A stretch of DNA of 64,000 nt from Curvibacter delicatus NBRC 14919 (lineage in GTDB: Bacteria > Pseudomonadota > Gammaproteobacteria > Burkholderiales > Burkholderiaceae_C). Below, one piece after another: positions 1 to 64,000 of the stretch; position 1 is the first letter of the stretch; the number at the start of each line of letters is the position of its first letter. The notes beneath the pieces were generated by a model, which ran no database searches, was not told where the DNA came from, and worked only from the letters and a program-made list of their open reading frames with translations. The DNA lies in the NCBI RefSeq assembly GCF_001592265.1, contig NZ_BCWP01000022.1, positions 1 to 64,000 of the forward strand. The letters are read 5' to 3'. Made by a program: the position numbers and the translations under genes.

Positions 1-21
1 ACGCCGGCCTCGTCAGGCCCA

Positions 22-1005
22 TCAATACAAAGCCAACGCCTCAAGACACCGCCGCTTGTGCCCCTCCCCATGCGAAGGCAACAACTCCAGCGAGGGCAGC
101 CGCAACCCATAGTCCACCTCCGCCTCGTCAGCCATGACCACCCAGGCACACAGTCGCGACAAGCGTTGCTCCACAGAACCACCACCCGTCAAGGCCATAT
201 CAAGCCAGAGTTCAACCGCCTGGCTCTGCTGGCTGTCTCGGCTCACCAGTTCGTCTGTCTTGGCCGCCTTCTTCCACACGATGGCCTTGAGCGGATCGCC
301 GCGTCGATAGGGGCGCAGGCCGTCGAACTCGCCGCTGGGTGTCTGCCGCACGGCTGCGCCGGTGCTGTGCGGTTCGCCGGCCGGCAGAGGTGGCGGATGG
401 GTTTCGGGTTGGGGGTAGGTCAGCAGCAAGGTGGCCGGGCGCCACACGGTCCAGACGCGGAACAGGCCGAGCGGGAAGTGGGTTTCGGCGGTGAGGGTGG
501 GGATCGGGTGTCGGCCGCGCGGCCCGCCGGGCAGGAGCAGTTCGAGGGTGCTGCTGCCTTGCGCCGGCACGTCGCTCCAGACCCAGTGGCCGCTGCCGGG
601 CAGGCTCAGGCCGATGCCGTGGCGCGGGTTCTTGCGGCTGTTGTTCAGGCTGATGTGCAGCGGCGTGGGGCCGCCGGCAAAGCGCGGCTCGGGGGGCTGC
701 AGGCTCAAGGTCAGGCCGCGCAGTGTGCCGTGTGAAACGGGAATGCTGACGATGGCGCAGCCGGCCAGCAGAAAGGTGAGCAGGTAGCCGAGGTTGAGCT
801 GGTAGTTGATGGCGGCCACCAGCAGCACCAGCAGCGTGGCCGCCAGCATGAGGCCGGCGCGCGTGGGCAGGATGTAGACGTTGTGCTGGGTCAGCAGCAG
901 CACGTCCTGGCGTGGCAGCCGGTTATGCCACCAGCGCTGCCAGCGCGCGCGCGCATGGGCCAGCGGGTGCAGCAAGGGGTGCGGCAGGCCTTGCGTGGCG
1001 TCCAT
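22..1005 (-). CDS. DUF58 domain-containing membrane protein
   Basis: Predicted inner-membrane protein of the DUF58 family, about 327 residues, complete: its TGA stop lies 21 bases inside the window edge. Two hydrophobic segments occur near residues 50-70 and 74-92. The family signature follows near residues 225-260, with GEFDGLRPYRRGDP, then WKKAAKTDELVSRD. DUF58 proteins are usually encoded directly after a MoxR-type AAA+ ATPase and are thought to act with it in envelope assembly or stress responses; the biochemical role is not established. The moxR-like gene lies upstream on the same strand with an 11-base gap, so the two are probably one operon. A TTG two codons upstream could also start it; I chose the ATG. 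A transglutaminase-like partner gene would be expected beyond the window, but is not visible. Confidence 0.88.
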   Translation of the reverse strand: MDATQGLPHPLLHPLAHARARWQRWWHNRLPRQDVLLLTQHNVYILPTRAGLMLAATLLVLLVAAINYQLNLGYLLTFLLAGCAIVSIPVSHGTLRGLTLSLQPPEPRFAGGPTPLHISLNNSRKNPRHGIGLSLPGSGHWVWSDVPAQGSSTLELLLPGGPRGRHPIPTLTAETHFPLGLFRVWTVWRPATLLLTYPQPETHPPPLPAGEPHSTGAAVRQTPSGEFDGLRPYRRGDPLKAIVWKKAAKTDELVSRDSQQSQAVELWLDMALTGGGSVEQRLSRLCAWVVMADEAEVDYGLRLPSLELLPSHGEGHKRRCLEALALY

Positions 1006-1016
1006 GGCCAATGCGC

Positions 1017-1937
<921 letters not shown>

Positions 1938-1977
1938 GGCATGACCTTAACCGAAATCGCAGAGACAGGAACCGACC

Positions 1978-2931
1978 GTGAGCAAGACCGGCTACTTCAC
2001 CCACCCTGATTGCCGCAAACATGAGATGGGGCCGGGTCACCCGGAGTGTCCCGAGCGGCTCGATGCCATCGAAGACCGTTTGCTGATCTCCGGTGTTGGC
2101 GACGCACTGACGCGGCTGGAGGCGCCGGCGGCTTCGGTCGAGGAGATGGAGCTGGCGCACGGGCGCATGCATGTGGCCGCCTTGCGTGGCCTGCATGACA
2201 TGCTGCTGGAGGAGGTCAATGCGGGCGGCCCGCGCTACTCGCACGTGGACCCTGACACGGCCATGAACGCCAGCACCTGGAGTGCCATCCTGCGCAGTGC
2301 AGGCGCCGCGATGGCCGCCACCGATGCCGTGATGGCCGGCGAGCTGGAGAACGCCTTCTGCGCCATTCGCCCGCCCGGCCACCATGCCTGCCGTGACAAG
2401 GCCATGGGCTTTTGCTTCGTCAACAACGTGGCGCTGGCGGCCAAGTACGCGGTGGAGCGCCATGGCCTGAAGCGCGTGGCCATTGCCGACTTCGACGTGC
2501 ACCACGGCAACGGCACCGAAGACATCGTGGCCGACGACCCGCGCATCCTGATGGTGAGCATCTACCAGCACCCGTTCTACCCGCACGGCGGCGCACGGCC
2601 GGATACCGACACCATGGTCAACGTGCCGGTGCCGGCCTACACCAAGGGCATGGACGTTCGCGAGTTGATCGACATGCTGTGGCTGCCGCGCCTGGAAGCT
2701 CACAAGCCCGAGATGATCTTCATCAGCGCCGGCTTCGATGCCCACCGCGAGGACGACATGGGCCAGCTCGGCCTGGTGGAGTCTGACTACGCGTGGATCA
2801 CCGAGCGCCTGAAGGACATTGCACGCCGCTACAGCAAAGGGCGCATCGTCTCCTGCCTGGAAGGCGGCTACAACCTCAGTGCCCTGGCGCGCAGCGTGGA
2901 AGCGCACTTGCGCGTTTTGGCTGACGTCTGA
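1978..2931 (+). CDS. Histone deacetylase family protein (class II HDAC / AcuC-like amidohydrolase)
   Basis: Zinc-dependent deacetylase-fold enzyme of 317 residues. The N-terminus shows the family pattern HPDCRKHEMGPGHPECPERL. The active-site segment RPPGHHA is followed by FDVHHGNGT (metal ligands Asp and His) and ISAGFDAH (third metal ligand Asp). Bacterial members remove acetyl or other acyl groups from lysines, polyamines or small amides; substrate cannot be predicted. Translation starts at a GTG with an AGGA-type ribosome binding site about eight bases upstream; there is no competing ATG nearby. It is divergent from moxR and convergent with the DsrE-like gene. Confidence 0.92.
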   Translation: MSKTGYFTHPDCRKHEMGPGHPECPERLDAIEDRLLISGVGDALTRLEAPAASVEEMELAHGRMHVAALRGLHDMLLEEVNAGGPRYSHVDPDTAMNASTWSAILRSAGAAMAATDAVMAGELENAFCAIRPPGHHACRDKAMGFCFVNNVALAAKYAVERHGLKRVAIADFDVHHGNGTEDIVADDPRILMVSIYQHPFYPHGGARPDTDTMVNVPVPAYTKGMDVRELIDMLWLPRLEAHKPEMIFISAGFDAHREDDMGQLGLVESDYAWITERLKDIARRYSKGRIVSCLEGGYNLSALARSVEAHLRVLADV

Positions 2932-2952
2932 AGAGGAGGCTGGGGCGCACAG

Positions 2953-2983
2953 GTTTCACCGCCGGGCCGTCCCAAGGTGAAAC
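2953..2983. repeat. Intergenic inverted repeat between convergent genes
   Basis: A perfect 8-bp inverted repeat, GTTTCACC and GGTGAAAC, encloses a 15-base GC-rich loop in the 135-bp gap between two convergent genes. It has no T-run, so it is not a classical intrinsic terminator, but its position fits a transcription end or RNA-stabilising hairpin for either strand. The rest of this gap holds nothing else I can support. Confidence 0.4.
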
Positions 2984-3066
2984 GCGGCCCCACTCCAAGC
3001 AAAGCGCAGGGCAGGTCTGCGCGGGGGCAGGGCGCTACACGCAGTGAGCAACCGTGAGGGCCACAT

Positions 3067-3546
3067 TCACCATGCAATGTAGGCGTAACCCTTTTCCTGC
3101 AGTTCCATCACGGCGGCGGCGCCGACGGCCTCGACCTTGACGAAGTCGAGCATGTCGGCTTTTTCCCAGCCGATGGTGTGCATGGTGTTGCCGCAGGCGA
3201 TGAAGGTCACGCCGTAGGACTCGCTCATGCTGCGGATGCGCTGCTGGTGCAGCGGGGCCACCGCCCGTTTCGGTTTCTTGGCCAGCAGGTGGATGCCGGG
3301 TCCCCAGGCCACCACCACGATGCTGACGTCGTCCACGTATTTCTTCAGCACCGCGCCGATCGAGTTGAGGACGGCCTCCTGGTATTCGGGCTCGTAGTGA
3401 TTGAGCTGGTAGACGATCTTGTGCGGCGGGCCGTCGTCGGCGGGTTGGGGTTTGGCCGGCGCGGCCTGGGCGGTGGTGGCGGCACCGGCAGAGGCCGCGG
3501 CCAGGGCGGTCAGCAGGTGGCGACGGGGCAGGGGTGAGGAGGACAT
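3067..3546 (-). CDS. Exported DsrE-family protein
   Basis: Small DsrE/DsrF-like fold protein, 159 residues. I start it at the ATG at 3544-3546, because the peptide from there begins with a twin-arginine-like export signal (PRRHLLTALAAASAGAATTAQA). The reading frame stays open upstream, but those residues are low-complexity and do not look like protein. The mature part begins HKIVYQLNHYEPEYQEAVLNSI and contains VVVAWGPGIHLL and a cysteine in TFIACGNTMHTIGW, the typical DsrE layout. Cytoplasmic DsrE proteins relay sulfur through such a cysteine; periplasmic members are poorly understood. It is convergent with the deacetylase gene and divergent from the MscS gene. Confidence 0.8.
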   Translation of the reverse strand: MSSSPLPRRHLLTALAAASAGAATTAQAAPAKPQPADDGPPHKIVYQLNHYEPEYQEAVLNSIGAVLKKYVDDVSIVVVAWGPGIHLLAKKPKRAVAPLHQQRIRSMSESYGVTFIACGNTMHTIGWEKADMLDFVKVEAVGAAAVMELQEKGYAYIAW

Positions 3547-3692
3547 GAGGGCCTGTTTGGGGTTGATGCGTGAGCGTAGATTAGCCCAAAACGCCGGAAG
3601 TTCCGGCCGGTTGCGTGTCGGGGGCGACGGGCTGCAATTCGGGGAGAATGGTTTCATCGCAGCAGATGCTGTCTTCAAGAAGTTTGTGAACC

Positions 3693-4982
3693 ATGGGTGA
3701 ACTGCAAAACCTCGTGCATGACCTGGGCGGGGCCCGGGTCTGGGTGGAAGGGCTGGTGCTGGCGGCCTGCATCGTGCTGGCCTACAGCGTGGCACGGCTG
3801 ATCGGGCGCGGTCAGGCGGCGGAGTCGGTCTGGTTCGGGCGGCGCACCTTCGACGGCCTGCTGTTCCCGGCGCTGGCGGTGGTACTGATCTACGCCGCGC
3901 GTTATACGCTGGCGCAGTACCAGCCGGTGGTGGTGCTCAAGCTGGCGCAGCCCATCTTCATGTCGCTGGCCGTCATCCGGCTGTGTGTGCAGGTGCTCAG
4001 CGCGTCGTTCCCGAAGTCGCCGGCGGTGCATCTGGTCGAGCGGCTGGTGTCATGGCTGGCCTGGGGCGCGACGGTGCTGTGGATCACCGGCCTGCTGCCG
4101 GCCGTGCTGACCGAACTCGAGTCCATCACCCTGGCCTTCGGCAAGAGCCGGGTCAGCCTGCGCACCATGATCGAGGGCACGCTGTCCTCGGGCGTGGTGC
4201 TGGTGCTGACCTTGTGGATTTCGGCCACGCTGGAGCGGCGCATCCTGCGCGAGGCGGTGGGCGATCTGTCGATGCGCAAGGTTGCCTCCAACGCCATCCG
4301 TGCCGTGCTGCTGCTGGTGGGGCTGTTGTTCGCGCTGTCGGCCGTGGGTGTGGACCTGACGGCGCTGTCCGTGCTCGGCGGTGCCTTGGGTGTCGGTCTC
4401 GGTTTTGGTCTGCAGAAGCTGGCGGCCAACTATGTCAGCGGTTTTGTCATCCTGATCGAACGTTCGCTGCGCATCGGCGACATGGTGCGGGTGGACGGTT
4501 TCGAGGGCGTGGTGACCGACATCAAGACGCGCTACACGCTGATCCGCGCGCTCAACGGCCGCGAGTCCATCGTGCCCAACGAGCTCATCATCACGCAGCG
4601 GGTCGAAAACCTGTCGCTGGCTGACCCCAAGGTGTCGCTGTCGGTCACGGTCTCGGTGGGTTACGACAGCGATGTGGATCAGGTGCAGCAGATTTTGTGT
4701 GCTGCCGCAGCCGCCTGTGAGCGCGTGTTGAAAGACCCGGCGCCGGTGGCCCACCTGACCACTTTCGGCGCCGACGGACTGGAGTTCACCCTGTCGGTCT
4801 GGATCATCGATCCGGACAAGGGGCAGCAGGGCCTGCGCTCCGAAATCAACCTCAACATCCTGCGTGGCCTGCGCGCGGCAGGGATTGAAATTCCCTATCC
4901 GCAGCGCGTTGTTGAATTCAAGTCCGGACCCGGTAGCCCCGTGGAAACCCCTAAACCGACCGATCGGTCGGTTAATTCATAA
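3693..4982 (+). CDS. MscS-family mechanosensitive ion channel protein
   Basis: Small-conductance mechanosensitive channel family, 429 residues. About five hydrophobic segments fill the first 240 residues. The last is the pore-lining helix plus MscS core: LSVLGGALGVGLGFGLQKLAANYVSGF, followed by the beta domain signature GDMVRVDGFEGVVTDIKTRYT and NGRESIVPNELI. The C-terminal alpha/beta domain ends near residue 410. Such channels open under membrane tension to release solutes on osmotic downshock. The last ten codons also carry a perfect DNA palindrome that probably serves the next operon, so the end of this protein may be shaped by a DNA-binding site. Confidence 0.92.
   Translation: MGELQNLVHDLGGARVWVEGLVLAACIVLAYSVARLIGRGQAAESVWFGRRTFDGLLFPALAVVLIYAARYTLAQYQPVVVLKLAQPIFMSLAVIRLCVQVLSASFPKSPAVHLVERLVSWLAWGATVLWITGLLPAVLTELESITLAFGKSRVSLRTMIEGTLSSGVVLVLTLWISATLERRILREAVGDLSMRKVASNAIRAVLLLVGLLFALSAVGVDLTALSVLGGALGVGLGFGLQKLAANYVSGFVILIERSLRIGDMVRVDGFEGVVTDIKTRYTLIRALNGRESIVPNELIITQRVENLSLADPKVSLSVTVSVGYDSDVDQVQQILCAAAAACERVLKDPAPVAHLTTFGADGLEFTLSVWIIDPDKGQQGLRSEINLNILRGLRAAGIEIPYPQRVVEFKSGPGSPVETPKPTDRSVNS
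4954..4973. promoter_or_regulatory. Perfect 20-bp palindrome, candidate TetR-family operator
   Basis: AACCGACCGATCGGTCGGTT reads identically on both strands. It overlaps the final codons of the MscS gene and ends 53 bases before the start of the first HAAT binding-protein gene, the usual position for an operator. The shape, ACCGACC followed by its complement, resembles operators of TetR-family repressors known in Burkholderiales from acyl-CoA and phenylacetyl-CoA catabolism; that comparison is from memory. No TetR gene is present in the window. Confidence 0.6.
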
Positions 4983-5026
4983 TCAACTCGGCGACCAAAA
5001 CCATTAATTACCAAGGAGACATCGTC

Positions 5027-6184
5027 ATGAAGAAAACCCTCACGTTCTCGTTATTGGCGGCGGCGCTGTTCAGTGCCGGTTTGGCACAGGCCCAGATCAA
5101 GGTCGGGGTGACCGTCTCGGCCACCGGGCCGGCGGCCTCGCTGGGCATTCCGGAGAAGAACACCTTCGCCGTCATGCCCAAGACCATTGCGGGCAAGACG
5201 GTCGAGTACATCGTGCTCGACGATGCCTCCGACACCACCACTGCGGTCAAGAACGCGCGCAAGCTGACCGCCGAAGACAAGGTCGACATCATCATCGGAT
5301 CCTCGGTCACGCCCAATGCGCTGGCCATGATCGATGTGGCAGCCGAGACCGAGACGCCCGTGATTTCGCTGGCTGCTTCCAGCCGCATCATCGACCCGAT
5401 GGATGCCAAGCGCCGCTGGGTGTTCAAGACACCGCAGAACGACAGTCACATGGCGAGCGCTGTGACCGGCCACATGGCGGACGCAGGCATCAAGAACATT
5501 GCCTTCATCGGCTTCAACGATGCCTACGGCAGCGGCTGGTCCGATGAGATGGTCAAGTTCGCCGCCCTGCGTGGCCTCAAGATCGTGGCCAGTGAGCGTT
5601 TTGCGCGCAACGACACTTCCGTTACCGGCCAGATCCTGAAGATCATGGCCACCAACCCGGACGCCGTGCTGATTGCCGGCTCCGGCACACCGGCAGCCCT
5701 GCCGCAGAAGGCGCTGAAGGAGCGTGGCTACAAGGGCAAGATCTACCAGACGCACGGCGTGGCCAACCCGGACTTCCTGCGTGTGTGCGGCAAGGACTGC
5801 GAAGGCACCTTCCTGCCGGCCGGCCCGATTCTGGTGGCCAGCCAGCTGCCGGCCTCCAACCCGATCCGCAAGGTCGCGCTGGACTACATCGGCAAGTATG
5901 AAAAGGCCTTTGGTGCCGGCAGCTTCTCCACCTTTGGTGGCCACGCCTGGGACAGCGGCCTGGTGCTCGAAAAGGCCATTCCGGTAGCCCTGAAGGCTGG
6001 TCAGCCGGGCACCAAGCAGTTCCGCGCGGCACTGCGTGATGCCATCGAGAAGACCACCGATCTGACCGTCTCGCACGGCGTGATCAACATGACCCCGAAC
6101 GACCACCTCGGCTTCGACCAGCGCGCACGTGTGATGGTGGAAGTCAAGAGCGGGACCTGGAAACTGATCGGCGACGCCAAGTAA
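5027..6184 (+). CDS. HAAT-family ABC transporter substrate-binding protein (first operon)
   Basis: Periplasmic binding protein of the branched-chain amino acid/amide (LivJ/LivK, Peripla_BP_6) type, 385 residues. It has a typical signal peptide ([23 protein letters not shown]) and a mature start [17 protein letters not shown]. The Rossmann-like lobes contain [13 protein letters not shown] and [15 protein letters not shown], landmarks of the family. The start has a strong AAGGAG site. It heads an operon with LivH, LivM-LivG and LivF homologues. The ligand cannot be assigned: this family also takes up aromatic acids, amides and urea, and the TetR-like palindrome upstream hints at a catabolic substrate rather than plain amino acids. 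A GC-rich hairpin separates it from the permease genes. Confidence 0.92.
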
Positions 6185-6216
6185 GTTTTGCTTTGGCAAG
6201 CAATCTGGGATGAACC

Positions 6217-6239
6217 GAGGGGCGGCGCAGCCGCCCCTC
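6217..6239 (+). terminator. Strong hairpin after the binding-protein gene (attenuator or mRNA stabiliser)
   Basis: GAGGGGCGGC, a three-base GCA loop, then GCCGCCCCTC form a perfect 10-bp GC-rich stem, followed by TTGTT. The T-run is too poor for full termination. Lying between the binding-protein gene and the permease gene, it fits the common arrangement that leaves more binding-protein message than membrane-protein message. Confidence 0.6.
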
Positions 6240-6275
6240 TTGTTATCCCTGTCTGACCGGATAGATGGGAACGAG

Positions 6276-7328
6276 ATGGATTTATCGATAGCGGCCATCC
6301 TGGCGCAGGATGGCCTGACTTCCGGTGCGATCTACGCACTGCTGGCACTCGCGCTGGTACTGGTGTTTTCGGTCACGCGCGTGATCTTCATTCCGCAGGG
6401 CGAGTTCGTGGCGTTTGGTGCCTTCACCATGGCCGCGCTGCAAGGTGGCAAGTTCCCTACAGCGTCCTGGCTGTTGCTGGGGCTGGGTGTCACGGCCTTC
6501 GTGATGGAGCTTGTGGCGATTGCGCGGTTGCCTGAGCGCCGCAGCCTGCGCGAGGTGGCGCACGCGGCCTGGCAGATCCTGTTGCTGCCGGTGCTGGTCT
6601 GGGGTGCTGCCCAGTGGTTGCCGTTGTCGAACTGGCCCATGCTGCTGCAGGTGGCTTTCACCCTGGCCATCGTGGTGCCCATGGGGCCACTGGTCTACCG
6701 CATCGCTTACCAGCCGCTGGCCAGTGCTTCCACGCTGGTGCTGCTGATCGTGTCGGTGGGTGTGCATTACGCTTTGACGGGCATCGGCCTGCTGGCCTTT
6801 GGTGCGGAAGGCGTGCGCACCGAGCCGTTCACCGATCTGCGTTTCGAGATCGGTGCCCTGTCGGTTTCCGGGCAAAGCCTGGCCGTGGTGGTCGCCGCGT
6901 TGTTGCTGATCCTGCTGCTGTATGTCTATTTCGAGCGCACGCTGCCGGGCAAGGCCCTGCGCGCCACAGCAGTCAACCGCGTAGGGGCGCAGATCGTGGG
7001 CATCGGCATCACGCAGGCCGGGCGCGCTTCGTTCCTGTTGGCTGCGGCCATGGGCGCGGTGTGCGGCATCCTGATCGCGCCCTTCACCACCATCTACTAC
7101 GACAGCGGCTTCCTGATCGGCCTCAAGGGTTTTGTGGCGGCCATCATTGGCGGCCTGGCCAGCTACCCGCTGGCGGCCGCCGGCTCCCTGTTGGTCGGCC
7201 TGCTGGAGTCCTATGCCTCGTTCTGGGCCAGCGCCTACAAGGAGGTGATTGTCTTCACGCTCATCCTGCCGGTGCTGCTCTGGCGCTCGCTGGCAGCGCC
7301 GCACCACGATGAGGAGGAAGAAGCATGA
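6276..7328 (+). CDS. HAAT ABC transporter permease, LivH type (first operon)
   Basis: Membrane permease of about 350 residues with eight or more hydrophobic stretches. The N-terminus, [39 protein letters not shown], is the LivH signature, and [25 protein letters not shown] is the family's coupling region near the C-terminus. The frame is open for 22 codons upstream, but those codons run through the preceding hairpin; I start at the ATG at 6276. Compared with E. coli LivH it carries an extra stretch near residues 75-110. Its stop overlaps the start of the next gene as ATGA, so translation is probably coupled. Confidence 0.9.
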
Positions 7329-9091
7329 ACCGGCTTTTCCTCGTTTTCATCGCCTTGCTGGCCCTGCTGCCGGTCTTGCCCACGCCTGAGTTCTGGATCA
7401 CGCAGGCCAACTACATCGGCCTGTCCGCCATCGTCGCCATCGGCCTGGTGCTGCTGACTGGTGTGGGCGGCATGACCTCGTTCGGGCAGGCGGCTTTCGT
7501 CGGCCTGGGGGCCTATGCCACCTCCTATCTCAGCACGGCACTGGGCATGTCGCCCTGGCTCGGCCTGCTGGCCGGCGTGGCCGTCAGCATGGCGGTGGCG
7601 TTCATCCTCGGTGCGCTGACCATGCGGTTGTCCGGCCATTACCTGCCGTTGGGCACCATCGCCTGGGGGCTGTCCTTCTTTTTCCTGTTCGGCAACATGG
7701 AGTTCCTGGGCAAGTTCGACGGCATCAGCAGCATCCCGCCGATCGAGCTGTTCGGCCATCCGCTGCGCGCCGGCGAGGAAATCTTCTACCTGATCTGGGC
7801 CGTGGTGGTACTGGCCGTGCTGGCCACGCAGAACCTGCTCAACTCGCGCCCCGGTCGCGCCATCCGCGCGCTCAAGGGCGGGGTGGTGATGGCCGAGGCC
7901 ATGGGTGCGCGCACGGTCTGGCTCAAGCTGGTGTGTTTCGTCTTTGCCGCGGTGCTGGCCAGTCTGTCGGGCTGGCTGTATGCGCACATGCAGCGCTCGG
8001 TCAATCCCACGCCGTTCGGCCTGAACGCCGGCATCGAGTACCTGTTCATGGCGGTGATCGGTGGTGCCGGGCATGTCTGGGGTGCCATCTTCGGTGCCGG
8101 CCTGGTGACCCTGCTCAAGGACCAGCTGCAAACCTGGTTGCCGCGCCTGTTCGGTGAGGCTGGCAACTTCGAGACCATCGTGCTGGGTGTGCTGCTGGTG
8201 GTGCTGTTGCAGCACGCCCGCAACGGCCTGTGGCCTTATCTGGCCGAACTGATGCCGCGCCGCTGGCGCCGCCAGGCACAGGTCGTGCCGCCGGCACAGG
8301 CCGAACCTCTGCCGGTGCGGACACGGCCCGCTGCGGGTGAGCCGCTGCTGGTGGTGGCGGGTGCACGCAAGGAGTTCGGCGGGCTGGTGGCGGTGAATGA
8401 CATGCGCTTTGAGATCAAGGCGGGTGAGGTGGTCGGTTTGATCGGTCCCAACGGTGCCGGCAAGTCCACCATGTTCAACCTGATCACCGGCGTGCTCGAC
8501 GTTACGCGCGGCAGCGTGCGCTACTTGGGGCAGGAGATCCAAAGCCTGCCGTCGCGCGAGATCGTGCGCCGCGGCATCGCGCGCACCTTCCAGCACGTCA
8601 AGCTGCTGGGCAATATGTCGGTGCTGGAGAACGTGGCGCTGGGGGCTCATTTGCGCGGCCAGGCCGGTGTGCTGCGCAGCATGCTGCGTTTGAACCGTGG
8701 CGAGGAGGCCCGGCTGCTGGCCGAGGCGCAACGGCAACTGGAACGCGTCGGCTTGGCTCATTTGATGCACGAGCCGGCGGGCAGCCTGGCGCTGGGCCAG
8801 CAACGTATTCTGGAAATCGCCCGCGCCCTGTGTTGCGACCCGGCGCTGCTGCTGCTGGACGAGCCGGCCGCCGGCCTACGCTACAAGGAGAAAGAGGCGC
8901 TGGCGGAACTGCTGGCCCGGCTGCGCAGCGAAGGCATGAGCATCCTGATCGTGGAGCACGACATGGACTTCGTCATGAACCTGTGCGATCGCCTGGTGGT
9001 AATGGAATTCGGCACCTTGATTGCCGAGGGGGTGCCCTCGGTGGTGCAACAAGATCCGGCGGTGCTGGAAGCGTATCTGGGAGGCCTATGA
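7325..9091 (+). CDS. Fused HAAT permease and ATPase (LivM-LivG)
   Basis: A 588-residue fusion. Residues 1-300 form a LivM-type permease ([40 protein letters not shown], and later [19 protein letters not shown]). Residues about 340-588 form a LivG-type ATPase with Walker A GPNGAGKS near 375, signature LALGQQR near 487, Walker [12 protein letters not shown] near 510 and a switch histidine in VEHDMDF. The LALGQQ signature replaces LSGGQ, as is usual for LivG. A linker rich in Pro and Ala joins the two. Both neighbours overlap it by ATGA, so the whole operon is translationally coupled. The fusion fixes permease and ATPase in one chain. Confidence 0.93.
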
Positions 9092-9858
9092 GCACCGAAC
9101 CCTTATCTGTGGCGGCACCTTCGACGGTGCTGGAGGTGCGCGAACTGCACGCCGGTTACGGCAAGGTGGCCGCCTTGCATGGTGTGCATCTGCGCGCCGA
9201 GGTCGGCGAGATCGTGACCGTGATCGGCCCCAACGGCGCCGGCAAGTCCACGCTGCTCAATGCGCTGGGCGGCACGCTGCCGCTGACCGGCAACACGCGT
9301 GGCCAGATCCAGTTTCTGGGCCATGAGCTCAGCCGCATGCCGGTGGAGAAGCGGGTGGCCTTGGGCATGTCGCTGGTGCCGGAGAAACGCGAGCTATTCG
9401 GCAGCATGAGCGTGCTCGACAACCTGCTGCTGGGCAGCTACCGCCGCTACCGGCTGCACGAACCGAACCCGGCCGACCAGTTGGAGACGGTGTTCGAGCT
9501 GTTTCCCCGTCTCAAGGAACGGCGCGAGCAGTTGGCGGCCACGCTGTCAGGGGGCGAGCGCCAGATGCTGGCCATCGGCCGCGCGCTGATGGCCAAGCCG
9601 CGCCTGTTGATGCTGGATGAACCCAGCCTGGGGCTGGCACCGTTGATCGTGAAGGAAATCTTTCACATCATCCACGAGCTCAAACAGACCGGCGTCACGA
9701 TTCTGCTGGTCGAGCAGAACGCACGCGCCGCGCTGCAGGTGGCCGATCGGGCCTACGTGCTGGAGACCGGCGACGTCATGTTGGAAGGGCCGGCCGACCA
9801 ACTGGCGCGCGACTCGAAGGTGGTGGAAACCTACTTGGGTTTGAGCCGCGCCAAGTGA
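9088..9858 (+). CDS. HAAT ABC transporter ATPase, LivF type (first operon)
   Basis: Second ATPase of the first HAAT transporter, 256 residues. Walker [10 protein letters not shown] lies near residue 47, the ABC signature LSGGERQ near 153, Walker B LLMLDEPSLGLAP just after, and the switch region ILLVEQNARAAL near 207. VEQN rather than VEHD is typical of LivF. The start overlaps the stop of the fused gene (ATGA). It is the last gene of the operon; the following 121 bp before the convergent tolA contain no clear terminator. Confidence 0.93.
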   Translation: MSTEPLSVAAPSTVLEVRELHAGYGKVAALHGVHLRAEVGEIVTVIGPNGAGKSTLLNALGGTLPLTGNTRGQIQFLGHELSRMPVEKRVALGMSLVPEKRELFGSMSVLDNLLLGSYRRYRLHEPNPADQLETVFELFPRLKERREQLAATLSGGERQMLAIGRALMAKPRLLMLDEPSLGLAPLIVKEIFHIIHELKQTGVTILLVEQNARAALQVADRAYVLETGDVMLEGPADQLARDSKVVETYLGLSRAK

Positions 9859-9979
9859 TGCTTGTGGGTGATAAAAGGCTGGGCCACTCATTGCGTGCGC
9901 GGTCAGTCCTGCTCGGTGTTCGTCAGGCTCTTGGGTTGCTAAGGCGCCAGGCAAACCAACTTGGCAGAAACGAATCGGG

Positions 9980-10852
9980 TTAGTCTCGTGGCCGGAACAA
10001 AATCACCAGCGCCGGCGGTACCCGTCCATCGGTATCCCGCGGCAGCACCTCGGTCTTGTCGATGGCCTTGAGCACGGCCTCGTCCCAGGCCTTGGACCCA
10101 CTGGACTTCAGGACCTTGCGGCCGACGATGGTGCCGTCGGGGGCGGTGCGAACTTCGACTTCCGCCACCGGGTTGCCAACGATGTCTTCGGTGAACACGA
10201 TGTTGGGCTTGATGCGGCCGATGATGCGGCCGGCGTAGCTGGCCGAGGGGCCGGAGGATTTGAGGGCAGTGCCGGTAGAAGAGGGGCCGCCGGTGGCGCC
10301 GGCCAGGCCGGCCATGCGCTTGAGGTTTTCCTCGCGCATCTTCTTCAGCTTTTCGGCGTCCTGCTGTTCCTTGAGCTTGTCCTTCTTGGCGTCCAGCTCT
10401 TTCTGTTTTTTCTCTTCCGCCAGCTTCTTCTCGCGCTCCAGCTTGTCGCGCTCGCGTTTTTCCTGCTCACGCTTGAGCAGGGCAAGTTTTTCCTTCTCGC
10501 GTTCCCGTTCGCGCTGTTCCTGTTCCAGCTTCTCCTTGGCCTTGCGTTCCTTCTCGCGCGCCAGCGCAATGTCGGCTTGCGACACCACCGGTTCGGCCTT
10601 GGGTGGGGGCGGCGGTGCGGGTTTGGTTTCGGGCTCCGGTGGCGCTTCCACCAGCTTGGGGGCCGCCTGCTGCGGCACGGCCGACCAGAGCTCGGCCTCA
10701 ACCGCCGGTGTCTGCGCATCGCGCTTCCAGCTCACGCCCCAGGTGAGGGCCGCCAGCAGGAGCAGGTGCGCCAGCACGGCAAGCGAGAAGGCGCGCATCA
10801 ACCCCGGCGGGGGCGGTGGCGCGAACTCGAAGCGGTCGGCGGGAGCGTGCAT
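9980..10852 (-). CDS. tolA: Cell-envelope integrity protein TolA
   Basis: Inner-membrane component of the Tol-Pal system, 290 residues. One transmembrane helix lies near residues 19-40 (MRAFSLAVLAHLLLLAALTWGVSW). A Pro-rich stretch follows, then a long charged helix rich in Lys, Glu and Arg (about residues 95-175). The C-terminal TonB-like domain is VGNPVAEVEVRTAPDGTIVG to the end. It spans the periplasm and passes energy from TolQR to outer-membrane partners. It is the third tol gene after tolQ and tolR. Unlike the usual order, tolB and pal do not follow: the next gene is convergent. Confidence 0.9.
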   Translation of the reverse strand: MHAPADRFEFAPPPPPGLMRAFSLAVLAHLLLLAALTWGVSWKRDAQTPAVEAELWSAVPQQAAPKLVEAPPEPETKPAPPPPPKAEPVVSQADIALAREKERKAKEKLEQEQREREREKEKLALLKREQEKRERDKLEREKKLAEEKKQKELDAKKDKLKEQQDAEKLKKMREENLKRMAGLAGATGGPSSTGTALKSSGPSASYAGRIIGRIKPNIVFTEDIVGNPVAEVEVRTAPDGTIVGRKVLKSSGSKAWDEAVLKAIDKTEVLPRDTDGRVPPALVILFRPRD

Positions 10853-10866
10853 GCGGAAGAGAACGT

Positions 10867-11301
10867 TTAGTTGGCGAGCTGGACCGACAGGCCGACGCGC
10901 TGGATGCCGGCGCGCTGCAGCGTGTCCATGACCTTGACTACGGTTTCGTACTTGACGTTCTTGTCGGCGCTGATGACGACGGCGGAGTTGGCAGCGGCAG
11001 TGCTGTCGCGCGCACCCTGGGCCTGCTTCACGGCGGGAGCCAGTTCCTTCAGGTTGAGGGAGCTGGTCTTGTCTTCTACCTTGAGCTCCAGCGTGTCGTT
11101 CTTGTTGACGACGATCTGGATGATCTGGTCCGGCTGCTTGGCGGCCTTGCCGACGCTGGGCAGGTCGATCACGCTGGGTGTGATCAGCGGTGCCGTCACC
11201 ATAAAGATGATCAGCAGCACCAGCATCACGTCGATGAAGGGCACCATGTTGATTTCATTGATGGTGCGCCGGCCGCGACCGCGGCTTGCAACGGAGGGCA
11301 T
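10867..11301 (-). CDS. tolR: Tol-Pal system protein TolR (ExbD family)
   Basis: Small inner-membrane protein of 144 residues with one transmembrane helix. The family core INEINMVPFIDVMLVLLIIFMV contains the membrane aspartate needed for proton use. The periplasmic C-terminal domain ends TLQRAGIQRVGLSVQLAN, typical of ExbD/TolR. It works with TolQ as a proton-driven motor that energises TolA. It lies 12 bases after tolQ and 14 bases before tolA. Confidence 0.93.
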   Translation of the reverse strand: MPSVASRGRGRRTINEINMVPFIDVMLVLLIIFMVTAPLITPSVIDLPSVGKAAKQPDQIIQIVVNKNDTLELKVEDKTSSLNLKELAPAVKQAQGARDSTAAANSAVVISADKNVKYETVVKVMDTLQRAGIQRVGLSVQLAN

Positions 11302-11313
11302 GGTTTTTCCCCC

Positions 11314-12015
11314 TTAGCGTCCGGACGGCGAAGCCATCGCGCCGGAACCGATGTTGCGCTGCAGGATGTTGGAGAATTCCTCGATGAAGGTCTCCAGGTG
11401 GATGGCAACGCGGTCGATGTCGCGGGCGAAGCGGTTGTAGGCCACCACAGCCGGAATGGCAGCGAACAGGCCGATGGCGGTGGCCACCAGCGCTTCGGCA
11501 ATGCCGGGGGCCACGGTGGCCAGCGTCACCTGCTGCATGGAGGCCAGGCCAGTGAAGGCGTGCATGATGCCCCAGACGGTGCCGAACAGGCCGACGTAAG
11601 GAGACACCGAGCCGACCGAGGCGAGGAAGGACAGGCTGGATTCGACCACGTCCATTTCGCGCTGGAAGCTGGCGCGCATGGCACGGCGGGCGCCGTCGAG
11701 CAGGGTGCCGGCATCGGTGATGCGGCGTTCGCGCAGTTTCTGGTATTCACGCATGCCGCTGGCAAAGATGCGCTCCATCGGGCCGGCAGCGCGGGCGTTC
11801 TGCGAGGCGGCTGCGAACAGGTCGTTCAGGCTGGTGCCGGACCAGAAGTCGCGCTCGAAGATGTCGTTGAGTGACTTCACGCGCTTGAGCGAAAACAGCT
11901 TGCGGAAGATGGCTGCCCAGCTGGCAACCGACATGGTGAGGAGGATCAGCATCACCAGCTGCACGACCCAGCTTGCGTGCAGCACCAGTTGGATGATGGA
12001 CAGTTCTTGGTTCAT
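11314..12015 (-). CDS. tolQ: Tol-Pal system protein TolQ (MotA/TolQ/ExbB family)
   Basis: Polytopic inner-membrane protein of 233 residues, the normal length for TolQ. Three hydrophobic segments can be seen: near residues 13-38, around 130-155 (LASVGSVSPYVGLFGTVWGIMHAF) and around 165-195 (TVAPGIAEALVATAIGLFAAIPAVVAYNRF). Conserved Gly-Pro-Thr-type channel residues fall in the last two. Forms the proton channel with TolR. Its ATG overlaps the stop of the upstream ybgC gene (ATGA). Confidence 0.94.
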   Translation of the reverse strand: MNQELSIIQLVLHASWVVQLVMLILLTMSVASWAAIFRKLFSLKRVKSLNDIFERDFWSGTSLNDLFAAASQNARAAGPMERIFASGMREYQKLRERRITDAGTLLDGARRAMRASFQREMDVVESSLSFLASVGSVSPYVGLFGTVWGIMHAFTGLASMQQVTLATVAPGIAEALVATAIGLFAAIPAVVAYNRFARDIDRVAIHLETFIEEFSNILQRNIGSGAMASPSGR

Positions 12016-12416
12016 TTCAGGACATCCTGTACAGATTGCGGAATTCTTGCAGGTTTCATGGTGGCGGCGTCCACCCAGCCGATGCGGATGGTGCCCTCAC
12101 ACAAAAGTTCAGGGCTGGCAGCTGTTTTGCGAAAGGCCTGCTGCTCGATTGTCAGCGATGCACGGCCGCTTTCCAGCAGGCAGGCTGTAACCAACAGTTC
12201 GTCGTCGAGCCGGGCCGGGCGGTGGTACTTGAGCTGCGTTTCGCTCACCACGAACATGCCACCACTGCTGTTGCGCAGGGCTTGCTGGCCAACGCCGAGC
12301 GAACGCAGCCATTCGGTGCGGGCGCGCTCGAAGAACTTCAGGTAGTTGGCGTAGAACACGATGCCGCCGGCATCGGTATCTTCCCAGTAGACGCGGATCG
12401 GAAGTTCGAAAGTCAT
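12012..12416 (-). CDS. ybgC: Tol-Pal associated acyl-CoA thioesterase YbgC
   Basis: Hotdog-fold thioesterase of about 134 residues. The catalytic segment YWEDTDAGGIVFYANYLKFFERARTEWL contains the Asp of the 4-hydroxybenzoyl-CoA thioesterase family. The reading frame can start two codons earlier at a GTG, but a GAGG ribosome binding site sits at good distance before the ATG at 12416. YbgC genes commonly head the tol-pal operon, as here; the enzyme cleaves acyl-CoA or acyl-ACP and is linked to phospholipid metabolism. Confidence 0.92.
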   Translation of the reverse strand: MTFELPIRVYWEDTDAGGIVFYANYLKFFERARTEWLRSLGVGQQALRNSSGGMFVVSETQLKYHRPARLDDELLVTACLLESGRASLTIEQQAFRKTAASPELLCEGTIRIGWVDAATMKPARIPQSVQDVLK

Positions 12417-12423
12417 CTGCACC

Positions 12424-13608
12424 TCAACCTAGCAAGGCTTGCAGCCGCGCCACCGCTTGCTGCAGCTGCGGCATCGAGTTGGCGGTGGAGAAGCGGATGA
12501 AGCGCCCGGTGTCGGCGCTGCCGAAGTCGCGCCCCGGCGTCACGGCCACATGAGCCTGCTGCATCAGCGCGAACGAGAGGTCCCAGCTGTCCTTGACGCC
12601 CAGTTTGGCACAGGCGGCAGAGCAGTCGGCCCAGGCGTAGAAGGCACCGTCCGGCATGACCGGTACGTTCAGCCCCATGGCATTGAGGGCCGGAATGAAG
12701 TAGTCGCGGCGCGCCTTGAATTCGGCGCGACGGCGCTCGTACTCGAGCAGGCTCTCGGCTTCGAAGCAGGCCAGCGCGGCGTGTTGCGCAATCGTGCTGG
12801 GGCAGATGAACAGGTTCTGCGCCAGACGCTCGACCACCGGCACCAGGGCTTCGGGGACCACCAACCAGCCCAGGCGCCAGCCGGTCATGTTGAAGTACTT
12901 GGAGAAGCTGTTGATGCTGATGATGTCGTCGCTGAGGGCCAATGCGGTCTGGCCGTAGCGTTCGTCATAACTCAGCGGCAGGTAGATCTCGTCGACCAGC
13001 GTGATGCCGCCGCGCGCACTCACCACCTCATGGATGCGGCGCAACTCGCTCGGGTCGATCGAGGTGCCGGTGGGGTTGGAGGGGGAGGCCAACAGCACGC
13101 CGCGTGTCTTGTCGCCCCAGGCCGCTTGCACCTTGTCGGCACTGAGCTGGAAGCGCTCGGCCGCCGTGGTGGGCAGCAGCACCGCAGTCCCTTCGGCGGC
13201 ACTGACGAAATGCCGGTTGCAGGGGTAACTCGGGTCGGGCATCAGCACCTCGTCGCCAGCCTCGATCAAGGCCAGGCAGGCCAGCTGCAGCGCGGCCGAG
13301 GCACCCGCGGTGACCACGATGCGGCTGGCGGGTACGTTGACACCGAAGCGCTGGCCGTACCAGGCGCTGATGCGCTCGCGCAGCGCGCTCAATCCGGTGG
13401 CATCGGTGTACTGGGTGCGGCCGTCGCGCACCGCTTTTTCAGCGGCCTGCTGCACCAGCGGCGGGGCGGTGAAGTCGGGTTCGCCGATGTTGAGGAAGAT
13501 CATCGGCGCATCGCTGTGCGCCACCTCACGGGCCAGGGTGGAAGCAGCCTTGGCCACTTCCATGACGTAAAAGGGTTCGATGCGCTGGGCGCGGCTCGCA
13601 ATTCTCAT
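12424..13608 (-). CDS. Pyridoxal-phosphate-dependent aminotransferase, class I/II
   Basis: Fold-type I aminotransferase of about 394 residues. Visible landmarks: the cofactor-binding VTAGASAALQLACLALI, the substrate and phosphate region DPSYPCNRHF, NPTGTS near residue 165, the Asp of TLVDEIYLPLSY, and the lysine in SINSFSKYFNMTGWRLGW that would hold the cofactor. The final arginine is in GRFIRFSTA. It belongs to the broad aspartate/alanine/aromatic aminotransferase group; substrate is unclear. A GTG at 13623 overlapping the nusB stop is an alternative start. It lies between nusB and ybgC on the same strand. Confidence 0.9.
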   Translation of the reverse strand: MRIASRAQRIEPFYVMEVAKAASTLAREVAHSDAPMIFLNIGEPDFTAPPLVQQAAEKAVRDGRTQYTDATGLSALRERISAWYGQRFGVNVPASRIVVTAGASAALQLACLALIEAGDEVLMPDPSYPCNRHFVSAAEGTAVLLPTTAAERFQLSADKVQAAWGDKTRGVLLASPSNPTGTSIDPSELRRIHEVVSARGGITLVDEIYLPLSYDERYGQTALALSDDIISINSFSKYFNMTGWRLGWLVVPEALVPVVERLAQNLFICPSTIAQHAALACFEAESLLEYERRRAEFKARRDYFIPALNAMGLNVPVMPDGAFYAWADCSAACAKLGVKDSWDLSFALMQQAHVAVTPGRDFGSADTGRFIRFSTANSMPQLQQAVARLQALLG

Positions 13609-13619
13609 GCGTGGCGGGG

Positions 13620-14150
13620 TCACGCGCGGGGTTGGTTGGCGCGGTCAGCCGCTACTTCGGCGGCGCGCAGCTGCTGCGCCAGGCCATTGAGCACGCCGTT
13701 GACGTACTTGTGGCCGTCGGTGCCGCCAAATTCCTTGGCCAGCTCGATGCACTCGTTGAGCACCACGCGCCACGGCACGTCCATGCAGTGCTGGAATTCG
13801 TAGGTGCCGATCCACATCACGGCGTGTTCGATCGGCGAGATCTCGGCGATCTTGCGGTCCAGCAGGGGGGTGATCAGGCGGTCGAGTTCCTCGGCCGCGG
13901 CCACGCAGCCGTGCAGCAGCGCGTCGTAGTGTGCGGCATCGGCCTTGTTGAAGCCGGCCAGGTCGCGCGTGAAGACGTCGATGGCACTGGCCTCATTCTT
14001 GCCGACCAGGTGCTGGTACAACGCCTGCAAGGCGAATTCGCGGGCGCGGCTGCGGCCGGATTTGCTGGCGGCTTTGCGTGCGCCGGTGCTGGTCAGGCCG
14101 GTGCGCGACTGGCGCGGCGGGCGTTTGGAAGCAGGTTGGTTATCGCTCAT
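13620..14150 (-). CDS. nusB: Transcription antitermination factor NusB
   Basis: All-helical RNA-binding protein of 176 residues, slightly longer than E. coli NusB because of a basic N-terminal extension ([14 protein letters not shown]...). The core begins [17 protein letters not shown] and contains the conserved end [33 protein letters not shown]. NusB with NusE recognises boxA RNA and prevents early termination in rRNA operons. Its ATG overlaps the stop of ribH, a linkage seen in many proteobacteria. Confidence 0.95.
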
Positions 14151-14623
14151 TGGATCTCGTCCAGCAGGTTGGCCATTTCGATGGCAACACGGGCGGCATC
14201 ACGCCCCTTGTCGGTCTGGCGGGCAATCGCCTGTTCCATGTTCTCGGTGGTGAGGATGGCATTGGCTACCGGCAGCTGGTAGTCCAGCGCAATGCGGCTG
14301 ACGCCGGCACCCGACTCGTTGGCCACCAGTTCGAAGTGGTAGGTCTCGCCACGGACAATGCAGCCCAGGGCAATCAGGGCGTCGTAGCGGTTGCGCTCGG
14401 CCATGGCCTGCAGCGCCACTGGCACTTCCAGCGCACCGGGCACCAGCACGTGGTCGATGTGCTTGTCCTGCACGCCCAGGGCGGCGAGTTCGGCCTTGCA
14501 GGCCTGCGCCAGGGCATTGGTGATGGATTCGTTGAAACGCGCCTGCACGATGCCGATGTAGAGCTTGCGGCCGTCGAGCCGCTGGTCGTTGAAAGCCAGG
14601 CTTCCCTTGTCTGCGCCGAACAT
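14147..14623 (-). CDS. ribH: 6,7-dimethyl-8-ribityllumazine synthase
   Basis: Penultimate enzyme of riboflavin synthesis; joins 3,4-dihydroxybutanone 4-phosphate with the ribitylamino pyrimidine. About 158 residues. Motifs: [16 protein letters not shown], the phosphate-binding [12 protein letters not shown], and [18 protein letters not shown] with the catalytic His. I start at the ATG at 14621-14623, which has an AAAGGA site; an upstream in-frame Met has no such site. It overlaps nusB by four bases and lies 19 bases after ribBX. Confidence 0.95.
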
Positions 14624-14642
14624 ATGGATTTCCTTTGTGTTT

Positions 14643-15763
<1,121 letters not shown>

Positions 15764-15767
<4 letters not shown>

Positions 15768-16405
15768 GCGTTGGCTTTCTCGGAGGTGGGCGCGCTGCCG
15801 AGCATGCGCTCGACATAACGCGCGATCAGGTCAATTTCAAGGTTGACGCCGGAACCCGCCTGTAGCGAGCCCAGCGCGGTGTTCTGCACGGTGTGCGGGA
15901 TCAGGTTGATGCTGAGTTCGCAGCCCTCTGCCTGGTCCTGGATGCGGTTGACGGTCAGGCTGGCGCCATTGACGGTGACCGAGCCCTTGTAGGCTAGGTA
16001 TTTGGCCAGCGCCAGCGGGGCCAGGATGCGCAGCTCCCAGCTTTCGCCGACCTGGGCGAAATGGGTGACACGGCCGATACCGTCCACATGGCCCGACACC
16101 AGATGACCGCCCAGGCGGTCGTTGGCGCGCAGGGCTTTTTCCAGGTTGATGGGGCCGGTGCGGTCCAGACCGGTGGTCTTGGCCAGCGATTCGGCGGAGA
16201 TGTCGATGGTGAAACGGCCTGCTGCGGCGTCGAAGGTGGTGACGGTCATGCAGGCACCGTTGAGGGCGATGCTGTCGCCAAGGCCCACATCGGCCAGGTA
16301 ATCGGCAGGGCACTCAATGGTCAGGCGCTTGCCGTGCGTCAAAGAGCTGCCGAGATCGTGGACGGCGGCGATGCGCCCCACAGCGGTGATGATTCCGGTG
16401 AACAT
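15764..16405 (-). CDS. ribE: Riboflavin synthase
   Basis: Final riboflavin step, dismutating two ribityllumazines. 213 residues with the expected internal duplication: the first half starts [15 protein letters not shown] and the second repeats the barrel around [24 protein letters not shown]. Conserved [12 protein letters not shown] and [12 protein letters not shown] correspond in the two halves. Named ribE in many bacteria (ribC in E. coli). Its stop overlaps the ribBX start (ATGA), and a 58-base gap separates it from ribD. Confidence 0.94.
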
Positions 16406-16463
16406 CCTCGTATTTTCGCAGGGAATGGGGCCGCTGGCCGGGGCGGCCTCTGAAAACCGTGAA

Positions 16464-17564
16464 TTAGAAGCGGTCTCGCCCCGGAATCCGGGCCAGGATG
16501 CGCAAATCCGGGCCGATCATGGTTGTTTCACGGAATTCCAGCTCGATGGCCTGCGACAGCTCGGCCAGGGGACCGATGTTGACCATGCCGCGTCCGGCCC
16601 CCAGCAGTTTGGGCGCCAGGTAGAGCAGGAACTCGTCTACCAGACCTTCGCGCACCAGCGAGCCGTTGAGCTTGTGGCCGGCTTCCACGTGGATTTCGTT
16701 GATCTCGCGCGTGGCCAGGTCACGCAGCATGGCCGCCAGGTCCACCTTGCCTTCGGTGCCCGGCTGGCGGCCGGGGCAGTAAATGACGGTGGCGCCGCGT
16801 GCTTCCAGTGCTGCTTTTTTGACATCGTTTGGCACGGCAGCATAGATGGTGATTGCGCGGCCTGCTATAAAAAGATGAGCGTCCAGCGGCGTTTCCAGAC
16901 GGCTGTCCACCACCAGCAGCTGGGGTTGGCGCGGTGTATCCACCTCTCGCACGTCCAGCCGCGGGTTGTCTTCCAGCACGGTGCCGATGCCGGTCAGTAC
17001 GACACAGGCGCGGGCGCGCCAGGCGTGGCCGTCGGCGCGGGCCGGGGCGGACGTGATCCACTGACTGGTGCCGTTTTCCAGTGCCGTCTGGCCGTCCAGC
17101 GAGGCAGCCACCTTCATGCGCACCCAAGGCGTGCCCCGCACCATGCGGCTGAAAAAACCGATGTTGAGTTCGCGCGATTCGGCGGCACCCGGGCCGACCT
17201 CGACCTCAATGCCGGCAGCACGCAACCGTTCGAAACCCTGGCCGCCGACGCGTGGATTGGGGTCGGTGAGCGAGGCCACCACTTTTTTGATGCCGGCCGC
17301 GATCAGCGCATCACAGCACGGGCCGGTGCGGCCCTGGTGGGAACAGGGCTCCAGTGTCACATAGGCGGTGGCGCCTGCCACACTGTGGCCGCGGGCCTGT
17401 GCATCACGCAAGGCCATGATCTCGGCGTGCGGACCGCCGGTGCGCTGGGTGGCACCGGCACCCAGCAACTGGCCGTCGGTAGAAACGATGACGCAGCCCA
17501 CGGCGGGGTTGGGTGGGGAGATAACTCGTCCACTCGCAGCGAGTTGAAGGGCTTCGTCAATCAC
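16464..17564 (-). CDS. ribD: Bifunctional diaminohydroxyphosphoribosylaminopyrimidine deaminase / 5-amino-6-(5-phosphoribosylamino)uracil reductase
   Basis: Second and third riboflavin steps, 366 residues. The N-terminal deaminase has zinc ligands in GGPHAEIMAL and TLEPCSHQGRTGPCCDAL. The C-terminal reductase shows VRMKVAASLDGQTA and WITSAPARADGHAWRARACVVLTGIGTV. Translation must begin at the GTG at 17564, because an in-frame TGA lies two codons upstream; the short N-terminus is therefore genuine. First gene of the rib-nusB run. The 115 bp before it is too short for, and shows no match to, an FMN riboswitch. Confidence 0.93.
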   Translation of the reverse strand: MIDEALQLAASGRVISPPNPAVGCVIVSTDGQLLGAGATQRTGGPHAEIMALRDAQARGHSVAGATAYVTLEPCSHQGRTGPCCDALIAAGIKKVVASLTDPNPRVGGQGFERLRAAGIEVEVGPGAAESRELNIGFFSRMVRGTPWVRMKVAASLDGQTALENGTSQWITSAPARADGHAWRARACVVLTGIGTVLEDNPRLDVREVDTPRQPQLLVVDSRLETPLDAHLFIAGRAITIYAAVPNDVKKAALEARGATVIYCPGRQPGTEGKVDLAAMLRDLATREINEIHVEAGHKLNGSLVREGLVDEFLLYLAPKLLGAGRGMVNIGPLAELSQAIELEFRETTMIGPDLRILARIPGRDRF

Positions 17565-17679
17565 AGGCGTTCAGCAAAATTTACTCAGGGTTAGGCGAAG
17601 TCTACCGTCTGGCGGGGTAACCAGGCCATACGTCGGGCGATAGGGGGCGACTTGGCCAGCCACCGTTAAGCTCCCGCAC

Positions 17680-18249
17680 ATGAAAGTGCGTCAGTCCGGT
17701 TTCACTTTGGTTGAGTTGATGGTGGTCGTCACGATTGCCGTGATCCTGCTTTCTCTGGCAGCACCCAGTTTCCGGTCCATGCTTGTCAAGCGTGGTGTTC
17801 AGTCCGCAGCCGATGTATTGGTCAGCGACTTACGGTATGCACGATCCGAAGCGCTTAAACGCTCTTCCACGGTCATTGTGTGTAACTCCCTGAACGGCTC
17901 AAGTTGCATGGCACTGTGCAGTCCTGCGGTACCTAATGTGTGTGCGCCCACGGCCAGCTGGCGAGGGGGGTGGATTGTCTTTGCAGATAGCAATGGCAAT
18001 GGCTCAGTTGATGCTGGCGAGATCTTGCGTGTTCAAGATGCTTTGCTATCGATGGCATCTATTGCGAGTACCAATCCGGCCAATGACCGTCTGAATTTTG
18101 TCTATTTGCCCAGTGGCTGGGCGAGAGCTTCCTCGCAGACGTTCATTTTTACCCCTGAGGGAGGAGCAGCCAGCGCTGCGCGTGTTGTCTGTGTGTCGAG
18201 TCAAGGACGAGCAGCCCTCAAGGCGGAGGGGTCGACATCATGTGTTTAA
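17680..18249 (+). CDS. fimT: Type IV minor pilin, FimT/GspH type
   Basis: Pseudopilin-like protein of 189 residues. A short leader (MKVRQSG) is followed by the prepilin peptidase signature FTLVELMVVVTIAVILLSLAAPSF, with Glu at mature position 5. The globular part has the GspH/FimT pattern (DLRYARSEALKR, GGWIVFADSNGNG) and two cysteine pairs. It primes pilus assembly at the inner membrane. First gene of the minor-pilin operon; divergent from ribD. Base composition and codon use are visibly richer in A and T than the flanking rib genes. Confidence 0.9.
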   Translation: MKVRQSGFTLVELMVVVTIAVILLSLAAPSFRSMLVKRGVQSAADVLVSDLRYARSEALKRSSTVIVCNSLNGSSCMALCSPAVPNVCAPTASWRGGWIVFADSNGNGSVDAGEILRVQDALLSMASIASTNPANDRLNFVYLPSGWARASSQTFIFTPEGGAASAARVVCVSSQGRAALKAEGSTSCV

Positions 18250-18851
18250 CCATCAGTTCCATGAGGTCTGGGCAGTGGCGTCAGCCGGTTCGGCGTGACC
18301 GCATGACCGGCGCTTCAATGGTCGAAGTGCTGGTATCCATTGTTCTTGCCTCATTTGCCTTGCTGGCGTTGGCGGGCGTGAATGCGGCTTCCGTGCGCTA
18401 CACCAAGATGGCTCAGTACCGTGCCACAGCAACGCAATTGGCCAATGACATGGGGGAGCGCATCCGGGCGAACAAAGGGGTTACCAATCCTGCGCCGACT
18501 GGATTTTTTGCCGGTAATTACGACTTTACTTCGGACTTTGCCAGTCAGGCGACCGTGGCTACTTTGCCTGCACAGCTGTGCAATACAGCGGCCAGCAATT
18601 GCACTGCAGCTGAAATTGCTGACCTTGACCTACGACAGTGGCGCATTTTGGTTCGAGAGCAGTTGCCTGAGGGGGCTGTTTTCTTGCGACGTCAGGCGGG
18701 GGAAGTGGCCATGGATTTGTGGGTCATCTGGCGCGACCCTGCAGTGGCAGCTGTTGATGAGGCGCCGGCGCTGGCCGCAGAATGCCCAGACAGTCTGAAT
18801 CGAGGCAGCGATGTCAGTATCCGCTGCAGCTATTTCCGGATCAATCTATGA
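18240..18851 (+). CDS. pilV: Type IV pilus minor pilin PilV
   Basis: Minor pilin of up to 203 residues. The N-terminal helix is MTGASMVEVLVSIVLASFALLALAGVNAA: cleavage after Gly gives a mature protein with Glu at position 5. The globular region contains QLANDMGERIRANKG, the PilV family signature. I chose the ATG at 18240 because a GGAGG site precedes it; it overlaps the end of fimT by ten bases. A later Met directly before the signature (18303) is possible. Required for pilus biogenesis with PilW, PilX and PilY1. Confidence 0.86.
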   Translation: MCLTISSMRSGQWRQPVRRDRMTGASMVEVLVSIVLASFALLALAGVNAASVRYTKMAQYRATATQLANDMGERIRANKGVTNPAPTGFFAGNYDFTSDFASQATVATLPAQLCNTAASNCTAAEIADLDLRQWRILVREQLPEGAVFLRRQAGEVAMDLWVIWRDPAVAAVDEAPALAAECPDSLNRGSDVSIRCSYFRINL

Positions 18852-19693
18852 AACAACGGGTATCCCGTTCTCGCATGCAGGGTATGTCCCTGATCGAACT
18901 CATGGTCTCTTTGGTCATAGGGTTGGTGGTCGTTGGCGCCGTTCTGGTGAGCTATCTGGGGGCCGGTCGGACTGGAAAATTGCAGGTCGCCTATGCGGAA
19001 ATGAATGAGAACGCACAGGTCGCGATGAGCACGCTCACTCGCGAATTGCTGCAGGCTGGATATGCCTCGCCTACAGGCGTCAATGGAAGTGCTACGTTTG
19101 TGCGCTCTTATTCAGCCAGACCCGTCATGGGATGTGACAATGGCTTTGTTTCACCCAACACCACGAGTGATGTGGCCTGTGCAGTCGGCACGGGAGGTCC
19201 TGCCATTGAAGTCGTGTATGAGGCGGATACCACCAATACGGTGCCAACCTCAGCTGGGGTACCTTCGGATTGTCTGGGCAATGGCTTGCCCGCAACACCC
19301 ATTGGAACAGCAACGTTCTATTTTTCCTACAACCGCTATTACCTCGCCACGAGTGCGGTAGGCCGTCCAGAATTACATTGTGCCAGTCGTCAAGGTGCGG
19401 CCGGTCAGCCACTGGTTGACAATGTGGAGGCTCTGAAGATCTGGTACGGCGAAGCCAATGCAGCCAATCCTCGTCAGGTTGTGCGTTATGTCAGTGCCGC
19501 AAACGTGACGGACTGGGGAATGGTGATCAGCGTCCGCACCTGCATGCTCATGCGTAGCAGTGAGCCTGTGCTTGAAGCCGAAGACCCTCTCAACTATCTG
19601 GATTGCGATTCTGCGTCACAAACCTCGGCGGATCGCTTTGCCCGTCGTGCGTATTTCACGACGACGACCTTGCGCAACAAGATGGCTTTCTGA
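18848..19693 (+). CDS. pilW: Type IV pilus assembly protein PilW
   Basis: Minor pilin of 281 residues starting at the ATG that overlaps the pilV stop (ATGA). The prepilin leader ends at MQG, followed by MSLIELMVSLVIGLVVVGAVLVSYLGA with Glu at position 5. The conserved PilW element AEMNENAQVAMSTLTRELLQAGY follows. The long variable region contains several cysteines and ends TLRNKMAF, typical of the family. PilW joins PilV, PilX, FimT and PilE in the pilus-tip initiation complex carrying PilY1. Confidence 0.9.
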   Translation: MKQRVSRSRMQGMSLIELMVSLVIGLVVVGAVLVSYLGAGRTGKLQVAYAEMNENAQVAMSTLTRELLQAGYASPTGVNGSATFVRSYSARPVMGCDNGFVSPNTTSDVACAVGTGGPAIEVVYEADTTNTVPTSAGVPSDCLGNGLPATPIGTATFYFSYNRYYLATSAVGRPELHCASRQGAAGQPLVDNVEALKIWYGEANAANPRQVVRYVSAANVTDWGMVISVRTCMLMRSSEPVLEAEDPLNYLDCDSASQTSADRFARRAYFTTTTLRNKMAF

Positions 19694-19701
19694 GGTCGCC
19701 C

Positions 19702-20268
19702 ATGCAATTCAAGCTTATCCATCGACCTGTTTCGCCAGCTTGGGGGCAATCCGGTGTTTCCCTCATCATTGTCCTAGTGATGCTAGTCATTATCGGCATT
19801 ACCTCTGCTGCTGCCATCAGGAATGCCACTTCCAGCGAGAAGCTGACCAACAACATCCGCATCCAGAATCTGGCTCAGCAGTATGCCGAAGCTGCTTTGC
19901 GATTCTGTGAAGCCGAGTTGGCGAAAGCTGATGCAAGCCGAGTCGTCACGCTGTCGGAGGTCAACATTGTTCAGACAGCCTACGGTGCCAATCCAGCCTG
20001 GAATCAGGCGACCACGTGGACCGGTGGAGGTGGTGCATCCGCTTCCAAAACAGTGTTGCCGGAGTCCCAGGTCAAATCGACAGATAGCTCTTTCAAGCCC
20101 TCGGTCTTGCCGGAATGCGCGGTGGAGAAGCAAATCATGGCAGATGCCAATATGGCCTACGTTATCACGGCCCGTGGCTTTAGTCCTGACTACAGAGCCG
20201 ATGTGGCGACCGGTGCCACGACCTCCGGATCGGTCGTTTGGCTGCAATCAACGGTCATATTGAACTGA
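19702..20268 (+). CDS. pilX: Type IV pilus assembly protein PilX
   Basis: Minor pilin of 188 residues, started at the ATG at 19702 with a GAGG site. The hydrophobic helix GVSLIIVLVMLVIIGITSAAAIRNA lacks Glu at mature position 5, as is usual for PilX and its secretion homologue GspK, which sit at the tip of the initiation complex. The helix continues into QNLAQQYAEAALRFCEAEL. The upstream frame is open into pilW but without pilin-like sequence. Confidence 0.85.
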   Translation: MQFKLIHRPVSPAWGQSGVSLIIVLVMLVIIGITSAAAIRNATSSEKLTNNIRIQNLAQQYAEAALRFCEAELAKADASRVVTLSEVNIVQTAYGANPAWNQATTWTGGGGASASKTVLPESQVKSTDSSFKPSVLPECAVEKQIMADANMAYVITARGFSPDYRADVATGATTSGSVVWLQSTVILN

Positions 20269-20281
20269 AGGAAGAGTGAAC

Positions 20282-23200
20282 ATGTCTTTCCTACCCAAAT
20301 TGTTTTCTGCGAAGGCAGCGCTCATGCTGGCTATGTTGGTCGGAACAGCCGCAATGGCACAGACCACACCTTCTCAAAATCCATTACTCAGTCGCGATGG
20401 TGGTGGCGTGCCACCTAACATCATGCTGACCATGGACGACTCAGGTTCCATGATGTTTCAGCATATGCCGGAGGAAACGGTGTACGTCGGCGCGTATTCC
20501 GTGGCCAATCCCGTGGGCGGAAATTCCGTGCGAATGGATCCAAGCGATAACGCCACGTTGTCGGGCTTTTTTATCGGTACTGTTGCCGGGCGAACTGGGT
20601 CGGCAAATTGGCGTCAGAAGTTGCTGCGCTCGGCCGACACCAATACGATTTATTACAACCCGGAAGTTCGCTATCTTCCTTGGCCGGTGGCAGCTGGGGG
20701 ACGCATGGCACCGTCCTCTGCGGCTGCCGCACCGCGCGATCCGATGAACCCCTCTACCGGCGGCACGGTTAACCTTACGGATAGCAGGACGATTACCAAC
20801 AATAACCTTGTCTGGTGTTATCGAACCGACTCACAGAGCAGTTGTGGCACGACCAGTTCAGGCGTGGCATACGATCCTGGTTTGTATTACCGCTTGAAGA
20901 AAAATGCCAGCGGCGCGTATCTGGATCCCACCCAAGCATCCAATTATGATGAGTACTCGATCAATGTGGGGAGCAGTTTCACCAAGTACACGGCGCGCAC
21001 CGACTGTGCCGGCACAAGCTGTACGCAGGCCGAGGAAAGGCAGAATTTTGCCAACTGGTTTACCTACTACCGTACGCGTAACTTGCTGGCGCGAGGATCG
21101 CTTGCCGAGGCATTCAACGACTCGTCCAACACCTTTCGGCTTGGCTGGGGGCGAATTAACCAAGGCAATAGCCGGAGCATTGACGGCGTCAATACGGTTG
21201 TGATCGAGTCCGGTGTCAGGGCGTTCGACAGCACGACAAAGACCAATCTGTTTAACTGGCTGTATGCCTTGCCAGCCAACGGCAGCACGCCCCTGCCGCG
21301 TGCCATGCGTGCTGTGGGAGAGTATTACAAGCGTTCGGACAATAAGGGTCCTTGGGCCGACAATCCTGGGCAAACCAATACTACGGCAGATAAATCTTGC
21401 CGCCGTTCTTATCACATCATGGTGACTGACGGGTACTGGAACCAGACGACGACCTCTGTCGGAAATTCTGACAATACGGATGGGGCTGTCATCACTGGGC
21501 CAGGACGCACTTATCAGTATGTGTCCCCCCGTCCGTACCGAGATGGCTATTCAGACCGTTTGGCGGACTACGCCATGGAATACTGGAAAAAGGATTTACG
21601 TACCGATCTGACCAATAACGTGGTGCCTTCGGCTGACAATCCAGCATTCTGGCAGCACATGGTCAATTTCATGGTTGGCTTAGGCGTGAGAGGTACGTTG
21701 AATCCCGCCGTGGACTTGCCGGCACTGACCGACGGGACCAAGACTTGGGGAACGGACGAAATCGATGATTTGTGGCATTCGGCGCTCAACAGCCGGGGGG
21801 TATTTTTCAGTGCCAAAGACCCCAAGGAGTTGGCGGACTCAATCAAGAGTTCGGTGGGGCAAGCCTTGGAACGCGAATTGCGTGAGGCTGGCGTGGCGAC
21901 CGCATCAACGATTCTGCAGGATGGCAATCGCAAATACATTCCTATGTATCGGACCTCCGACTGGAATGGGGACATTCAAGCATATCTGCTCGACTCGGCA
22001 GGTCAGGCAGGCGCGCTCAGTTGGACAGCCACCTCCAAGTTGCCCACATGGAACAATCGCAAGATCTATACATGGCGGGCGGATACCGTGCCGCCTGCAG
22101 CGGTGCCTTTCACATGGACTGACATGGGGGGCGACAGCCAAGCCGCTCTCGGCAGCGTGGGGAGTACCTATACCTCGTCCTTTGTGGATTTTCTGAGGGG
22201 TGACAGGAGTAAGGAGGGCGACAGCCAACCATTTCGTGTGCGCAAGGGGATTCTGGGGGACTTCATCAATTCCAATCCTGTGTTGGTCAAGGATGCTGTG
22301 AATATGGGATATATCAATTTGCCAACCACTCAAGGTGGAGGAGCTGCTTACTCTTCTTTTTTGACGCAGAAGGCAGCGCGTCCCGCGGTTTTGTTTGTCG
22401 GTGCTAACGATGGCATGTTGCATGCATTCAAGGACACCCTGGGGGCTGTGCCAGCAGATGATGGCAAGGAGATCTTTGCTTATGTACCCAAGGCGGTCTA
22501 CCCTAATCTGTCAAAGCTAAGTGACAAGACCTACGGCACAGCATTGCTCTATCACCAGTTCTTTGTCGATGGTCCATTGATGGAGACGGACGCTTTCGTT
22601 AAAGCACCTGGCGCCTCTACGCCTAGCTGGCGCAATTACCTGCTGGGCACCTTGGGTGCGGGCGGGCGAGCCGTGTTCGCGTTGGATGTCACTGATAACG
22701 TTAATTTGGGTGCTTCCAACATACGATGGGAGTTATCCAGTGACGGTAATGGTGATGTGGGTTATATTTCCGCGCCGGTGCAGGTGGGAGTTTTGCCCAA
22801 TGGCGAGTGGGTGGCAATATTTGGCAATGGAAGCTACAGCACATCGGGCAATGCAGTGCTGTTTGTTGTTAATCTGGAAACAGGCGTTACGCAGACATTG
22901 ACCGTAGACTCTTCTGGTGCCAATGGCCTGGGAGGGGTTGGCGTTGTGCGTAACAGCAGTGGGCAGATTACAACTCTTTATGCTGGCGATTTGAAGGGTA
23001 GTCTGTGGAAGTTTGACTATCTGGCTTCGGCATCCAGCCGCTTTCAAGTGTCTGGCGGAGCGGCATTTTTCGCTGCTACCAGTTCGGGTGGGACGCTGCA
23101 ACCCATTACGCAGGCGCCGGTTGCCTACGATTTTTCTAAAGGTGGCAAGCTCGTGGTATTCGGTACCGGCGTTCTGAACACCACGACCGATGCCGACTCA

Positions 23201-23815
23201 ACGGCCGTGCAGTCCATCTACGCGGTCTGGGACAAGGCGTCAGACACTTTGCCTCGGCCTATGGGGAGGAGTGTGCTGGAGCCCCGGACGATCACTGCTG
23301 TCACTGGCGCTGGTGGTGCCGTCTTCTACTCGCTCGACGGAACGGCGGTTAACTGGACATCCCTGCGTGGTTGGGTCTTGGACCTGGATGTCATCACCGG
23401 CTTGCGAGTGGTTTATCCGTTGCAACGCGTAAGTTCGTCCGTTGTCTTGGTTAGCGCTGTCGCGCCTGCTCGCAATGTGCAAGTATGCGATACGGCGGCG
23501 GGTTCTGGCTTGAATCTGATGTTTGGCGTGGAGGCTGGCGTGAACCCGTCATATCCGATGTTTGATACCAATGGAGATGGTGTATTCGGCAGTGACGATG
23601 CCCGGGTCGCAGGCTATGCAACAGGTGCGGATGGTATTGATGCCGTGGTTAGGGGCACGCAGACTTGTGTCTCGGGTATCTGCACGACCAAGCTCAGCAT
23701 TCAAAATACGGCAGGCCAGTTTGGCGCTTCCATTCAGGAAACGCAAAGCACGGTGGGTGCCAGGGTGATCAAGGATCGGGTCTGGCGGCACATTATCAAT
23801 CCCCCCATTCGTTGA
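20282..23815 (+). CDS. pilY1: Type IV pilus tip adhesin / assembly protein PilY1
   Basis: Large secreted protein of about 1177 residues. Signal peptide: MSFLPKLFSAKAALMLAMLVGTAAMAQ. Near residues 47-56, NIMLTMDDSGSM gives a von Willebrand A-type metal site (DxSxS). The C-terminal half (from about residue 620) has the PilC/PilY1 beta-propeller pattern, with FVGANDGMLHAF, AVFALDVTD and LYAGDLKGSLWKFD. A calcium-loop-like segment, DTNGDGVFGSDDA, lies near residue 1095. I chose the ATG at 20282, eight bases after AAGGAAG, over the GTG at 20276. PilY1 sits at the pilus tip, aids extension and senses surfaces. Confidence 0.92.
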   Translation: MSFLPKLFSAKAALMLAMLVGTAAMAQTTPSQNPLLSRDGGGVPPNIMLTMDDSGSMMFQHMPEETVYVGAYSVANPVGGNSVRMDPSDNATLSGFFIGTVAGRTGSANWRQKLLRSADTNTIYYNPEVRYLPWPVAAGGRMAPSSAAAAPRDPMNPSTGGTVNLTDSRTITNNNLVWCYRTDSQSSCGTTSSGVAYDPGLYYRLKKNASGAYLDPTQASNYDEYSINVGSSFTKYTARTDCAGTSCTQAEERQNFANWFTYYRTRNLLARGSLAEAFNDSSNTFRLGWGRINQGNSRSIDGVNTVVIESGVRAFDSTTKTNLFNWLYALPANGSTPLPRAMRAVGEYYKRSDNKGPWADNPGQTNTTADKSCRRSYHIMVTDGYWNQTTTSVGNSDNTDGAVITGPGRTYQYVSPRPYRDGYSDRLADYAMEYWKKDLRTDLTNNVVPSADNPAFWQHMVNFMVGLGVRGTLNPAVDLPALTDGTKTWGTDEIDDLWHSALNSRGVFFSAKDPKELADSIKSSVGQALERELREAGVATASTILQDGNRKYIPMYRTSDWNGDIQAYLLDSAGQAGALSWTATSKLPTWNNRKIYTWRADTVPPAAVPFTWTDMGGDSQAALGSVGSTYTSSFVDFLRGDRSKEGDSQPFRVRKGILGDFINSNPVLVKDAVNMGYINLPTTQGGGAAYSSFLTQKAARPAVLFVGANDGMLHAFKDTLGAVPADDGKEIFAYVPKAVYPNLSKLSDKTYGTALLYHQFFVDGPLMETDAFVKAPGASTPSWRNYLLGTLGAGGRAVFALDVTDNVNLGASNIRWELSSDGNGDVGYISAPVQVGVLPNGEWVAIFGNGSYSTSGNAVLFVVNLETGVTQTLTVDSSGANGLGGVGVVRNSSGQITTLYAGDLKGSLWKFDYLASASSRFQVSGGAAFFAATSSGGTLQPITQAPVAYDFSKGGKLVVFGTGVLNTTTDADSTAVQSIYAVWDKASDTLPRPMGRSVLEPRTITAVTGAGGAVFYSLDGTAVNWTSLRGWVLDLDVITGLRVVYPLQRVSSSVVLVSAVAPARNVQVCDTAAGSGLNLMFGVEAGVNPSYPMFDTNGDGVFGSDDARVAGYATGADGIDAVVRGTQTCVSGICTTKLSIQNTAGQFGASIQETQSTVGARVIKDRVWRHIINPPIR

Positions 23816-23838
23816 ATCGTTACAAGGTTTGAATAAGC

Positions 23839-24288
23839 ATGTATTCATTGCGCAATAAATCCCCCCGCTTGTCTCGTGCTTCCACGTCAGGGTTCACACT
23901 GATCGAATTAATGATCGTGATAGCAATTGTTGGTGTCCTGGCCATGCTGGCCTATCCAAGTTATGTCGAGCACCTGCGGCGGGGGTACCGTGTCGAGGCA
24001 CGCACGGCCTTATTGGAGGCGCAGCAATTCATGGAGCGTTTTTATGCAGCTAACAGCCGCTATACGACCGATGCAGCCGGGACGACGAGTCCAACGCTGC
24101 CAGCTCGGTTGCAGAATGTTCCAGCGGGTTCGCCGCGTTATACCTTGGGCGTGGTTGCTACAGTTAACTCGTACACTTTGACGGCAACGGCCGCGAGCGC
24201 TGACAAATGTGGCAACCTCACGCTGACCAATACAGGCGTCAAAGGACGTAGCGGGTCTGAGATGTCAGTGCAGGACTGCTGGAAGTAA
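23839..24288 (+). CDS. pilE: Type IV minor pilin PilE
   Basis: Pilin-like protein of 149 residues. Leader of about 17 residues ending in SG, then FTLIELMIVIAIVGVLAMLAYPSYVEHLRRG with Glu at mature position 5. The globular part follows the PilE minor-pilin pattern (RVEARTALLEAQQFMERFYAANSRYT) and ends with a two-cysteine D-region (KCGNLTLTN ... VQDCWK). Last gene of the minor-pilin operon, 23 bases after pilY1 and convergent with nrdR. Its gene position, rather than sequence alone, says it is a minor rather than major pilin. Confidence 0.88.
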   Translation: MYSLRNKSPRLSRASTSGFTLIELMIVIAIVGVLAMLAYPSYVEHLRRGYRVEARTALLEAQQFMERFYAANSRYTTDAAGTTSPTLPARLQNVPAGSPRYTLGVVATVNSYTLTATAASADKCGNLTLTNTGVKGRSGSEMSVQDCWK

Positions 24289-24304
24289 GGCCGGGAATTC
24301 AGGC

Positions 24305-24754
24305 TCAGCGCCTGACCTCATCCACCAGCATCTTGAACTCGTCAATGTCCTCGAAGCTGCGGTAGACGCTGGCAAAGCGGACGTAGGCCACCTTATCGAG
24401 TTTCTTCAACTCACGCATGACCAGTTCGCCAATGCGTGTGGAGGGGACCTCGCGCAGGCCCAGGTTGAGCAGTTTCTCTTCAATGCGCTCAATCGCGCTG
24501 TCGATTTGCTCGGTGCTGACCGGGCGCTTGCGCAACGCCAGGTTCATCGAGGCCTGCAGCTTGGCCCGCTCGTATTCGATGCGCCGGCCGTCTTTCTTGA
24601 CGATGGCCGGGAAGTTGACGTCGGGACGCTCGTAGGTGGTGAAGCGCTTGTCGCAGGCGCCACATTGGCGCCGCCGGCGGATGAAATCCCCATCCTCCGA
24701 GATCCGGGTCTCGACGACCTGGGTCTCGGAGTGACCGCAGAAGGGACATTTCAT
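24305..24754 (-). CDS. nrdR: Transcriptional repressor NrdR
   Basis: Regulator of ribonucleotide reductase genes, 149 residues, exactly the usual size. The N-terminal zinc ribbon is [17 protein letters not shown] with the second pair in [12 protein letters not shown]. The ATP-cone begins [19 protein letters not shown], which binds ATP or dATP. The nucleotide state decides binding to NrdR boxes. It lies downstream of glyA on the same strand, a common pairing in betaproteobacteria, with a 220-bp gap between. Confidence 0.96.
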
Positions 24755-24885
24755 GGCAGCAAGCCTTGGAGCGTGAACGCACGGTTTTGATCACGGGCAC
24801 CCGTGGAACCGGCTTGGCCGGGCCACAGGGTGCGCCCCCCCTGCCACCGAAGGATGGCGTTCAGGGGGCTGAGGGCTGCGGCTCC

Positions 24886-24905
24886 AAGCCTGCCTGCGCA
24901 GGCTT
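24886..24905. repeat. Hairpin in the glyA-nrdR gap
   Basis: AAGCCTGC and GCAGGCTT form a perfect 8-bp stem around a four-base loop, within a 220-bp gap rich in C and G runs. Similar GC-rich intergenic segments recur in Comamonadaceae genomes, as I recall, so this may be one copy of a dispersed repeat. No gene is visible in the gap. Confidence 0.4.
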
Positions 24906-24974
24906 GGACAGCCGGAAGAACCATTGCCTCTGGCAATTGGTGCCGGGGCGCGCAGCGCCTCAGGGGGGTGTTGG

Positions 24975-26219
24975 TCACTTGTACACCGGGAAGCGTGCGG
25001 TCAGGGCGTTGACCTTGGCGCGCACGGCAGCGATGTTGGCTTCATCGCGCGGGTTGTCCAGCACGTCGGCAATCAGGTTGGCCGTCAGGCGGGCTTCCTC
25101 GTCCTTGAAGCCGCGCGTGGTCATGGCCGGGGTGCCGATGCGCACGCCGCTGGTGACCATCGGCTTTTCCGGATCGTTCGGGATGGCGTTCTTGTTGATG
25201 GTCATGTGGGCAGCGCCCAGCACGGCTTCGGCTTCCTTGCCGGTGATGCCCTTGGCGCGCAGATCGACCAGCATGACGTGGCTTTGCGTACCGCCGCTGA
25301 CGATGCGCAGGCCGCGTTGGGTCAGCGTTTCGGCCACGATGCGGGCATTGGTTACCACCTGCTGCTGGTAGGTCTTGAAGCTCGGGTCCATGGCTTCCTT
25401 GAAGGCTACCGCCTTGGCGGCAATCACATGCATCAGCGGGCCGCCTTGCAGGCCGGGGAAGATGGCGCTGTTGATGGCTTTCTCGTGCTCGGCCTTCATC
25501 AGGATGATGCCGCCACGCGGGCCACGCAGGCTCTTGTGGGTGGTGGAGGTCACCACGTCGGCAAACGGCACCGGGTTGGGATAGACGCCGGCGGCAATCA
25601 GGCCGGCGTAGTGGGCCATGTCCACCATGAAGATGGCGCCGACGTCCTTGGCCACCTTGGCAAAACGGGCGAAGTCGATATGCAGGCTATAGGCGGACGC
25701 GCCGGCGATGATGAGCTTCGGCTTCGTTTCGTGCGCCTTCTTCTCCATGGCGTCGTAGTCGATCTCTTCCTTGGCGTTGAGGCCATAGGAGACGACGTTG
25801 AACCACTTGCCGCTCATGTTCAGGGCCATGCCGTGGGTCAGGTGGCCGCCTTCGGCCAGGCTCATGCCCATGATGGTGTCGCCGGGCTTGAGGAAGGCCA
25901 GGAACACGGCCTCGTTGGCCGAGGCGCCGCAATGCGGCTGAACGTTGGCGGCTTCGGCACCGAAGATGGCCTTGACGCGGTCAATGGCCAGCTGCTCGGC
26001 CACGTCCACATATTCGCAACCGCCGTAATAGCGCTTGCCCGGGTAACCCTCGGCGTACTTGTTGGTGAGCTGCGAGCCCTGGGCGGCCATGACGGCTGGC
26101 GAGGCGTAGTTTTCGCTGGCAATCAGCTCGATGTGGTGTTCCTGGCGGGCGTTTTCGGCCTGGATGGCGGCCCAGAGTTCGGGGTCAGTCTGTTCGACGA
26201 GGATGTTTCGGTTGTACAT
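24975..26219 (-). CDS. glyA: Serine hydroxymethyltransferase
   Basis: Converts serine and tetrahydrofolate to glycine and methylene-tetrahydrofolate; 414 residues. Landmarks: [29 protein letters not shown], the lysine in [16 protein letters not shown] that binds pyridoxal phosphate, and [15 protein letters not shown]. The frame is open upstream, but the homologous protein starts at [16 protein letters not shown] (26217-26219). The 215 bp between glyA and the upstream transglycosylase gene hold a small hairpin with CCCCCG and CGGGGG arms (26240-26260) and nothing else supportable. Confidence 0.96.
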
Positions 26220-26434
26220 GGCAGTCGGGTAAAACGCTGGTCCCCCGTCATGCGGGGGCTGCCCAGGCGAACGGCTGAACACAGAAAACCACGCGGGTTC
26301 TGCGGCACGCTTCCCTGTGGTGTCCCACGTCAGCACAACCTGCCCGAGGAGGGCGGCGCGCCTATCGCCAGTCGCGTACCCCTCAAGTGTAGCTGACGGG
26401 CGAGGGCCTTGCCGTCCTGCGCCTCAACAAGGGG

Positions 26435-27235
26435 TCAGCTGAGGGCGACCTTTTCCGTGGTGGTTTCGGGTTTGGCAGGCGTTGTGACCGGGATGATCTG
26501 CGGTGTCAGGAGCGGCACGACGCGGCCATTGGCAACCTGTTGCAGGCGGGCATGTTCGGCCAGCACTTTGGCGCCATAACCGGTGTCATCGTCCAGGTTG
26601 GCGGCCCCGACATAAAAACGCAGGCCGCCTTCCAGCGAGCCGGCGCGTTCAATACATTCCTGCAGCACCTTGGCGCCCACGCGCAAGTTGCTCACGGGAT
26701 CAAAGGCGGCAAATTTGCCGCCAAAGCTTTCGTATTTGTCGCTGTGGATCCGGGTCATGACCTGCATCAGGCCCTGGGCGCCGACCGGGCTCTGGGCAAA
26801 CGGGTTGAAGCCGGATTCCACTGCCATCACGGCCAGCAGCAAGGTCGGGTCCAACTGGGTGCGTTTGCCGATTTCATACGCTTCGGCCACCAGGGCGCTC
26901 AGGGGTTCGGGCGCAACACGGTACTTTTTGCTCAACCAGTAGGCGACGGCGGCCTGTTGTTTGGGCAGATCCTTGGGGTTGGCCGCCGTGGCACGCTCAA
27001 TGGCATCGGCCTCCACCACAAAACCGGTGATGGCAATCTGGCGGCTTTGCAGCCAGCTCATCAGGCGGACTTCGCCGGCCTGGCGCAGTTCCGGGCGGGC
27101 GATCAGGGTGATCGTGGCAAACATCACAGCCAGCCCGAGGAGGGCAAAGCCGTTGTGGGTAATTTCAAAAAAGCCTTGGGCGACATCAGCAGCGAAGGTT
27201 CGCAGGCCTAGGCTCAATTTTTTGAACGCTGTCAT
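26435..27235 (-). CDS. Membrane-anchored lytic transglycosylase (SLT domain)
   Basis: Peptidoglycan-cleaving enzyme of 266 residues. One transmembrane segment near residues 30-48 anchors it, so the catalytic part is periplasmic. The SLT domain begins near residue 115 and contains AVMAVESGFNPFAQSPVGAQGLMQVM, with the catalytic Glu at about 140. The GLRFYVGAANLDDDTGYGAKVLAEH segment matches the end of the domain, with Val-Gly-Ala where many homologues have Tyr-Asn-Ala-Gly. It cuts glycan strands to 1,6-anhydro products, for wall turnover or insertion of envelope machines. It precedes glyA on the same strand. Confidence 0.9.
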   Translation of the reverse strand: MTAFKKLSLGLRTFAADVAQGFFEITHNGFALLGLAVMFATITLIARPELRQAGEVRLMSWLQSRQIAITGFVVEADAIERATAANPKDLPKQQAAVAYWLSKKYRVAPEPLSALVAEAYEIGKRTQLDPTLLLAVMAVESGFNPFAQSPVGAQGLMQVMTRIHSDKYESFGGKFAAFDPVSNLRVGAKVLQECIERAGSLEGGLRFYVGAANLDDDTGYGAKVLAEHARLQQVANGRVVPLLTPQIIPVTTPAKPETTTEKVALS

Positions 27236-27546
27236 AGCACTTCCTCTTCTCGCGTGGGCCGGTGCCTTGGCACCGCAGAAAGGTCGCAGTGTCAGGAACA
27301 GGTGTCACGTCTGGGTTGGTACGTCATCAGAATCCTGCGGGTCGTCTCTAGCGAGGGCAGCGATTCGATGTAGCCGGGGTCGGCAGCGGGTTCGGGTTCC
27401 CCCTGACTTAAGGCAGGGTTGGCTGAATTTTAAGTGCTTCAATATACCTGGTCAATAATAAAGAATCGTTTTGTTATTCCTTTAATATTCTGTGACGAAG
27501 GTGGGTACTGGGCAATCAAATGGCCGGATTTCATTGAAATTCCGAT
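27236..27546. other. Intergenic region, AT-rich in its second half, no gene seen
   Basis: No reading frame with gene-like character and no tRNA is visible. The part from about 27425 is clearly richer in A and T than the surrounding chromosome, as expected for promoter DNA serving the divergent genes and the RNA feature that follows. Confidence 0.6.
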
Positions 27547-27574
27547 TTGAAATCGCCCGCAGGATGGCTAAATT
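27547..27574 (+). promoter_or_regulatory. Candidate sigma-70 promoter for the structured RNA
   Basis: TTGAAA (27547-27552) and TAAATT (27569-27574) are separated by 16 bases. Transcription would begin near 27579-27581, exactly where the base-paired RNA described next begins. The match is good but not perfect. Confidence 0.45.
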
Positions 27575-27578
27575 GAAA

Positions 27579-27757
27579 GGGCCTGACGCATCAGGCACGC
27601 TCTGTCGGTAGTAAGCAGTCCGCACCCAATCGGTGTTCTGGGCTGACAGAACCCGGCGATTCTGGGGGCAATCTCTTGCCTCCTGCGCATGGTGGGACTC
27701 GACTCTCCCCCTTGCGTAACCCAGACGGCATGGGCCTTGAGCCAGCCGTCAAGCCCG
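27579..27757 (+). ncRNA. Candidate structured RNA of about 180 nt (possibly 6S-like) or long leader
   Basis: The predicted 5' end GGGCCTGACG pairs with CGTCAAGCCC at 27747-27756 with one mismatch, closing a rod-like fold. Inside are three clear hairpins: GTTCTG/CAGAAC (27635-27652), an 8-bp stem with TCTC loop at 27664-27683, and GACGGC/GCCGTC (27724-27750), which competes with the closing stem. There is no convincing reading frame. Size and end-to-end pairing resemble 6S RNA, which inhibits sigma-70 RNA polymerase, but I cannot confirm the conserved 6S sequence. It could instead be a regulated leader of the DUF748 gene 67 bases past the terminator. Confidence 0.45.
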
Positions 27758-27798
27758 GCGGGCAGGCTGCAGGCCAACCGTCCGGGCTTTCTTATTTG
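27751..27798 (+). terminator. Terminator-like hairpin after the structured RNA
   Basis: AAGCCCGG (27751-27758) and CCGGGCTT (27782-27789) form an 8-bp stem; the long loop can pair internally. TCTTATTT follows, a moderate T-run. It would end the RNA before the DUF748 gene or act as an attenuator of it. Confidence 0.5.
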
Positions 27799-27864
27799 GA
27801 CGGCGAGACAAATTTTTTCAACTCGGGAATTGATCTTTGCGGTATCCCGGGCAAACTCGACCGT

Positions 27865-30800
27865 ATGACGCTCGATTCGATCAAGAAAAACAAGTGGGTG
27901 CGGCAAGCCTTGATGGTCGCGGCCGGTATCGTGGTGCTGTGGGGGTTGGGTTGGGCCGTTGTGCCCGGCCTGGTCAAAAACCAGCTGGAAAAGCTGGCGA
28001 GTGAGCAACTGGGGCGTCAAGTCAGCCTGGGAGTGGTCCATTTCAGCCCCTGGTCACTGGAGCTGACCCTGGAAGATCTGGTCGTGGCCGGCCTACCCGG
28101 TGCGCCGTCGCAACTGCAGATCAAACGTGTCTATCTGGATGCCGAGCTGCAATCCCTGCTGCGGCTGGCGCCGGTGGTGGATGCACTGCAGCTGGATGGC
28201 CTGGCCTTGCGGCTGACCTACCAAGGAGACGGCCACTATGACGTGGACGATGTCTTGGCGCGACTCATGGCGCCCGCCGATCGGCCACGCCCGCCGGCAG
28301 GCTTGCCCCGGTTTGCCCTCTACAACATCGCGGTGCAGTCAGGCTCGATCGACTTCGTCGACCAGAGCGTCGGTCGCACGCACGTAGTGCGCGAGCTGAA
28401 CCTCAGCATTCCCTTTCTGAGCAGCCTGACGTCGCGGCGTGATGTCATCACCGAGCCCCGGCTGGCCTTTCATCTGAACGGCAGCCGCTTTGATTCCCGA
28501 GCGCAAACCACGCCGTTTGCGCCATCGCACAAGACCGATGCCACATTCCAGCTGGCCAATCTGGACCTGCGACCCTACCTGCCCTATCTGCCGGCCGGTT
28601 TGCCGATCAAGGTGCTGGCTGGGGTGGCGGGGGCGGATGTGCGGCTGCATTTCGAACAGGCCCCCAAGCCCGCGGTGCGGCTCAGCGGGGCCATTGAACT
28701 GAAAGGGCTGCAACTGGCCGATGCCCAAGGGCAGGATCTGCTGGCTCTGGAGGCCTTGCGGGTCGATATGGCCGATGTCCGGCCCCTGGAACAGATCGTC
28801 AAGCTGGCGTCGGTGGAGCTGACGGGGCCAACGCTGGACGCCCGTCGTGACAAGGCCGGCGCAGTCAATCTGTTGAACCTGGCACTGCCTCAAGACGGGA
28901 AGGTTTCCCGGTCCCAGCAGGATGGCTCTATAGCGCAACCTGCCGCCCCAGCCAATGCCTGGCAGCTGGCGCTCGCCAAGTTCACGGTCCGTGGCGGCCT
29001 GCTGCGCTGGCGCGATGCCGCGGTGACGCCGGCCGCCCGGATCGACATGCGCGATCTGGCGCTGGATGCCACGGCTTTGGCCCTGCCTTGGCGGCAGCCT
29101 GCCAGCTTCACAGGCTCCCTGGCACTGGCCAGCGGAACTGATCCGAACGGCAACAAGCCTCGTGCGGCCAAGGCCGAGGCCGCAACTGCCATGGCGCAGT
29201 TGAGCTTCAAGGGGGAGGCCAGCGAGCAGGCGGCAACGATCAGCGCCGAACTCAAGGACCTGCCGTTGGCACTGGCGACGCCTTATGCGGCGCAAGTGAT
29301 CGAGCCGGCACTGGGCGGGAACCTCAGTGCCCAACTGGCTTTGCAATGGAAGGGCGGACAGTGGCAGGTGCAAGTGCCCCGACTGGAGGCCAGCAAGTTG
29401 ACCTTGGGCCCCCAGAGCCGGACGGACCGCAACTGGCCGTTGTTCCTCGGCCGGCTTGACGTGCAGGGCGTCGAGATCAAGCCCGGCGAACGCAGTGTGA
29501 CATTGGCCAAGCTGGCCCTCCACCAGCCCGCGGTTGCGGTGGAGCGCGACCGCGAAGGGCGCTGGATGTTCGAGCGCTGGTTGTCGCCGACCATGCCCGC
29601 GTCGACCCCGGCTGCCGATGCGACAACGCGGAAACCAAAGGCGGTGCGCGTCGATGAGGCCAAGCCGTCCGCGCCTGCCGCGCCCTGGCGGGTGGCGGTG
29701 GGTGATGCGACGGTGGAGGGCGGACAGATCCGGTATGCCGATCGTGCGCATGGCCGGCCTGTGGTGTTCGACCTGTCGGCCCTGTCGCTGCAACTGAAGG
29801 ACTTTGCTTCCGACAGTCGCCAACCCGGCCCGCTCAAGCTCTCGGCCCGCATGCGGGCGCGCCGTGGCGAGCCGGGGCAACTGGGTTTCACGGGCAATCT
29901 GGCCCTGCAGCCCCTGGCCGTGCAGGGGCGTGTCCAGGCCGTCGATCTGCCGGCCCACGTCCTGTCCCCCTATCTGACGGACGTGCTCAATCTGCGGTTG
30001 CAGCGGGCCGATGCCGGCTTCAAGGGGCAAGTCTCCTATGCGCAAACAGCCCGAGGCCCTGTTTTCAAGCTTGGCGGCGATGCCCTGCTGGAGGATCTGC
30101 TGGCCAACACCGTGCCGGTGGCCGCCCAGACGCAGGATCTGCCGGTAGGAGAGGAATTGCTGAGCTGGAAGGCGCTGAGCCTGCGCGGTCTCAATGTAGC
30201 GCTGGCGCCGGGGCAGGCGACCCGGGTGGCGGTGGCCGAAACCGCGCTGAGCGACTTCTATGCGCGCATCATCATCCATGAAAACGGCCGCATCAACCTG
30301 CAAGACCTGGTGAAGGCGAGCGAAGCCAGCGCGCCAGCTGCGGAGGCCGCTTCAACGCCGGCCGCCGCGACCTCGACCAATGCCTCTGCCAGCACGGCGG
30401 GCGCTACCCTGGCACCCGTGATCGAGATGGGGCCGATCAGCCTGGTGAACGGCCGGGTGCTTTTCTCCGACCGTTTCATCAAGCCCAACTACAGTGCCGA
30501 TCTGTCCGAGTTGACCGGCCGGCTCAGTGCCTTTGCGTCGGTGCCTGCCGGCGGCGAAGCCGGTGCTGCGCCGGCCATGGCCGACCTGGAGCTGCGCGGG
30601 CGTGCCGAGGGCACGGCGTCACTGGAAATCCTGGGCAAACTCAACCCGCTGGCCAAGCCGCTGGCGCTGGACATCACCGGCAAGATGCGCGATCTGGAGC
30701 TGCCGCCGCTGTCGCCCTACAGCGTGAAATATGCCGGCCATGGCATCGAGCGCGGCAAGCTGGCCATGGATGTGGCCTACAAGGTGGAGCCGGATGGGCA

Positions 30801-31626
30801 ACTGGTGGCGCGCAACAAGCTGGTGCTCAACCAGCTCACCTTCGGCGATCCGGTGGAGGGCGCCCCCAACAGCCTGCCGGTGCGGCTGGCGGTGGCACTG
30901 CTGGCCGACAGCAATGGCGTGATCGACATCAACCTGCCGATCAGTGGCTCACTCAACGACCCGGAATTCAGTTTCGGCGGCATCATTTTCAAGATGATCA
31001 TGAACCTGATCGCCAAGGCCATCACCTCGCCATTTGCCTTGCTGGCGTCGGCCTTTGACGGTGGCGATGACGGCGAACTCGGGATGGTGCCTTTCGCACC
31101 TGGGTCGTCCGTGCTCAGCGCGGAGGCACAAGCCAATCTGGACAAGGTGGCCAAGGCCATGAAGGACCGTCCGTCGCTGACCATGACCGTGGCCGGTATG
31201 GCCAGCCTGGAGGCTGAACGCGAGGGCTACAAGCGCGAACGCCTGAGTGCGCTGATGCTGGCCGAGAAACGGCGCGCCGCGGTGGTGGCCGGCAAACCGG
31301 CCGATGCTGTGCAAGCCGTGACCTCGGCCGAACGGCCGGAGCTGCTCAAGGCGGTGTACCGGCGTGCCCAGATTTCCAAGCCGCGCAACCTGCTGGGTTT
31401 TGCCAAGGATCTGCCGCCGGCCGAGATGGAGGCGCTGTTGCTGGCCAGCATTCCGGTGGGCGAGCAGCAGATGCAGGAACTGGCGCTGGCGCGTGGTGTG
31501 GCGGTGAAGGACTATCTGAGCAGCCGCGAACTGCCCGTGGATCGCCTGTTCCTGGGCGGCGCCAAGTCGCAGGCCGCTGACGCCAAATGGGTCCCCCACG
31601 CCGAGCTCTCGCTGACGATGAAATAA
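27865..31626 (+). CDS. DUF748 (AsmA-like) large envelope protein
   Basis: Very long protein, 1253 residues from the ATG at 27865; the frame stays open further upstream, but that region is the RNA and terminator. An N-terminal membrane helix (QALMVAAGIVVLWGLGWAVVPGLV, near residues 14-37) is followed by repeated AsmA/DUF748-type beta-rich units, for example SLELTLEDLVVAGLPG and SIDFVDQSVGRTHVVRELNLSIPFLSS. Near residue 1065-1130 an OmpA-C-like stretch appears (MVPFAPGSSVLSAEAQANLDKVAKAM). AsmA-like proteins are thought to span the periplasm and move phospholipid or affect outer-membrane assembly; that role is inferred by family here. Confidence 0.85.
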   Translation: MTLDSIKKNKWVRQALMVAAGIVVLWGLGWAVVPGLVKNQLEKLASEQLGRQVSLGVVHFSPWSLELTLEDLVVAGLPGAPSQLQIKRVYLDAELQSLLRLAPVVDALQLDGLALRLTYQGDGHYDVDDVLARLMAPADRPRPPAGLPRFALYNIAVQSGSIDFVDQSVGRTHVVRELNLSIPFLSSLTSRRDVITEPRLAFHLNGSRFDSRAQTTPFAPSHKTDATFQLANLDLRPYLPYLPAGLPIKVLAGVAGADVRLHFEQAPKPAVRLSGAIELKGLQLADAQGQDLLALEALRVDMADVRPLEQIVKLASVELTGPTLDARRDKAGAVNLLNLALPQDGKVSRSQQDGSIAQPAAPANAWQLALAKFTVRGGLLRWRDAAVTPAARIDMRDLALDATALALPWRQPASFTGSLALASGTDPNGNKPRAAKAEAATAMAQLSFKGEASEQAATISAELKDLPLALATPYAAQVIEPALGGNLSAQLALQWKGGQWQVQVPRLEASKLTLGPQSRTDRNWPLFLGRLDVQGVEIKPGERSVTLAKLALHQPAVAVERDREGRWMFERWLSPTMPASTPAADATTRKPKAVRVDEAKPSAPAAPWRVAVGDATVEGGQIRYADRAHGRPVVFDLSALSLQLKDFASDSRQPGPLKLSARMRARRGEPGQLGFTGNLALQPLAVQGRVQAVDLPAHVLSPYLTDVLNLRLQRADAGFKGQVSYAQTARGPVFKLGGDALLEDLLANTVPVAAQTQDLPVGEELLSWKALSLRGLNVALAPGQATRVAVAETALSDFYARIIIHENGRINLQDLVKASEASAPAAEAASTPAAATSTNASASTAGATLAPVIEMGPISLVNGRVLFSDRFIKPNYSADLSELTGRLSAFASVPAGGEAGAAPAMADLELRGRAEGTASLEILGKLNPLAKPLALDITGKMRDLELPPLSPYSVKYAGHGIERGKLAMDVAYKVEPDGQLVARNKLVLNQLTFGDPVEGAPNSLPVRLAVALLADSNGVIDINLPISGSLNDPEFSFGGIIFKMIMNLIAKAITSPFALLASAFDGGDDGELGMVPFAPGSSVLSAEAQANLDKVAKAMKDRPSLTMTVAGMASLEAEREGYKRERLSALMLAEKRRAAVVAGKPADAVQAVTSAERPELLKAVYRRAQISKPRNLLGFAKDLPPAEMEALLLASIPVGEQQMQELALARGVAVKDYLSSRELPVDRLFLGGAKSQAADAKWVPHAELSLTMK

Positions 31627-31729
31627 GCGCCCCGGCGCAAAAACATGCGCCAGGCATGAAGCGCAACGCCGTTCGGGGCGACAATACGCGGCTGAACCCA
31701 TTCCGATCCACCTTGCTGCCGAGCTCACC

Positions 31730-34357
31730 GTGAACTCCTCCGTGCCTGCCAAACCGACCGACCTCCAACAACTTGATGCCCTCACCGGTGGCGCTTTCTC
31801 CGCGGCCACCTCCGGCGAGCGCGCGGCGCGCGTGCGCGAGTGGCTGGCCAGCGAGCCCGAGCCTGAACAGCTGCAAGTGGTCTTCAAGGAACTCAGCGTG
31901 AAGGACAAGGGCGCGGCCAAACTGCTGCGTGAACGGCTGGACGACATCCGCCGTGCCAAGGGGCAGGAGGCGATGGCTGCCGAGTGGGCGGGCAAGGCGC
32001 AGGCGCTGCTCGAGGCCGGCAAGCTCAATATTGCCGACGCCCTGGCCTGGCAGCGCGATGCCGCCAAGGCGGGTGCGCCGTTGAGCCGTGAACCCTTGGC
32101 CGGCCTCAAGGTGCAACTGGCCGAGCGGGTCAAGGTGATTGAAGATCTGCAGCATCGCGTGCAGGTGCAGCGCGAGGCCGCCGTGCTGCTGGCCCAGCGC
32201 ATCGAGGTGTTGTCCACCAAGTCGTGGAAGGACGCCCAGGCTGCGGCCGATGCCTTGCGTGCCGACGTGACCAGCTGGCAGGAGCAGGCCGCGGCCTTGC
32301 CGGGGGATGCCAACTGGTCCAGCGTTGATGCGCGTTTCCCGCCCCAACTGGAAACCTCGCGCGGGCAACTGACGCTGGTGTGGGAAGCATTCAGTGCTGC
32401 GCTGGCGCAGGCCGTGGCAGCGGCGGCCGATCCGGCGCAGGCCTTGCCGCAGGTGCCGGTGTGGGCCGACGAGCTGCGCCAGGCGCGCGGCCTGCCGCCG
32501 GAAGCGGCGCCGCAGCCGGCCAAACCCAAGGTTGACCCTCAAATCCGTGCCCAAGCCACGTCGGCTGTGCGCGAGGCGCTCTCAAAATTGGAGCAGGAAG
32601 TGGCCGAAGGCCATGGCAAGGCCAGCACCGGTGCGGCCGCCAACCTGCGCCAGGCGCTCAAGGAGCATGGCCGCCATATCGATGACGCGCTCGACAAGCA
32701 GGTTCATGCAGCGCTTGCTGCGGCCGGCGAACTCGAAGGCTGGCAGCGCTGGCGCGCCGACCAGCTGCGCGAGGAACTGGTGGGCAAGGCCGAGGCCTTG
32801 CTGAACCGCCCCGAGGGCCAGACGCTGGGTGGGCGCAAGATGCAGGAAACCCTGCGCGCCCTGCGCGATCAGTGGAAGCAGACCGACCAGGGCGGTGTGC
32901 CCAACCATGCCTTGTGGAAACGCTTTGACGAAGCCTGCAACCAGGCGCACAAGGTGGTCGAGGCCTGGCTGGACAAGGTGCGGGCCGAGGCGGCCGAGCA
33001 CCGGGCCAAGCGGCTCGCGCTGGTCGAGGAACTCAAGGCCTGGGCGACCGCCAACACGACCGCGGCTGGCAACGACTGGAAAGGTTTCAGCCGCGAGCTG
33101 CATCAGTTCGCCGAGCGCTGGCGCGAAGCCGGCCACCTGAGCGAAAAGGCCTTTGCCGAGTTGCAGCCGCTGTGGAAAGCCGCCATGGCAGCGGCCAGTG
33201 CGCCGCTGGAAGCGGTGCAAAAGGCCAGCCAGCAGCGCCGCCAGGCCATGATCGAGGAGGCGGCGGTGCTGGGCGCAGCGCCCGTGTTGCGCATCGATGC
33301 CGTCAAGGCCTTGCAGCAGCGCTGGCAGGCCGAAGCCCATGCCGTGCCGATGGAGCGCCGTCATGAGCAAAAACTGTGGGATGCCTTCCGCAAGCCGATT
33401 GACGAAGCCTTCAACCGCAAGACGGCCGAACGCGAGAAGGTCTCCAGCGCCATGAGCGAGCGCGACCGCCAGGTGATGGAGGCGGCCAAGGCCTTGGAAG
33501 CCGCCAATGCCGGTGGCGACGCGCAGACCATCCGTGCCGCCATGAACGCGTTGGAGAATGCCCTGCGGGCCTCCGAAAGTGCACCGGTTGCAGAGGAAAA
33601 ACAGGCTCAAGCGCCAGTGGAATCTGCGCCGACTGCTACAGAAACAGGAGCGGATGAAGCGCCGGCCGAAGCCGTCGCACCTGCCGCCGAACCGCCCAAG
33701 CCGCGCAAGCCGCGCAAGCCCGTGGTGGCGGTGCGCGGTGACGACCGTCCCGGCATGAAAAAGGCCGAGCCCGCCGCACCGGCAGGCCGTGGCCGGCCCG
33801 GCGAGCGGCGCGAGGGCGGCCGTCGCGATGAGCGGGGCTTCGACCGTGGCGCGGAACGCGGTGGCCGGCGTGAACCTCGCGAGTCCTACCGTGAGCAGCC
33901 GCGTCTGGGCGATGCCGCTTTCCGTGCCCAGCGCGAGGCGCTGGAGCATGCCCAACTGGCGTTGAAGAAGCTGGCGGCGCAGGCGCATGGCGAGTCGCTG
34001 ACGCACCTGCTCGCTGCCTGGGAACAGCGCGATGCCAGCCAGTTGCCGACCGTACAGGAGCTGGGCAGCCGCGTCACGCCGGCGGTGCGCACCTTGTGGA
34101 GCCAGGCCTTGTCGGCAGCGCCTTCCGGCGAGGCTGCCACCGCCTTGCTGCGGCTGGAGATTGCCGCCGAGGTGCCGACACCGGCCGCGGCGCTGGAGGC
34201 CCGCCGTGCCCTGCAGCTGCAGTTGCTCACCAAGCGCAATGACCCGGCGCCGGTGCAGACCTGGGGCCAGGATGCGGCGCGTGTGCTGGGTTCGGCCTTC
34301 GAGGCTGAACAGGCGCGGCGCCTGCAGAACACCCTGAAGGTCTTGTTGCGTCGCTGA
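31730..34357 (+). CDS. DUF349 domain-containing protein
   Basis: Cytoplasmic-looking protein of 875 residues, mostly charged and helical, with several DUF349 units (for example WKQTDQGGVPNHALWKRFDEACNQ and WREAGHLSEKAFAELQPLWKAAM). A low-complexity Ala/Pro/Glu then Arg/Gly-rich linker occupies about residues 610-725 before a final helical domain. Translation starts at a GTG; no suitable ATG exists until far inside. The function of the family is unknown. It is co-directional with the DUF748 gene and convergent with the mtfA-like gene. Confidence 0.85.
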   Translation: MNSSVPAKPTDLQQLDALTGGAFSAATSGERAARVREWLASEPEPEQLQVVFKELSVKDKGAAKLLRERLDDIRRAKGQEAMAAEWAGKAQALLEAGKLNIADALAWQRDAAKAGAPLSREPLAGLKVQLAERVKVIEDLQHRVQVQREAAVLLAQRIEVLSTKSWKDAQAAADALRADVTSWQEQAAALPGDANWSSVDARFPPQLETSRGQLTLVWEAFSAALAQAVAAAADPAQALPQVPVWADELRQARGLPPEAAPQPAKPKVDPQIRAQATSAVREALSKLEQEVAEGHGKASTGAAANLRQALKEHGRHIDDALDKQVHAALAAAGELEGWQRWRADQLREELVGKAEALLNRPEGQTLGGRKMQETLRALRDQWKQTDQGGVPNHALWKRFDEACNQAHKVVEAWLDKVRAEAAEHRAKRLALVEELKAWATANTTAAGNDWKGFSRELHQFAERWREAGHLSEKAFAELQPLWKAAMAAASAPLEAVQKASQQRRQAMIEEAAVLGAAPVLRIDAVKALQQRWQAEAHAVPMERRHEQKLWDAFRKPIDEAFNRKTAEREKVSSAMSERDRQVMEAAKALEAANAGGDAQTIRAAMNALENALRASESAPVAEEKQAQAPVESAPTATETGADEAPAEAVAPAAEPPKPRKPRKPVVAVRGDDRPGMKKAEPAAPAGRGRPGERREGGRRDERGFDRGAERGGRREPRESYREQPRLGDAAFRAQREALEHAQLALKKLAAQAHGESLTHLLAAWEQRDASQLPTVQELGSRVTPAVRTLWSQALSAAPSGEAATALLRLEIAAEVPTPAAALEARRALQLQLLTKRNDPAPVQTWGQDAARVLGSAFEAEQARRLQNTLKVLLRR

Positions 34358-34402
34358 TCGGCCTGACGCGCTGCCTGGTGGCGGCCTCTGGAGGTGCTGC
34401 CT

Positions 34403-35197
34403 TCAGGCGCCGGGCCGGTAGAAGGCGTCAAACAAGGGCAGCAGTGCGACAAAGTCTTGCGCGAACTGCGGGCGGTTGACGAAATACGCTTCGCTGGCCA
34501 CGGCAAAGAACTCGTCGATGGCCTCGGCGCCATAAGGGTCGAGCCAGGGTGGCGGTGCGCCGAAGCGCTCGGCCCGGATGACCTGTTCGCGGAAGTCTTC
34601 AAAGCCGGCCTGCAGCGTGGCCAACCAGTGGTCGCGTGCCTGGCGTGCACTGCTGATGCCGAGGAAACCGGCAGGCAGGGGCGGGCAGCCATCGGGCTGG
34701 CCATCGCGCAAGTCGAGCTTGTGCACGAACTCGTGGATGACCACGTTGTAGCCGCGCTCGCTGGAGGCGGCTGCCACGTCCTGCCAGCTCAGCATCACCG
34801 GGCCGCCCTGCATGGCCTCGCCGGCCAGCACTTCGTCGTAGTGGTGCACCACGCCGTCCTCGTCCATCACTTCGCGCTGCGCCAGCACTTCGTCCGGGTG
34901 CACCACGATGCCGACGAAGTCGTCGTACCAGTCCAGCGGCTGGCGGCCGGCGCCGAAGTACAGCACCGGCAGGCAGGCCTGGGCGGCAATCGCCACCGCC
35001 ATGGCATCCGTAATGACCAGTCCCTGGGCGCCGTGGAATTCCTTGTTGGCCAGGAAGCCGGCACTGAGCTCGCGCAGGCGCTGCTGTTCGGCGGGGAGGC
35101 CTGTTGCAAGAAACGGGTAGTCGGTCAGGGTGGCTTGCCACAGCGCATCCGGAATGTCGCGGGGCGTGCCGGCCAGGCGCCGCAGCCAGCCCCACAT
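34403..35197 (-). CDS. mtfA: M90-family zinc metallopeptidase (MtfA-like)
   Basis: Zinc peptidase of 264 residues. The metal site is VVIHEFVHKLD (HExxH at residues 155-159), and a downstream Glu in AIDEFFAVASEAYF is the likely third ligand. The N-terminal half has the family's LTDYPFLATGLPAEQQRLRELSAGFLANKEFHGAQGL. In E. coli, MtfA binds the glucose-PTS repressor Mlc; whether this holds here is unknown. Two bases separate it from lpxH upstream, so the two are co-transcribed. Confidence 0.88.
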   Translation of the reverse strand: MWGWLRRLAGTPRDIPDALWQATLTDYPFLATGLPAEQQRLRELSAGFLANKEFHGAQGLVITDAMAVAIAAQACLPVLYFGAGRQPLDWYDDFVGIVVHPDEVLAQREVMDEDGVVHHYDEVLAGEAMQGGPVMLSWQDVAAASSERGYNVVIHEFVHKLDLRDGQPDGCPPLPAGFLGISSARQARDHWLATLQAGFEDFREQVIRAERFGAPPPWLDPYGAEAIDEFFAVASEAYFVNRPQFAQDFVALLPLFDAFYRPGA

Positions 35198-35199
35198 GG

Positions 35200-36003
35200 T
35201 CAGACCGCCTGTTGGGCCGGCAGGCGCTGGACCTGCACGGTCCCGGCGCCCCGCTGCAGGCGCAGCACTTCGGCGCGTGGCGGTGTGCTGCCGGCATCCC
35301 AGTCGCTCAGCACGCGCCGGCGCAGGCCGTCACCGAAGGCGTGGTCTGCCGGCTTGTGGGTGTGACCGTGGATCAGTTCGCGTGCCTGGGCCGCTTGTAG
35401 CCAGGCTGTTGCGGCGGCGGCATCCACATCAGCGTAGAGGGCGCCGCTGCGCTTGCGGGCCTCGCTTTCGGTGCGCAGGCCGCGTGCGATGGCACGGCGC
35501 TCTGCCAGCGGCTTGGCCAGAAAGGCCTGTTGCCATTCGGCGCTGCGTACCTGGGCCCGGAATTGCAGGTAGTCGGTGTCGTCCAGGCACAGGGCGTCAC
35601 CATGTGAGAGCAGCCAACGCTGTCCGCCGAAGGCCAGCACGGTGGGGTCGGCCAAGAGGTCAAGACCGCAGGCCTGGGCAAACACGTTGCCGAGAAGGAA
35701 GTCGCGGTTGCCGTGCATGAGGAACACGGCGCGACGCTGGGCGGTGGTGCGCAGGATGTGAACGCAGCCGGCCTCGAAACGGGCCTCGTCGTCGGCGTTA
35801 GCCGGGCCGTCATCGCCGACCCAGACCTCGAACAGGTCGCCCAGGATGAACACAGCATCGGCGTGGGTGTGCGCCATGTAATGTTCCCAGGCCTGCACGG
35901 TGGCGGGCTCGCCGGCCTGCAGGTGCAGGTCGGAAATGAAATCGACCACCTGCCAGGCCGCAGGAGCGGTGAGCTCCGCGATCCGGGGGGTGGTCGGGTT
36001 CAT
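35200..36003 (-). CDS. lpxH: UDP-2,3-diacylglucosamine diphosphatase LpxH
   Basis: Lipid A pathway enzyme that yields lipid X; 267 residues. Metallophosphoesterase motifs: DFISDLHLQ, FILGDLFEVWVGDD, MHGNRDFLLG, LSHGDALCLDD and the final HGHTHKPADH. It is a peripheral inner-membrane enzyme. It lies between ppiB and the mtfA-like gene, with gaps of 12 and 2 bases. Confidence 0.94.
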   Translation of the reverse strand: MNPTTPRIAELTAPAAWQVVDFISDLHLQAGEPATVQAWEHYMAHTHADAVFILGDLFEVWVGDDGPANADDEARFEAGCVHILRTTAQRRAVFLMHGNRDFLLGNVFAQACGLDLLADPTVLAFGGQRWLLSHGDALCLDDTDYLQFRAQVRSAEWQQAFLAKPLAERRAIARGLRTESEARKRSGALYADVDAAAATAWLQAAQARELIHGHTHKPADHAFGDGLRRRVLSDWDAGSTPPRAEVLRLQRGAGTVQVQRLPAQQAV

Positions 36004-36015
36004 GCGGGCGGGGGA

Positions 36016-36525
36016 TCAGGCCAGAGCGGTGGCCTTCTCGATCACCACATCCTCTTTCGGCACATCGCCGTGGTAGCCCTTCTGGCCGGTCTTGACGGCG
36101 GCGATCTTGTCGACCACGTCGGTACCGGCAACCACCTTGCCGAACACGGCATAACCCCAGCCTTGGGCAGAAGGGGCCGTGTGGTTGAGGAAGCCGTTGT
36201 CGGCCACGTTGATGAAGAACTGCGACGAGGCCGAGTGCGGGTCGTTGGTACGGGCCATGGCAATGGTGTACTTGTCGTTCTTCAGGCCGTTGTTGGCCTC
36301 GTTCTCGATCGGCTTGTCGGTCGGCTTCTGGTTCATGCCGGGCTCGAAGCCGCCGCCCTGGATCATGAAGCCGGGGATGACACGGTGGAAGATGGTGCCG
36401 TTGAAGTGGCCCTTGTTCACGTAGGCCAGAAAGTTTTCGACGGTCTTCGGTGCCTTGGCGGCGTCGAGTTCAAGCGTGATGGTGCCGAGGCCGGCGATCT
36501 GGAGTTCGACTTGAGGATTGCTCAT
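36016..36525 (-). CDS. ppiB: Peptidyl-prolyl cis-trans isomerase, cytoplasmic cyclophilin
   Basis: Cyclophilin of 169 residues without a signal peptide. Active-site residues lie in [22 protein letters not shown] (catalytic Arg), [33 protein letters not shown] and [18 protein letters not shown]. It speeds proline isomerisation during folding. The next gene upstream encodes an exported paralogue, so this pair serves cytoplasm and periplasm; it may have arisen by tandem duplication. Confidence 0.95.
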
Positions 36526-36537
36526 GATGATGCTTTC

Positions 36538-37122
36538 TTATTTCAGCAGGGTCGCCGACTTGATGAGGATGGGGGTGAGCGGTACGTTCTGGTGCATGCC
36601 CTTGTTGCCGGTGGGGCTGGTACGGATCTTGTCGACCACGTCCATGCCGGACACCACCTTGCCGAACACGGCATAACCATAACCGTCGGGCATGGGGGCA
36701 TTGAGGCCGCGGTTGTCGACCACGTTGATGAAGAACTGTGCCGTGGCGGAATTCGGGTTGCCGGTACGTGCCATGGCGATGGTGCCGCGGTCGTTCTTCA
36801 GGCCGTTGTTGGCCTCCAGCGGAATCGGCTCGCGCGTCGGCTTTTGCTGCATGTCAGGCGTGAAGCCGCCGCCCTGGATCATGAAGCCGTCCATCACGCG
36901 GTGGAAGATGGTGCCTTCGTACTGACGCTCGGCCACGTACTGCAGGAAGTTGGCCACGGTCCTGGGGGCCTTGTCCGGGTAGAGCTCAAGCACGATGTCG
37001 CCGGCGCTGGTGGCCAGCGCAACGCGCGGCGCCGACTGGGCGCTGGCCGTGCCATGCAGCAGCACGGCTGCGGCGCTGGCCAGGAAAAGACGGCGCAGGA
37101 GGGAGGAGGGCTGGGAGGTCAT
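36538..37122 (-). CDS. Peptidyl-prolyl cis-trans isomerase, exported cyclophilin
   Basis: Periplasmic cyclophilin of 194 residues. Started at the ATG at 37120-37122, which gives a clear signal peptide (LLRRLFLASAAAVLLHGTASAQ) and overlaps the upstream stop codon as ATGA. The catalytic core is [22 protein letters not shown] and NNGLKNDRGTIAMARTGNPNSATAQFFINVVDN, nearly identical in layout to the downstream ppiB. PpiA-like by location. Frame continuation upstream lies inside the L,D-transpeptidase gene and is not coding. Confidence 0.92.
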   Translation of the reverse strand: MTSQPSSLLRRLFLASAAAVLLHGTASAQSAPRVALATSAGDIVLELYPDKAPRTVANFLQYVAERQYEGTIFHRVMDGFMIQGGGFTPDMQQKPTREPIPLEANNGLKNDRGTIAMARTGNPNSATAQFFINVVDNRGLNAPMPDGYGYAVFGKVVSGMDVVDKIRTSPTGNKGMHQNVPLTPILIKSATLLK

Positions 37123-38357
37123 CCGAGGTTGCCTTCGTAAAAAATCTTCCACTGGCTGCCTTCGCGGATCCAGTACTGTCGTTTGGTCGGGCCGGTGCGC
37201 GTGCCGTCGGGCACCTCGCCAAAGGTCACGACCATGGTGTCGGCGGCATCGGTCCAGCGCAGGTAGGACAGGTCCTTCAGCTGGATCGGCCGGCCCTTGA
37301 CGCGATCGACCTCGCTGCGCAGGGACGGTGCCCATTCGCGCAGGGACTTGCCGTTGCTGTTGAAGTCGGCGGTATAGAAGCTCAGCAGCTGATCGATGTT
37401 GCCGCTGGACTTGGCATTGCGCCAGGCGGTCAGGGCTTCCTCAAAGGGTTTGCTCTGGGCGCGGGTGCTGTGCGGTGCCACCCAGTCAAGCTTGTGCGAG
37501 ATCACCACCGGCGTGGTGCGGACTTCGACCGTGCGGATGAGGCGGTCCAGATCGGGGTTGGCCAGCACGACGCAGCCGTCAGAGGCCAGCGGTGGGCGCG
37601 AGAACTGGTTGGGCGGCGTGCCGTGCAGCCAGATGCCGCGGCCGGTCTTGCCGCGCTTGCTGTCCAGCACATTGGGGTAGTTGATCGGCAGGGCACCCGT
37701 GCCGTAGAAGTCGCGCAGCGACTTGGGGTCGAGGTTGCTGGTGATGAAATACACGCCCAGCGGTGTGCGTGCATCGCCTTCGACCGCCTTCTCGATGCCG
37801 GATTTGCCGACCGAGATGTAGTAGTCGGCCACCAGGTTCAGGCCACGCTCGCTGTTCTCGAACAGGTACAGGCGCGAACGCGAGGCGTCCACGGCAATGG
37901 CGTGCTTGTTGCGCGGCGACAGGGCCAGGAACTGCGAGGGGATGGTGCCGGCCGGCGGCCGCTCGCGCAGGGCCTTGAGGCGCATCTGCGATTCGTCGCG
38001 CAGCTCGGCCAGGCTGGTGCTGTGGGCCAGGATTTCGGGCACATCACCGAACTTGCGCAGGGCCCGCGTGCGCGCTGTCAGCAGATCACCATAGACCAGC
38101 TGGGCCAGCTGGAAGTTGGGATAGTCGCGCACCAGGCTCTCGGCGCGAGCCAGCGCTTCGCGTGTCTTGCCATGGCCGGTCAGGCGGTAGACCTCGATCA
38201 GCCGGGCCTCGGCCACGCCATCGTTGGTGACGGTGTTGCGGGCAGCAGGGGCGGCGGCATTGGGTTTCTGGCTTTTTTTGCCGGGGTCGGCGCTCGCCGG
38301 CGCTGTGAACAGGCCGGTGGCAGCAATGAGCAAAAACGCTAAAAATCCTTGGGTCAT
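37119..38357 (-). CDS. L,D-transpeptidase family protein with C-terminal NTF2-like domain
   Basis: Exported YkuD-fold enzyme of 412 residues. Signal peptide MTQGFLAFLLIAATGLFTAPASA. The catalytic motif is IWLHGTPPNQFSRPPLASDGCVVL, with His and Cys spaced as in ErfK/YkuD enzymes, near residues 243-265. From about residue 300 a second domain follows (FEEALTAWRNAKSSGNIDQLLSFYTADF to the end), an NTF2/SnoaL-like fold by pattern. Such enzymes make 3-3 peptidoglycan cross-links or attach proteins to the wall. Its neighbour upstream carries a similar C-terminal domain. Confidence 0.9.
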   Translation of the reverse strand: MTQGFLAFLLIAATGLFTAPASADPGKKSQKPNAAAPAARNTVTNDGVAEARLIEVYRLTGHGKTREALARAESLVRDYPNFQLAQLVYGDLLTARTRALRKFGDVPEILAHSTSLAELRDESQMRLKALRERPPAGTIPSQFLALSPRNKHAIAVDASRSRLYLFENSERGLNLVADYYISVGKSGIEKAVEGDARTPLGVYFITSNLDPKSLRDFYGTGALPINYPNVLDSKRGKTGRGIWLHGTPPNQFSRPPLASDGCVVLANPDLDRLIRTVEVRTTPVVISHKLDWVAPHSTRAQSKPFEEALTAWRNAKSSGNIDQLLSFYTADFNSNGKSLREWAPSLRSEVDRVKGRPIQLKDLSYLRWTDAADTMVVTFGEVPDGTRTGPTKRQYWIREGSQWKIFYEGNLG

Positions 38358-38418
38358 GTCAGTTCAAAAGCAATGTGGGGAGCCCCGTCGGTATTCCTGT
38401 GGGACACGGATCATGGCT

Positions 38419-39453
38419 TCAGGTTCCCGTTGATTCCCTGACAATCAGCCAGCGCTCGCCCGATTTGACCAGATCGAGCGTCTTGCGGCTGGAAACCGCC
38501 AGTGCGTCAGCCTTGTAGTCCTGGCGGAATTTTGCCACTGCCTTGGTGCCATTGACACTCACGCTCAGGTTTTCCAGCTTGACGCTGATGGTCGACTTGC
38601 CGGTGATGCGCTGGCGTCGTTCGCTTTCCCAGCTGCTGCGCGACAGTTTGCCCGGCGGATCGAACTCCTTGCCATAGGCGCCGAGGTAGGCGTTCATGTC
38701 CTTGTTGGCCCAGGCCTTGGCCCAGGCGCGCACGGCGGCTTCCACATCCTTGGCGGCGTGGTCGGCCGTCACCGGCTTGGCTGCCGGGACCGGGGCTGCC
38801 GGTGCGGCGGGGGCTGCTGCCACCACGGCCGGCTTGGGTGTGGGTGCCGCGGCCGGCGCCGGGGCGGCGGGTGCCGGTGGTGTGGCCTGGGGGGCTGCCG
38901 GGGCCGGGGTGACGGGGCGCTGGCCCTTGGCGGCAGGGTCGAACAGTTCGCGGATCAAGGCCAGCTTGGGCTGGGCCGTGGCACCGCCGCTGTCGAGCTG
39001 CAGGGCCTTGTTGTAGGCCTGGCTGGCCAGTTTGGCATAGACGTCACCCAGGTTTTCGTGCGCGGTCGAGTAGCTCGGGTTGGTGCGGATCGCCATCTCC
39101 AGCGCGGCGCGCGCCTTGTCGTACTGGCCCTGGCCCGCATAGAGCACGGCCAGGTTGTTGTAGGGTTCGGGCAGCTCGGGGTAGTCCTCGGTCAGCTTGG
39201 TGAACGTGGCGATGGCGTCATTGGTCTTGCCGGTTTCGCGCTGGATCACGCCCTTGATGAAGCGCATCTGCGGGTCGCGCGGCTTGGCGGCCAGGTACTG
39301 GTCGGCCTTGGTCTGGGCCTCGGCCAGCTTGCCCGCTGCGACCAGCTTGTTGACGTCGCCGTATTCATCGGCATGCACGGACGGGAGGGCCAGACAGCCT
39401 GCCAATGCAAGCAGCCGGAGAAGGTGAGAAAGTTTGGCGCTACCGTGCTTCAT
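38419..39453 (-). CDS. Exported tetratricopeptide-repeat protein with NTF2-like C-terminus
   Basis: Protein of 344 residues with a signal peptide (LLRLLALAGCLALPSVHA). Residues about 30-165 hold TPR units (AEAQTKADQYLAAKPRDPQMRFIKGVIQRETG, PEPYNNLAVLYAGQGQYDKARAALEMAI). A Pro/Ala-rich linker fills about 175-230. The last 110 residues (AAVRAWAKAWANKDMNAYLGAYGKEF onwards) resemble the C-terminal domain of the L,D-transpeptidase encoded next. Probably a periplasmic scaffold acting near the cell wall; that is inference from context. Confidence 0.83.
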   Translation of the reverse strand: MKHGSAKLSHLLRLLALAGCLALPSVHADEYGDVNKLVAAGKLAEAQTKADQYLAAKPRDPQMRFIKGVIQRETGKTNDAIATFTKLTEDYPELPEPYNNLAVLYAGQGQYDKARAALEMAIRTNPSYSTAHENLGDVYAKLASQAYNKALQLDSGGATAQPKLALIRELFDPAAKGQRPVTPAPAAPQATPPAPAAPAPAAAPTPKPAVVAAAPAAPAAPVPAAKPVTADHAAKDVEAAVRAWAKAWANKDMNAYLGAYGKEFDPPGKLSRSSWESERRQRITGKSTISVKLENLSVSVNGTKAVAKFRQDYKADALAVSSRKTLDLVKSGERWLIVRESTGT

Positions 39454-39579
39454 AAATCGTGGATGGGTGCAAGCCCGTGTCGGATGACAAATCGCGGGGC
39501 TTTATACTGCGCTGGATTGTAGCCTTGCCAACGTTTCCGACCGGTTGCGCCGGTCGTTTGGCCCGCTTTAGAAATATTC

Positions 39580-40956
<1,377 letters not shown>

Positions 40957-41001
40957 AGGCCGACATGATGGTTTTTTTCGTCGAATCCCGAAAGGCGTGA
41001 T

Positions 41002-41652
41002 GTGGCAGCGACCAAAAGCATAGCGCCCAAGATCTTCACGCCCGACTACTGGGACGAGGCCTGCAAGCACCTGATGAAAAAGGACCGGGTGATGAAGCGG
41101 CTCATCCCGCAGCATGGCGACGCCTGCCTGCAGACCCGGGGCGACGCCTTCACCACGCTGGCGCGTTCCATCGTGGGCCAGCAGATTTCGGTCAAGGCGG
41201 CGCAGACGGTGTGGGAGCGTTTTGTCGCGTTGCCGAAAAAGATGACACCGGCCAATGTGCTCAAGCTCAAGGTCGACGACATGCGCGCGGCGGGTTTGAG
41301 TGCGCGCAAGGTGGAGTACCTGGTGGACCTGGCGCTGCACTTCGACAACGGCGCGGTGCAGGTGGCCGACTGGGCGGGCATGGACGACGAGGCCATCATT
41401 GCCGAGCTGGTGGACATTCGCGGCATCGGCCGCTGGACGGCCGAGATGTTCCTGATCTTCCACCTGATGCGGCCCAATGTGCTGCCGCTGGACGATGTGG
41501 GCCTGATCAACGGCATCAGCCACAACTATTTTTCCGGCGAAGCCGTGAGCCGCAGCGATGCGCGCGAAGTGGCCGCGGCCTGGGCTCCCTATTGCAGCGT
41601 GGCAACTTGGTATATTTGGCGCTCCCTCGACCCCGTGCCGGTGGAGTATTAG
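41002..41652 (+). CDS. DNA-3-methyladenine glycosylase II family (HhH-GPD)
   Basis: Base-excision repair glycosylase of 216 residues. The helix-hairpin-helix is LVDIRGIGRWTAEMFLIF, and the catalytic Asp lies in VLPLDDVGL. SIVGQQISVKAAQTVWERF is the substrate-proximal helix region of AlkA-type enzymes. Removes alkylated purines. Translation starts at a GTG with an AAAGG site; the overlapping ATG at 41000 is out of frame. Sits between cysS and accA. Confidence 0.9.
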   Translation: MAATKSIAPKIFTPDYWDEACKHLMKKDRVMKRLIPQHGDACLQTRGDAFTTLARSIVGQQISVKAAQTVWERFVALPKKMTPANVLKLKVDDMRAAGLSARKVEYLVDLALHFDNGAVQVADWAGMDDEAIIAELVDIRGIGRWTAEMFLIFHLMRPNVLPLDDVGLINGISHNYFSGEAVSRSDAREVAAAWAPYCSVATWYIWRSLDPVPVEY

Positions 41653-41727
41653 CCGTTGGACCGACCGGCGCCTGCCTGGATGCAGGTCCCGCCCCAGGTG
41701 CCAACGCAGAGAACAAGGAGTTAGTCG

Positions 41728-42705
41728 ATGGCGAAAAAAACATTCCTCGATTTCGAGCAGCCGATTGCCGAACTCGAAGCCAAGATTGAAGAGTTGCGCT
41801 ATGTGCAGAACGAGTCGGCGGTGGACATCACCGAAGAAATCGACCAGCTGAGCAAGAAGAGCCAGCAGCTGACCAAGGACGTCTACAGCAACCTGACACC
41901 CTGGCAGATCACCAAGATCGCGCGCCACCCCGAGCGCCCCTACACGCTGGATTACGTCAATGAGCTGTTCACCGACTTCGTCGAGCTGCACGGCGACCGC
42001 CACTTTGCCGATGACCTGAGCATCGTCGGCGGCCTGGCGCGCTTCAACGGCAACGCCTGCATGGTGATCGGCCAGCAGAAAGGGCGCGACACCAAGGAGC
42101 GCGGCATGCGCAACTTCGGCATGAGCAAGCCCGAGGGCTACCGCAAGGCGCTGCGCCTGATGAAAACGGCCGAGAAATTCAAGCTGCCGGTGTTCACCTT
42201 CGTCGACACGCCCGGTGCCTACCCCGGCATCGACGCCGAGGAGCGCGGCCAGTCGGAAGCCATCGGCCGCAACATCTTCGAGATGGCGCAGCTGGAAGTG
42301 CCCATCATCACCACCATCATCGGCGAAGGCGGCTCCGGTGGCGCGCTGGCCATCTCGGTGGGCGACCAGGTGCTGATGCTGCAGTACTCGGTCTATTCCG
42401 TCATCAGCCCCGAGGGCTGTGCCTCCATCCTGTGGAAGACCGCGGACAAGGCGCAGGAAGCCGCCGAAGCCCTGGGCATCACCGCCCACCGCCTCAAGGC
42501 CCTGGGTCTGATCGACAAGATCGTCAATGAGCCGGTCGGCGGCGCGCACCGCGACCACAAGCAGATGGCGGCCTTTCTCAAGCGCGCCCTGGGCGAGGCC
42601 TATCGCCAGGTTGCCGACCTCAAGGCCAAGGAGTTGCTGGAGCGTCGCTACGAGCGCCTGCAGAGCTATGGCCGTTTCACCGACACCAAGACCAGCGGCA
42701 AGTAA
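41728..42705 (+). CDS. accA: Acetyl-CoA carboxylase carboxyltransferase subunit alpha
   Basis: First committed step of fatty acid synthesis, alpha subunit of the carboxyltransferase; 325 residues, standard length. Begins [22 protein letters not shown] and carries [22 protein letters not shown] and the oxyanion region [13 protein letters not shown]. AccD must be elsewhere. Good ribosome binding site (AAGGAG). It is followed after 36 bases by tilS, a common order. Confidence 0.97.
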
Positions 42706-42741
42706 GTCCGCCGGCCCTGCGCACGGGGCGGAGGCCATCTG

Positions 42742-43692
42742 ATGGGCAAGACGCTGGCGCAAGCCATGGCCGAGTTCGAGCCCGGCTTGCCGCTGGCGGT
42801 GGCCTACAGCGGCGGCGCCGACTCCACCGCACTGCTGCTGGCCTGTGCCGAGAAGTGGCCGGGCCGGGTCTGCGCTTTCCACGTCCACCACGGACTGCAG
42901 GCGGCGGCCGACGCCTTTGAACAACACTGCCGCGAGTTCTGCGCACGTCTGGGCGTGCCATTGCGGGTGTGCCGGGTCGATGCTCGCCATGCCCCGGGAG
43001 AGAGCCCGGAGGCGGCAGCGCGCCACGCGCGTTACGAGGCTTTTCAAGGTCTGGCCCAAGAGGATGCTGCGCCGGGTGCTATTGAAAACATAGCAGTTGC
43101 GCAGCAGGCCGATGACCAGGTCGAGACCCTGCTGCTGGCGCTGAGCCGCGGTGCCGGGCTGCCGGGCCTGAGTGCCATGCCGGCGCAATGGGCGCGCGAT
43201 GGCCTGCGCTACCACCGGCCGTTGCTTGATGTGCCCGGAGCCGAGCTGCGCGACTGGCTGCGTGCGCGGGGTGTGGCCTGGGTCGAGGACCCGACCAACG
43301 CCGACGAACAGTTCACGCGCAACCGCATCCGAGCGCGCCTGCTGCCGGCCCTGGCTGTCGCCTTTCCTCAGTTCCGCGACACCTTCGCCCGCAGTGCGGC
43401 CCATGCCGCCGAGGCGCAACGGCTACTGGACGAGCTGGCGGTCGACGACCTGACACACATCGGCCTGCCGCCGCAGATCGCCCGCCTGCAGACCTTGAGC
43501 CGGGCGCGTCAGGCCAATGTGCTGCGCCACTGGTTGCGCCGTGCGCATGCCACGGTGCCCAGTGCGGCCCAGCTGCAGGAGCTGCTGGACCAGGTGGCCG
43601 CCTGCACCACGCGCGGCCACCGCATCCGCCTCAAGGTCGGCACGGGCTTTGTCGAGCGACAGGGTGCCGTGCTGGCTTGGTACAATCCCTAG
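42742..43692 (+). CDS. tilS: tRNA(Ile)-lysidine synthase, short form
   Basis: Converts cytidine-34 of tRNA-Ile2 to lysidine so that it reads AUA. 316 residues. N-type ATP-binding loop YSGGADSTALLL near residues 18-29, and the family segments FHVHHGLQA, AVAQQADDQVETLLLALSRGAGLPGLSAM and WVEDPTNADEQFTRNRIR. E. coli TilS has about 430 residues with extra C-terminal domains; this protein has the catalytic and a short central domain only, as in some other bacteria. Essential. Confidence 0.94.
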   Translation: MGKTLAQAMAEFEPGLPLAVAYSGGADSTALLLACAEKWPGRVCAFHVHHGLQAAADAFEQHCREFCARLGVPLRVCRVDARHAPGESPEAAARHARYEAFQGLAQEDAAPGAIENIAVAQQADDQVETLLLALSRGAGLPGLSAMPAQWARDGLRYHRPLLDVPGAELRDWLRARGVAWVEDPTNADEQFTRNRIRARLLPALAVAFPQFRDTFARSAAHAAEAQRLLDELAVDDLTHIGLPPQIARLQTLSRARQANVLRHWLRRAHATVPSAAQLQELLDQVAACTTRGHRIRLKVGTGFVERQGAVLAWYNP

Positions 43693-43794
43693 GTTTTGCT
43701 CGCAGGTGCGTCACCGGGGCAGGGCGCACACCTGTGTTGACACCGGCAAGCCGCAGCGCGCTGCGCAGGCCAAGCCACCAATCCGACTAATTCA

Positions 43795-45063
43795 ATGGCA
43801 TTGATCGTTCACAAATACGGCGGCACGTCGATGGGCTCCACCGAGCGCATCCGCAATGTCGCCAAACGCGTCGCCAAATGGGCGCGCGCCGGCCACCAGA
43901 TGGTGGTGGTGCCCTCGGCCATGAGCGGCGAGACCAACCGCCTGCTGGGCCTGGCCAAGGAGCTGGCGCCTGCCAAGGCGAATGAGGCCACCAATCGCGA
44001 ACTCGACATGTTGGCCGCCACCGGCGAGCAGGCCTCGAGCGCTTTGCTGGCCATCGCCTTGCAGGCCGAAGGCATGGAGTCGGTCAGCTACGCTGGCTGG
44101 CAGGTACCGATCATGACCAACAGCGCCTACACCAAGGCGCGCATCGAGTCGATCGACGACAAGCGCGTGCGCGCCGACCTGGCCGCCGGCAAGGTTGTGA
44201 TCGTCACCGGCTTCCAGGGGCTGGACGAGCAGGGCAACATCACCACGCTGGGGCGGGGTGGCTCCGACACCTCGGCCGTGGCCGTGGCTGCGGCCATGAA
44301 GGCCGACGAGTGCCTGATCTACACCGACGTTGACGGCGTCTACACCACCGACCCGCGCGTGGTGCCGGAAGCACGTCGTTTGCAGACCGTGAGCTTCGAG
44401 GAGATGCTCGAGATGGCCTCCATGGGCTCCAAGGTGCTGCAGATCCGTTCGGTCGAATTCGCCGGCAAGTACAAGGTGCCGCTGCGTGTGCTCTCCAGCT
44501 TCACGCCCTGGGATATTGACCTCGCTGAGGAAGCCAAGTCTGGCACGTTGATCACTTTTGAGGAAGACGAAAAAATGGAACAAGCCATTGTTTCCGGCAT
44601 TGCATTCAACCGCGACGAAGCCAAGATTTCCGTCGTCGGCGTGCCCGACAAGCCGGGCATCGCGTACCAGATTCTGGGTGCCGTGGCCGATGCCAACATC
44701 GAAGTTGACATGATCATCCAGAACATCAGCAAGGATGGCAAGACCGACTTCAGCTTCACCGTCAACCGCAACGACTATGCGCGTGCGATCGACCTGCTCA
44801 AGGACAAGGTGGTGCCGAGCCTTGGCGCGCAGGACGTCCTGGGCGACACCAAGATCTGCAAGGTATCGATCGTCGGCATCGGCATGCGCAGCCATGTCGG
44901 CATTGCTAGCAAGATGTTCCGTTGCCTGAGCGAAGAAGGCATCAACATCCAGATGATTTCCACCAGCGAAATCAAGACTTCTGTCGTGATCGACGAGAAG
45001 TACATGGAGCTGGCCGTGCGTGCGCTGCACAAGGCATTCGATCTGGATCAGCCGAAGGCGTGA
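43795..45063 (+). CDS. lysC: Aspartate kinase
   Basis: First enzyme of the lysine, threonine and methionine pathway, 422 residues. The kinase signature is VHKYGGTSMGSTERIRNVAKRV at the N-terminus, with VTGFQGLDEQGNITTLGRGGSDTSAVA and YTDVDGVYTTDPR. Two ACT domains for feedback control fill about residues 265-415 (SVVGVPDKPGIAYQILGAVADANIEVDMII and VSIVGIGMRSHVGIASKMF). It is monofunctional. No lysine riboswitch is apparent in the 102-bp leader. tRNA-Ser follows 39 bases later. Confidence 0.96.
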   Translation: MALIVHKYGGTSMGSTERIRNVAKRVAKWARAGHQMVVVPSAMSGETNRLLGLAKELAPAKANEATNRELDMLAATGEQASSALLAIALQAEGMESVSYAGWQVPIMTNSAYTKARIESIDDKRVRADLAAGKVVIVTGFQGLDEQGNITTLGRGGSDTSAVAVAAAMKADECLIYTDVDGVYTTDPRVVPEARRLQTVSFEEMLEMASMGSKVLQIRSVEFAGKYKVPLRVLSSFTPWDIDLAEEAKSGTLITFEEDEKMEQAIVSGIAFNRDEAKISVVGVPDKPGIAYQILGAVADANIEVDMIIQNISKDGKTDFSFTVNRNDYARAIDLLKDKVVPSLGAQDVLGDTKICKVSIVGIGMRSHVGIASKMFRCLSEEGINIQMISTSEIKTSVVIDEKYMELAVRALHKAFDLDQPKA

Positions 45064-45102
45064 AATTGCATTGAAGTCGTGCGATAATCTCGCCTGACTT
45101 TA

Positions 45103-45195
45103 GGAAACGTGACCGAGTGGCCGAAGGTGCTCCCCTGCTAAGGGAGTATGGGGTGTAGAGCCTCATCGAGGGTTCGAATCCCTCCGTTTCCGCCA
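45103..45195 (+). tRNA. tRNA-Ser (anticodon GCT)
   Basis: Acceptor arms GGAAACG and CGTTTCC pair perfectly, followed by discriminator G and an encoded CCA. The anticodon stem CTCCC/GGGAG encloses the loop with anticodon GCT, reading AGC and AGU. A long variable arm (typical class II serine tRNA) and the T-arm GGGTTCGAATCCC are present. Ninety-three nucleotides including CCA. Confidence 0.97.
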
Positions 45196-45200
45196 ATAAC

Positions 45201-45231
45201 AAGCCCCGCCTCGTGCGGGGCTTTGTTTTTT
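45201..45231 (+). terminator. Intrinsic terminator after tRNA-Ser
   Basis: AAGCCCCGC and GCGGGGCTT form a 9-bp stem with loop CTCGT, followed by TGTTTTTT. A classical Rho-independent terminator, five bases past the tRNA. Confidence 0.93.
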
Positions 45232-45267
45232 AGCTTTGCCTTGATGGGCCACCGCTAGAATCGCCCG

Positions 45268-46323
45268 GTGACATCGTCCGCCATTCCCACCCCCAGACCT
45301 TTGTACAGCCCGTCGGCCCAGGCGGCGATCGCCGCCGCCATGGCGCGCGTCGCCTTGCTGGCCGCTGGGGTCGACTGCATCTATTTCCTGTTCTTTCTGG
45401 TGGTGGATTCACCCTGGCTGGCCTGGATCAACGTGCTGAGCGTGGCCCTGTATGCCGCAGCCTACCGGCTGGCACAACAGCAGAAGCTGCGCGGCGGCGC
45501 CTTGCTGATCTGGCTGGAGGCGTTTGTGCATGCCGTGGTCGGCACGTTGATGACCGGTTGGGACAGCGGTTTCCACTACCTGTTGCTGATGTTCATCCCC
45601 TCGGTCATCCTGACCAACTCGCGTCGTCAGTCGCTCGCGTTTGTCGTGGCCTTGCTGGTGTTTCTGGTCACGCTGGATTTCCTGTCGCGCGGCCTCGGAC
45701 CGCTGGCGCCGCTGTCAGCCACCGCCCTGATAGCGCTGAAGTGGCTGAACATCACGATCTTCATCTTCATGTTCTCCTCGCTGTCGATCTATTACCGGCG
45801 CAAGATCGTTCAGGCCGAGCGCTCCTTGCATGCCCAGGCGACGCAGGATGCCCTGACCGGCCTGCACAACCGGCGCCATTTCCAGTTGGTGGCCGAGCAG
45901 GAGCTGGTCCGCTGCCAGCGCACCGGCAGCAAGGCCTGCCTGCTCATGATGGACATTGATTTCTTCAAGACGATCAATGACACCTATGGCCATGAGACCG
46001 GCGACCATGTGCTGATTTCGGTGGCCCGCACGCTCAAGCAAGGCGCACGCGCGATGGACACACTGGCACGCTGGGGCGGCGAAGAGTTCATTCTGCTGAT
46101 GCCGGATGTCGATGCCGAGGAGGCGCTGGTCGTGGCTGAGCGTTTCCGCCAGGCGGTGGAACAGACCCCCATCGTCTTTTCCTCCGGCGAGATTCTCTGC
46201 ACCTTGTCGTTCGGCGTGACACAACTGGAACGCGGTGAGCCGCTGGGGGCGGCCGTGGGTCGTGCCGACCGCGCGCTCTACCGCAGCAAGGTGGACGGCA
46301 AGAACCGCGTCAGCCACGAGTGA
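45268..46323 (+). CDS. Membrane diguanylate cyclase (GGDEF)
   Basis: Makes the second messenger cyclic di-GMP. 351 residues: about five or six hydrophobic segments between residues 25 and 175, a short helix, then a GGDEF domain from about residue 190. Active-site motif RWGGEEF (270-274 for GGEEF) is intact, and RAMD at 261-264 is the inhibitory-site RxxD spaced correctly, so product inhibition is likely. Other motifs: DALTGLHNRRHF and MDIDFFKTINDTYGHETGD. No sensor domain other than the membrane part is visible. A GTG start with weak ribosome binding site is assumed. Confidence 0.93.
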   Translation: MTSSAIPTPRPLYSPSAQAAIAAAMARVALLAAGVDCIYFLFFLVVDSPWLAWINVLSVALYAAAYRLAQQQKLRGGALLIWLEAFVHAVVGTLMTGWDSGFHYLLLMFIPSVILTNSRRQSLAFVVALLVFLVTLDFLSRGLGPLAPLSATALIALKWLNITIFIFMFSSLSIYYRRKIVQAERSLHAQATQDALTGLHNRRHFQLVAEQELVRCQRTGSKACLLMMDIDFFKTINDTYGHETGDHVLISVARTLKQGARAMDTLARWGGEEFILLMPDVDAEEALVVAERFRQAVEQTPIVFSSGEILCTLSFGVTQLERGEPLGAAVGRADRALYRSKVDGKNRVSHE

Positions 46324-46356
46324 ACGGCGGGGCGATTCAGCCCGGGCCGGAAGCCA

Positions 46357-46758
46357 TCATTCGATGGAGGCACTCCAGCGTGCATCCCAGGCATTCTGCA
46401 TCTGGCGCCGGTCGCGCTTGGTGGGGCGGCCGTGTTCGATGCTCAGTGCCGGCTCGGCGGCAACACGTCGCTGCTCTGCTGCCGCGGTCCGTGCCAGCCG
46501 GCTGGCTTCGGTTTCCTCGTAGAGCTGTTGCGCCACTGGCGCCGGACCGCGCTGGTTGCTGATGCCCAGGACCTGCACCGTGCGCGTGACGGGGCCCTGG
46601 CGCATGGCGACGAGATCACCGGCACGCACCTCGCGTGACGGCTTGGCCACCTGCCCATTGACCAGCACGCGGCCTTTGCCGATTTCCTCACAGGCCAGCG
46701 AACGCGTCTTGTAGAAGCGGGCGGCCCACAGCCATTTGTCGATGCGCAGTTGTTCCAT
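46357..46758 (-). CDS. hslR: S4-domain RNA-binding protein (Hsp15/HslR-like)
   Basis: Small basic protein of 133 residues. The S4 RNA-binding motif fills the N-terminus: RIDKWLWAARFYKTRSLACEEIGKGRVLVNGQVAKPSREV. The C-terminal tail is charged (EQRRVAAEPALSIEHGRPTKRDRRQM). Hsp15 in E. coli recycles stalled 50S subunits with attached nascent chains. The reading frame remains open far upstream, antisense to the sigma-54 regulator gene, but only the part from the ATG at 46758 looks like protein. Confidence 0.9.
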   Translation of the reverse strand: MEQLRIDKWLWAARFYKTRSLACEEIGKGRVLVNGQVAKPSREVRAGDLVAMRQGPVTRTVQVLGISNQRGPAPVAQQLYEETEASRLARTAAAEQRRVAAEPALSIEHGRPTKRDRRQMQNAWDARWSASIE

Positions 46759-46818
46759 GTCAGCTTGCTGCGGCGGGTCTTCACAGGGCCGCCGTGAGGT
46801 CCACTGTACCATTGGCAC

Positions 46819-48285
46819 ATGGAAAAAACGGACACCTTGCCGCGTGATGCCCAGAGCATTCTGGAGCTGGCGGCGCGCTCCATGTTCGACCTGTTTGCCA
46901 ACGCCAGCGAAGGCATGCTGCTGGTGGACCGGCAGGGCAAGGTGGTCTGGATCAACGAGCAGTACAAACGCTTCCTGCCGGCGCTCGGGTTCGAACGTGT
47001 GGAGGATTTTGTCGGCCATCCGGTGGCCAGCGTGGTGCAGAACACGCAGATGCACCACGTGATCGAGAGCGGCAAGCCGATCCTGATCGACCTGCTGAGC
47101 AACCGTGCCGGTACCTTTGGCGTCAGCCGCATTCCGCTGCGCGATAGCTCGGGCGAGGTCATCGGTGCCTTGGGCATCGTGCTGTTCGACCACCCCGAGA
47201 CCAATCTGCAACCATTGATCACCAAGTTTGCCGCCCTGCAGCGCGAACTCGACGACGCCCGCCGCGAGCTGGCCAGCCAGCGCAGCGGGCAGCGTCAGGC
47301 CAAGTACACCTTTGCCAGTTTCGTCGGTGCCAGCCCGGCGGTGGTGGAGGTCAAACGACTGGCGCGCCGTGCCGCGCAGTCCAGCAGCACCGTGCTGTTG
47401 CTGGGCGAGACCGGCACCGGCAAGGAGTTGCTGGCGCATGCCATCCATGCGGTGTCGGCCCGTGCAACCAAGCCGTTCGTCAGCGTCAACATCGCGGCCG
47501 TGCCCGACACCCTGCTGGAGGCGGAGTTCTTCGGTGTGGCGCCCGGCGCCTACACCGGTGCCGAGCGCAAGGGACGCGATGGCAAGCTCAAGCTGGCCGA
47601 CGGTGGCACGCTGTTCCTGGATGAAATCGGTGACATGCCGCTGGGGCTGCAGTCCAAGCTCTTGCGCGCCTTGCAGGAAGGCGAGTTCGAGCCGCTGGGC
47701 TCCAACCAGCTGATGCGTTTCGATGCCAAGGTGATTGCCGCCACCTCGCGCGACCTCGGGCGTCTGGTGCGCGAAGGCAAATTCCGCGAGGACCTGTACT
47801 ACCGTTTGAATGTGCTGCCGATCCGGGTGCCGCCGCTGCGTGAGCGCCGCGCAGACATCCCGGCACTGGCGGAGGCACTGGGCGAAGACATTGCCTTGCG
47901 CAGCGGCCTGCCGCAGCCTGAGTTGACGGCCGATGCCATGGACCTGTTGTCGGCGCAGGTCTGGCGCGGCAATGTGCGTGAATTGCGCAATGTGCTGGAG
48001 CAGGCCGCCATGCTGGGCGACTCCCACCGCATCGACCGGGCGCAGATCGAGAAGGTGTTGCGCGAGACCGGCATCGAACAACTGGAGCCGGTGCTGACCG
48101 AAGGCACGCAGCAGGCTTGCGCGTCCACACCGATCCGCCCGTTGGCCGAGCAGGTGGCGCAACTCGAGCGCACTGCCATTGCCGCCGCCATGACGGCCAG
48201 TGGCGGCAACAAGGTGGCCGCAGCGAAACTTCTGGGTATCTCCCGTGCCACCCTGTACGGGCGGCTCGATTCGGCTGTCCGATAA
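46819..48285 (+). CDS. PAS-domain sigma-54-dependent transcriptional activator
   Basis: Enhancer-binding activator of 488 residues. A PAS-type sensor occupies about residues 17-125 (FANASEGMLLVDRQGKVVWINEQYKRFL). The AAA+ domain begins near 165: Walker A GETGTGKE at 196-203, sigma-54 contact loop GAYTGA at 243-248 (Tyr in place of the usual Phe), Walker B GGTLFLDEIGD at 262-272 and RLNVLPIRVPPLRER. A Fis-type helix-turn-helix closes the protein (NKVAAAKLLGISRATLYGRL). No receiver domain, so it probably senses a ligand or cofactor directly. The second HAAT operon follows at once, with a sigma-54 promoter and an inverted repeat, so it is the likely target. Confidence 0.93.
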   Translation: MEKTDTLPRDAQSILELAARSMFDLFANASEGMLLVDRQGKVVWINEQYKRFLPALGFERVEDFVGHPVASVVQNTQMHHVIESGKPILIDLLSNRAGTFGVSRIPLRDSSGEVIGALGIVLFDHPETNLQPLITKFAALQRELDDARRELASQRSGQRQAKYTFASFVGASPAVVEVKRLARRAAQSSSTVLLLGETGTGKELLAHAIHAVSARATKPFVSVNIAAVPDTLLEAEFFGVAPGAYTGAERKGRDGKLKLADGGTLFLDEIGDMPLGLQSKLLRALQEGEFEPLGSNQLMRFDAKVIAATSRDLGRLVREGKFREDLYYRLNVLPIRVPPLRERRADIPALAEALGEDIALRSGLPQPELTADAMDLLSAQVWRGNVRELRNVLEQAAMLGDSHRIDRAQIEKVLRETGIEQLEPVLTEGTQQACASTPIRPLAEQVAQLERTAIAAAMTASGGNKVAAAKLLGISRATLYGRLDSAVR

Positions 48286-48306
48286 TTGAACAAATGTCTT
48301 TTATGT

Positions 48307-48322
48307 AGACAAATAATTGTCT
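48307..48322. promoter_or_regulatory. Inverted repeat, candidate upstream activator site
   Basis: AGACAA, ATAA, TTGTCT: perfect 6-bp arms. It lies about 90-105 bases before the expected transcription start, the typical distance for an enhancer site of a sigma-54 activator. A related sequence with ATAATTG and TGTCT elements sits just before it at about 48282-48299, suggesting a second, weaker site. Confidence 0.6.
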
Positions 48323-48383
48323 GAATTTCAGGCAAATTCTATTGAGGCTCCCAGGAAAGTCAATCAAATCAAGTACTTGGCGA

Positions 48384-48400
48384 TTGGCATGATCTGTGCT
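48384..48400 (+). promoter_or_regulatory. Sigma-54 (-24/-12) promoter of the second HAAT operon
   Basis: TTGGCATGATCTGTGCT places GG at 48386-48387 and GC at 48398-48399 with exactly ten bases between, the defining sigma-54 spacing. It follows the TTGGCACG...TTGCT consensus closely. Transcription should begin near 48411, 27 bases before the binding-protein ATG. Confidence 0.78.
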
Positions 48401-48437
48401 GAGATGCACTGTTCGCACACATAACAAGGAGACATCC

Positions 48438-49637
48438 ATGCAACGACGCACCTGGGTTGCCCGGGCCGGTCTGATGACCGCGACCATGGCCGCCACACTC
48501 TTCGCCGGTACGGTTTTCGCGCAGGGCAAGGACATCCGCATTGCCCACATCTACAGCAAGACCGGTGCCCTGGAGGCCTATGGCAAGCAGACCCAGACCG
48601 GTTTCATGATGGGACTGGACTACGCCACCGGCGGCACCATGGCGGTCGCTGGCCGCAAGATCGTGGTGATCGAGAAGGACGACCAAGGCAAGCCCGACCT
48701 CGGCAAGAGCCTGCTGGCCGCCGCCTACGGCGACGACAAGGTGGATCTGGCGGTCGGCCCCACGGCTTCGCCGGTGGCACTGGCCATGCTGCCGGTGGCC
48801 GAGGAGTACAAGAAGATCCTTCTGGTGGAGCCGGCCGTGGCCGATTCCATCACCGGCGACAAGTGGAACAAGTACATCTTCCGTACCGGCCGCAACAGCA
48901 GCCAGGACGCCATCGCCAACGCCGTGGCGCTGGACAAGGACGGCGTGAGCATCGTCACCATGGCACAGGACTCGGCTTTCGGCCGTGATGGCGTCAAGGC
49001 CTTCAAGGAAGCGCTGAAGAAGGCCAAGCTGGTGCACGAGGAGTACCTGCCGCCGGCTACGACCGACTTCACCGCCGGCGGCCAGCGCATGATCGACAAG
49101 CTCAAGGGCCTGCCGGGCCGCAAGGTGATCTTCATCATCTGGGCCGGCGGCAACCCCTTCAAGATCGCCGACATGGACCTCAAGCGCCACGGCATCGAGA
49201 TCGCCACCGGGGGCAACATCCTGCCGGCCATGACGGCCTACAAGCAGTTCCCCGGCATGGAGGGCGCAGCCTACTACTACTTCGGCATTCCGAAGAACCC
49301 GGTCAACGAAGCCCTGGTGTCCATGCACTACAAGCAGTTCAAGGCCCCGCCGGACTTCTTCACTGCGGGTGGTTTCAGCGCCGCCATGGCCGTGGTCACG
49401 GCACTGAAGAAGACCAATGGCGACACCGCCACCAACACGCTGATCAAGGCGATGGAAGGCATGAGCTTCGACACCCCCAAGGGCAAGATGACGTTCCGCA
49501 AGGAAGACCACCAGGCCATGCAGAGCATGTACCACTTCAAGATCAAGGTGGACCCGGCCTTTGCCTGGGGCGTGCCTGAACTCGTGCGCGAGATCAAGGC
49601 GGAAGAGATGGCTATCCCCATCCGCAACAAACGGTAA
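48438..49637 (+). CDS. HAAT-family ABC transporter substrate-binding protein (second operon)
   Basis: Periplasmic binding protein of 399 residues from the ATG at 48438, which has an AAGGAG site; a longer frame upstream crosses the promoter and is not used. Signal peptide RRTWVARAGLMTATMAATLFAGTVFAQ. The mature protein begins KDIRIAHIYSKTGALEAYGKQTQTGF, the Peripla_BP_6 pattern. It is not a close relative of the binding protein at 5.0 kb. The ligand is unknown; induction through sigma-54 and a downstream hydrolase suggest a catabolic substrate such as an ester, amide or acid. Confidence 0.92.
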   Translation: MQRRTWVARAGLMTATMAATLFAGTVFAQGKDIRIAHIYSKTGALEAYGKQTQTGFMMGLDYATGGTMAVAGRKIVVIEKDDQGKPDLGKSLLAAAYGDDKVDLAVGPTASPVALAMLPVAEEYKKILLVEPAVADSITGDKWNKYIFRTGRNSSQDAIANAVALDKDGVSIVTMAQDSAFGRDGVKAFKEALKKAKLVHEEYLPPATTDFTAGGQRMIDKLKGLPGRKVIFIIWAGGNPFKIADMDLKRHGIEIATGGNILPAMTAYKQFPGMEGAAYYYFGIPKNPVNEALVSMHYKQFKAPPDFFTAGGFSAAMAVVTALKKTNGDTATNTLIKAMEGMSFDTPKGKMTFRKEDHQAMQSMYHFKIKVDPAFAWGVPELVREIKAEEMAIPIRNKR

Positions 49638-49656
49638 TTGAGTGCTCGGCTACTGC

Positions 49657-49751
49657 GCGCGCCGATGGCGGCGTTGCGCAGTGCTCGAAATCCTCACGTA
49701 CTGCAAGTACGTTCCGGTTTCTGCGCGCTGTGCGCCTTGCCCTCGGCGCGC
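49657..49751. repeat. Long imperfect hairpin in the binding-protein/ATPase gap
   Basis: GCGCGCCGA (49657) pairs with TCGGCGCGC (49743-49751), and the tip is CGTACT/AGTACG around GCA; much of the rest pairs with mismatches, including GAAATC with GGTTTC. The 154-bp gap is otherwise empty. From memory, closely similar palindromic segments recur in intergenic regions of Burkholderiales genomes, so this is probably one copy of a dispersed repeat. It sits inside an operon and may lower expression of the genes behind it. Confidence 0.65.
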
Positions 49752-49791
49752 TCGCTACGCCGCTCCCTCAATTCCTTCTCCATTCTTCAAC

Positions 49792-50556
49792 ATGCTTGAA
49801 ACTCGGGATCTCACGATCCGCTTCGGCGGGCACGTGGCGGTCAATGCCGTCTCGTGCCGCTTTGCACCGGGCACGCTGACGGCCATCGTCGGCCCCAATG
49901 GCGCTGGCAAGACCACCTACTTCAACCTGATCTCGGGCCAGTTGCCGGCCAGCGAGGGGGCGGTGCTGCTGAATGGGGAAGACCTGTCGCCCCTGCCGGC
50001 CTCGGCCCGCACGCGTGCCGGCCTGGGGCGTGCCTTTCAGTTGACCAACCTGTTCCCGAACCTGAGCGTGCTGGAGAACGTGCGCCTGGCAGTGCAGGCC
50101 TCACTGGACGGGCCGCACCGTCGTGGGCTGAACCTGTGGAGCATCTGGAGTGATCACGCGCGTCTGACCGAGCGGGCCCATGCCATCCTCGAATCGGTGG
50201 CGATGGCACGCCAGCAGGATGCGCCGGTGGCCAGCCTGCCGCACGGCGACCAGCGCAAGCTGGAAGTGGCGCTGCTGATGGCGCTGGACCCGCAGGTCTA
50301 CATGTTTGATGAACCCACGGCGGGCATGAGCCATGACGAGGCGCCGGTGATCCTGAACCTGATCCGTGCGCTCAAACAGGACAAGTCCAAGACCATCCTG
50401 CTGGTGGAGCACAAGATGGACGTGGTGCGCGAGCTGGCCGACCGCATCATCGTGCTGCACAACGGCACGCTGGTGGCCGACGGCGAACCAGCGGCCGTGA
50501 TTGCCTCGCCAGTAGTACAGGAAGCCTATCTGGGCATTGCCAAGGAGCCCGCATGA
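49792..50556 (+). CDS. HAAT ABC transporter ATPase, LivG type (second operon)
   Basis: ATPase of 254 residues. Walker A GPNGAGKTTYF near residue 34, a signature region reading LPHGDQRKLEVA (a LivG-style departure from LSGGQ), Walker B VYMFDEPTAGMSHDE and switch VEHKMDVV. The open frame before the ATG at 49792 is the hairpin repeat and not coding. Separate from the permease here, in contrast to the fused version in the first operon. Confidence 0.92.
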   Translation: MLETRDLTIRFGGHVAVNAVSCRFAPGTLTAIVGPNGAGKTTYFNLISGQLPASEGAVLLNGEDLSPLPASARTRAGLGRAFQLTNLFPNLSVLENVRLAVQASLDGPHRRGLNLWSIWSDHARLTERAHAILESVAMARQQDAPVASLPHGDQRKLEVALLMALDPQVYMFDEPTAGMSHDEAPVILNLIRALKQDKSKTILLVEHKMDVVRELADRIIVLHNGTLVADGEPAAVIASPVVQEAYLGIAKEPA

Positions 50557-50617
50557 GCCCGCGCACAGCTGTTCCGAAGAGGGCTCGCACCGCAGTGCGG
50601 AGCACGGAGGTGATCGA

Positions 50618-51343
50618 ATGAGCGACATGTTGTTGACGCTCGAAGGCGTGCATACCCACATCGGTGCGTACCACATCCTGCACGGCGTGGACCTGGCCGT
50701 GCCGCGCGGCCAACTGACCATGCTGCTGGGCCGCAACGGTGTCGGCAAGACCACCACGCTGCGCACCATCATGGGCCTGTGGCAGGCCTCCGCCGGCCGC
50801 ATCACCTTCAACGGTCAGGACATCACGCGCCTGCACACGCCGGCCATCGCTGCGCTGGACATCGCCTACGTGCCGGAGAACATGGGCATCTTCGCCGACC
50901 TCACGGTGAAAGAGAACATGCTGCTGGCCGCGCGCAAGGCAAAACATGCCCGCGACATGGACGAGGAACGCCTGCAGTGGATCTTCAAGCTCTTTCCGGC
51001 GGTGGAGAAATTCTGGAACCATCCCGCCGGCAAGCTGTCGGGCGGGCAGAAGCAGATGCTGGCGGTGTCGCGCGCCATCGTCGAGCCGCGCCGCCTGCTG
51101 ATCGTCGACGAGCCGAGCAAGGGCCTGGCGCCGGTGATGATCGACAACATGATCACCGCCTTCCAGCAGCTCAAGGCCAGCGGCGTGACCATCCTGCTGG
51201 TGGAGCAGAACATCAACTTCGCCAAACGCCTCGGTGACCGGGTGGCCGTGATGGATGACGGCCGCGTGGTGCATGCCGGTGCCATGCAGGCGCTGGCCGA
51301 GGACGAAGTGTTGCAGCAGTCGCTGCTGGGGCTGGCGCTATGA
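50618..51343 (+). CDS. HAAT ABC transporter ATPase, LivF type (second operon)
   Basis: ATPase of 241 residues. Walker A GRNGVGKTTTL near residue 39, signature LSGGQKQMLAVSRA, Walker B LLIVDEPSKGLAP and the LivF-type switch VEQNINFA. The ATG at 50618 has a strong GGAGG site. Its stop overlaps the start of the permease gene (ATGA). Confidence 0.93.
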   Translation: MSDMLLTLEGVHTHIGAYHILHGVDLAVPRGQLTMLLGRNGVGKTTTLRTIMGLWQASAGRITFNGQDITRLHTPAIAALDIAYVPENMGIFADLTVKENMLLAARKAKHARDMDEERLQWIFKLFPAVEKFWNHPAGKLSGGQKQMLAVSRAIVEPRRLLIVDEPSKGLAPVMIDNMITAFQQLKASGVTILLVEQNINFAKRLGDRVAVMDDGRVVHAGAMQALAEDEVLQQSLLGLAL

Positions 51344-52320
51344 CCAAAGACTTTGATTACAAGCCCTTGCTGCTGGTGCCCTTGCTGGCCTTGGCCGCGC
51401 TGCCCTTGATCGGCTCCGGCTCAACCTGGCTCACGCTCACCGTGGCCGGCCTGGCCATGGGCATGATCGTCTTCATCATCGCCTCCGGCCTGACGCTGGT
51501 GTTCGGCCTGATGGACGTGCTCAACTTCGGCCATGGCGTCTTCATCGCGCTTGGTGCCTTTGTCGCCACCAGCGTGCTGGGGGCCATGGGTGACTGGACC
51601 GGTTCGGCCGAGCTGTGGCGCAACCTGGTGGCCGTGCTGCCGGCCATGCTGGTGGCCATGGCGGTAGCCGGTGCCCTGGGCCTGGCCTTCGAGCGTTTCA
51701 TCGTGCGGCCGGTTTACGGCCAGCACCTCAAGCAGATCCTCATCACCATGGGCGGCATGATCATCGGGGAGGAACTGATCAAGGTGATCTGGGGCCCGCT
51801 GCAGATCCCGCTGCCCTTGCCCGAGGGCATGCGCGGCGCCTTGGCGCTGGGCGAGGCCTCGATCGAGAAGTACCGCGTGATCGCGGTGGTGGTGGGGCTG
51901 GTGGTGTTTGCCGTGCAGGCCTGGACACTGTCGCGCACCAAGATCGGCCTGCTGATCCGCGCCGGCGTGCAGGACCGCGAGATGGTCGAGGCGCTGGGCT
52001 ACCGCATCCGCCGCCTGTTCGTCGGCGTGTTCGTCATGGGCAGCGCGCTGGCCGGCCTGGGCGGCGTGATGTGGGGCCTGTACCAGCAGAACGTGGTGCC
52101 GCAGATGGGCGCACAGGTCAATGTGCTGATCTTCATCGTCATCATCATCGGCGGCCTGGGGTCCACCGGCGGCGCGCTCATTGGTTCGCTGCTGGTCGGG
52201 CTGATGGCCAACTACACCGGCTTCCTGCTGCCGAAGGTGGCGCTGTTTTCCAACATCGCGCTGATGGTGGCCATCCTGCTGTGGCGGCCGCAAGGGGTTT
52301 ACCCCGTGGCGAATCGTTAA
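51340..52320 (+). CDS. HAAT ABC transporter permease, LivH type (second operon)
   Basis: Permease of 326 residues with about eight membrane segments. Family segments: ASGLTLVFGLMDVLNFGHGVFIALGAF, then YGQHLKQILITMGGMIIGEELIKVIWGP, and the coupling region IIGGLGSTGGALIGSLLVGLMANY near the end. The gene order in this operon (binding protein, LivG, LivF, LivH, LivM) differs from the first operon, which argues against a recent duplication. Confidence 0.92.
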   Translation: MTKDFDYKPLLLVPLLALAALPLIGSGSTWLTLTVAGLAMGMIVFIIASGLTLVFGLMDVLNFGHGVFIALGAFVATSVLGAMGDWTGSAELWRNLVAVLPAMLVAMAVAGALGLAFERFIVRPVYGQHLKQILITMGGMIIGEELIKVIWGPLQIPLPLPEGMRGALALGEASIEKYRVIAVVVGLVVFAVQAWTLSRTKIGLLIRAGVQDREMVEALGYRIRRLFVGVFVMGSALAGLGGVMWGLYQQNVVPQMGAQVNVLIFIVIIIGGLGSTGGALIGSLLVGLMANYTGFLLPKVALFSNIALMVAILLWRPQGVYPVANR

Positions 52321-52332
52321 GGAGCGTTAAAC

Positions 52333-53406
52333 ATGTTCGCTCGTCTCATTTCCAACGACCTGCCGCGCAGCCGCGTGCTGGCGGTGCTGCTGGTCCTGCT
52401 GCTGCTGGCGCTGGCGGCTGCGCCTTTTATCGCGCCGGGCGTCAAGGCGCTCAACGTTGCGGCCAAGGTGCTGATTTTCGTCGTGCTGGTGGCCAGCTTC
52501 GACCTGCTGCTGGGTTACACCGGCATCGTCAGCTTTGCGCACACCATGTTCTTCGGCATCGGTGCCTATGGCATTGCGATTGCCAGCACCCTGCTCGGGC
52601 CCACCTGGGGCGCGCTGGGTGTGGGGCTGGTCGCGGCACTGGCGCTGTCGCTGCTGCTGGCGCTGGCCATCGGCCTGTTTTCGCTGCGCGTGCGCGCCAT
52701 CTTCTTCGCCATGATCACATTGGCAGTGGCCTCGGCTTTCCAGACCCTGGCTTCGCAGCTGTCGGAATTCACCGGTGGTGAGGATGGCCTGAGCTTCAAG
52801 CTGCCGGAGTGGCTGTCGCCCAGCTTCGAGCTGTTCGAGGAGCCGGTGTTGGGCGTCATGCTCGACGGCAAGCTGATCTGCTACTACCTGCTGTTTTTCG
52901 TGGCGCTGGTGCTGCTGCTGGCGCTGCTGCGTATCGTCAACTCGCCGTTCGGCCGTGTGCTGCAGGCGATCCGTGAAAACGAGTTCCGTGCCGAAGCCAT
53001 CGGCTACCGTGTAGTGGTGTACCGCACGCTCTCCAGCGTGTTGTCGGCCCTGTTCGCCTGCCTGGCCGGCGCCATGCTGGCGCTCTGGCTGCGCTACAAC
53101 GGGCCGGACACGTCGCTTTCGTTCGAGATCATGATGGACGTGCTGCTCATCGTGGTCATCGGCGGCATGGGCACGATCTACGGCTCGGCCATTGGTGCGG
53201 CGCTGTTTGTGGTGGCGCAAAGTTATCTGCAGGACCTGCTGCGTCTGGCCAGCGAAGCCGCCTCCGCCGTGCCGCAACTGGCGGCGCTGTTGTCGCCCGA
53301 CCGCTGGCTGCTCTGGCTCGGCCTGCTGTTTGTGCTGTCGGTTTATTACTTCCCCACCGGGGTGGTCGGGCGCCTGCGCGCGGCGGCCCAAGGAGGCGCA
53401 CGATGA
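52333..53406 (+). CDS. HAAT ABC transporter permease, LivM type (second operon)
   Basis: Permease of 357 residues. LivM landmarks: VASFDLLLGYTGIVSFAHTMFFGIGAYGIAIAS, RVRAIFFAMITLAVASAFQTLASQ, QAIRENEFRAEAIGYRVVVYRTLSSVLSALFACLAGAMLAL and VIGGMGTIYGSAIGAALFV. Completes the transporter. It overlaps the following hydrolase gene by four bases (ATGA), so the hydrolase is part of the same transcription unit. Confidence 0.92.
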   Translation: MFARLISNDLPRSRVLAVLLVLLLLALAAAPFIAPGVKALNVAAKVLIFVVLVASFDLLLGYTGIVSFAHTMFFGIGAYGIAIASTLLGPTWGALGVGLVAALALSLLLALAIGLFSLRVRAIFFAMITLAVASAFQTLASQLSEFTGGEDGLSFKLPEWLSPSFELFEEPVLGVMLDGKLICYYLLFFVALVLLLALLRIVNSPFGRVLQAIRENEFRAEAIGYRVVVYRTLSSVLSALFACLAGAMLALWLRYNGPDTSLSFEIMMDVLLIVVIGGMGTIYGSAIGAALFVVAQSYLQDLLRLASEAASAVPQLAALLSPDRWLLWLGLLFVLSVYYFPTGVVGRLRAAAQGGAR

Positions 53407-54272
53407 ATCCCACGTCGAATTACCTGACCTTGGCCGGCCGCGAAATCCATTACATGGAGTGGGGGAGCGGGAACCGCGAGACCGTGATCGCCTGGCATGG
53501 CCTGGCGCGCACCGGGCGCGACATGGACGAACTGGCCGGGCACCTGAGCGCCCACGGCTACCGCGTTATCTGCCCCGACACGCTGGGCCGTGGCCTGAGC
53601 CAGTGGAGCCCGTTGCCGCTGCAGGAGTATTGCCTGGCGTTTTATGCGCGCCTGGCGGCCGAGTTGTTCGGTCAGCTGAAGATCGAGCGCGCCCACTGGG
53701 TCGGCACCTCCATGGGCGGGGCCATCGGCACGGTGTGCGCCTCGGGTCTGTTCCAGCCGCAGCTCAAGGCACGCATCCGCAGCCTGGTGCTCAACGACAA
53801 CGCGCCCGAGCTGGCGGCTGCGGCCATCAACCGCATCCGCGCCTATGCCGGCAACCCGCCGGCGTTCGAGACGGTGCGTGAGCTGGAGGCCTTCTTCCGC
53901 CAGGCCTACAAGCCCTACGGCTGGCTCAGCGACGCGCAGTGGCGCCGCCTGACCGAGACCTCCACCCGCCGCCTGCCCAACGGCCGCGTGACGCCGCATT
54001 ACGACCCGGCCATGGTGCAGCAGTTCGAGCACCACCCCGATGACTATCTGATCTGGGATCACTACGAACAGGTCGACATTCCGGTGCTGCTGCTGCGCGG
54101 TGTCGAGTCCGACCTGGTGTTGCCGGAGACGGCCGCCAAGATGCAGACCTGCGGCCCAGGCCGAAGGGGGCAGTTGCAGGCGATCGAGGTGCCCGACTGC
54201 GGCCATGCGCCGGCGCTCAACGTGCCGGCCCAGCTCGACGCCGTGCTCGACTTCATCCGCCGCGCCGCCTGA
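53403..54272 (+). CDS. Alpha/beta hydrolase
   Basis: Alpha/beta hydrolase of 289 residues with no signal peptide. The oxyanion region is IAWHGLARTGRDM, the nucleophile elbow VGTSMGGAIG (Ser at 103), and the catalytic His in PDCGHAPALN near residue 268. Translational coupling to LivM implies that it acts on the imported compound inside the cell, probably cleaving an ester or similar bond; that is inference from context. Substrate unknown. Confidence 0.88.
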   Translation: MNPTSNYLTLAGREIHYMEWGSGNRETVIAWHGLARTGRDMDELAGHLSAHGYRVICPDTLGRGLSQWSPLPLQEYCLAFYARLAAELFGQLKIERAHWVGTSMGGAIGTVCASGLFQPQLKARIRSLVLNDNAPELAAAAINRIRAYAGNPPAFETVRELEAFFRQAYKPYGWLSDAQWRRLTETSTRRLPNGRVTPHYDPAMVQQFEHHPDDYLIWDHYEQVDIPVLLLRGVESDLVLPETAAKMQTCGPGRRGQLQAIEVPDCGHAPALNVPAQLDAVLDFIRRAA

Positions 54273-54323
54273 CGCTGCGGTGACAGATTCCGCTGCGGGA
54301 GACCGCGGTGGCGCGGTGCCGGC

Positions 54324-54340
54324 TTGGCACAATGCAGGCT
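54324..54340 (+). promoter_or_regulatory. Possible sigma-54 promoter before the glutathione transferase gene
   Basis: TTGGCACAATGCAGGCT has a perfect -24 element (TTGGCAC) and GC ten bases after GG, but the -12 element is poor (AGGCT). It lies 30 bases before the ATG. It could be chance in GC-rich DNA. Confidence 0.35.
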
Positions 54341-54369
54341 CGATTCATCAAGAAGAACGAGGAGCAGGC

Positions 54370-55020
54370 ATGGCCTTGACGATCTACGGCATCATCGCAT
54401 CGCGCGCGTTGCGCCCCCTGTGGGCCGCCACCGAGCTGGGGCTCGATTTCGAGCATGTGCAGACCGACTACAAGCTCGGCACCACGCGCACGCCGGCGTT
54501 CCTGGCGATCAACCCCAATGGCCACATTCCGGTCCTGGTCGACCACCGGCCCGAGGGCGACGTGACGGTGTGGGAGAGCATGGCCTGCGCGCTGTACATC
54601 GCGCGCCACCACGGCCAGGCCGACGGAGTGAACCTGGTGCCGGCCACGCCGCGCGAGGACGCCGAGGCGCTGCGCTGGAGCTTCTGGACCGTGACCGAAC
54701 TGGAAAAGGACGCGCTCACCGTGCTGATGCACCGTTTGGCGATGCCGGCCGAGGAGCGCAAGCATGATCTGGCCGAAGCGGCAGAACGGCGCCTGAAGGT
54801 GCCGCTGCGTGTGCTGGAGCAGCACCTGACGCAGCAGCAGGCGCGTGGCGAGGCTTTCATCGCAGCGGCACGTTTCACGGTGGCCGACCTGTGCGTGGCC
54901 AGCGTCATGCTGTGGGTGAAGCCGGCGCGCGAGTTGCTGGCGCAGCATCCGCTGGTCAGCGCCTGGCTGGCCCAATGTCTGGGCCGGCCAGCCTACGAAG
55001 CGCTGCGGCGCCAGCGCTAG
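54370..55020 (+). CDS. Glutathione S-transferase family protein
   Basis: Cytosolic GST-fold protein of 216 residues. The N-terminal thioredoxin-like domain starts LTIYGIIASRALRPLWAATELGLDFEHV and contains the cis-Pro segment NPNGHIPVLVD and the glutathione-contact WESMACALYIARHHG. The C-terminal helical domain includes GEAFIAAARFTVADLCVASV (N-capping motif). AGGAG-type site before the ATG. It follows the transporter-hydrolase operon by 97 bases, so may be co-transcribed or separate. Substrate unknown. Confidence 0.9.
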   Translation: MALTIYGIIASRALRPLWAATELGLDFEHVQTDYKLGTTRTPAFLAINPNGHIPVLVDHRPEGDVTVWESMACALYIARHHGQADGVNLVPATPREDAEALRWSFWTVTELEKDALTVLMHRLAMPAEERKHDLAEAAERRLKVPLRVLEQHLTQQQARGEAFIAAARFTVADLCVASVMLWVKPARELLAQHPLVSAWLAQCLGRPAYEALRRQR

Positions 55021-55096
55021 GAAATTCAAGCCAAATTGTCCTGTAGGCCTTGCTGCTTATGCGCCGGCAGCTACTGAAACAATAGTGTTCCGTGCT

Positions 55097-56188
55097 TCAG
55101 TTGCGGGCGCCCAAGGCCAGCGCGGCAGCACGTGAAGCCGCCAGTGCCTGCGCGTCGGGTGCACTGTGTGTCGGCCAGCCGGCCAGATGCTGCAGCGTGA
55201 TGCCGCCCAGCGCGGCGATGGCCTCGGCGCTGTCGTTCAGGCAGGGGATGTAGTGGAATTCCTGGCCGCCAGCGGTCAGGAAAGCCTGCTTCGCCTCCTG
55301 GGCGATTTCTTCCAACGTCTCCAGACAGTCGCTGGTGAAACCGGGACACACCACGTCAACGCGTTTCACACCGGCCTGGCCCATCTTGATCAGTGTCGGT
55401 TCGGTGTAGGGCTCGAGCCACTTGGCCTTGCCGAAGCGCGACTGGAAGGTCAACTGGTACTGTTCACGGCTCAGCCCCAGCTGTTCGGCCAGCAGCCGCG
55501 CGGTCTTGTGGCATTCGCAGTGGTAGGGGTCACCCAGGTGCAGCGTGCGCTCGGGCACACCGTGGAAACTCATCACCAGCTTGTCCGGCTGGCCGTGGGC
55601 TTGCCAGTAGGCGCGGATGCGCTGCGCCAAGGCACTGATGTAACCCGCATCGTCGTGGTAGCGGTTGACGAAGCGCAGCTCGGGGATGCTGCGCACCTGC
55701 GCGGCCCAGTGGTAGATGGCGTCGAACACACTGGCGGTGGTGGTGCCGGAGTACTGCGGGTAGGCCGGCAGCACCAGTACGCGTGTGGCGCCCTCGGCCT
55801 TCAGGGCATCGAGCTGTGCGGCGATCGACGGGCTGCCGTAGCGCATGGCGTAGCGCACGGTGACGTGATGGCCATGGCCCTGCAGCCAGGCCTGAAGCCC
55901 TTGTGCCTGCTTCTCGGTCCAGACCTTCAACGGGGAGCCTTCGGGCGTCCAGATGCTGGCGTACTTGGCGGCCGACTTGGCCGGGCGCACGCGCAGGATG
56001 ATGCCGTGCAGGATCAGCCACCAGATCGGCTTCGGGATCTCGACCACACGGTGGTCGCCCAGGAACTCGGCCAGGTAACGGCGCAGGGCCGCAGGCGTGG
56101 GCGCATCGGGCGTGCCCAGGTTGCACAGCAGAATGGCCGTAGACGGTGCCTGGCCATGGGTGTACGCGGGTTCTTGTTTGAATGCCAT
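55097..56188 (-). CDS. hemH: Ferrochelatase
   Basis: Inserts iron into protoporphyrin IX, the last haem step; 363 residues. Signatures: [44 protein letters not shown], the catalytic-His motif [20 protein letters not shown], and [13 protein letters not shown] start at the ATG at 56186-56188; the frame stays open upstream across the divergent HAD gene, but that is antisense. The two starts are only 19 bases apart, so each promoter must overlap the other gene. Confidence 0.95.
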
Positions 56189-56207
56189 GCGGTATTCTCG
56201 CCCAGCA

Positions 56208-56912
56208 ATGCTAGATACAACCAAGATACGGGCAATATCCCTCGATCTCGATGACACGCTGTGGCCAATCTGGCCGGTGATCGCGCGCGCCGAGCAGGCA
56301 CTGCAGGAATGGCTGCGGCCGCAGGCGCCGCGAACGGCAGCGTTGCTGGCCGATACCGAGCAGCGCCTGGCGCTGCGGCGTGAGGTGCTGCAGCAGCGGC
56401 CCGACATCGGCCATGATCTGCGCGCCTTGCGCCAGGAACTGATCCGCCTTGGCCTGCAGCGCCATGGTGAAGACACCGCGCTGGTGGCGCCCGCCTACGA
56501 GGTGTTCATCGCCGAGCGCATGCGGGTGGACCTGTTCGAGGATGCCCGCCCGGCGCTGGCCTGGCTGGCGGCGCGTTATCCGGTGGTGGCCGTGTCCAAC
56601 GGCAATGCCGATCTGCACCGTGTCGGCCTGGGTGAGTATTTCCACGCCGGCTTGAGCGCACAGAGTTTCGGTGTCGGCAAGCCCGATCCGCGCATCTTCC
56701 ACGCCGCGGCACAGGCCGCCGGCGTGTTGCCGCATGAGGTGCTGCACGTGGGCGACGATGCCACGCTGGATGTGCTCGGCGGCCTGAATGCCGGCATGCA
56801 GACGGTCTGGGTCAACCGGGCCAACCACGATTGGGCGCACGAGACGCAGCGCCCGCATGCCACTGTGGACGACATGGCGCAGCTCTGCGCCTTGCTGCAG
56901 ACGGCGGTTTAG
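56208..56912 (+). CDS. HAD-family hydrolase
   Basis: Haloacid-dehalogenase-type phosphatase of 234 residues from the ATG at 56208. Motif [16 protein letters not shown], motif [13 protein letters not shown], motif III lysine in [10 protein letters not shown], motif [16 protein letters not shown] helical cap is inserted between motifs I and II. Probable small-molecule phosphatase; substrate unknown. Divergent from hemH, and its stop overlaps the stop of the penicillin-acylase gene tail to tail. Confidence 0.9.
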
Positions 56913-59353
56913 CGCTGCGGCTGCAGCACCAGCGTGCTGCGCGTATTGACCGCCACATCGGCCGGGCTCAGGTGCATGGGCTGGTAGCGGCCGGCCACAT
57001 AGGCCTCGGCCTGGTCATGGTGGTAGGGATCGAGCAGCACACCGCTCTGGCCCACCGGGTTGATGCCCAGTCCCTTGCCGGCATCGGCGAAATCGATCAG
57101 GCGCCGGGTGGACGGGCCGTAGCTCACGGCCCAAGGGGCCGGGCCGACCGGGAAGGCGAGGTTATTGGGCACTTCACGGCCGCCCGGTGCTTCGAAGGGG
57201 CCAATGTTGAACAGCAGATCCAGCGGTTTTTGCTGGCCCAGCGGGTGGTTGTGGGTGAGCGTGTGGGCCTTGGCCCAGACCCAGCTGGCCGGGGTCTTGC
57301 CCAGGGTGGAGCGGAGGTGGTCGATGGTGGCGCGCCAGGCCAGCTGCAGGATGTCGCGCCGTTTTTCCACCGCGGGGGTGCCGCGCTGGTCCCACCAGGG
57401 GGAGCTGGCATCGGCACTCAGACGCGGCAGGGCATGGTCGAGCGCACGCGTGCGCAGCAGGTTGCGGAACTGCACCTCGCCCAGTTCGTCCTGCATGGCG
57501 GCCTTGGCCAGTTCGTAGACGAACTGGTTGAACAGGGTGGGCGCGATGCTGGTTGTGCTGTGGCTGCCGTCCCATTCGGCCAGTTGGCCCAGCAGGGCAC
57601 GTTCTGCGCCGTCCACTACCACGGTGTTCAGCTCCATCAGCAGCGGCCCGAGCACGCGCGGCCCGTAGTTGGTGCGGCCGTCGAGCTGCAGCGCTTTGCT
57701 GTTCTGCAGATCCCATTGGGTGCCGGGCTCGCGCAGCAGTTGGTCGAGCCGCTGGGCCCGTTCATACAGGTTGTAGTAACCCGGCACCGGCAGGCCGCTG
57801 CTGGGGGCCGGCTGGTGGTTGGCCGAGACGATGTACCCGCGTGCCGGATTTTCCTCCTGCGGGTTGTCCTGGAAGCGGTAGAAGCCCAGCTTGTCGGCCT
57901 CGCCCTTGCTGCCATCCAGGATGAAGGTCGGGTTGACATTCTCCGGGCGCTGCGGCAGTTTGGCGGCGGCCCACCAGCCGATGTCGCCGGCGGCATTGGC
58001 CCAGACGATGTTGAGACCGGGTGCATGGATCTTGCTGGAGGCCTGCCGGGCCTTTTCACGCGTGTCGGCGCGGTTGAGTTCGTAGAAGGCGTCGAGGATC
58101 GGGTTGTCGGTTTCGGCCCAGGTCCACCACATGGCGATCGGTGTCTTGCCCAGGCTGTCGGCAAAGGCGTCGTTGATGAGCGGGCCATGCGGCGAGCGGC
58201 GCAGTGTCAACGTGACGGGGGCGGCCCCCTTGACGGCGATGGTCTCGGTGCGGCTTTGCAGGTCGACCCACCGGCCCTGGTACCAGACCTGGTTCGGGTT
58301 GGCCGGGTTGACCTTCTCGGCCACCAGGTCCAGGTCGTCGTTCTGGAACATGGTCAGGCTCCAGCCGAACTGCGTGTTGTGGCCGAGCAGGGCCACCGGG
58401 TTGAGTGCCTGGTGGTGGCCGTAGAGCTCGAAACCCGGTGCCTTCAGGTGCGCCTCGTACCAGACGGCGGGCGCGGCAAAGCTGATGTGCGGGTCGCCGG
58501 CCAGCAAGGGCTTGCCGCTGGCGGTGTGGCGCCCCGAGACCACCCAGGCATTGCTGCCTTCGAACTGCGGCACACCGGCCACGCTCAGCGCTTCGTGGCT
58601 GAGTTCGGCCAGGCGGTTCAGCCCCTGCCAGTCGGCCGGCGTCAGGTGCGGGGACGACGGTTGTGCCATCAGCGCGGCTTCCGCCAGGGGGCCGACCACG
58701 CCCAGCGGATGCCATTCGAGGTCAAACGTTTTCAGGTAGGCCGGGCCGAGCTGGTCGCGCACAAAGGTCAGGACCGGTTCGGTGCGAAAGGCAGCGGCGA
58801 AGCTGTAGGCCAGGTAGCCCGAGACGGCGATGGTGTCGACCGGCGTGAACGGGCGCGGTGTGATGCCGAGAATCTCGAATTCCAGCGGCAGCGGCCGGCT
58901 GGCCTGGTACTGGTTGATGCCATCGAGGTAAGCGGTCAGCGCCTGCCAGGCCGGGCTGTTGTGGTCGGCGCGGGCCACCACCGCTTCGGCGTGGGCACGC
59001 AGGCCGAGGGTGCGGAACAGGCGGTCGGTGTCGAGCAGCTTGGGGCCGATGATTTCCGCCAGCTCACCGCGTGCCAGCCGGCGCACCATTTCGATCTGGA
59101 ACAGCCGGTCCTGCGCATGCACATAACCCAGGGCGCGGTAGAGGTCGGCCTCATGCTGGGCGCTGATGTGGGGGACGCCACGCTCGTCATAGGCCACGCT
59201 GACCGGTGCCTTGAGTTGTTGCAGGCCCACCGTGCCGTGCCGCTGCGGCAGCTTGGAGCGGGCATGCCAGGCGAAAGCGCCCGCCGCCGCGATCACGGCG
59301 ACCGTCAGCAGCACGATCAGGGAGATGAGGGAAATCTTGAAAAAGCGTTTCAT
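56909..59353 (-). CDS. Penicillin acylase family protein (Ntn hydrolase)
   Basis: Large N-terminal-nucleophile amidase of about 814 residues, membrane-anchored or exported by an N-terminal helix (KISLISLIVLLTVAVIAAAGAFAW). The precursor should cleave itself at FEG|SNAWVVSG near residue 267, exposing the Ser nucleophile of the beta chain. Other landmarks: GVPHISAQHEADLYRALGYVHAQDRLFQIE, GDPHISF and SPHGPLINDAF. Family members hydrolyse beta-lactam side chains, homoserine lactones or other acyl amides; which one cannot be told. A GTG two codons upstream is an alternative start. Confidence 0.91.
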   Translation of the reverse strand: MKRFFKISLISLIVLLTVAVIAAAGAFAWHARSKLPQRHGTVGLQQLKAPVSVAYDERGVPHISAQHEADLYRALGYVHAQDRLFQIEMVRRLARGELAEIIGPKLLDTDRLFRTLGLRAHAEAVVARADHNSPAWQALTAYLDGINQYQASRPLPLEFEILGITPRPFTPVDTIAVSGYLAYSFAAAFRTEPVLTFVRDQLGPAYLKTFDLEWHPLGVVGPLAEAALMAQPSSPHLTPADWQGLNRLAELSHEALSVAGVPQFEGSNAWVVSGRHTASGKPLLAGDPHISFAAPAVWYEAHLKAPGFELYGHHQALNPVALLGHNTQFGWSLTMFQNDDLDLVAEKVNPANPNQVWYQGRWVDLQSRTETIAVKGAAPVTLTLRRSPHGPLINDAFADSLGKTPIAMWWTWAETDNPILDAFYELNRADTREKARQASSKIHAPGLNIVWANAAGDIGWWAAAKLPQRPENVNPTFILDGSKGEADKLGFYRFQDNPQEENPARGYIVSANHQPAPSSGLPVPGYYNLYERAQRLDQLLREPGTQWDLQNSKALQLDGRTNYGPRVLGPLLMELNTVVVDGAERALLGQLAEWDGSHSTTSIAPTLFNQFVYELAKAAMQDELGEVQFRNLLRTRALDHALPRLSADASSPWWDQRGTPAVEKRRDILQLAWRATIDHLRSTLGKTPASWVWAKAHTLTHNHPLGQQKPLDLLFNIGPFEAPGGREVPNNLAFPVGPAPWAVSYGPSTRRLIDFADAGKGLGINPVGQSGVLLDPYHHDQAEAYVAGRYQPMHLSPADVAVNTRSTLVLQPQR

Positions 59354-59425
59354 CGACACGGGCAGGGGGTTATGACGTGGTGGAACTCGGGTGATTGTGC
59401 GTGACTTGGGTGGGGGCGTCCATGA

Positions 59426-60733
59426 TCAGCCCTTGCTGTGCTGCAGGCAGGAAGCGGCCTGCAGACCGCTGCGCACCGCGCCTTCCAGCGTGGCCGGGTA
59501 GGGGCCGGCCACATAGTCGCCGCAGGCCAGCAGGCCGGGGGCGATGGTTGGCGGCGGACGCTGCAGACCCGGTGTGCAGGCAAAGGTGGCGCGTTTTTCC
59601 ACCACCGTCTGCACCGGCTGCAGGGCCAGGCCCAGCTGTGTGCCGGCCTGCGCCAGCACCTGCGCTTGCAGCACCTCGCGTTCTGTGTCACTGGCGCTGA
59701 CGACAAAGGCCAGCAGACCTGCCGGGCCACCCAGCTGGCCACGGTCGAACACGAACTGTGCGGGCGCCGCAACGCTGCTGCGCAGGGCCAGCATGGGGGC
59801 GGGCAGGCTGGCGCCGTTGCCCCAGGCGTAGACGGTGGTGATGGCCTCGTAGCGCAGCGCCTGGGCCGTGGCGGTCCAGGTGGTCAGGCTGTTTGCTATC
59901 GAATCAGGAGCGTCTGGCGCATATTCCATAAGGAGCCGAGCCGATTCTGATGCTGAAGCGGCGAGCAGCACGGCATCGAAGGGTTGGCCGTCGAGCTGCC
60001 AGTGCGTGCCTGCGGCCCGCAGCTGCATCACACGGGTGCCGGCCTGCACCGTGCCGCCGTGCTGCTGCAGCCAGCTGGCGGCGGCAGTGGGGAAGATGGC
60101 GGAGAGATCCTGCCGCGGCAGCAGCAGGTGTGAGCCGCCTGGGACGCCGAACAGCGCGTCCTGCAGCACGCGCAGGAACACCTGGGCGCTGGCCTGTTCG
60201 GCTGGTGTGTTGAGGGCCGAGACGCACAGCGGTTCGATCAGCTCCTGCCGCACTGGCAGTGCCAGGCGCTCGCACAGCTGCGCCACCGACAGCGCGGGGC
60301 CGCACTGGAACCCCGTCATCTGCCAGCGCAAGGCCTCGCGCAGCAGGCTCCCGCGTGCGCCCAGTGGCCAGCCGCGTGCGCGTGCAATGCCGACGAAGGC
60401 GTCGAGTGGTGTCGGCAGCAGCCGGGTGTGCGGAAGTTGCAGGCCGGCACCGTCGGGGAAACGCAGGGTGAGCGGCAGACGCAGCAGGGCTACGTCTGGG
60501 TCAACGCCCACCAGACGCATCAAGCGCAGCGAATCGGTGTAGGCCCCGATCAGGATGTGCTGGCCGTTGTCGAGGGTGACTTTGCGGCCATCGGGCAGCG
60601 TGCCCGGCACCGCGCGGGCGCGGCCGCCCAGGGTGCGGGCGGCTTCGAACACCGTCACCCGGTGGCCGTCGCGCGTGGCTTGCACCGCGGCGGCCATGCC
60701 GGCCCAGCCGGCGCCGATGACCGCCAGCTTCAT
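59426..60733 (-). CDS. hpnE: Hydroxysqualene dehydroxylase HpnE
   Basis: FAD-dependent amine-oxidase-fold protein of 435 residues. The FAD site is LAVIGAGWAGMAAAVQATRDGHRVTVFEAARTLGGRAR, and the C-terminal flavin contact is GLLACGDYVAGPYPATLEGAVRSGLQAA. Reduces hydroxysqualene to squalene, third step of the HpnCDE route. Read with hpnD (22 bases upstream) and hpnC, so farnesyl diphosphate is turned into squalene, presumably for hopanoids. No squalene-hopene cyclase gene is in the window. Confidence 0.92.
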   Translation of the reverse strand: MKLAVIGAGWAGMAAAVQATRDGHRVTVFEAARTLGGRARAVPGTLPDGRKVTLDNGQHILIGAYTDSLRLMRLVGVDPDVALLRLPLTLRFPDGAGLQLPHTRLLPTPLDAFVGIARARGWPLGARGSLLREALRWQMTGFQCGPALSVAQLCERLALPVRQELIEPLCVSALNTPAEQASAQVFLRVLQDALFGVPGGSHLLLPRQDLSAIFPTAAASWLQQHGGTVQAGTRVMQLRAAGTHWQLDGQPFDAVLLAASASESARLLMEYAPDAPDSIANSLTTWTATAQALRYEAITTVYAWGNGASLPAPMLALRSSVAAPAQFVFDRGQLGGPAGLLAFVVSASDTEREVLQAQVLAQAGTQLGLALQPVQTVVEKRATFACTPGLQRPPPTIAPGLLACGDYVAGPYPATLEGAVRSGLQAASCLQHSKG

Positions 60734-60755
60734 GACGCCCGTACCGACATCGGCA

Positions 60756-61595
60756 TTACATCCTGCCTAAGGCTTGCACACGCCACGCCAGCCAGAGCTT
60801 GCGCAAGGGCGTGAGGCTGACGCGCTGGTGCAGCACCTGGAAGTTGTCGCGCTCGATTTCGCGCAGCAGGGTGCGGTAGATGCTGGCCATCATCAGGCCG
60901 GGTTTTTGCGTGCGGCGGTCGCTCTCGGGCAACAGGGCCAGCGCTTCGTCGTACAGGCGGTGGGCGCGCTCGGCCTGGAATTTCATCAAGGCGGTGAAGC
61001 GTTCCGAATATTGGCGCTTGAGCAGTTCGTGCGCCTTGACGTCGAATTGCTGCAGCTCGCTCACCGGCAGGTAGATGCGGCCGCGCAGGGCGTCTTCGCC
61101 GACATCGCGGATGATGTTGGTGAGCTGGAAGGCCTGGCCCAGCGTGTGCGCGTACTCGGTGGTCTGTGTCTGTGTCTGGCCGAAGATGCGCGCGGCGACT
61201 TCGCCCACCACGCCGGCCACCAGATGGCAGTAGCGCTGCAGGGCCGGGTAGTCGAGGTAACGCGTCTGCTGCAGGTCCATCTGGCAGCCCTCGATGACGG
61301 CCAGCAGGTGGCGCGCCTCGATGCCGTAGTCGGCCACCAGCGGCATCAGCGCCTGTGTCACGGGGTGGGTCGGCTCGCCGGCATAGGCGCGTGCCACCTC
61401 GGCCTGCCACCAGGCCAGCTTGGTCTGGGCCACGCCGGGGTCGCTCACCTCGTCCACCACGTCGTCGACCTCGCGGCAGAAGGCATAGAAGGCGGTGATG
61501 GCGGCGCGCCGCGGTTTCGGGAGGAAGAGGAAGGCGTAATAGAAGCTGCTGCCGGAAGCGGCGGCTTTTTGCTGAACGTACTGCTCGGGCGTCAT
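60756..61595 (-). CDS. hpnD: Presqualene diphosphate synthase HpnD
   Basis: Squalene/phytoene-synthase fold, 279 residues from the ATG at 61593-61595 (MTPEQYVQQKAAASGSSFYYAFLFLPKPRR). Asp-rich motifs are CREVDDVVDEVSD and NIIRDVGEDALRGRIYLP. Joins two farnesyl diphosphates to presqualene diphosphate. The frame continues upstream for over 100 codons, but that stretch is the palindromic element, whose translation is not protein-like, so it is excluded. The element ends five bases before this start and may have brought or removed the ribosome binding site. Confidence 0.92.
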   Translation of the reverse strand: MTPEQYVQQKAAASGSSFYYAFLFLPKPRRAAITAFYAFCREVDDVVDEVSDPGVAQTKLAWWQAEVARAYAGEPTHPVTQALMPLVADYGIEARHLLAVIEGCQMDLQQTRYLDYPALQRYCHLVAGVVGEVAARIFGQTQTQTTEYAHTLGQAFQLTNIIRDVGEDALRGRIYLPVSELQQFDVKAHELLKRQYSERFTALMKFQAERAHRLYDEALALLPESDRRTQKPGLMMASIYRTLLREIERDNFQVLHQRVSLTPLRKLWLAWRVQALGRM

Positions 61596-61599
61596 GGCA

Positions 61600-61867
61600 A
61601 GGATCTGTTCATACCAATTTCGCAAGTGCGAACGCGATGAAAACCGCGCCAATCTAGGCGCGCGACGACGCCCAGGCCGGCTGCCTGGGCTAGGAGTGCA
61701 ACAACGAGTGGCGCGGTTTTCATCGCGTTCCCTTCGGGTTGCGGCCAAAAATGCCATGCGCGGCGTTGCGAAGCCTTGCCGGGGGCCGACCCCGGCGGCG
61801 TTTCGCGCCTTGCGCATGACATTTTTGATCCGCAACGCATCTTGTGAAATTGGTATGAACAGATCCT
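61600..61867. mobile_element. 268-bp element with terminal and two internal inverted repeats (MITE-like)
   Basis: The ends (61600-61626 and 61841-61867) are 27-bp inverted repeats differing at one base; they begin AGGATCTGTTCATACC. Inside lie two side-by-side palindromes: perfect 22-bp arms at 61630-61651 and 61709-61730, and near-perfect 24-bp arms at 61738-61761 and 61812-61836. The whole can fold as a three-way junction. No transposase gene, no gene-like reading frame and no clear target duplication. It splits hpnC from hpnD, and also fills the only gap in this pathway's operon. Confidence 0.75.
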
Positions 61868-61905
61868 GGATTGTCGCTGCTTCGAGGTGCCGTCGTGACC
61901 AGCCG

Positions 61906-62757
61906 TCACATCCACAGCGCACGCCACAGCATCACGGCCCCGTCCCAGGGTTTCAGCGTGGGCCGGGTCTGCAACGTGGCGTAGTCCAGTGCCTCGATCT
62001 TGTCCAGGATGCGCAAGCCGCCTTGCACCACCAGGCGCAGTTCCCAGCCGGCGCGGCCCGGCAGGCGGTGCACGAGCCTGGCACCTTTTTTCATCATGGC
62101 CCTGGCCATGTGTGCCTGGGCTGCTATCAATTGGGTAGCGTTGGGCGTCTGCTGCAAAGCCTGCAGGTCGGCGCGCGTGACGCCGAAAGCCTGACAGTCG
62201 GCGTCGGTCAGGTAGTGGCGGCCGCGCGGGATGTCGCGGCTCAGGTCCTGCCAGAAGTTGATCAGCTGCAGCGCGGTGCAGATGGCGTCGCTTTGTGTCA
62301 GGGCGGTCTCGTCCTGTACGCCGTAGAGGTGCAGCAGCAGCCGGCCTACCGGGTTGGCCGAGCGGCGGCAGTAGTCCAGCAACTCGGCCTGGTCGGCATA
62401 ACCGGACTGGTCGCGCGTCTTGCGCACGTCCTGCGTGAAGGCATCGAGCAGATCGGCCAGCAGCGGCACCGGCAGGTGAAAGGCCTGCAGCATGGGACGC
62501 AGTGGGTCGAACACCTGCGGCCAGCGGCCGCTGTGCGGCTGGCCGGCGGCCAGGGCCAGCAGGTCGGCACGGTAGGCCGCCAGGTCGTCCAGCCGCTGTG
62601 GCGCCGGGGCATCACCTTCGTCGGCAATGTCATCGGCAGTGCGGGCGTAGTGGTAGATGGCGGCGATCGGCGCGCGCAGCCGCGGCGGGCAGAGCCAGGA
62701 GGCCACGGGAAAGTTCTCGTAGTGCGCGATCGGCTGGGGAGCAGGGTGCGTGTTCAC
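61906..62757 (-). CDS. hpnC: Squalene synthase HpnC (presqualene diphosphate to hydroxysqualene)
   Basis: Squalene/phytoene-synthase fold, about 283 residues. Motifs YHYARTADDIADEGD and LINFWQDLSRDIPRGRHYLT. Second enzyme of the HpnDCE route. The start is uncertain: I use a GTG at 62757, giving NTHPAPQPIAHYENFPVASWLCP; a longer frame begins only with a TTG inside the likely regulatory region of the divergent efflux gene. The C-terminus ends WDGAVMLWRALWM. Downstream hpnD is separated by 310 bp containing the palindromic element. Confidence 0.88.
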   Translation of the reverse strand: MNTHPAPQPIAHYENFPVASWLCPPRLRAPIAAIYHYARTADDIADEGDAPAPQRLDDLAAYRADLLALAAGQPHSGRWPQVFDPLRPMLQAFHLPVPLLADLLDAFTQDVRKTRDQSGYADQAELLDYCRRSANPVGRLLLHLYGVQDETALTQSDAICTALQLINFWQDLSRDIPRGRHYLTDADCQAFGVTRADLQALQQTPNATQLIAAQAHMARAMMKKGARLVHRLPGRAGWELRLVVQGGLRILDKIEALDYATLQTRPTLKPWDGAVMLWRALWM

Positions 62758-62833
62758 GCCGGGGATTGTGACCCAGGCATGGGGACGCACTGATCCATCT
62801 TCTCGCTTGACAGCGGAATGCCTTTGCTCTAGA

Positions 62834-62855
62834 TTACTAACCAATCGGTCATTAA
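62834..62855. promoter_or_regulatory. Quasi-palindrome, candidate TetR-family operator of the efflux operon
   Basis: The core ACCAATCGGT lies in a 22-base stretch whose halves match at 9 of 12 positions when one is reverse-complemented. It is 25 bases before the efflux adaptor start and between two divergent genes. RND efflux operons are very often repressed by TetR-family proteins; the regulator itself is not in the window. Confidence 0.45.
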
Positions 62856-62879
62856 TTATTGATTTACATCAGGTCACCC

Positions 62880-64000
62880 ATGTTTTCTTCCCATTCTTCC
62901 GGACCTCAGGCCCCGCGTTGGGCTTTGCTGCTGGCCGTTGCGGCCGTCTCTACCGCCTGGCTGGCGGGCTGTTCGCGTCCGGCGCCGGCTGAGGAGCCGG
63001 TGCGCTCGGTTAAGGTGCTGACGGTGGGGGCCGGCAATCTGCAGTCGGCGCTGGAGTTCTCGGGTGATGTGCGGCCGCGCATCGAGTCGCGGCTGGGCTT
63101 TCGGGTGGCTGGCAAATTGACGAAACGCTACGTGGAGCTGGGCCAGCGGGTCAAGGCCGGCCAGGTGCTGGCACAGCTTGACCCGCAGGATTACCAGCTG
63201 GCGGCCGATGCGGCGCAAGCACAACTGGGTGCCGCCGTGACCAACCGTGACCTGGCCGCGGCTGACTTCAAGCGCTACAAGGAATTGAGGGACCAGAACT
63301 TCATCAGCGGTGCTGAACTGGAGCGGCGCGAGGCTTCGCTCAAGGCAGCGCAGGCGCAGGTCGACCAGGCGAAAGCCCAGCTGTCCACACAACGCAACCA
63401 GGGGGCCTACACCACGCTAGTGGCCGATGCGGCGGGCGTGGTCACGGCCATCGAGGCCGAGCCGGGCCAGGTGGTGAGCGCTGGTTTGCCGGTGGTGCGG
63501 GTGGCGCAGGATGGCCCGCGCGATGCCGTGTTCTCGGTGCCGGAAGACAAGGTGGCCGCGGTGCGGCCGGGCGCGCCGGTGGCGGTACGGGTCTGGCCGG
63601 GCCAGACCCAGCTGGACGGCAAGGTGCGAGAGGTGTCGGCCAGCGCCGACCCGGTGACGCGAACCTACCTGGTCAAGGTGGGGCTGGAGGTGAAGGACGC
63701 CAAGGATGTGCCGCCGCTGGGCGCCACGGTGACGGCACTGCCGCAGACGGTGGAAGCGCCGAGTGCACAAGTGATCAAGCTGCCCACCAGCGCGCTGCGC
63801 CAGGAGGGGCAGGCCACCGCGGTCTGGGTGCTGGACCCAGCCAGCATGACGGTGAAGTCGCAGCCGGTGCAGATTGCCACGGCCGACGGCAACGAAGCGG
63901 TGGTGGCCGGCGGCCTGCAGCCCGGCACCTTGGTGGTGGCCGCCGGTGTGCACGTGCTGTCACCCGGCCAGAAGGTCATGATCTATCAGGAAAAAACGGC
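62880..64000 (+). CDS. RND efflux periplasmic adaptor, lipoprotein (cut by window edge)
   Basis: Membrane-fusion protein of an RND pump; at least 373 residues are visible and no stop occurs before the window ends. The signal peptide has a lipobox (STAWLAGC), so the protein is anchored by lipid to the inner membrane. The barrel-sandwich and hairpin domains follow: GKLTKRYVELGQRVKAGQVLAQLDPQDYQLAADAAQAQL, a coiled hairpin around residues 100-165, then YTTLVADAAGVVTAIEAEPGQVVSAG. The inner-membrane pump gene should follow beyond the edge. Drug or metal specificity cannot be read from this. Confidence 0.9.
   Translation, partial: MFSSHSSGPQAPRWALLLAVAAVSTAWLAGCSRPAPAEEPVRSVKVLTVGAGNLQSALEFSGDVRPRIESRLGFRVAGKLTKRYVELGQRVKAGQVLAQLDPQDYQLAADAAQAQLGAAVTNRDLAAADFKRYKELRDQNFISGAELERREASLKAAQAQVDQAKAQLSTQRNQGAYTTLVADAAGVVTAIEAEPGQVVSAGLPVVRVAQDGPRDAVFSVPEDKVAAVRPGAPVAVRVWPGQTQLDGKVREVSASADPVTRTYLVKVGLEVKDAKDVPPLGATVTALPQTVEAPSAQVIKLPTSALRQEGQATAVWVLDPASMTVKSQPVQIATADGNEAVVAGGLQPGTLVVAAGVHVLSPGQKVMIYQEKT

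Follow-up and report, generated by a model that had tools for sequence, protein, structure and literature searches.

The 268-bp element between hpnC and hpnD of Curvibacter delicatus NBRC 14919 is best explained, with a probability of about 0.75, as a member of a superfamily of MITEs whose DNA fold is conserved, inserted between the two genes and probably moved by IS5-type transposases. It occupies positions 61600-61867 of the window, the 64,000-nucleotide stretch of DNA analyzed here. A MITE with IS5-type ends is a known kind. Its fold covaries and recurs as one architecture across Pseudomonadota, which goes beyond the single sequence available to the preliminary description of this DNA. The features are as follows.

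61600..61867, minus strand (the usual mRNA-sense strand of home-group copies): whole 268-bp element, defined by inverted repeats, folds and empty sites
61600..61626, plus strand: left terminal inverted repeat, AGGATCTGTTCATACC; family consensus, AGGGCCTGTTCACACT
61631..61729, no strand assigned: hairpin 1, consensus helices 2-4, with internal-loop motif
61730..61738, no strand assigned: mini-hairpin CCC-TTC-GGG at the junction, from an alignment of 50 sequences
61739..61835, no strand assigned: hairpin 2, consensus helices 6-8, its tip approximately the reverse complement of the hairpin 1 tip
61841..61867, minus strand: right terminal inverted repeat
60756..61595, minus strand: hpnD (presqualene diphosphate synthase), 279 aa, matching TIGR03465
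61906..62844, minus strand: hpnC (squalene synthase), the upstream gene, its stop 38 nt from the right end of the element; the start given is the first in the ORF and the true start may be internal

The near-perfect 27-nt terminal inverted repeats lie where they had been described and are 96% complementary. Two inner palindromes had been proposed to make the whole a three-way junction. The palindromes were confirmed, as a 25-nt pair (61630-61654 and 61706-61730) inside the outer repeats and a second long hairpin visible in the folds. The junction, however, is four-way because of the mini-hairpin at 61730-61738, and the layout is an outer stem around two long hairpins and this mini-hairpin. Folded as DNA, the 268 nt reached -111.8 kcal/mol, versus a mean of -54.9 kcal/mol for shuffled sequences (z -14.1); folded as RNA, they gave a z of -14.6, and in neither case did any of 200 shuffles equal the element. 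No transposase-like ORF was found within 61600-61867, in agreement with the earlier view that the element lacks transposase and coding sequence; the longest frames are readings through the palindrome. Thus, it does not encode the DDE transposase that marks an IS5-family element, and it has the features of a MITE in being short and non-coding with terminal inverted repeats. The minus strand of 61560-61910 contains one promoter-like and one terminator-like match inside the element, with 0.1 and 0.6 expected from shuffles.

The location in a pathway operon was borne out, HpnC, HpnD and HpnE all being confirmed. The hpnD ATG at 61595 is 4 nt outside the left end of the element. A frame open through the element stretches the hpnD ORF to 388 codons, whereas the real protein has 279 aa; the artificial lengthening that had been suspected is thus real. 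The preliminary description had asked for empty sites in the hpnC-hpnD gap of relatives, and had held that conservation of the sequence at this locus in distant species would make it an operon leader. The element was absent from all 15 related hpnC-hpnD loci compared side by side. Congeneric sequences align with the hpnC and hpnD flanks on both sides of a gap; at the position of the element, the empty site of the nearest relative reads GTCATGG-GCTT-GATTGTCGC. Since the related loci are empty and related copies occur at other places in this genome and in relatives, the element is an insertion and not an operon leader, which supports its description as a non-autonomous mobile element.

A second full copy is present in the same genome (C5:40873-41140), and one related genome, G003, seems to share this second copy at the same site. 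Short hairpins with the same ends occur in the genome at C43 and C26 (41 bp) and at C25 (71 bp). The proposed genome search for the ends gave a divided answer: the 14-mer end of the window copy (up to 1 mismatch) was found in its own genome only at the two ends of the element, whereas the family end AGGGCCTGTTCACACT recurs. Across the genome and 59 relatives, BLAST matches were obtained in 22 of 60 genomes, with 12 candidates scored per genome, so that copy numbers are lower bounds. The covariance model returned 8 to 56 matches in each of seven chosen genomes, many being one site reported on both strands. We fetched 60 further loci, mostly from the best BLAST matches. The usual element ends are TAGGGCCTGTTCACACT and its complement.

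To judge by their flanks, the 110 fetched entries fall into 108 clusters, two doubled pairs being the same records taken twice, and all 108 distinct copies lie at different sites. For 13 of 15 other insertions, at least one relative spans the junction when the joined flanks are searched in five genomes; for L072 and L177 no spanning relative was found in those five. The element therefore has the multiple copies at different sites, and the empty sites in relatives, of a MITE. Well-conserved empty sites often read YTAR (L306, L315, L307, L312 and L318); this was not seen at L065, L068 and L002. In 61 copies, leaving out L112, whose left end was not recovered, joining the flanks brings T and A together in 30, versus 1.1% TA in the flanks. 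TA stands on both sides in 27; the other 34 do not have it on both sides, among them the window copy, whose flanks are AA (left) and TG (right), with no clean TA. The commonest junctions are TTAG (12 of 61) and CTAG (7 of 61). This pattern fits a TA duplication, which is inseparable here from the combination of palindromic ends and a target preference. Note that three copies (L110, L111 and L115) have runs of N inside the element and their lengths are unsafe.

We take the element to have been moved, most probably, by a transposase acting in trans from a group of IS5-family insertion sequences, the 16-bp outer ends of the element being those of that group. The ends match IS5-family ends over 14-16 of 16 nt. 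Elements of the DUF4096 type within this family, which we take to be the group named IS427, have ends like AGGGCCTGTTAACACT and TA- or CTAG-like flanks, as the element does; they differ in that the element lacks a transposase ORF and does not resemble them in its interior. IS5-family elements of 822-840 bp with matching ends were found in a congener, in another genus and in two MAGs of other phyla (G005, G029, L217 and L254), so that the transposase with the same ends anticipated in the preliminary description exists, although none was found in the genome of the window. The element thus has autonomous counterparts with its ends, as expected of a MITE. The two MAG elements came from a wide end-pair scan of 119 loci, at 828 bp (L217, Verrucomicrobia) and 840 bp (L254, Treponema). 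Each encodes a DUF4096 part, and L217, the one searched for it, also a DDE_Tnp_1 part in another frame.

At the protein level, transposase matches at E<=1e-8 were detected in 6 of 60 genomes. Ten were close (65-67% identity), nine in G029 and one in the congener. Ends were checked for six of these ten, and in five both ends were within 2 mismatches of AGGGCCTGTTCACACT; at the sixth, L331, a single end was recovered. The ends of these five read AGGGCCTGTTAACAC.../...GTGTTAACACGCCCT, mostly with ct/ag flanks. NCBIfam assigned a piece of the G029 protein to the IS5 family just below the cut-off (107.2 versus 110). A rare end, AGAAGCTGT, is common to one of the three full-length elements of G049 (AGAAGCTGTCTTAA) and the IS5-type element resident there (AGAAGCTGTTTTAA); the other two elements do not match this IS. 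In G050 the IS ends (TAGATAGTGTCGTCAC) differ from those of the element. No end pair 600-3000 bp apart and within 2 mismatches was found in five genomes scanned. DUF4096 matches were absent from 24 of 26 genomes of the genus, the window's own included, and from 8 of 12 other genomes, each of which has the element nonetheless. The mobiliser may also have been a transient visitor or a different enzyme. One genome, G056, has 14 DUF4096 transposase matches, yet no element.

The absence of DUF4096 transposases from most carriers tested, together with the conserved fold, the loop motifs common to both hairpins and the frequent TTAG and CTAG junctions, would suit a single-strand route in which an enzyme of the REP/RAYT, IS200/IS605-like HUH or integron-like recombinase type reads the hairpins, the IS5-like ends being coincidental or secondary. 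The ends, however, are inverted repeats that match IS5-family ends almost throughout, often with TA on both sides, and we regard this route as unlikely.

The interior of the element is not left-over transposase DNA; the whole is a self-complementary unit of ~268 bp, passed down in numerous versions of its sequence both within the class of the window and elsewhere in the phylum. The best interior match between 91 elements and five IS was 13 nt (E 0.037), and origin as a type I MITE (as the term is used in PMC6382973), by deletion within any of these five, was rejected, since no interior is shared. Candidates for an autonomous element were also rejected at L183, L202 and L250, wide pairs whose second ends have 4 mismatches and which contain no recognised transposase. 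The same applies to the 1317-bp unit of L192, which resembles an IS3-type element within a short hairpin of the family. This unit (L192:4033-5349, from an Acidobacteriaceae MAG), which we take to be IS3 from its two ORFs and its ends, apparently inserted in a short hairpin with family ends.

The conservation of the fold was analyzed in an alignment of 50 sequences, comprising the window copy, 16 copies from the home and nearby genera and 33 collection-scan loci, of which L215 and L287 are home copies met again. Orientation was set by script, and four sequences were corrected by the junction motif. The RNAalifold consensus has 97 pairs, with standard pairs in 93.8% of cells, and 85 of the 97 pairs have changed on both sides among the aligned elements. 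The covariation score was 0.580, versus a mean of 0.159 for shuffled alignments (0 of 500 reached it) and at most 0.116 for slid ones; the consensus was derived from the same sequences, which favours it over the slid controls, and relatedness is not taken into account in the shuffles; the margin is nonetheless very large. The three C-G pairs of the mini-hairpin are present in all 50 sequences. The tips of the two hairpins are alike when one is reversed, with z above 2 in 37 of 50 elements.

Watson-Crick pairs account for 4326 of 4525 paired cells (95.6%). There are 199 G-T cells, and 81 A-C cells besides, and three columns hold ~92 of the G-T; without these columns, ~107 G-T compare with ~79 A-C cells. 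The predominance of Watson-Crick pairs, with G-T little above A-C, suggests a constraint that is DNA-like rather than RNA-like, and complementarity seems to be maintained at the DNA level. Mainly Watson-Crick pairing thus points to a constraint or a copying process acting on DNA. One option would be extrusion or single-strand folding during transposition or replication; another would be template switching, in which one arm serves to rewrite the other.

A further reading would make arm complementarity a mere by-product of palindrome-correcting template switching, with a functionless fold. This is compatible with the MITE reading, and we consider it possible though doubtful. In the closest copies, paired positions had changed about as fast as unpaired ones (438 of 6596 versus 173 of 2516), and the 34 closest pairs contain 105 matched double changes, where ~5 would be expected by our estimate if positions changed independently, besides 24 other double and 180 single changes. 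Solo-end remnants and short hairpin derivatives likewise suggest replication slippage. What template switching leaves unexplained is the near-constant length of complete members (see below), the mini-hairpin and the shared internal loops. Solo ends of 16-18 nt occur at L313 (G025:C29:135558-135906) and L167 (G000:C16:15825-15840), where a relative has the full element, as if the palindrome had been deleted or a single end inserted.

To determine the spread of the architecture, we searched 398 Pseudomonadota genomes from 213 genera with the covariance model. At E<=1e-4, 106 of the 398 genomes had matches. They represent 59 of the 213 genera, both inside the class of the window and in families beyond it, although weak matches (1e-4 to 1e-12) can be 41-54-bp hairpins matched end to end. 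At E<=1e-20, 82 of 398 genomes matched, the window's own included; this count is not of full-length copies only, as variants of 161-165 bp score 1e-20 to 1e-32. Among the matches read, 18 and 19 were complete, and all 37 measure 264-272 bp with complementary ends; one further match was cut by a contig end. Most of the 37 have an AGRGYCTGTT-like start, and a few are from the home family. The ends differ between lineages while the layout is constant. In one family outside the window's class (f57), many members carry the element, and their genomes are small (1.2-3.1 Mb).

A collection scan with a 16-mer yielded 119 loci, of which 33 were used (a pair at 260-275 bp) in addition to the wide pairs; single 16-mer matches may be due to chance, as we estimate that ~120 exact matches are expected in 257 Gb on both strands. 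The records included ones named Alloalcanivorax, Achromobacter, Acidovorax, Variovorax, Hydrogenophaga, Polaromonas and Piscinibacter. The window copy itself had no match in plasmids or phages. A class-level relative, L363, matched 4 of 72,556 plasmid records and no phage; L368 matched no plasmid. Plasmid matches came from Azotobacter, P. aeruginosa and Halomonas.

We also analyzed how the copies are oriented relative to genes, counting an ATG only where it begins a frame of 80 codons or more. The 61 copies from the home genus and family all occupy distinct sites, to judge by their flanks. In 35 of them such an ATG is found no more than 16 nt from the left end, and in 6 it is that close to the right end (p 5e-6); at a distance of 1-6 nt there are 26 cases on the left and 3 on the right (p 1.5e-5). 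The bias was not significant in two sets from other lineages (8 to 3 of 30, which becomes 8 to 2 of 28 when L215 and L287 are left out, and 3 to 3 of 19). In the home group, insertion or survival upstream of start codons would accordingly depend on direction. Over their outward 27 nt the two ends differ little, so the cause of the bias should lie deeper in the element or in selection. A stop within 30 nt of the right end combined with an ATG at the left end was observed in the sense direction in 24 of 60 copies and reversed in 4. Like the majority, the copy in the window has an ATG at its left end; its upstream stop, 38 nt off, is beyond the 30-nt limit.

This frequent placement between an upstream stop and a downstream ATG raises the question of whether the element is chiefly a structured RNA, a 5' leader acting in the mRNA through termination, attenuation or translational coupling, rather than mobile DNA. 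The stability of the RNA fold would agree with such a role, and so would the sense frame that ends at the boundary, which stays open over 48 codons or more in 31 of 60 copies, with a stop codon at the boundary in 37 of 60. In 29 of 60, however, a stop, nearly always TGA, interrupts the sense frame no more than 7 codons before its end, and on the same grounds the mini-ORF (MKTAPLVVALLAQAA...) was rejected as a conserved gene. The sites differ and empty sites are common, G-T cells barely exceed A-C cells where an RNA should favour G-U, and no Rfam family corresponds: 15 loci with elements gave no element at Rfam gathering score. An RNA role in place of mobility is therefore improbable, and the copies are better read as MITEs.

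Among the closest known systems are MITEs mobilised in trans by an IS, such as MITEAba12 with ISAba12. This MITE is reported to share identity with its candidate IS at the ends alone (PMC6382973); it is short and non-coding, with terminal inverted repeats and many sites, as is the element described here. It is mostly 113 bp long, with 9-bp duplications and little divergence (PMC6382973), whereas our element has 268 bp, favours TA and shows one architecture in the 59 genera matched at E<=1e-4. QMITE2, SPRITE, BOX and other folded repeats also form stable stem-loops, QMITE2 with inverted repeats in addition, but differ in sizes and hosts, and no four-way architecture is described in the accessible sections of that source (PMC10969869). 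REP/BIME and GTAG-tagged palindromes are extragenic, as is our element (PMC3733652, PMC2817692); REPs are 20-40 bp long (PMC3733652), and our element, of 268 bp with two like ends, is not such a palindrome with a tag at one end. In the literature searched, with ISfinder outside its scope, we found no description of a covarying four-way architecture of ~268 bp over a phylum, and a prior description is possible; two end strings and one loop string matched no papers.

Bacterial MITEs are commonly viewed as by-products of one IS in a narrow host group. Here, a non-coding element of nearly constant length retains its junction and loops throughout much of a phylum, although most of its stem pairs have changed. 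A more speculative reading, which we offer tentatively, is that of a phylum-wide, non-coding mobile DNA lineage in which the fold, and not a sequence, would be what is inherited. This four-way fold of ~268 bp, with recognised loops, may be required for movement or survival, the ends may be swapped to suit whatever IS5-type transposase is present, and in one host group the element may serve as a directional leader directly before start codons. The family provides a test case for how palindromes keep their arms matched and for the persistence of non-autonomous elements in hosts where a matching transposase has not been found. Between operon genes, such elements may alter the expression of pathways, for example hopanoid synthesis, and annotation is affected because open frames through the element falsely extend adjoining ORFs.

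Length variants with the same ends were also observed, of 165 bp (L440), 161-162 bp (L448, L451 and L452), 153 bp (L218), 201 bp (L231), 187 bp (L281) and 348 bp (L297).
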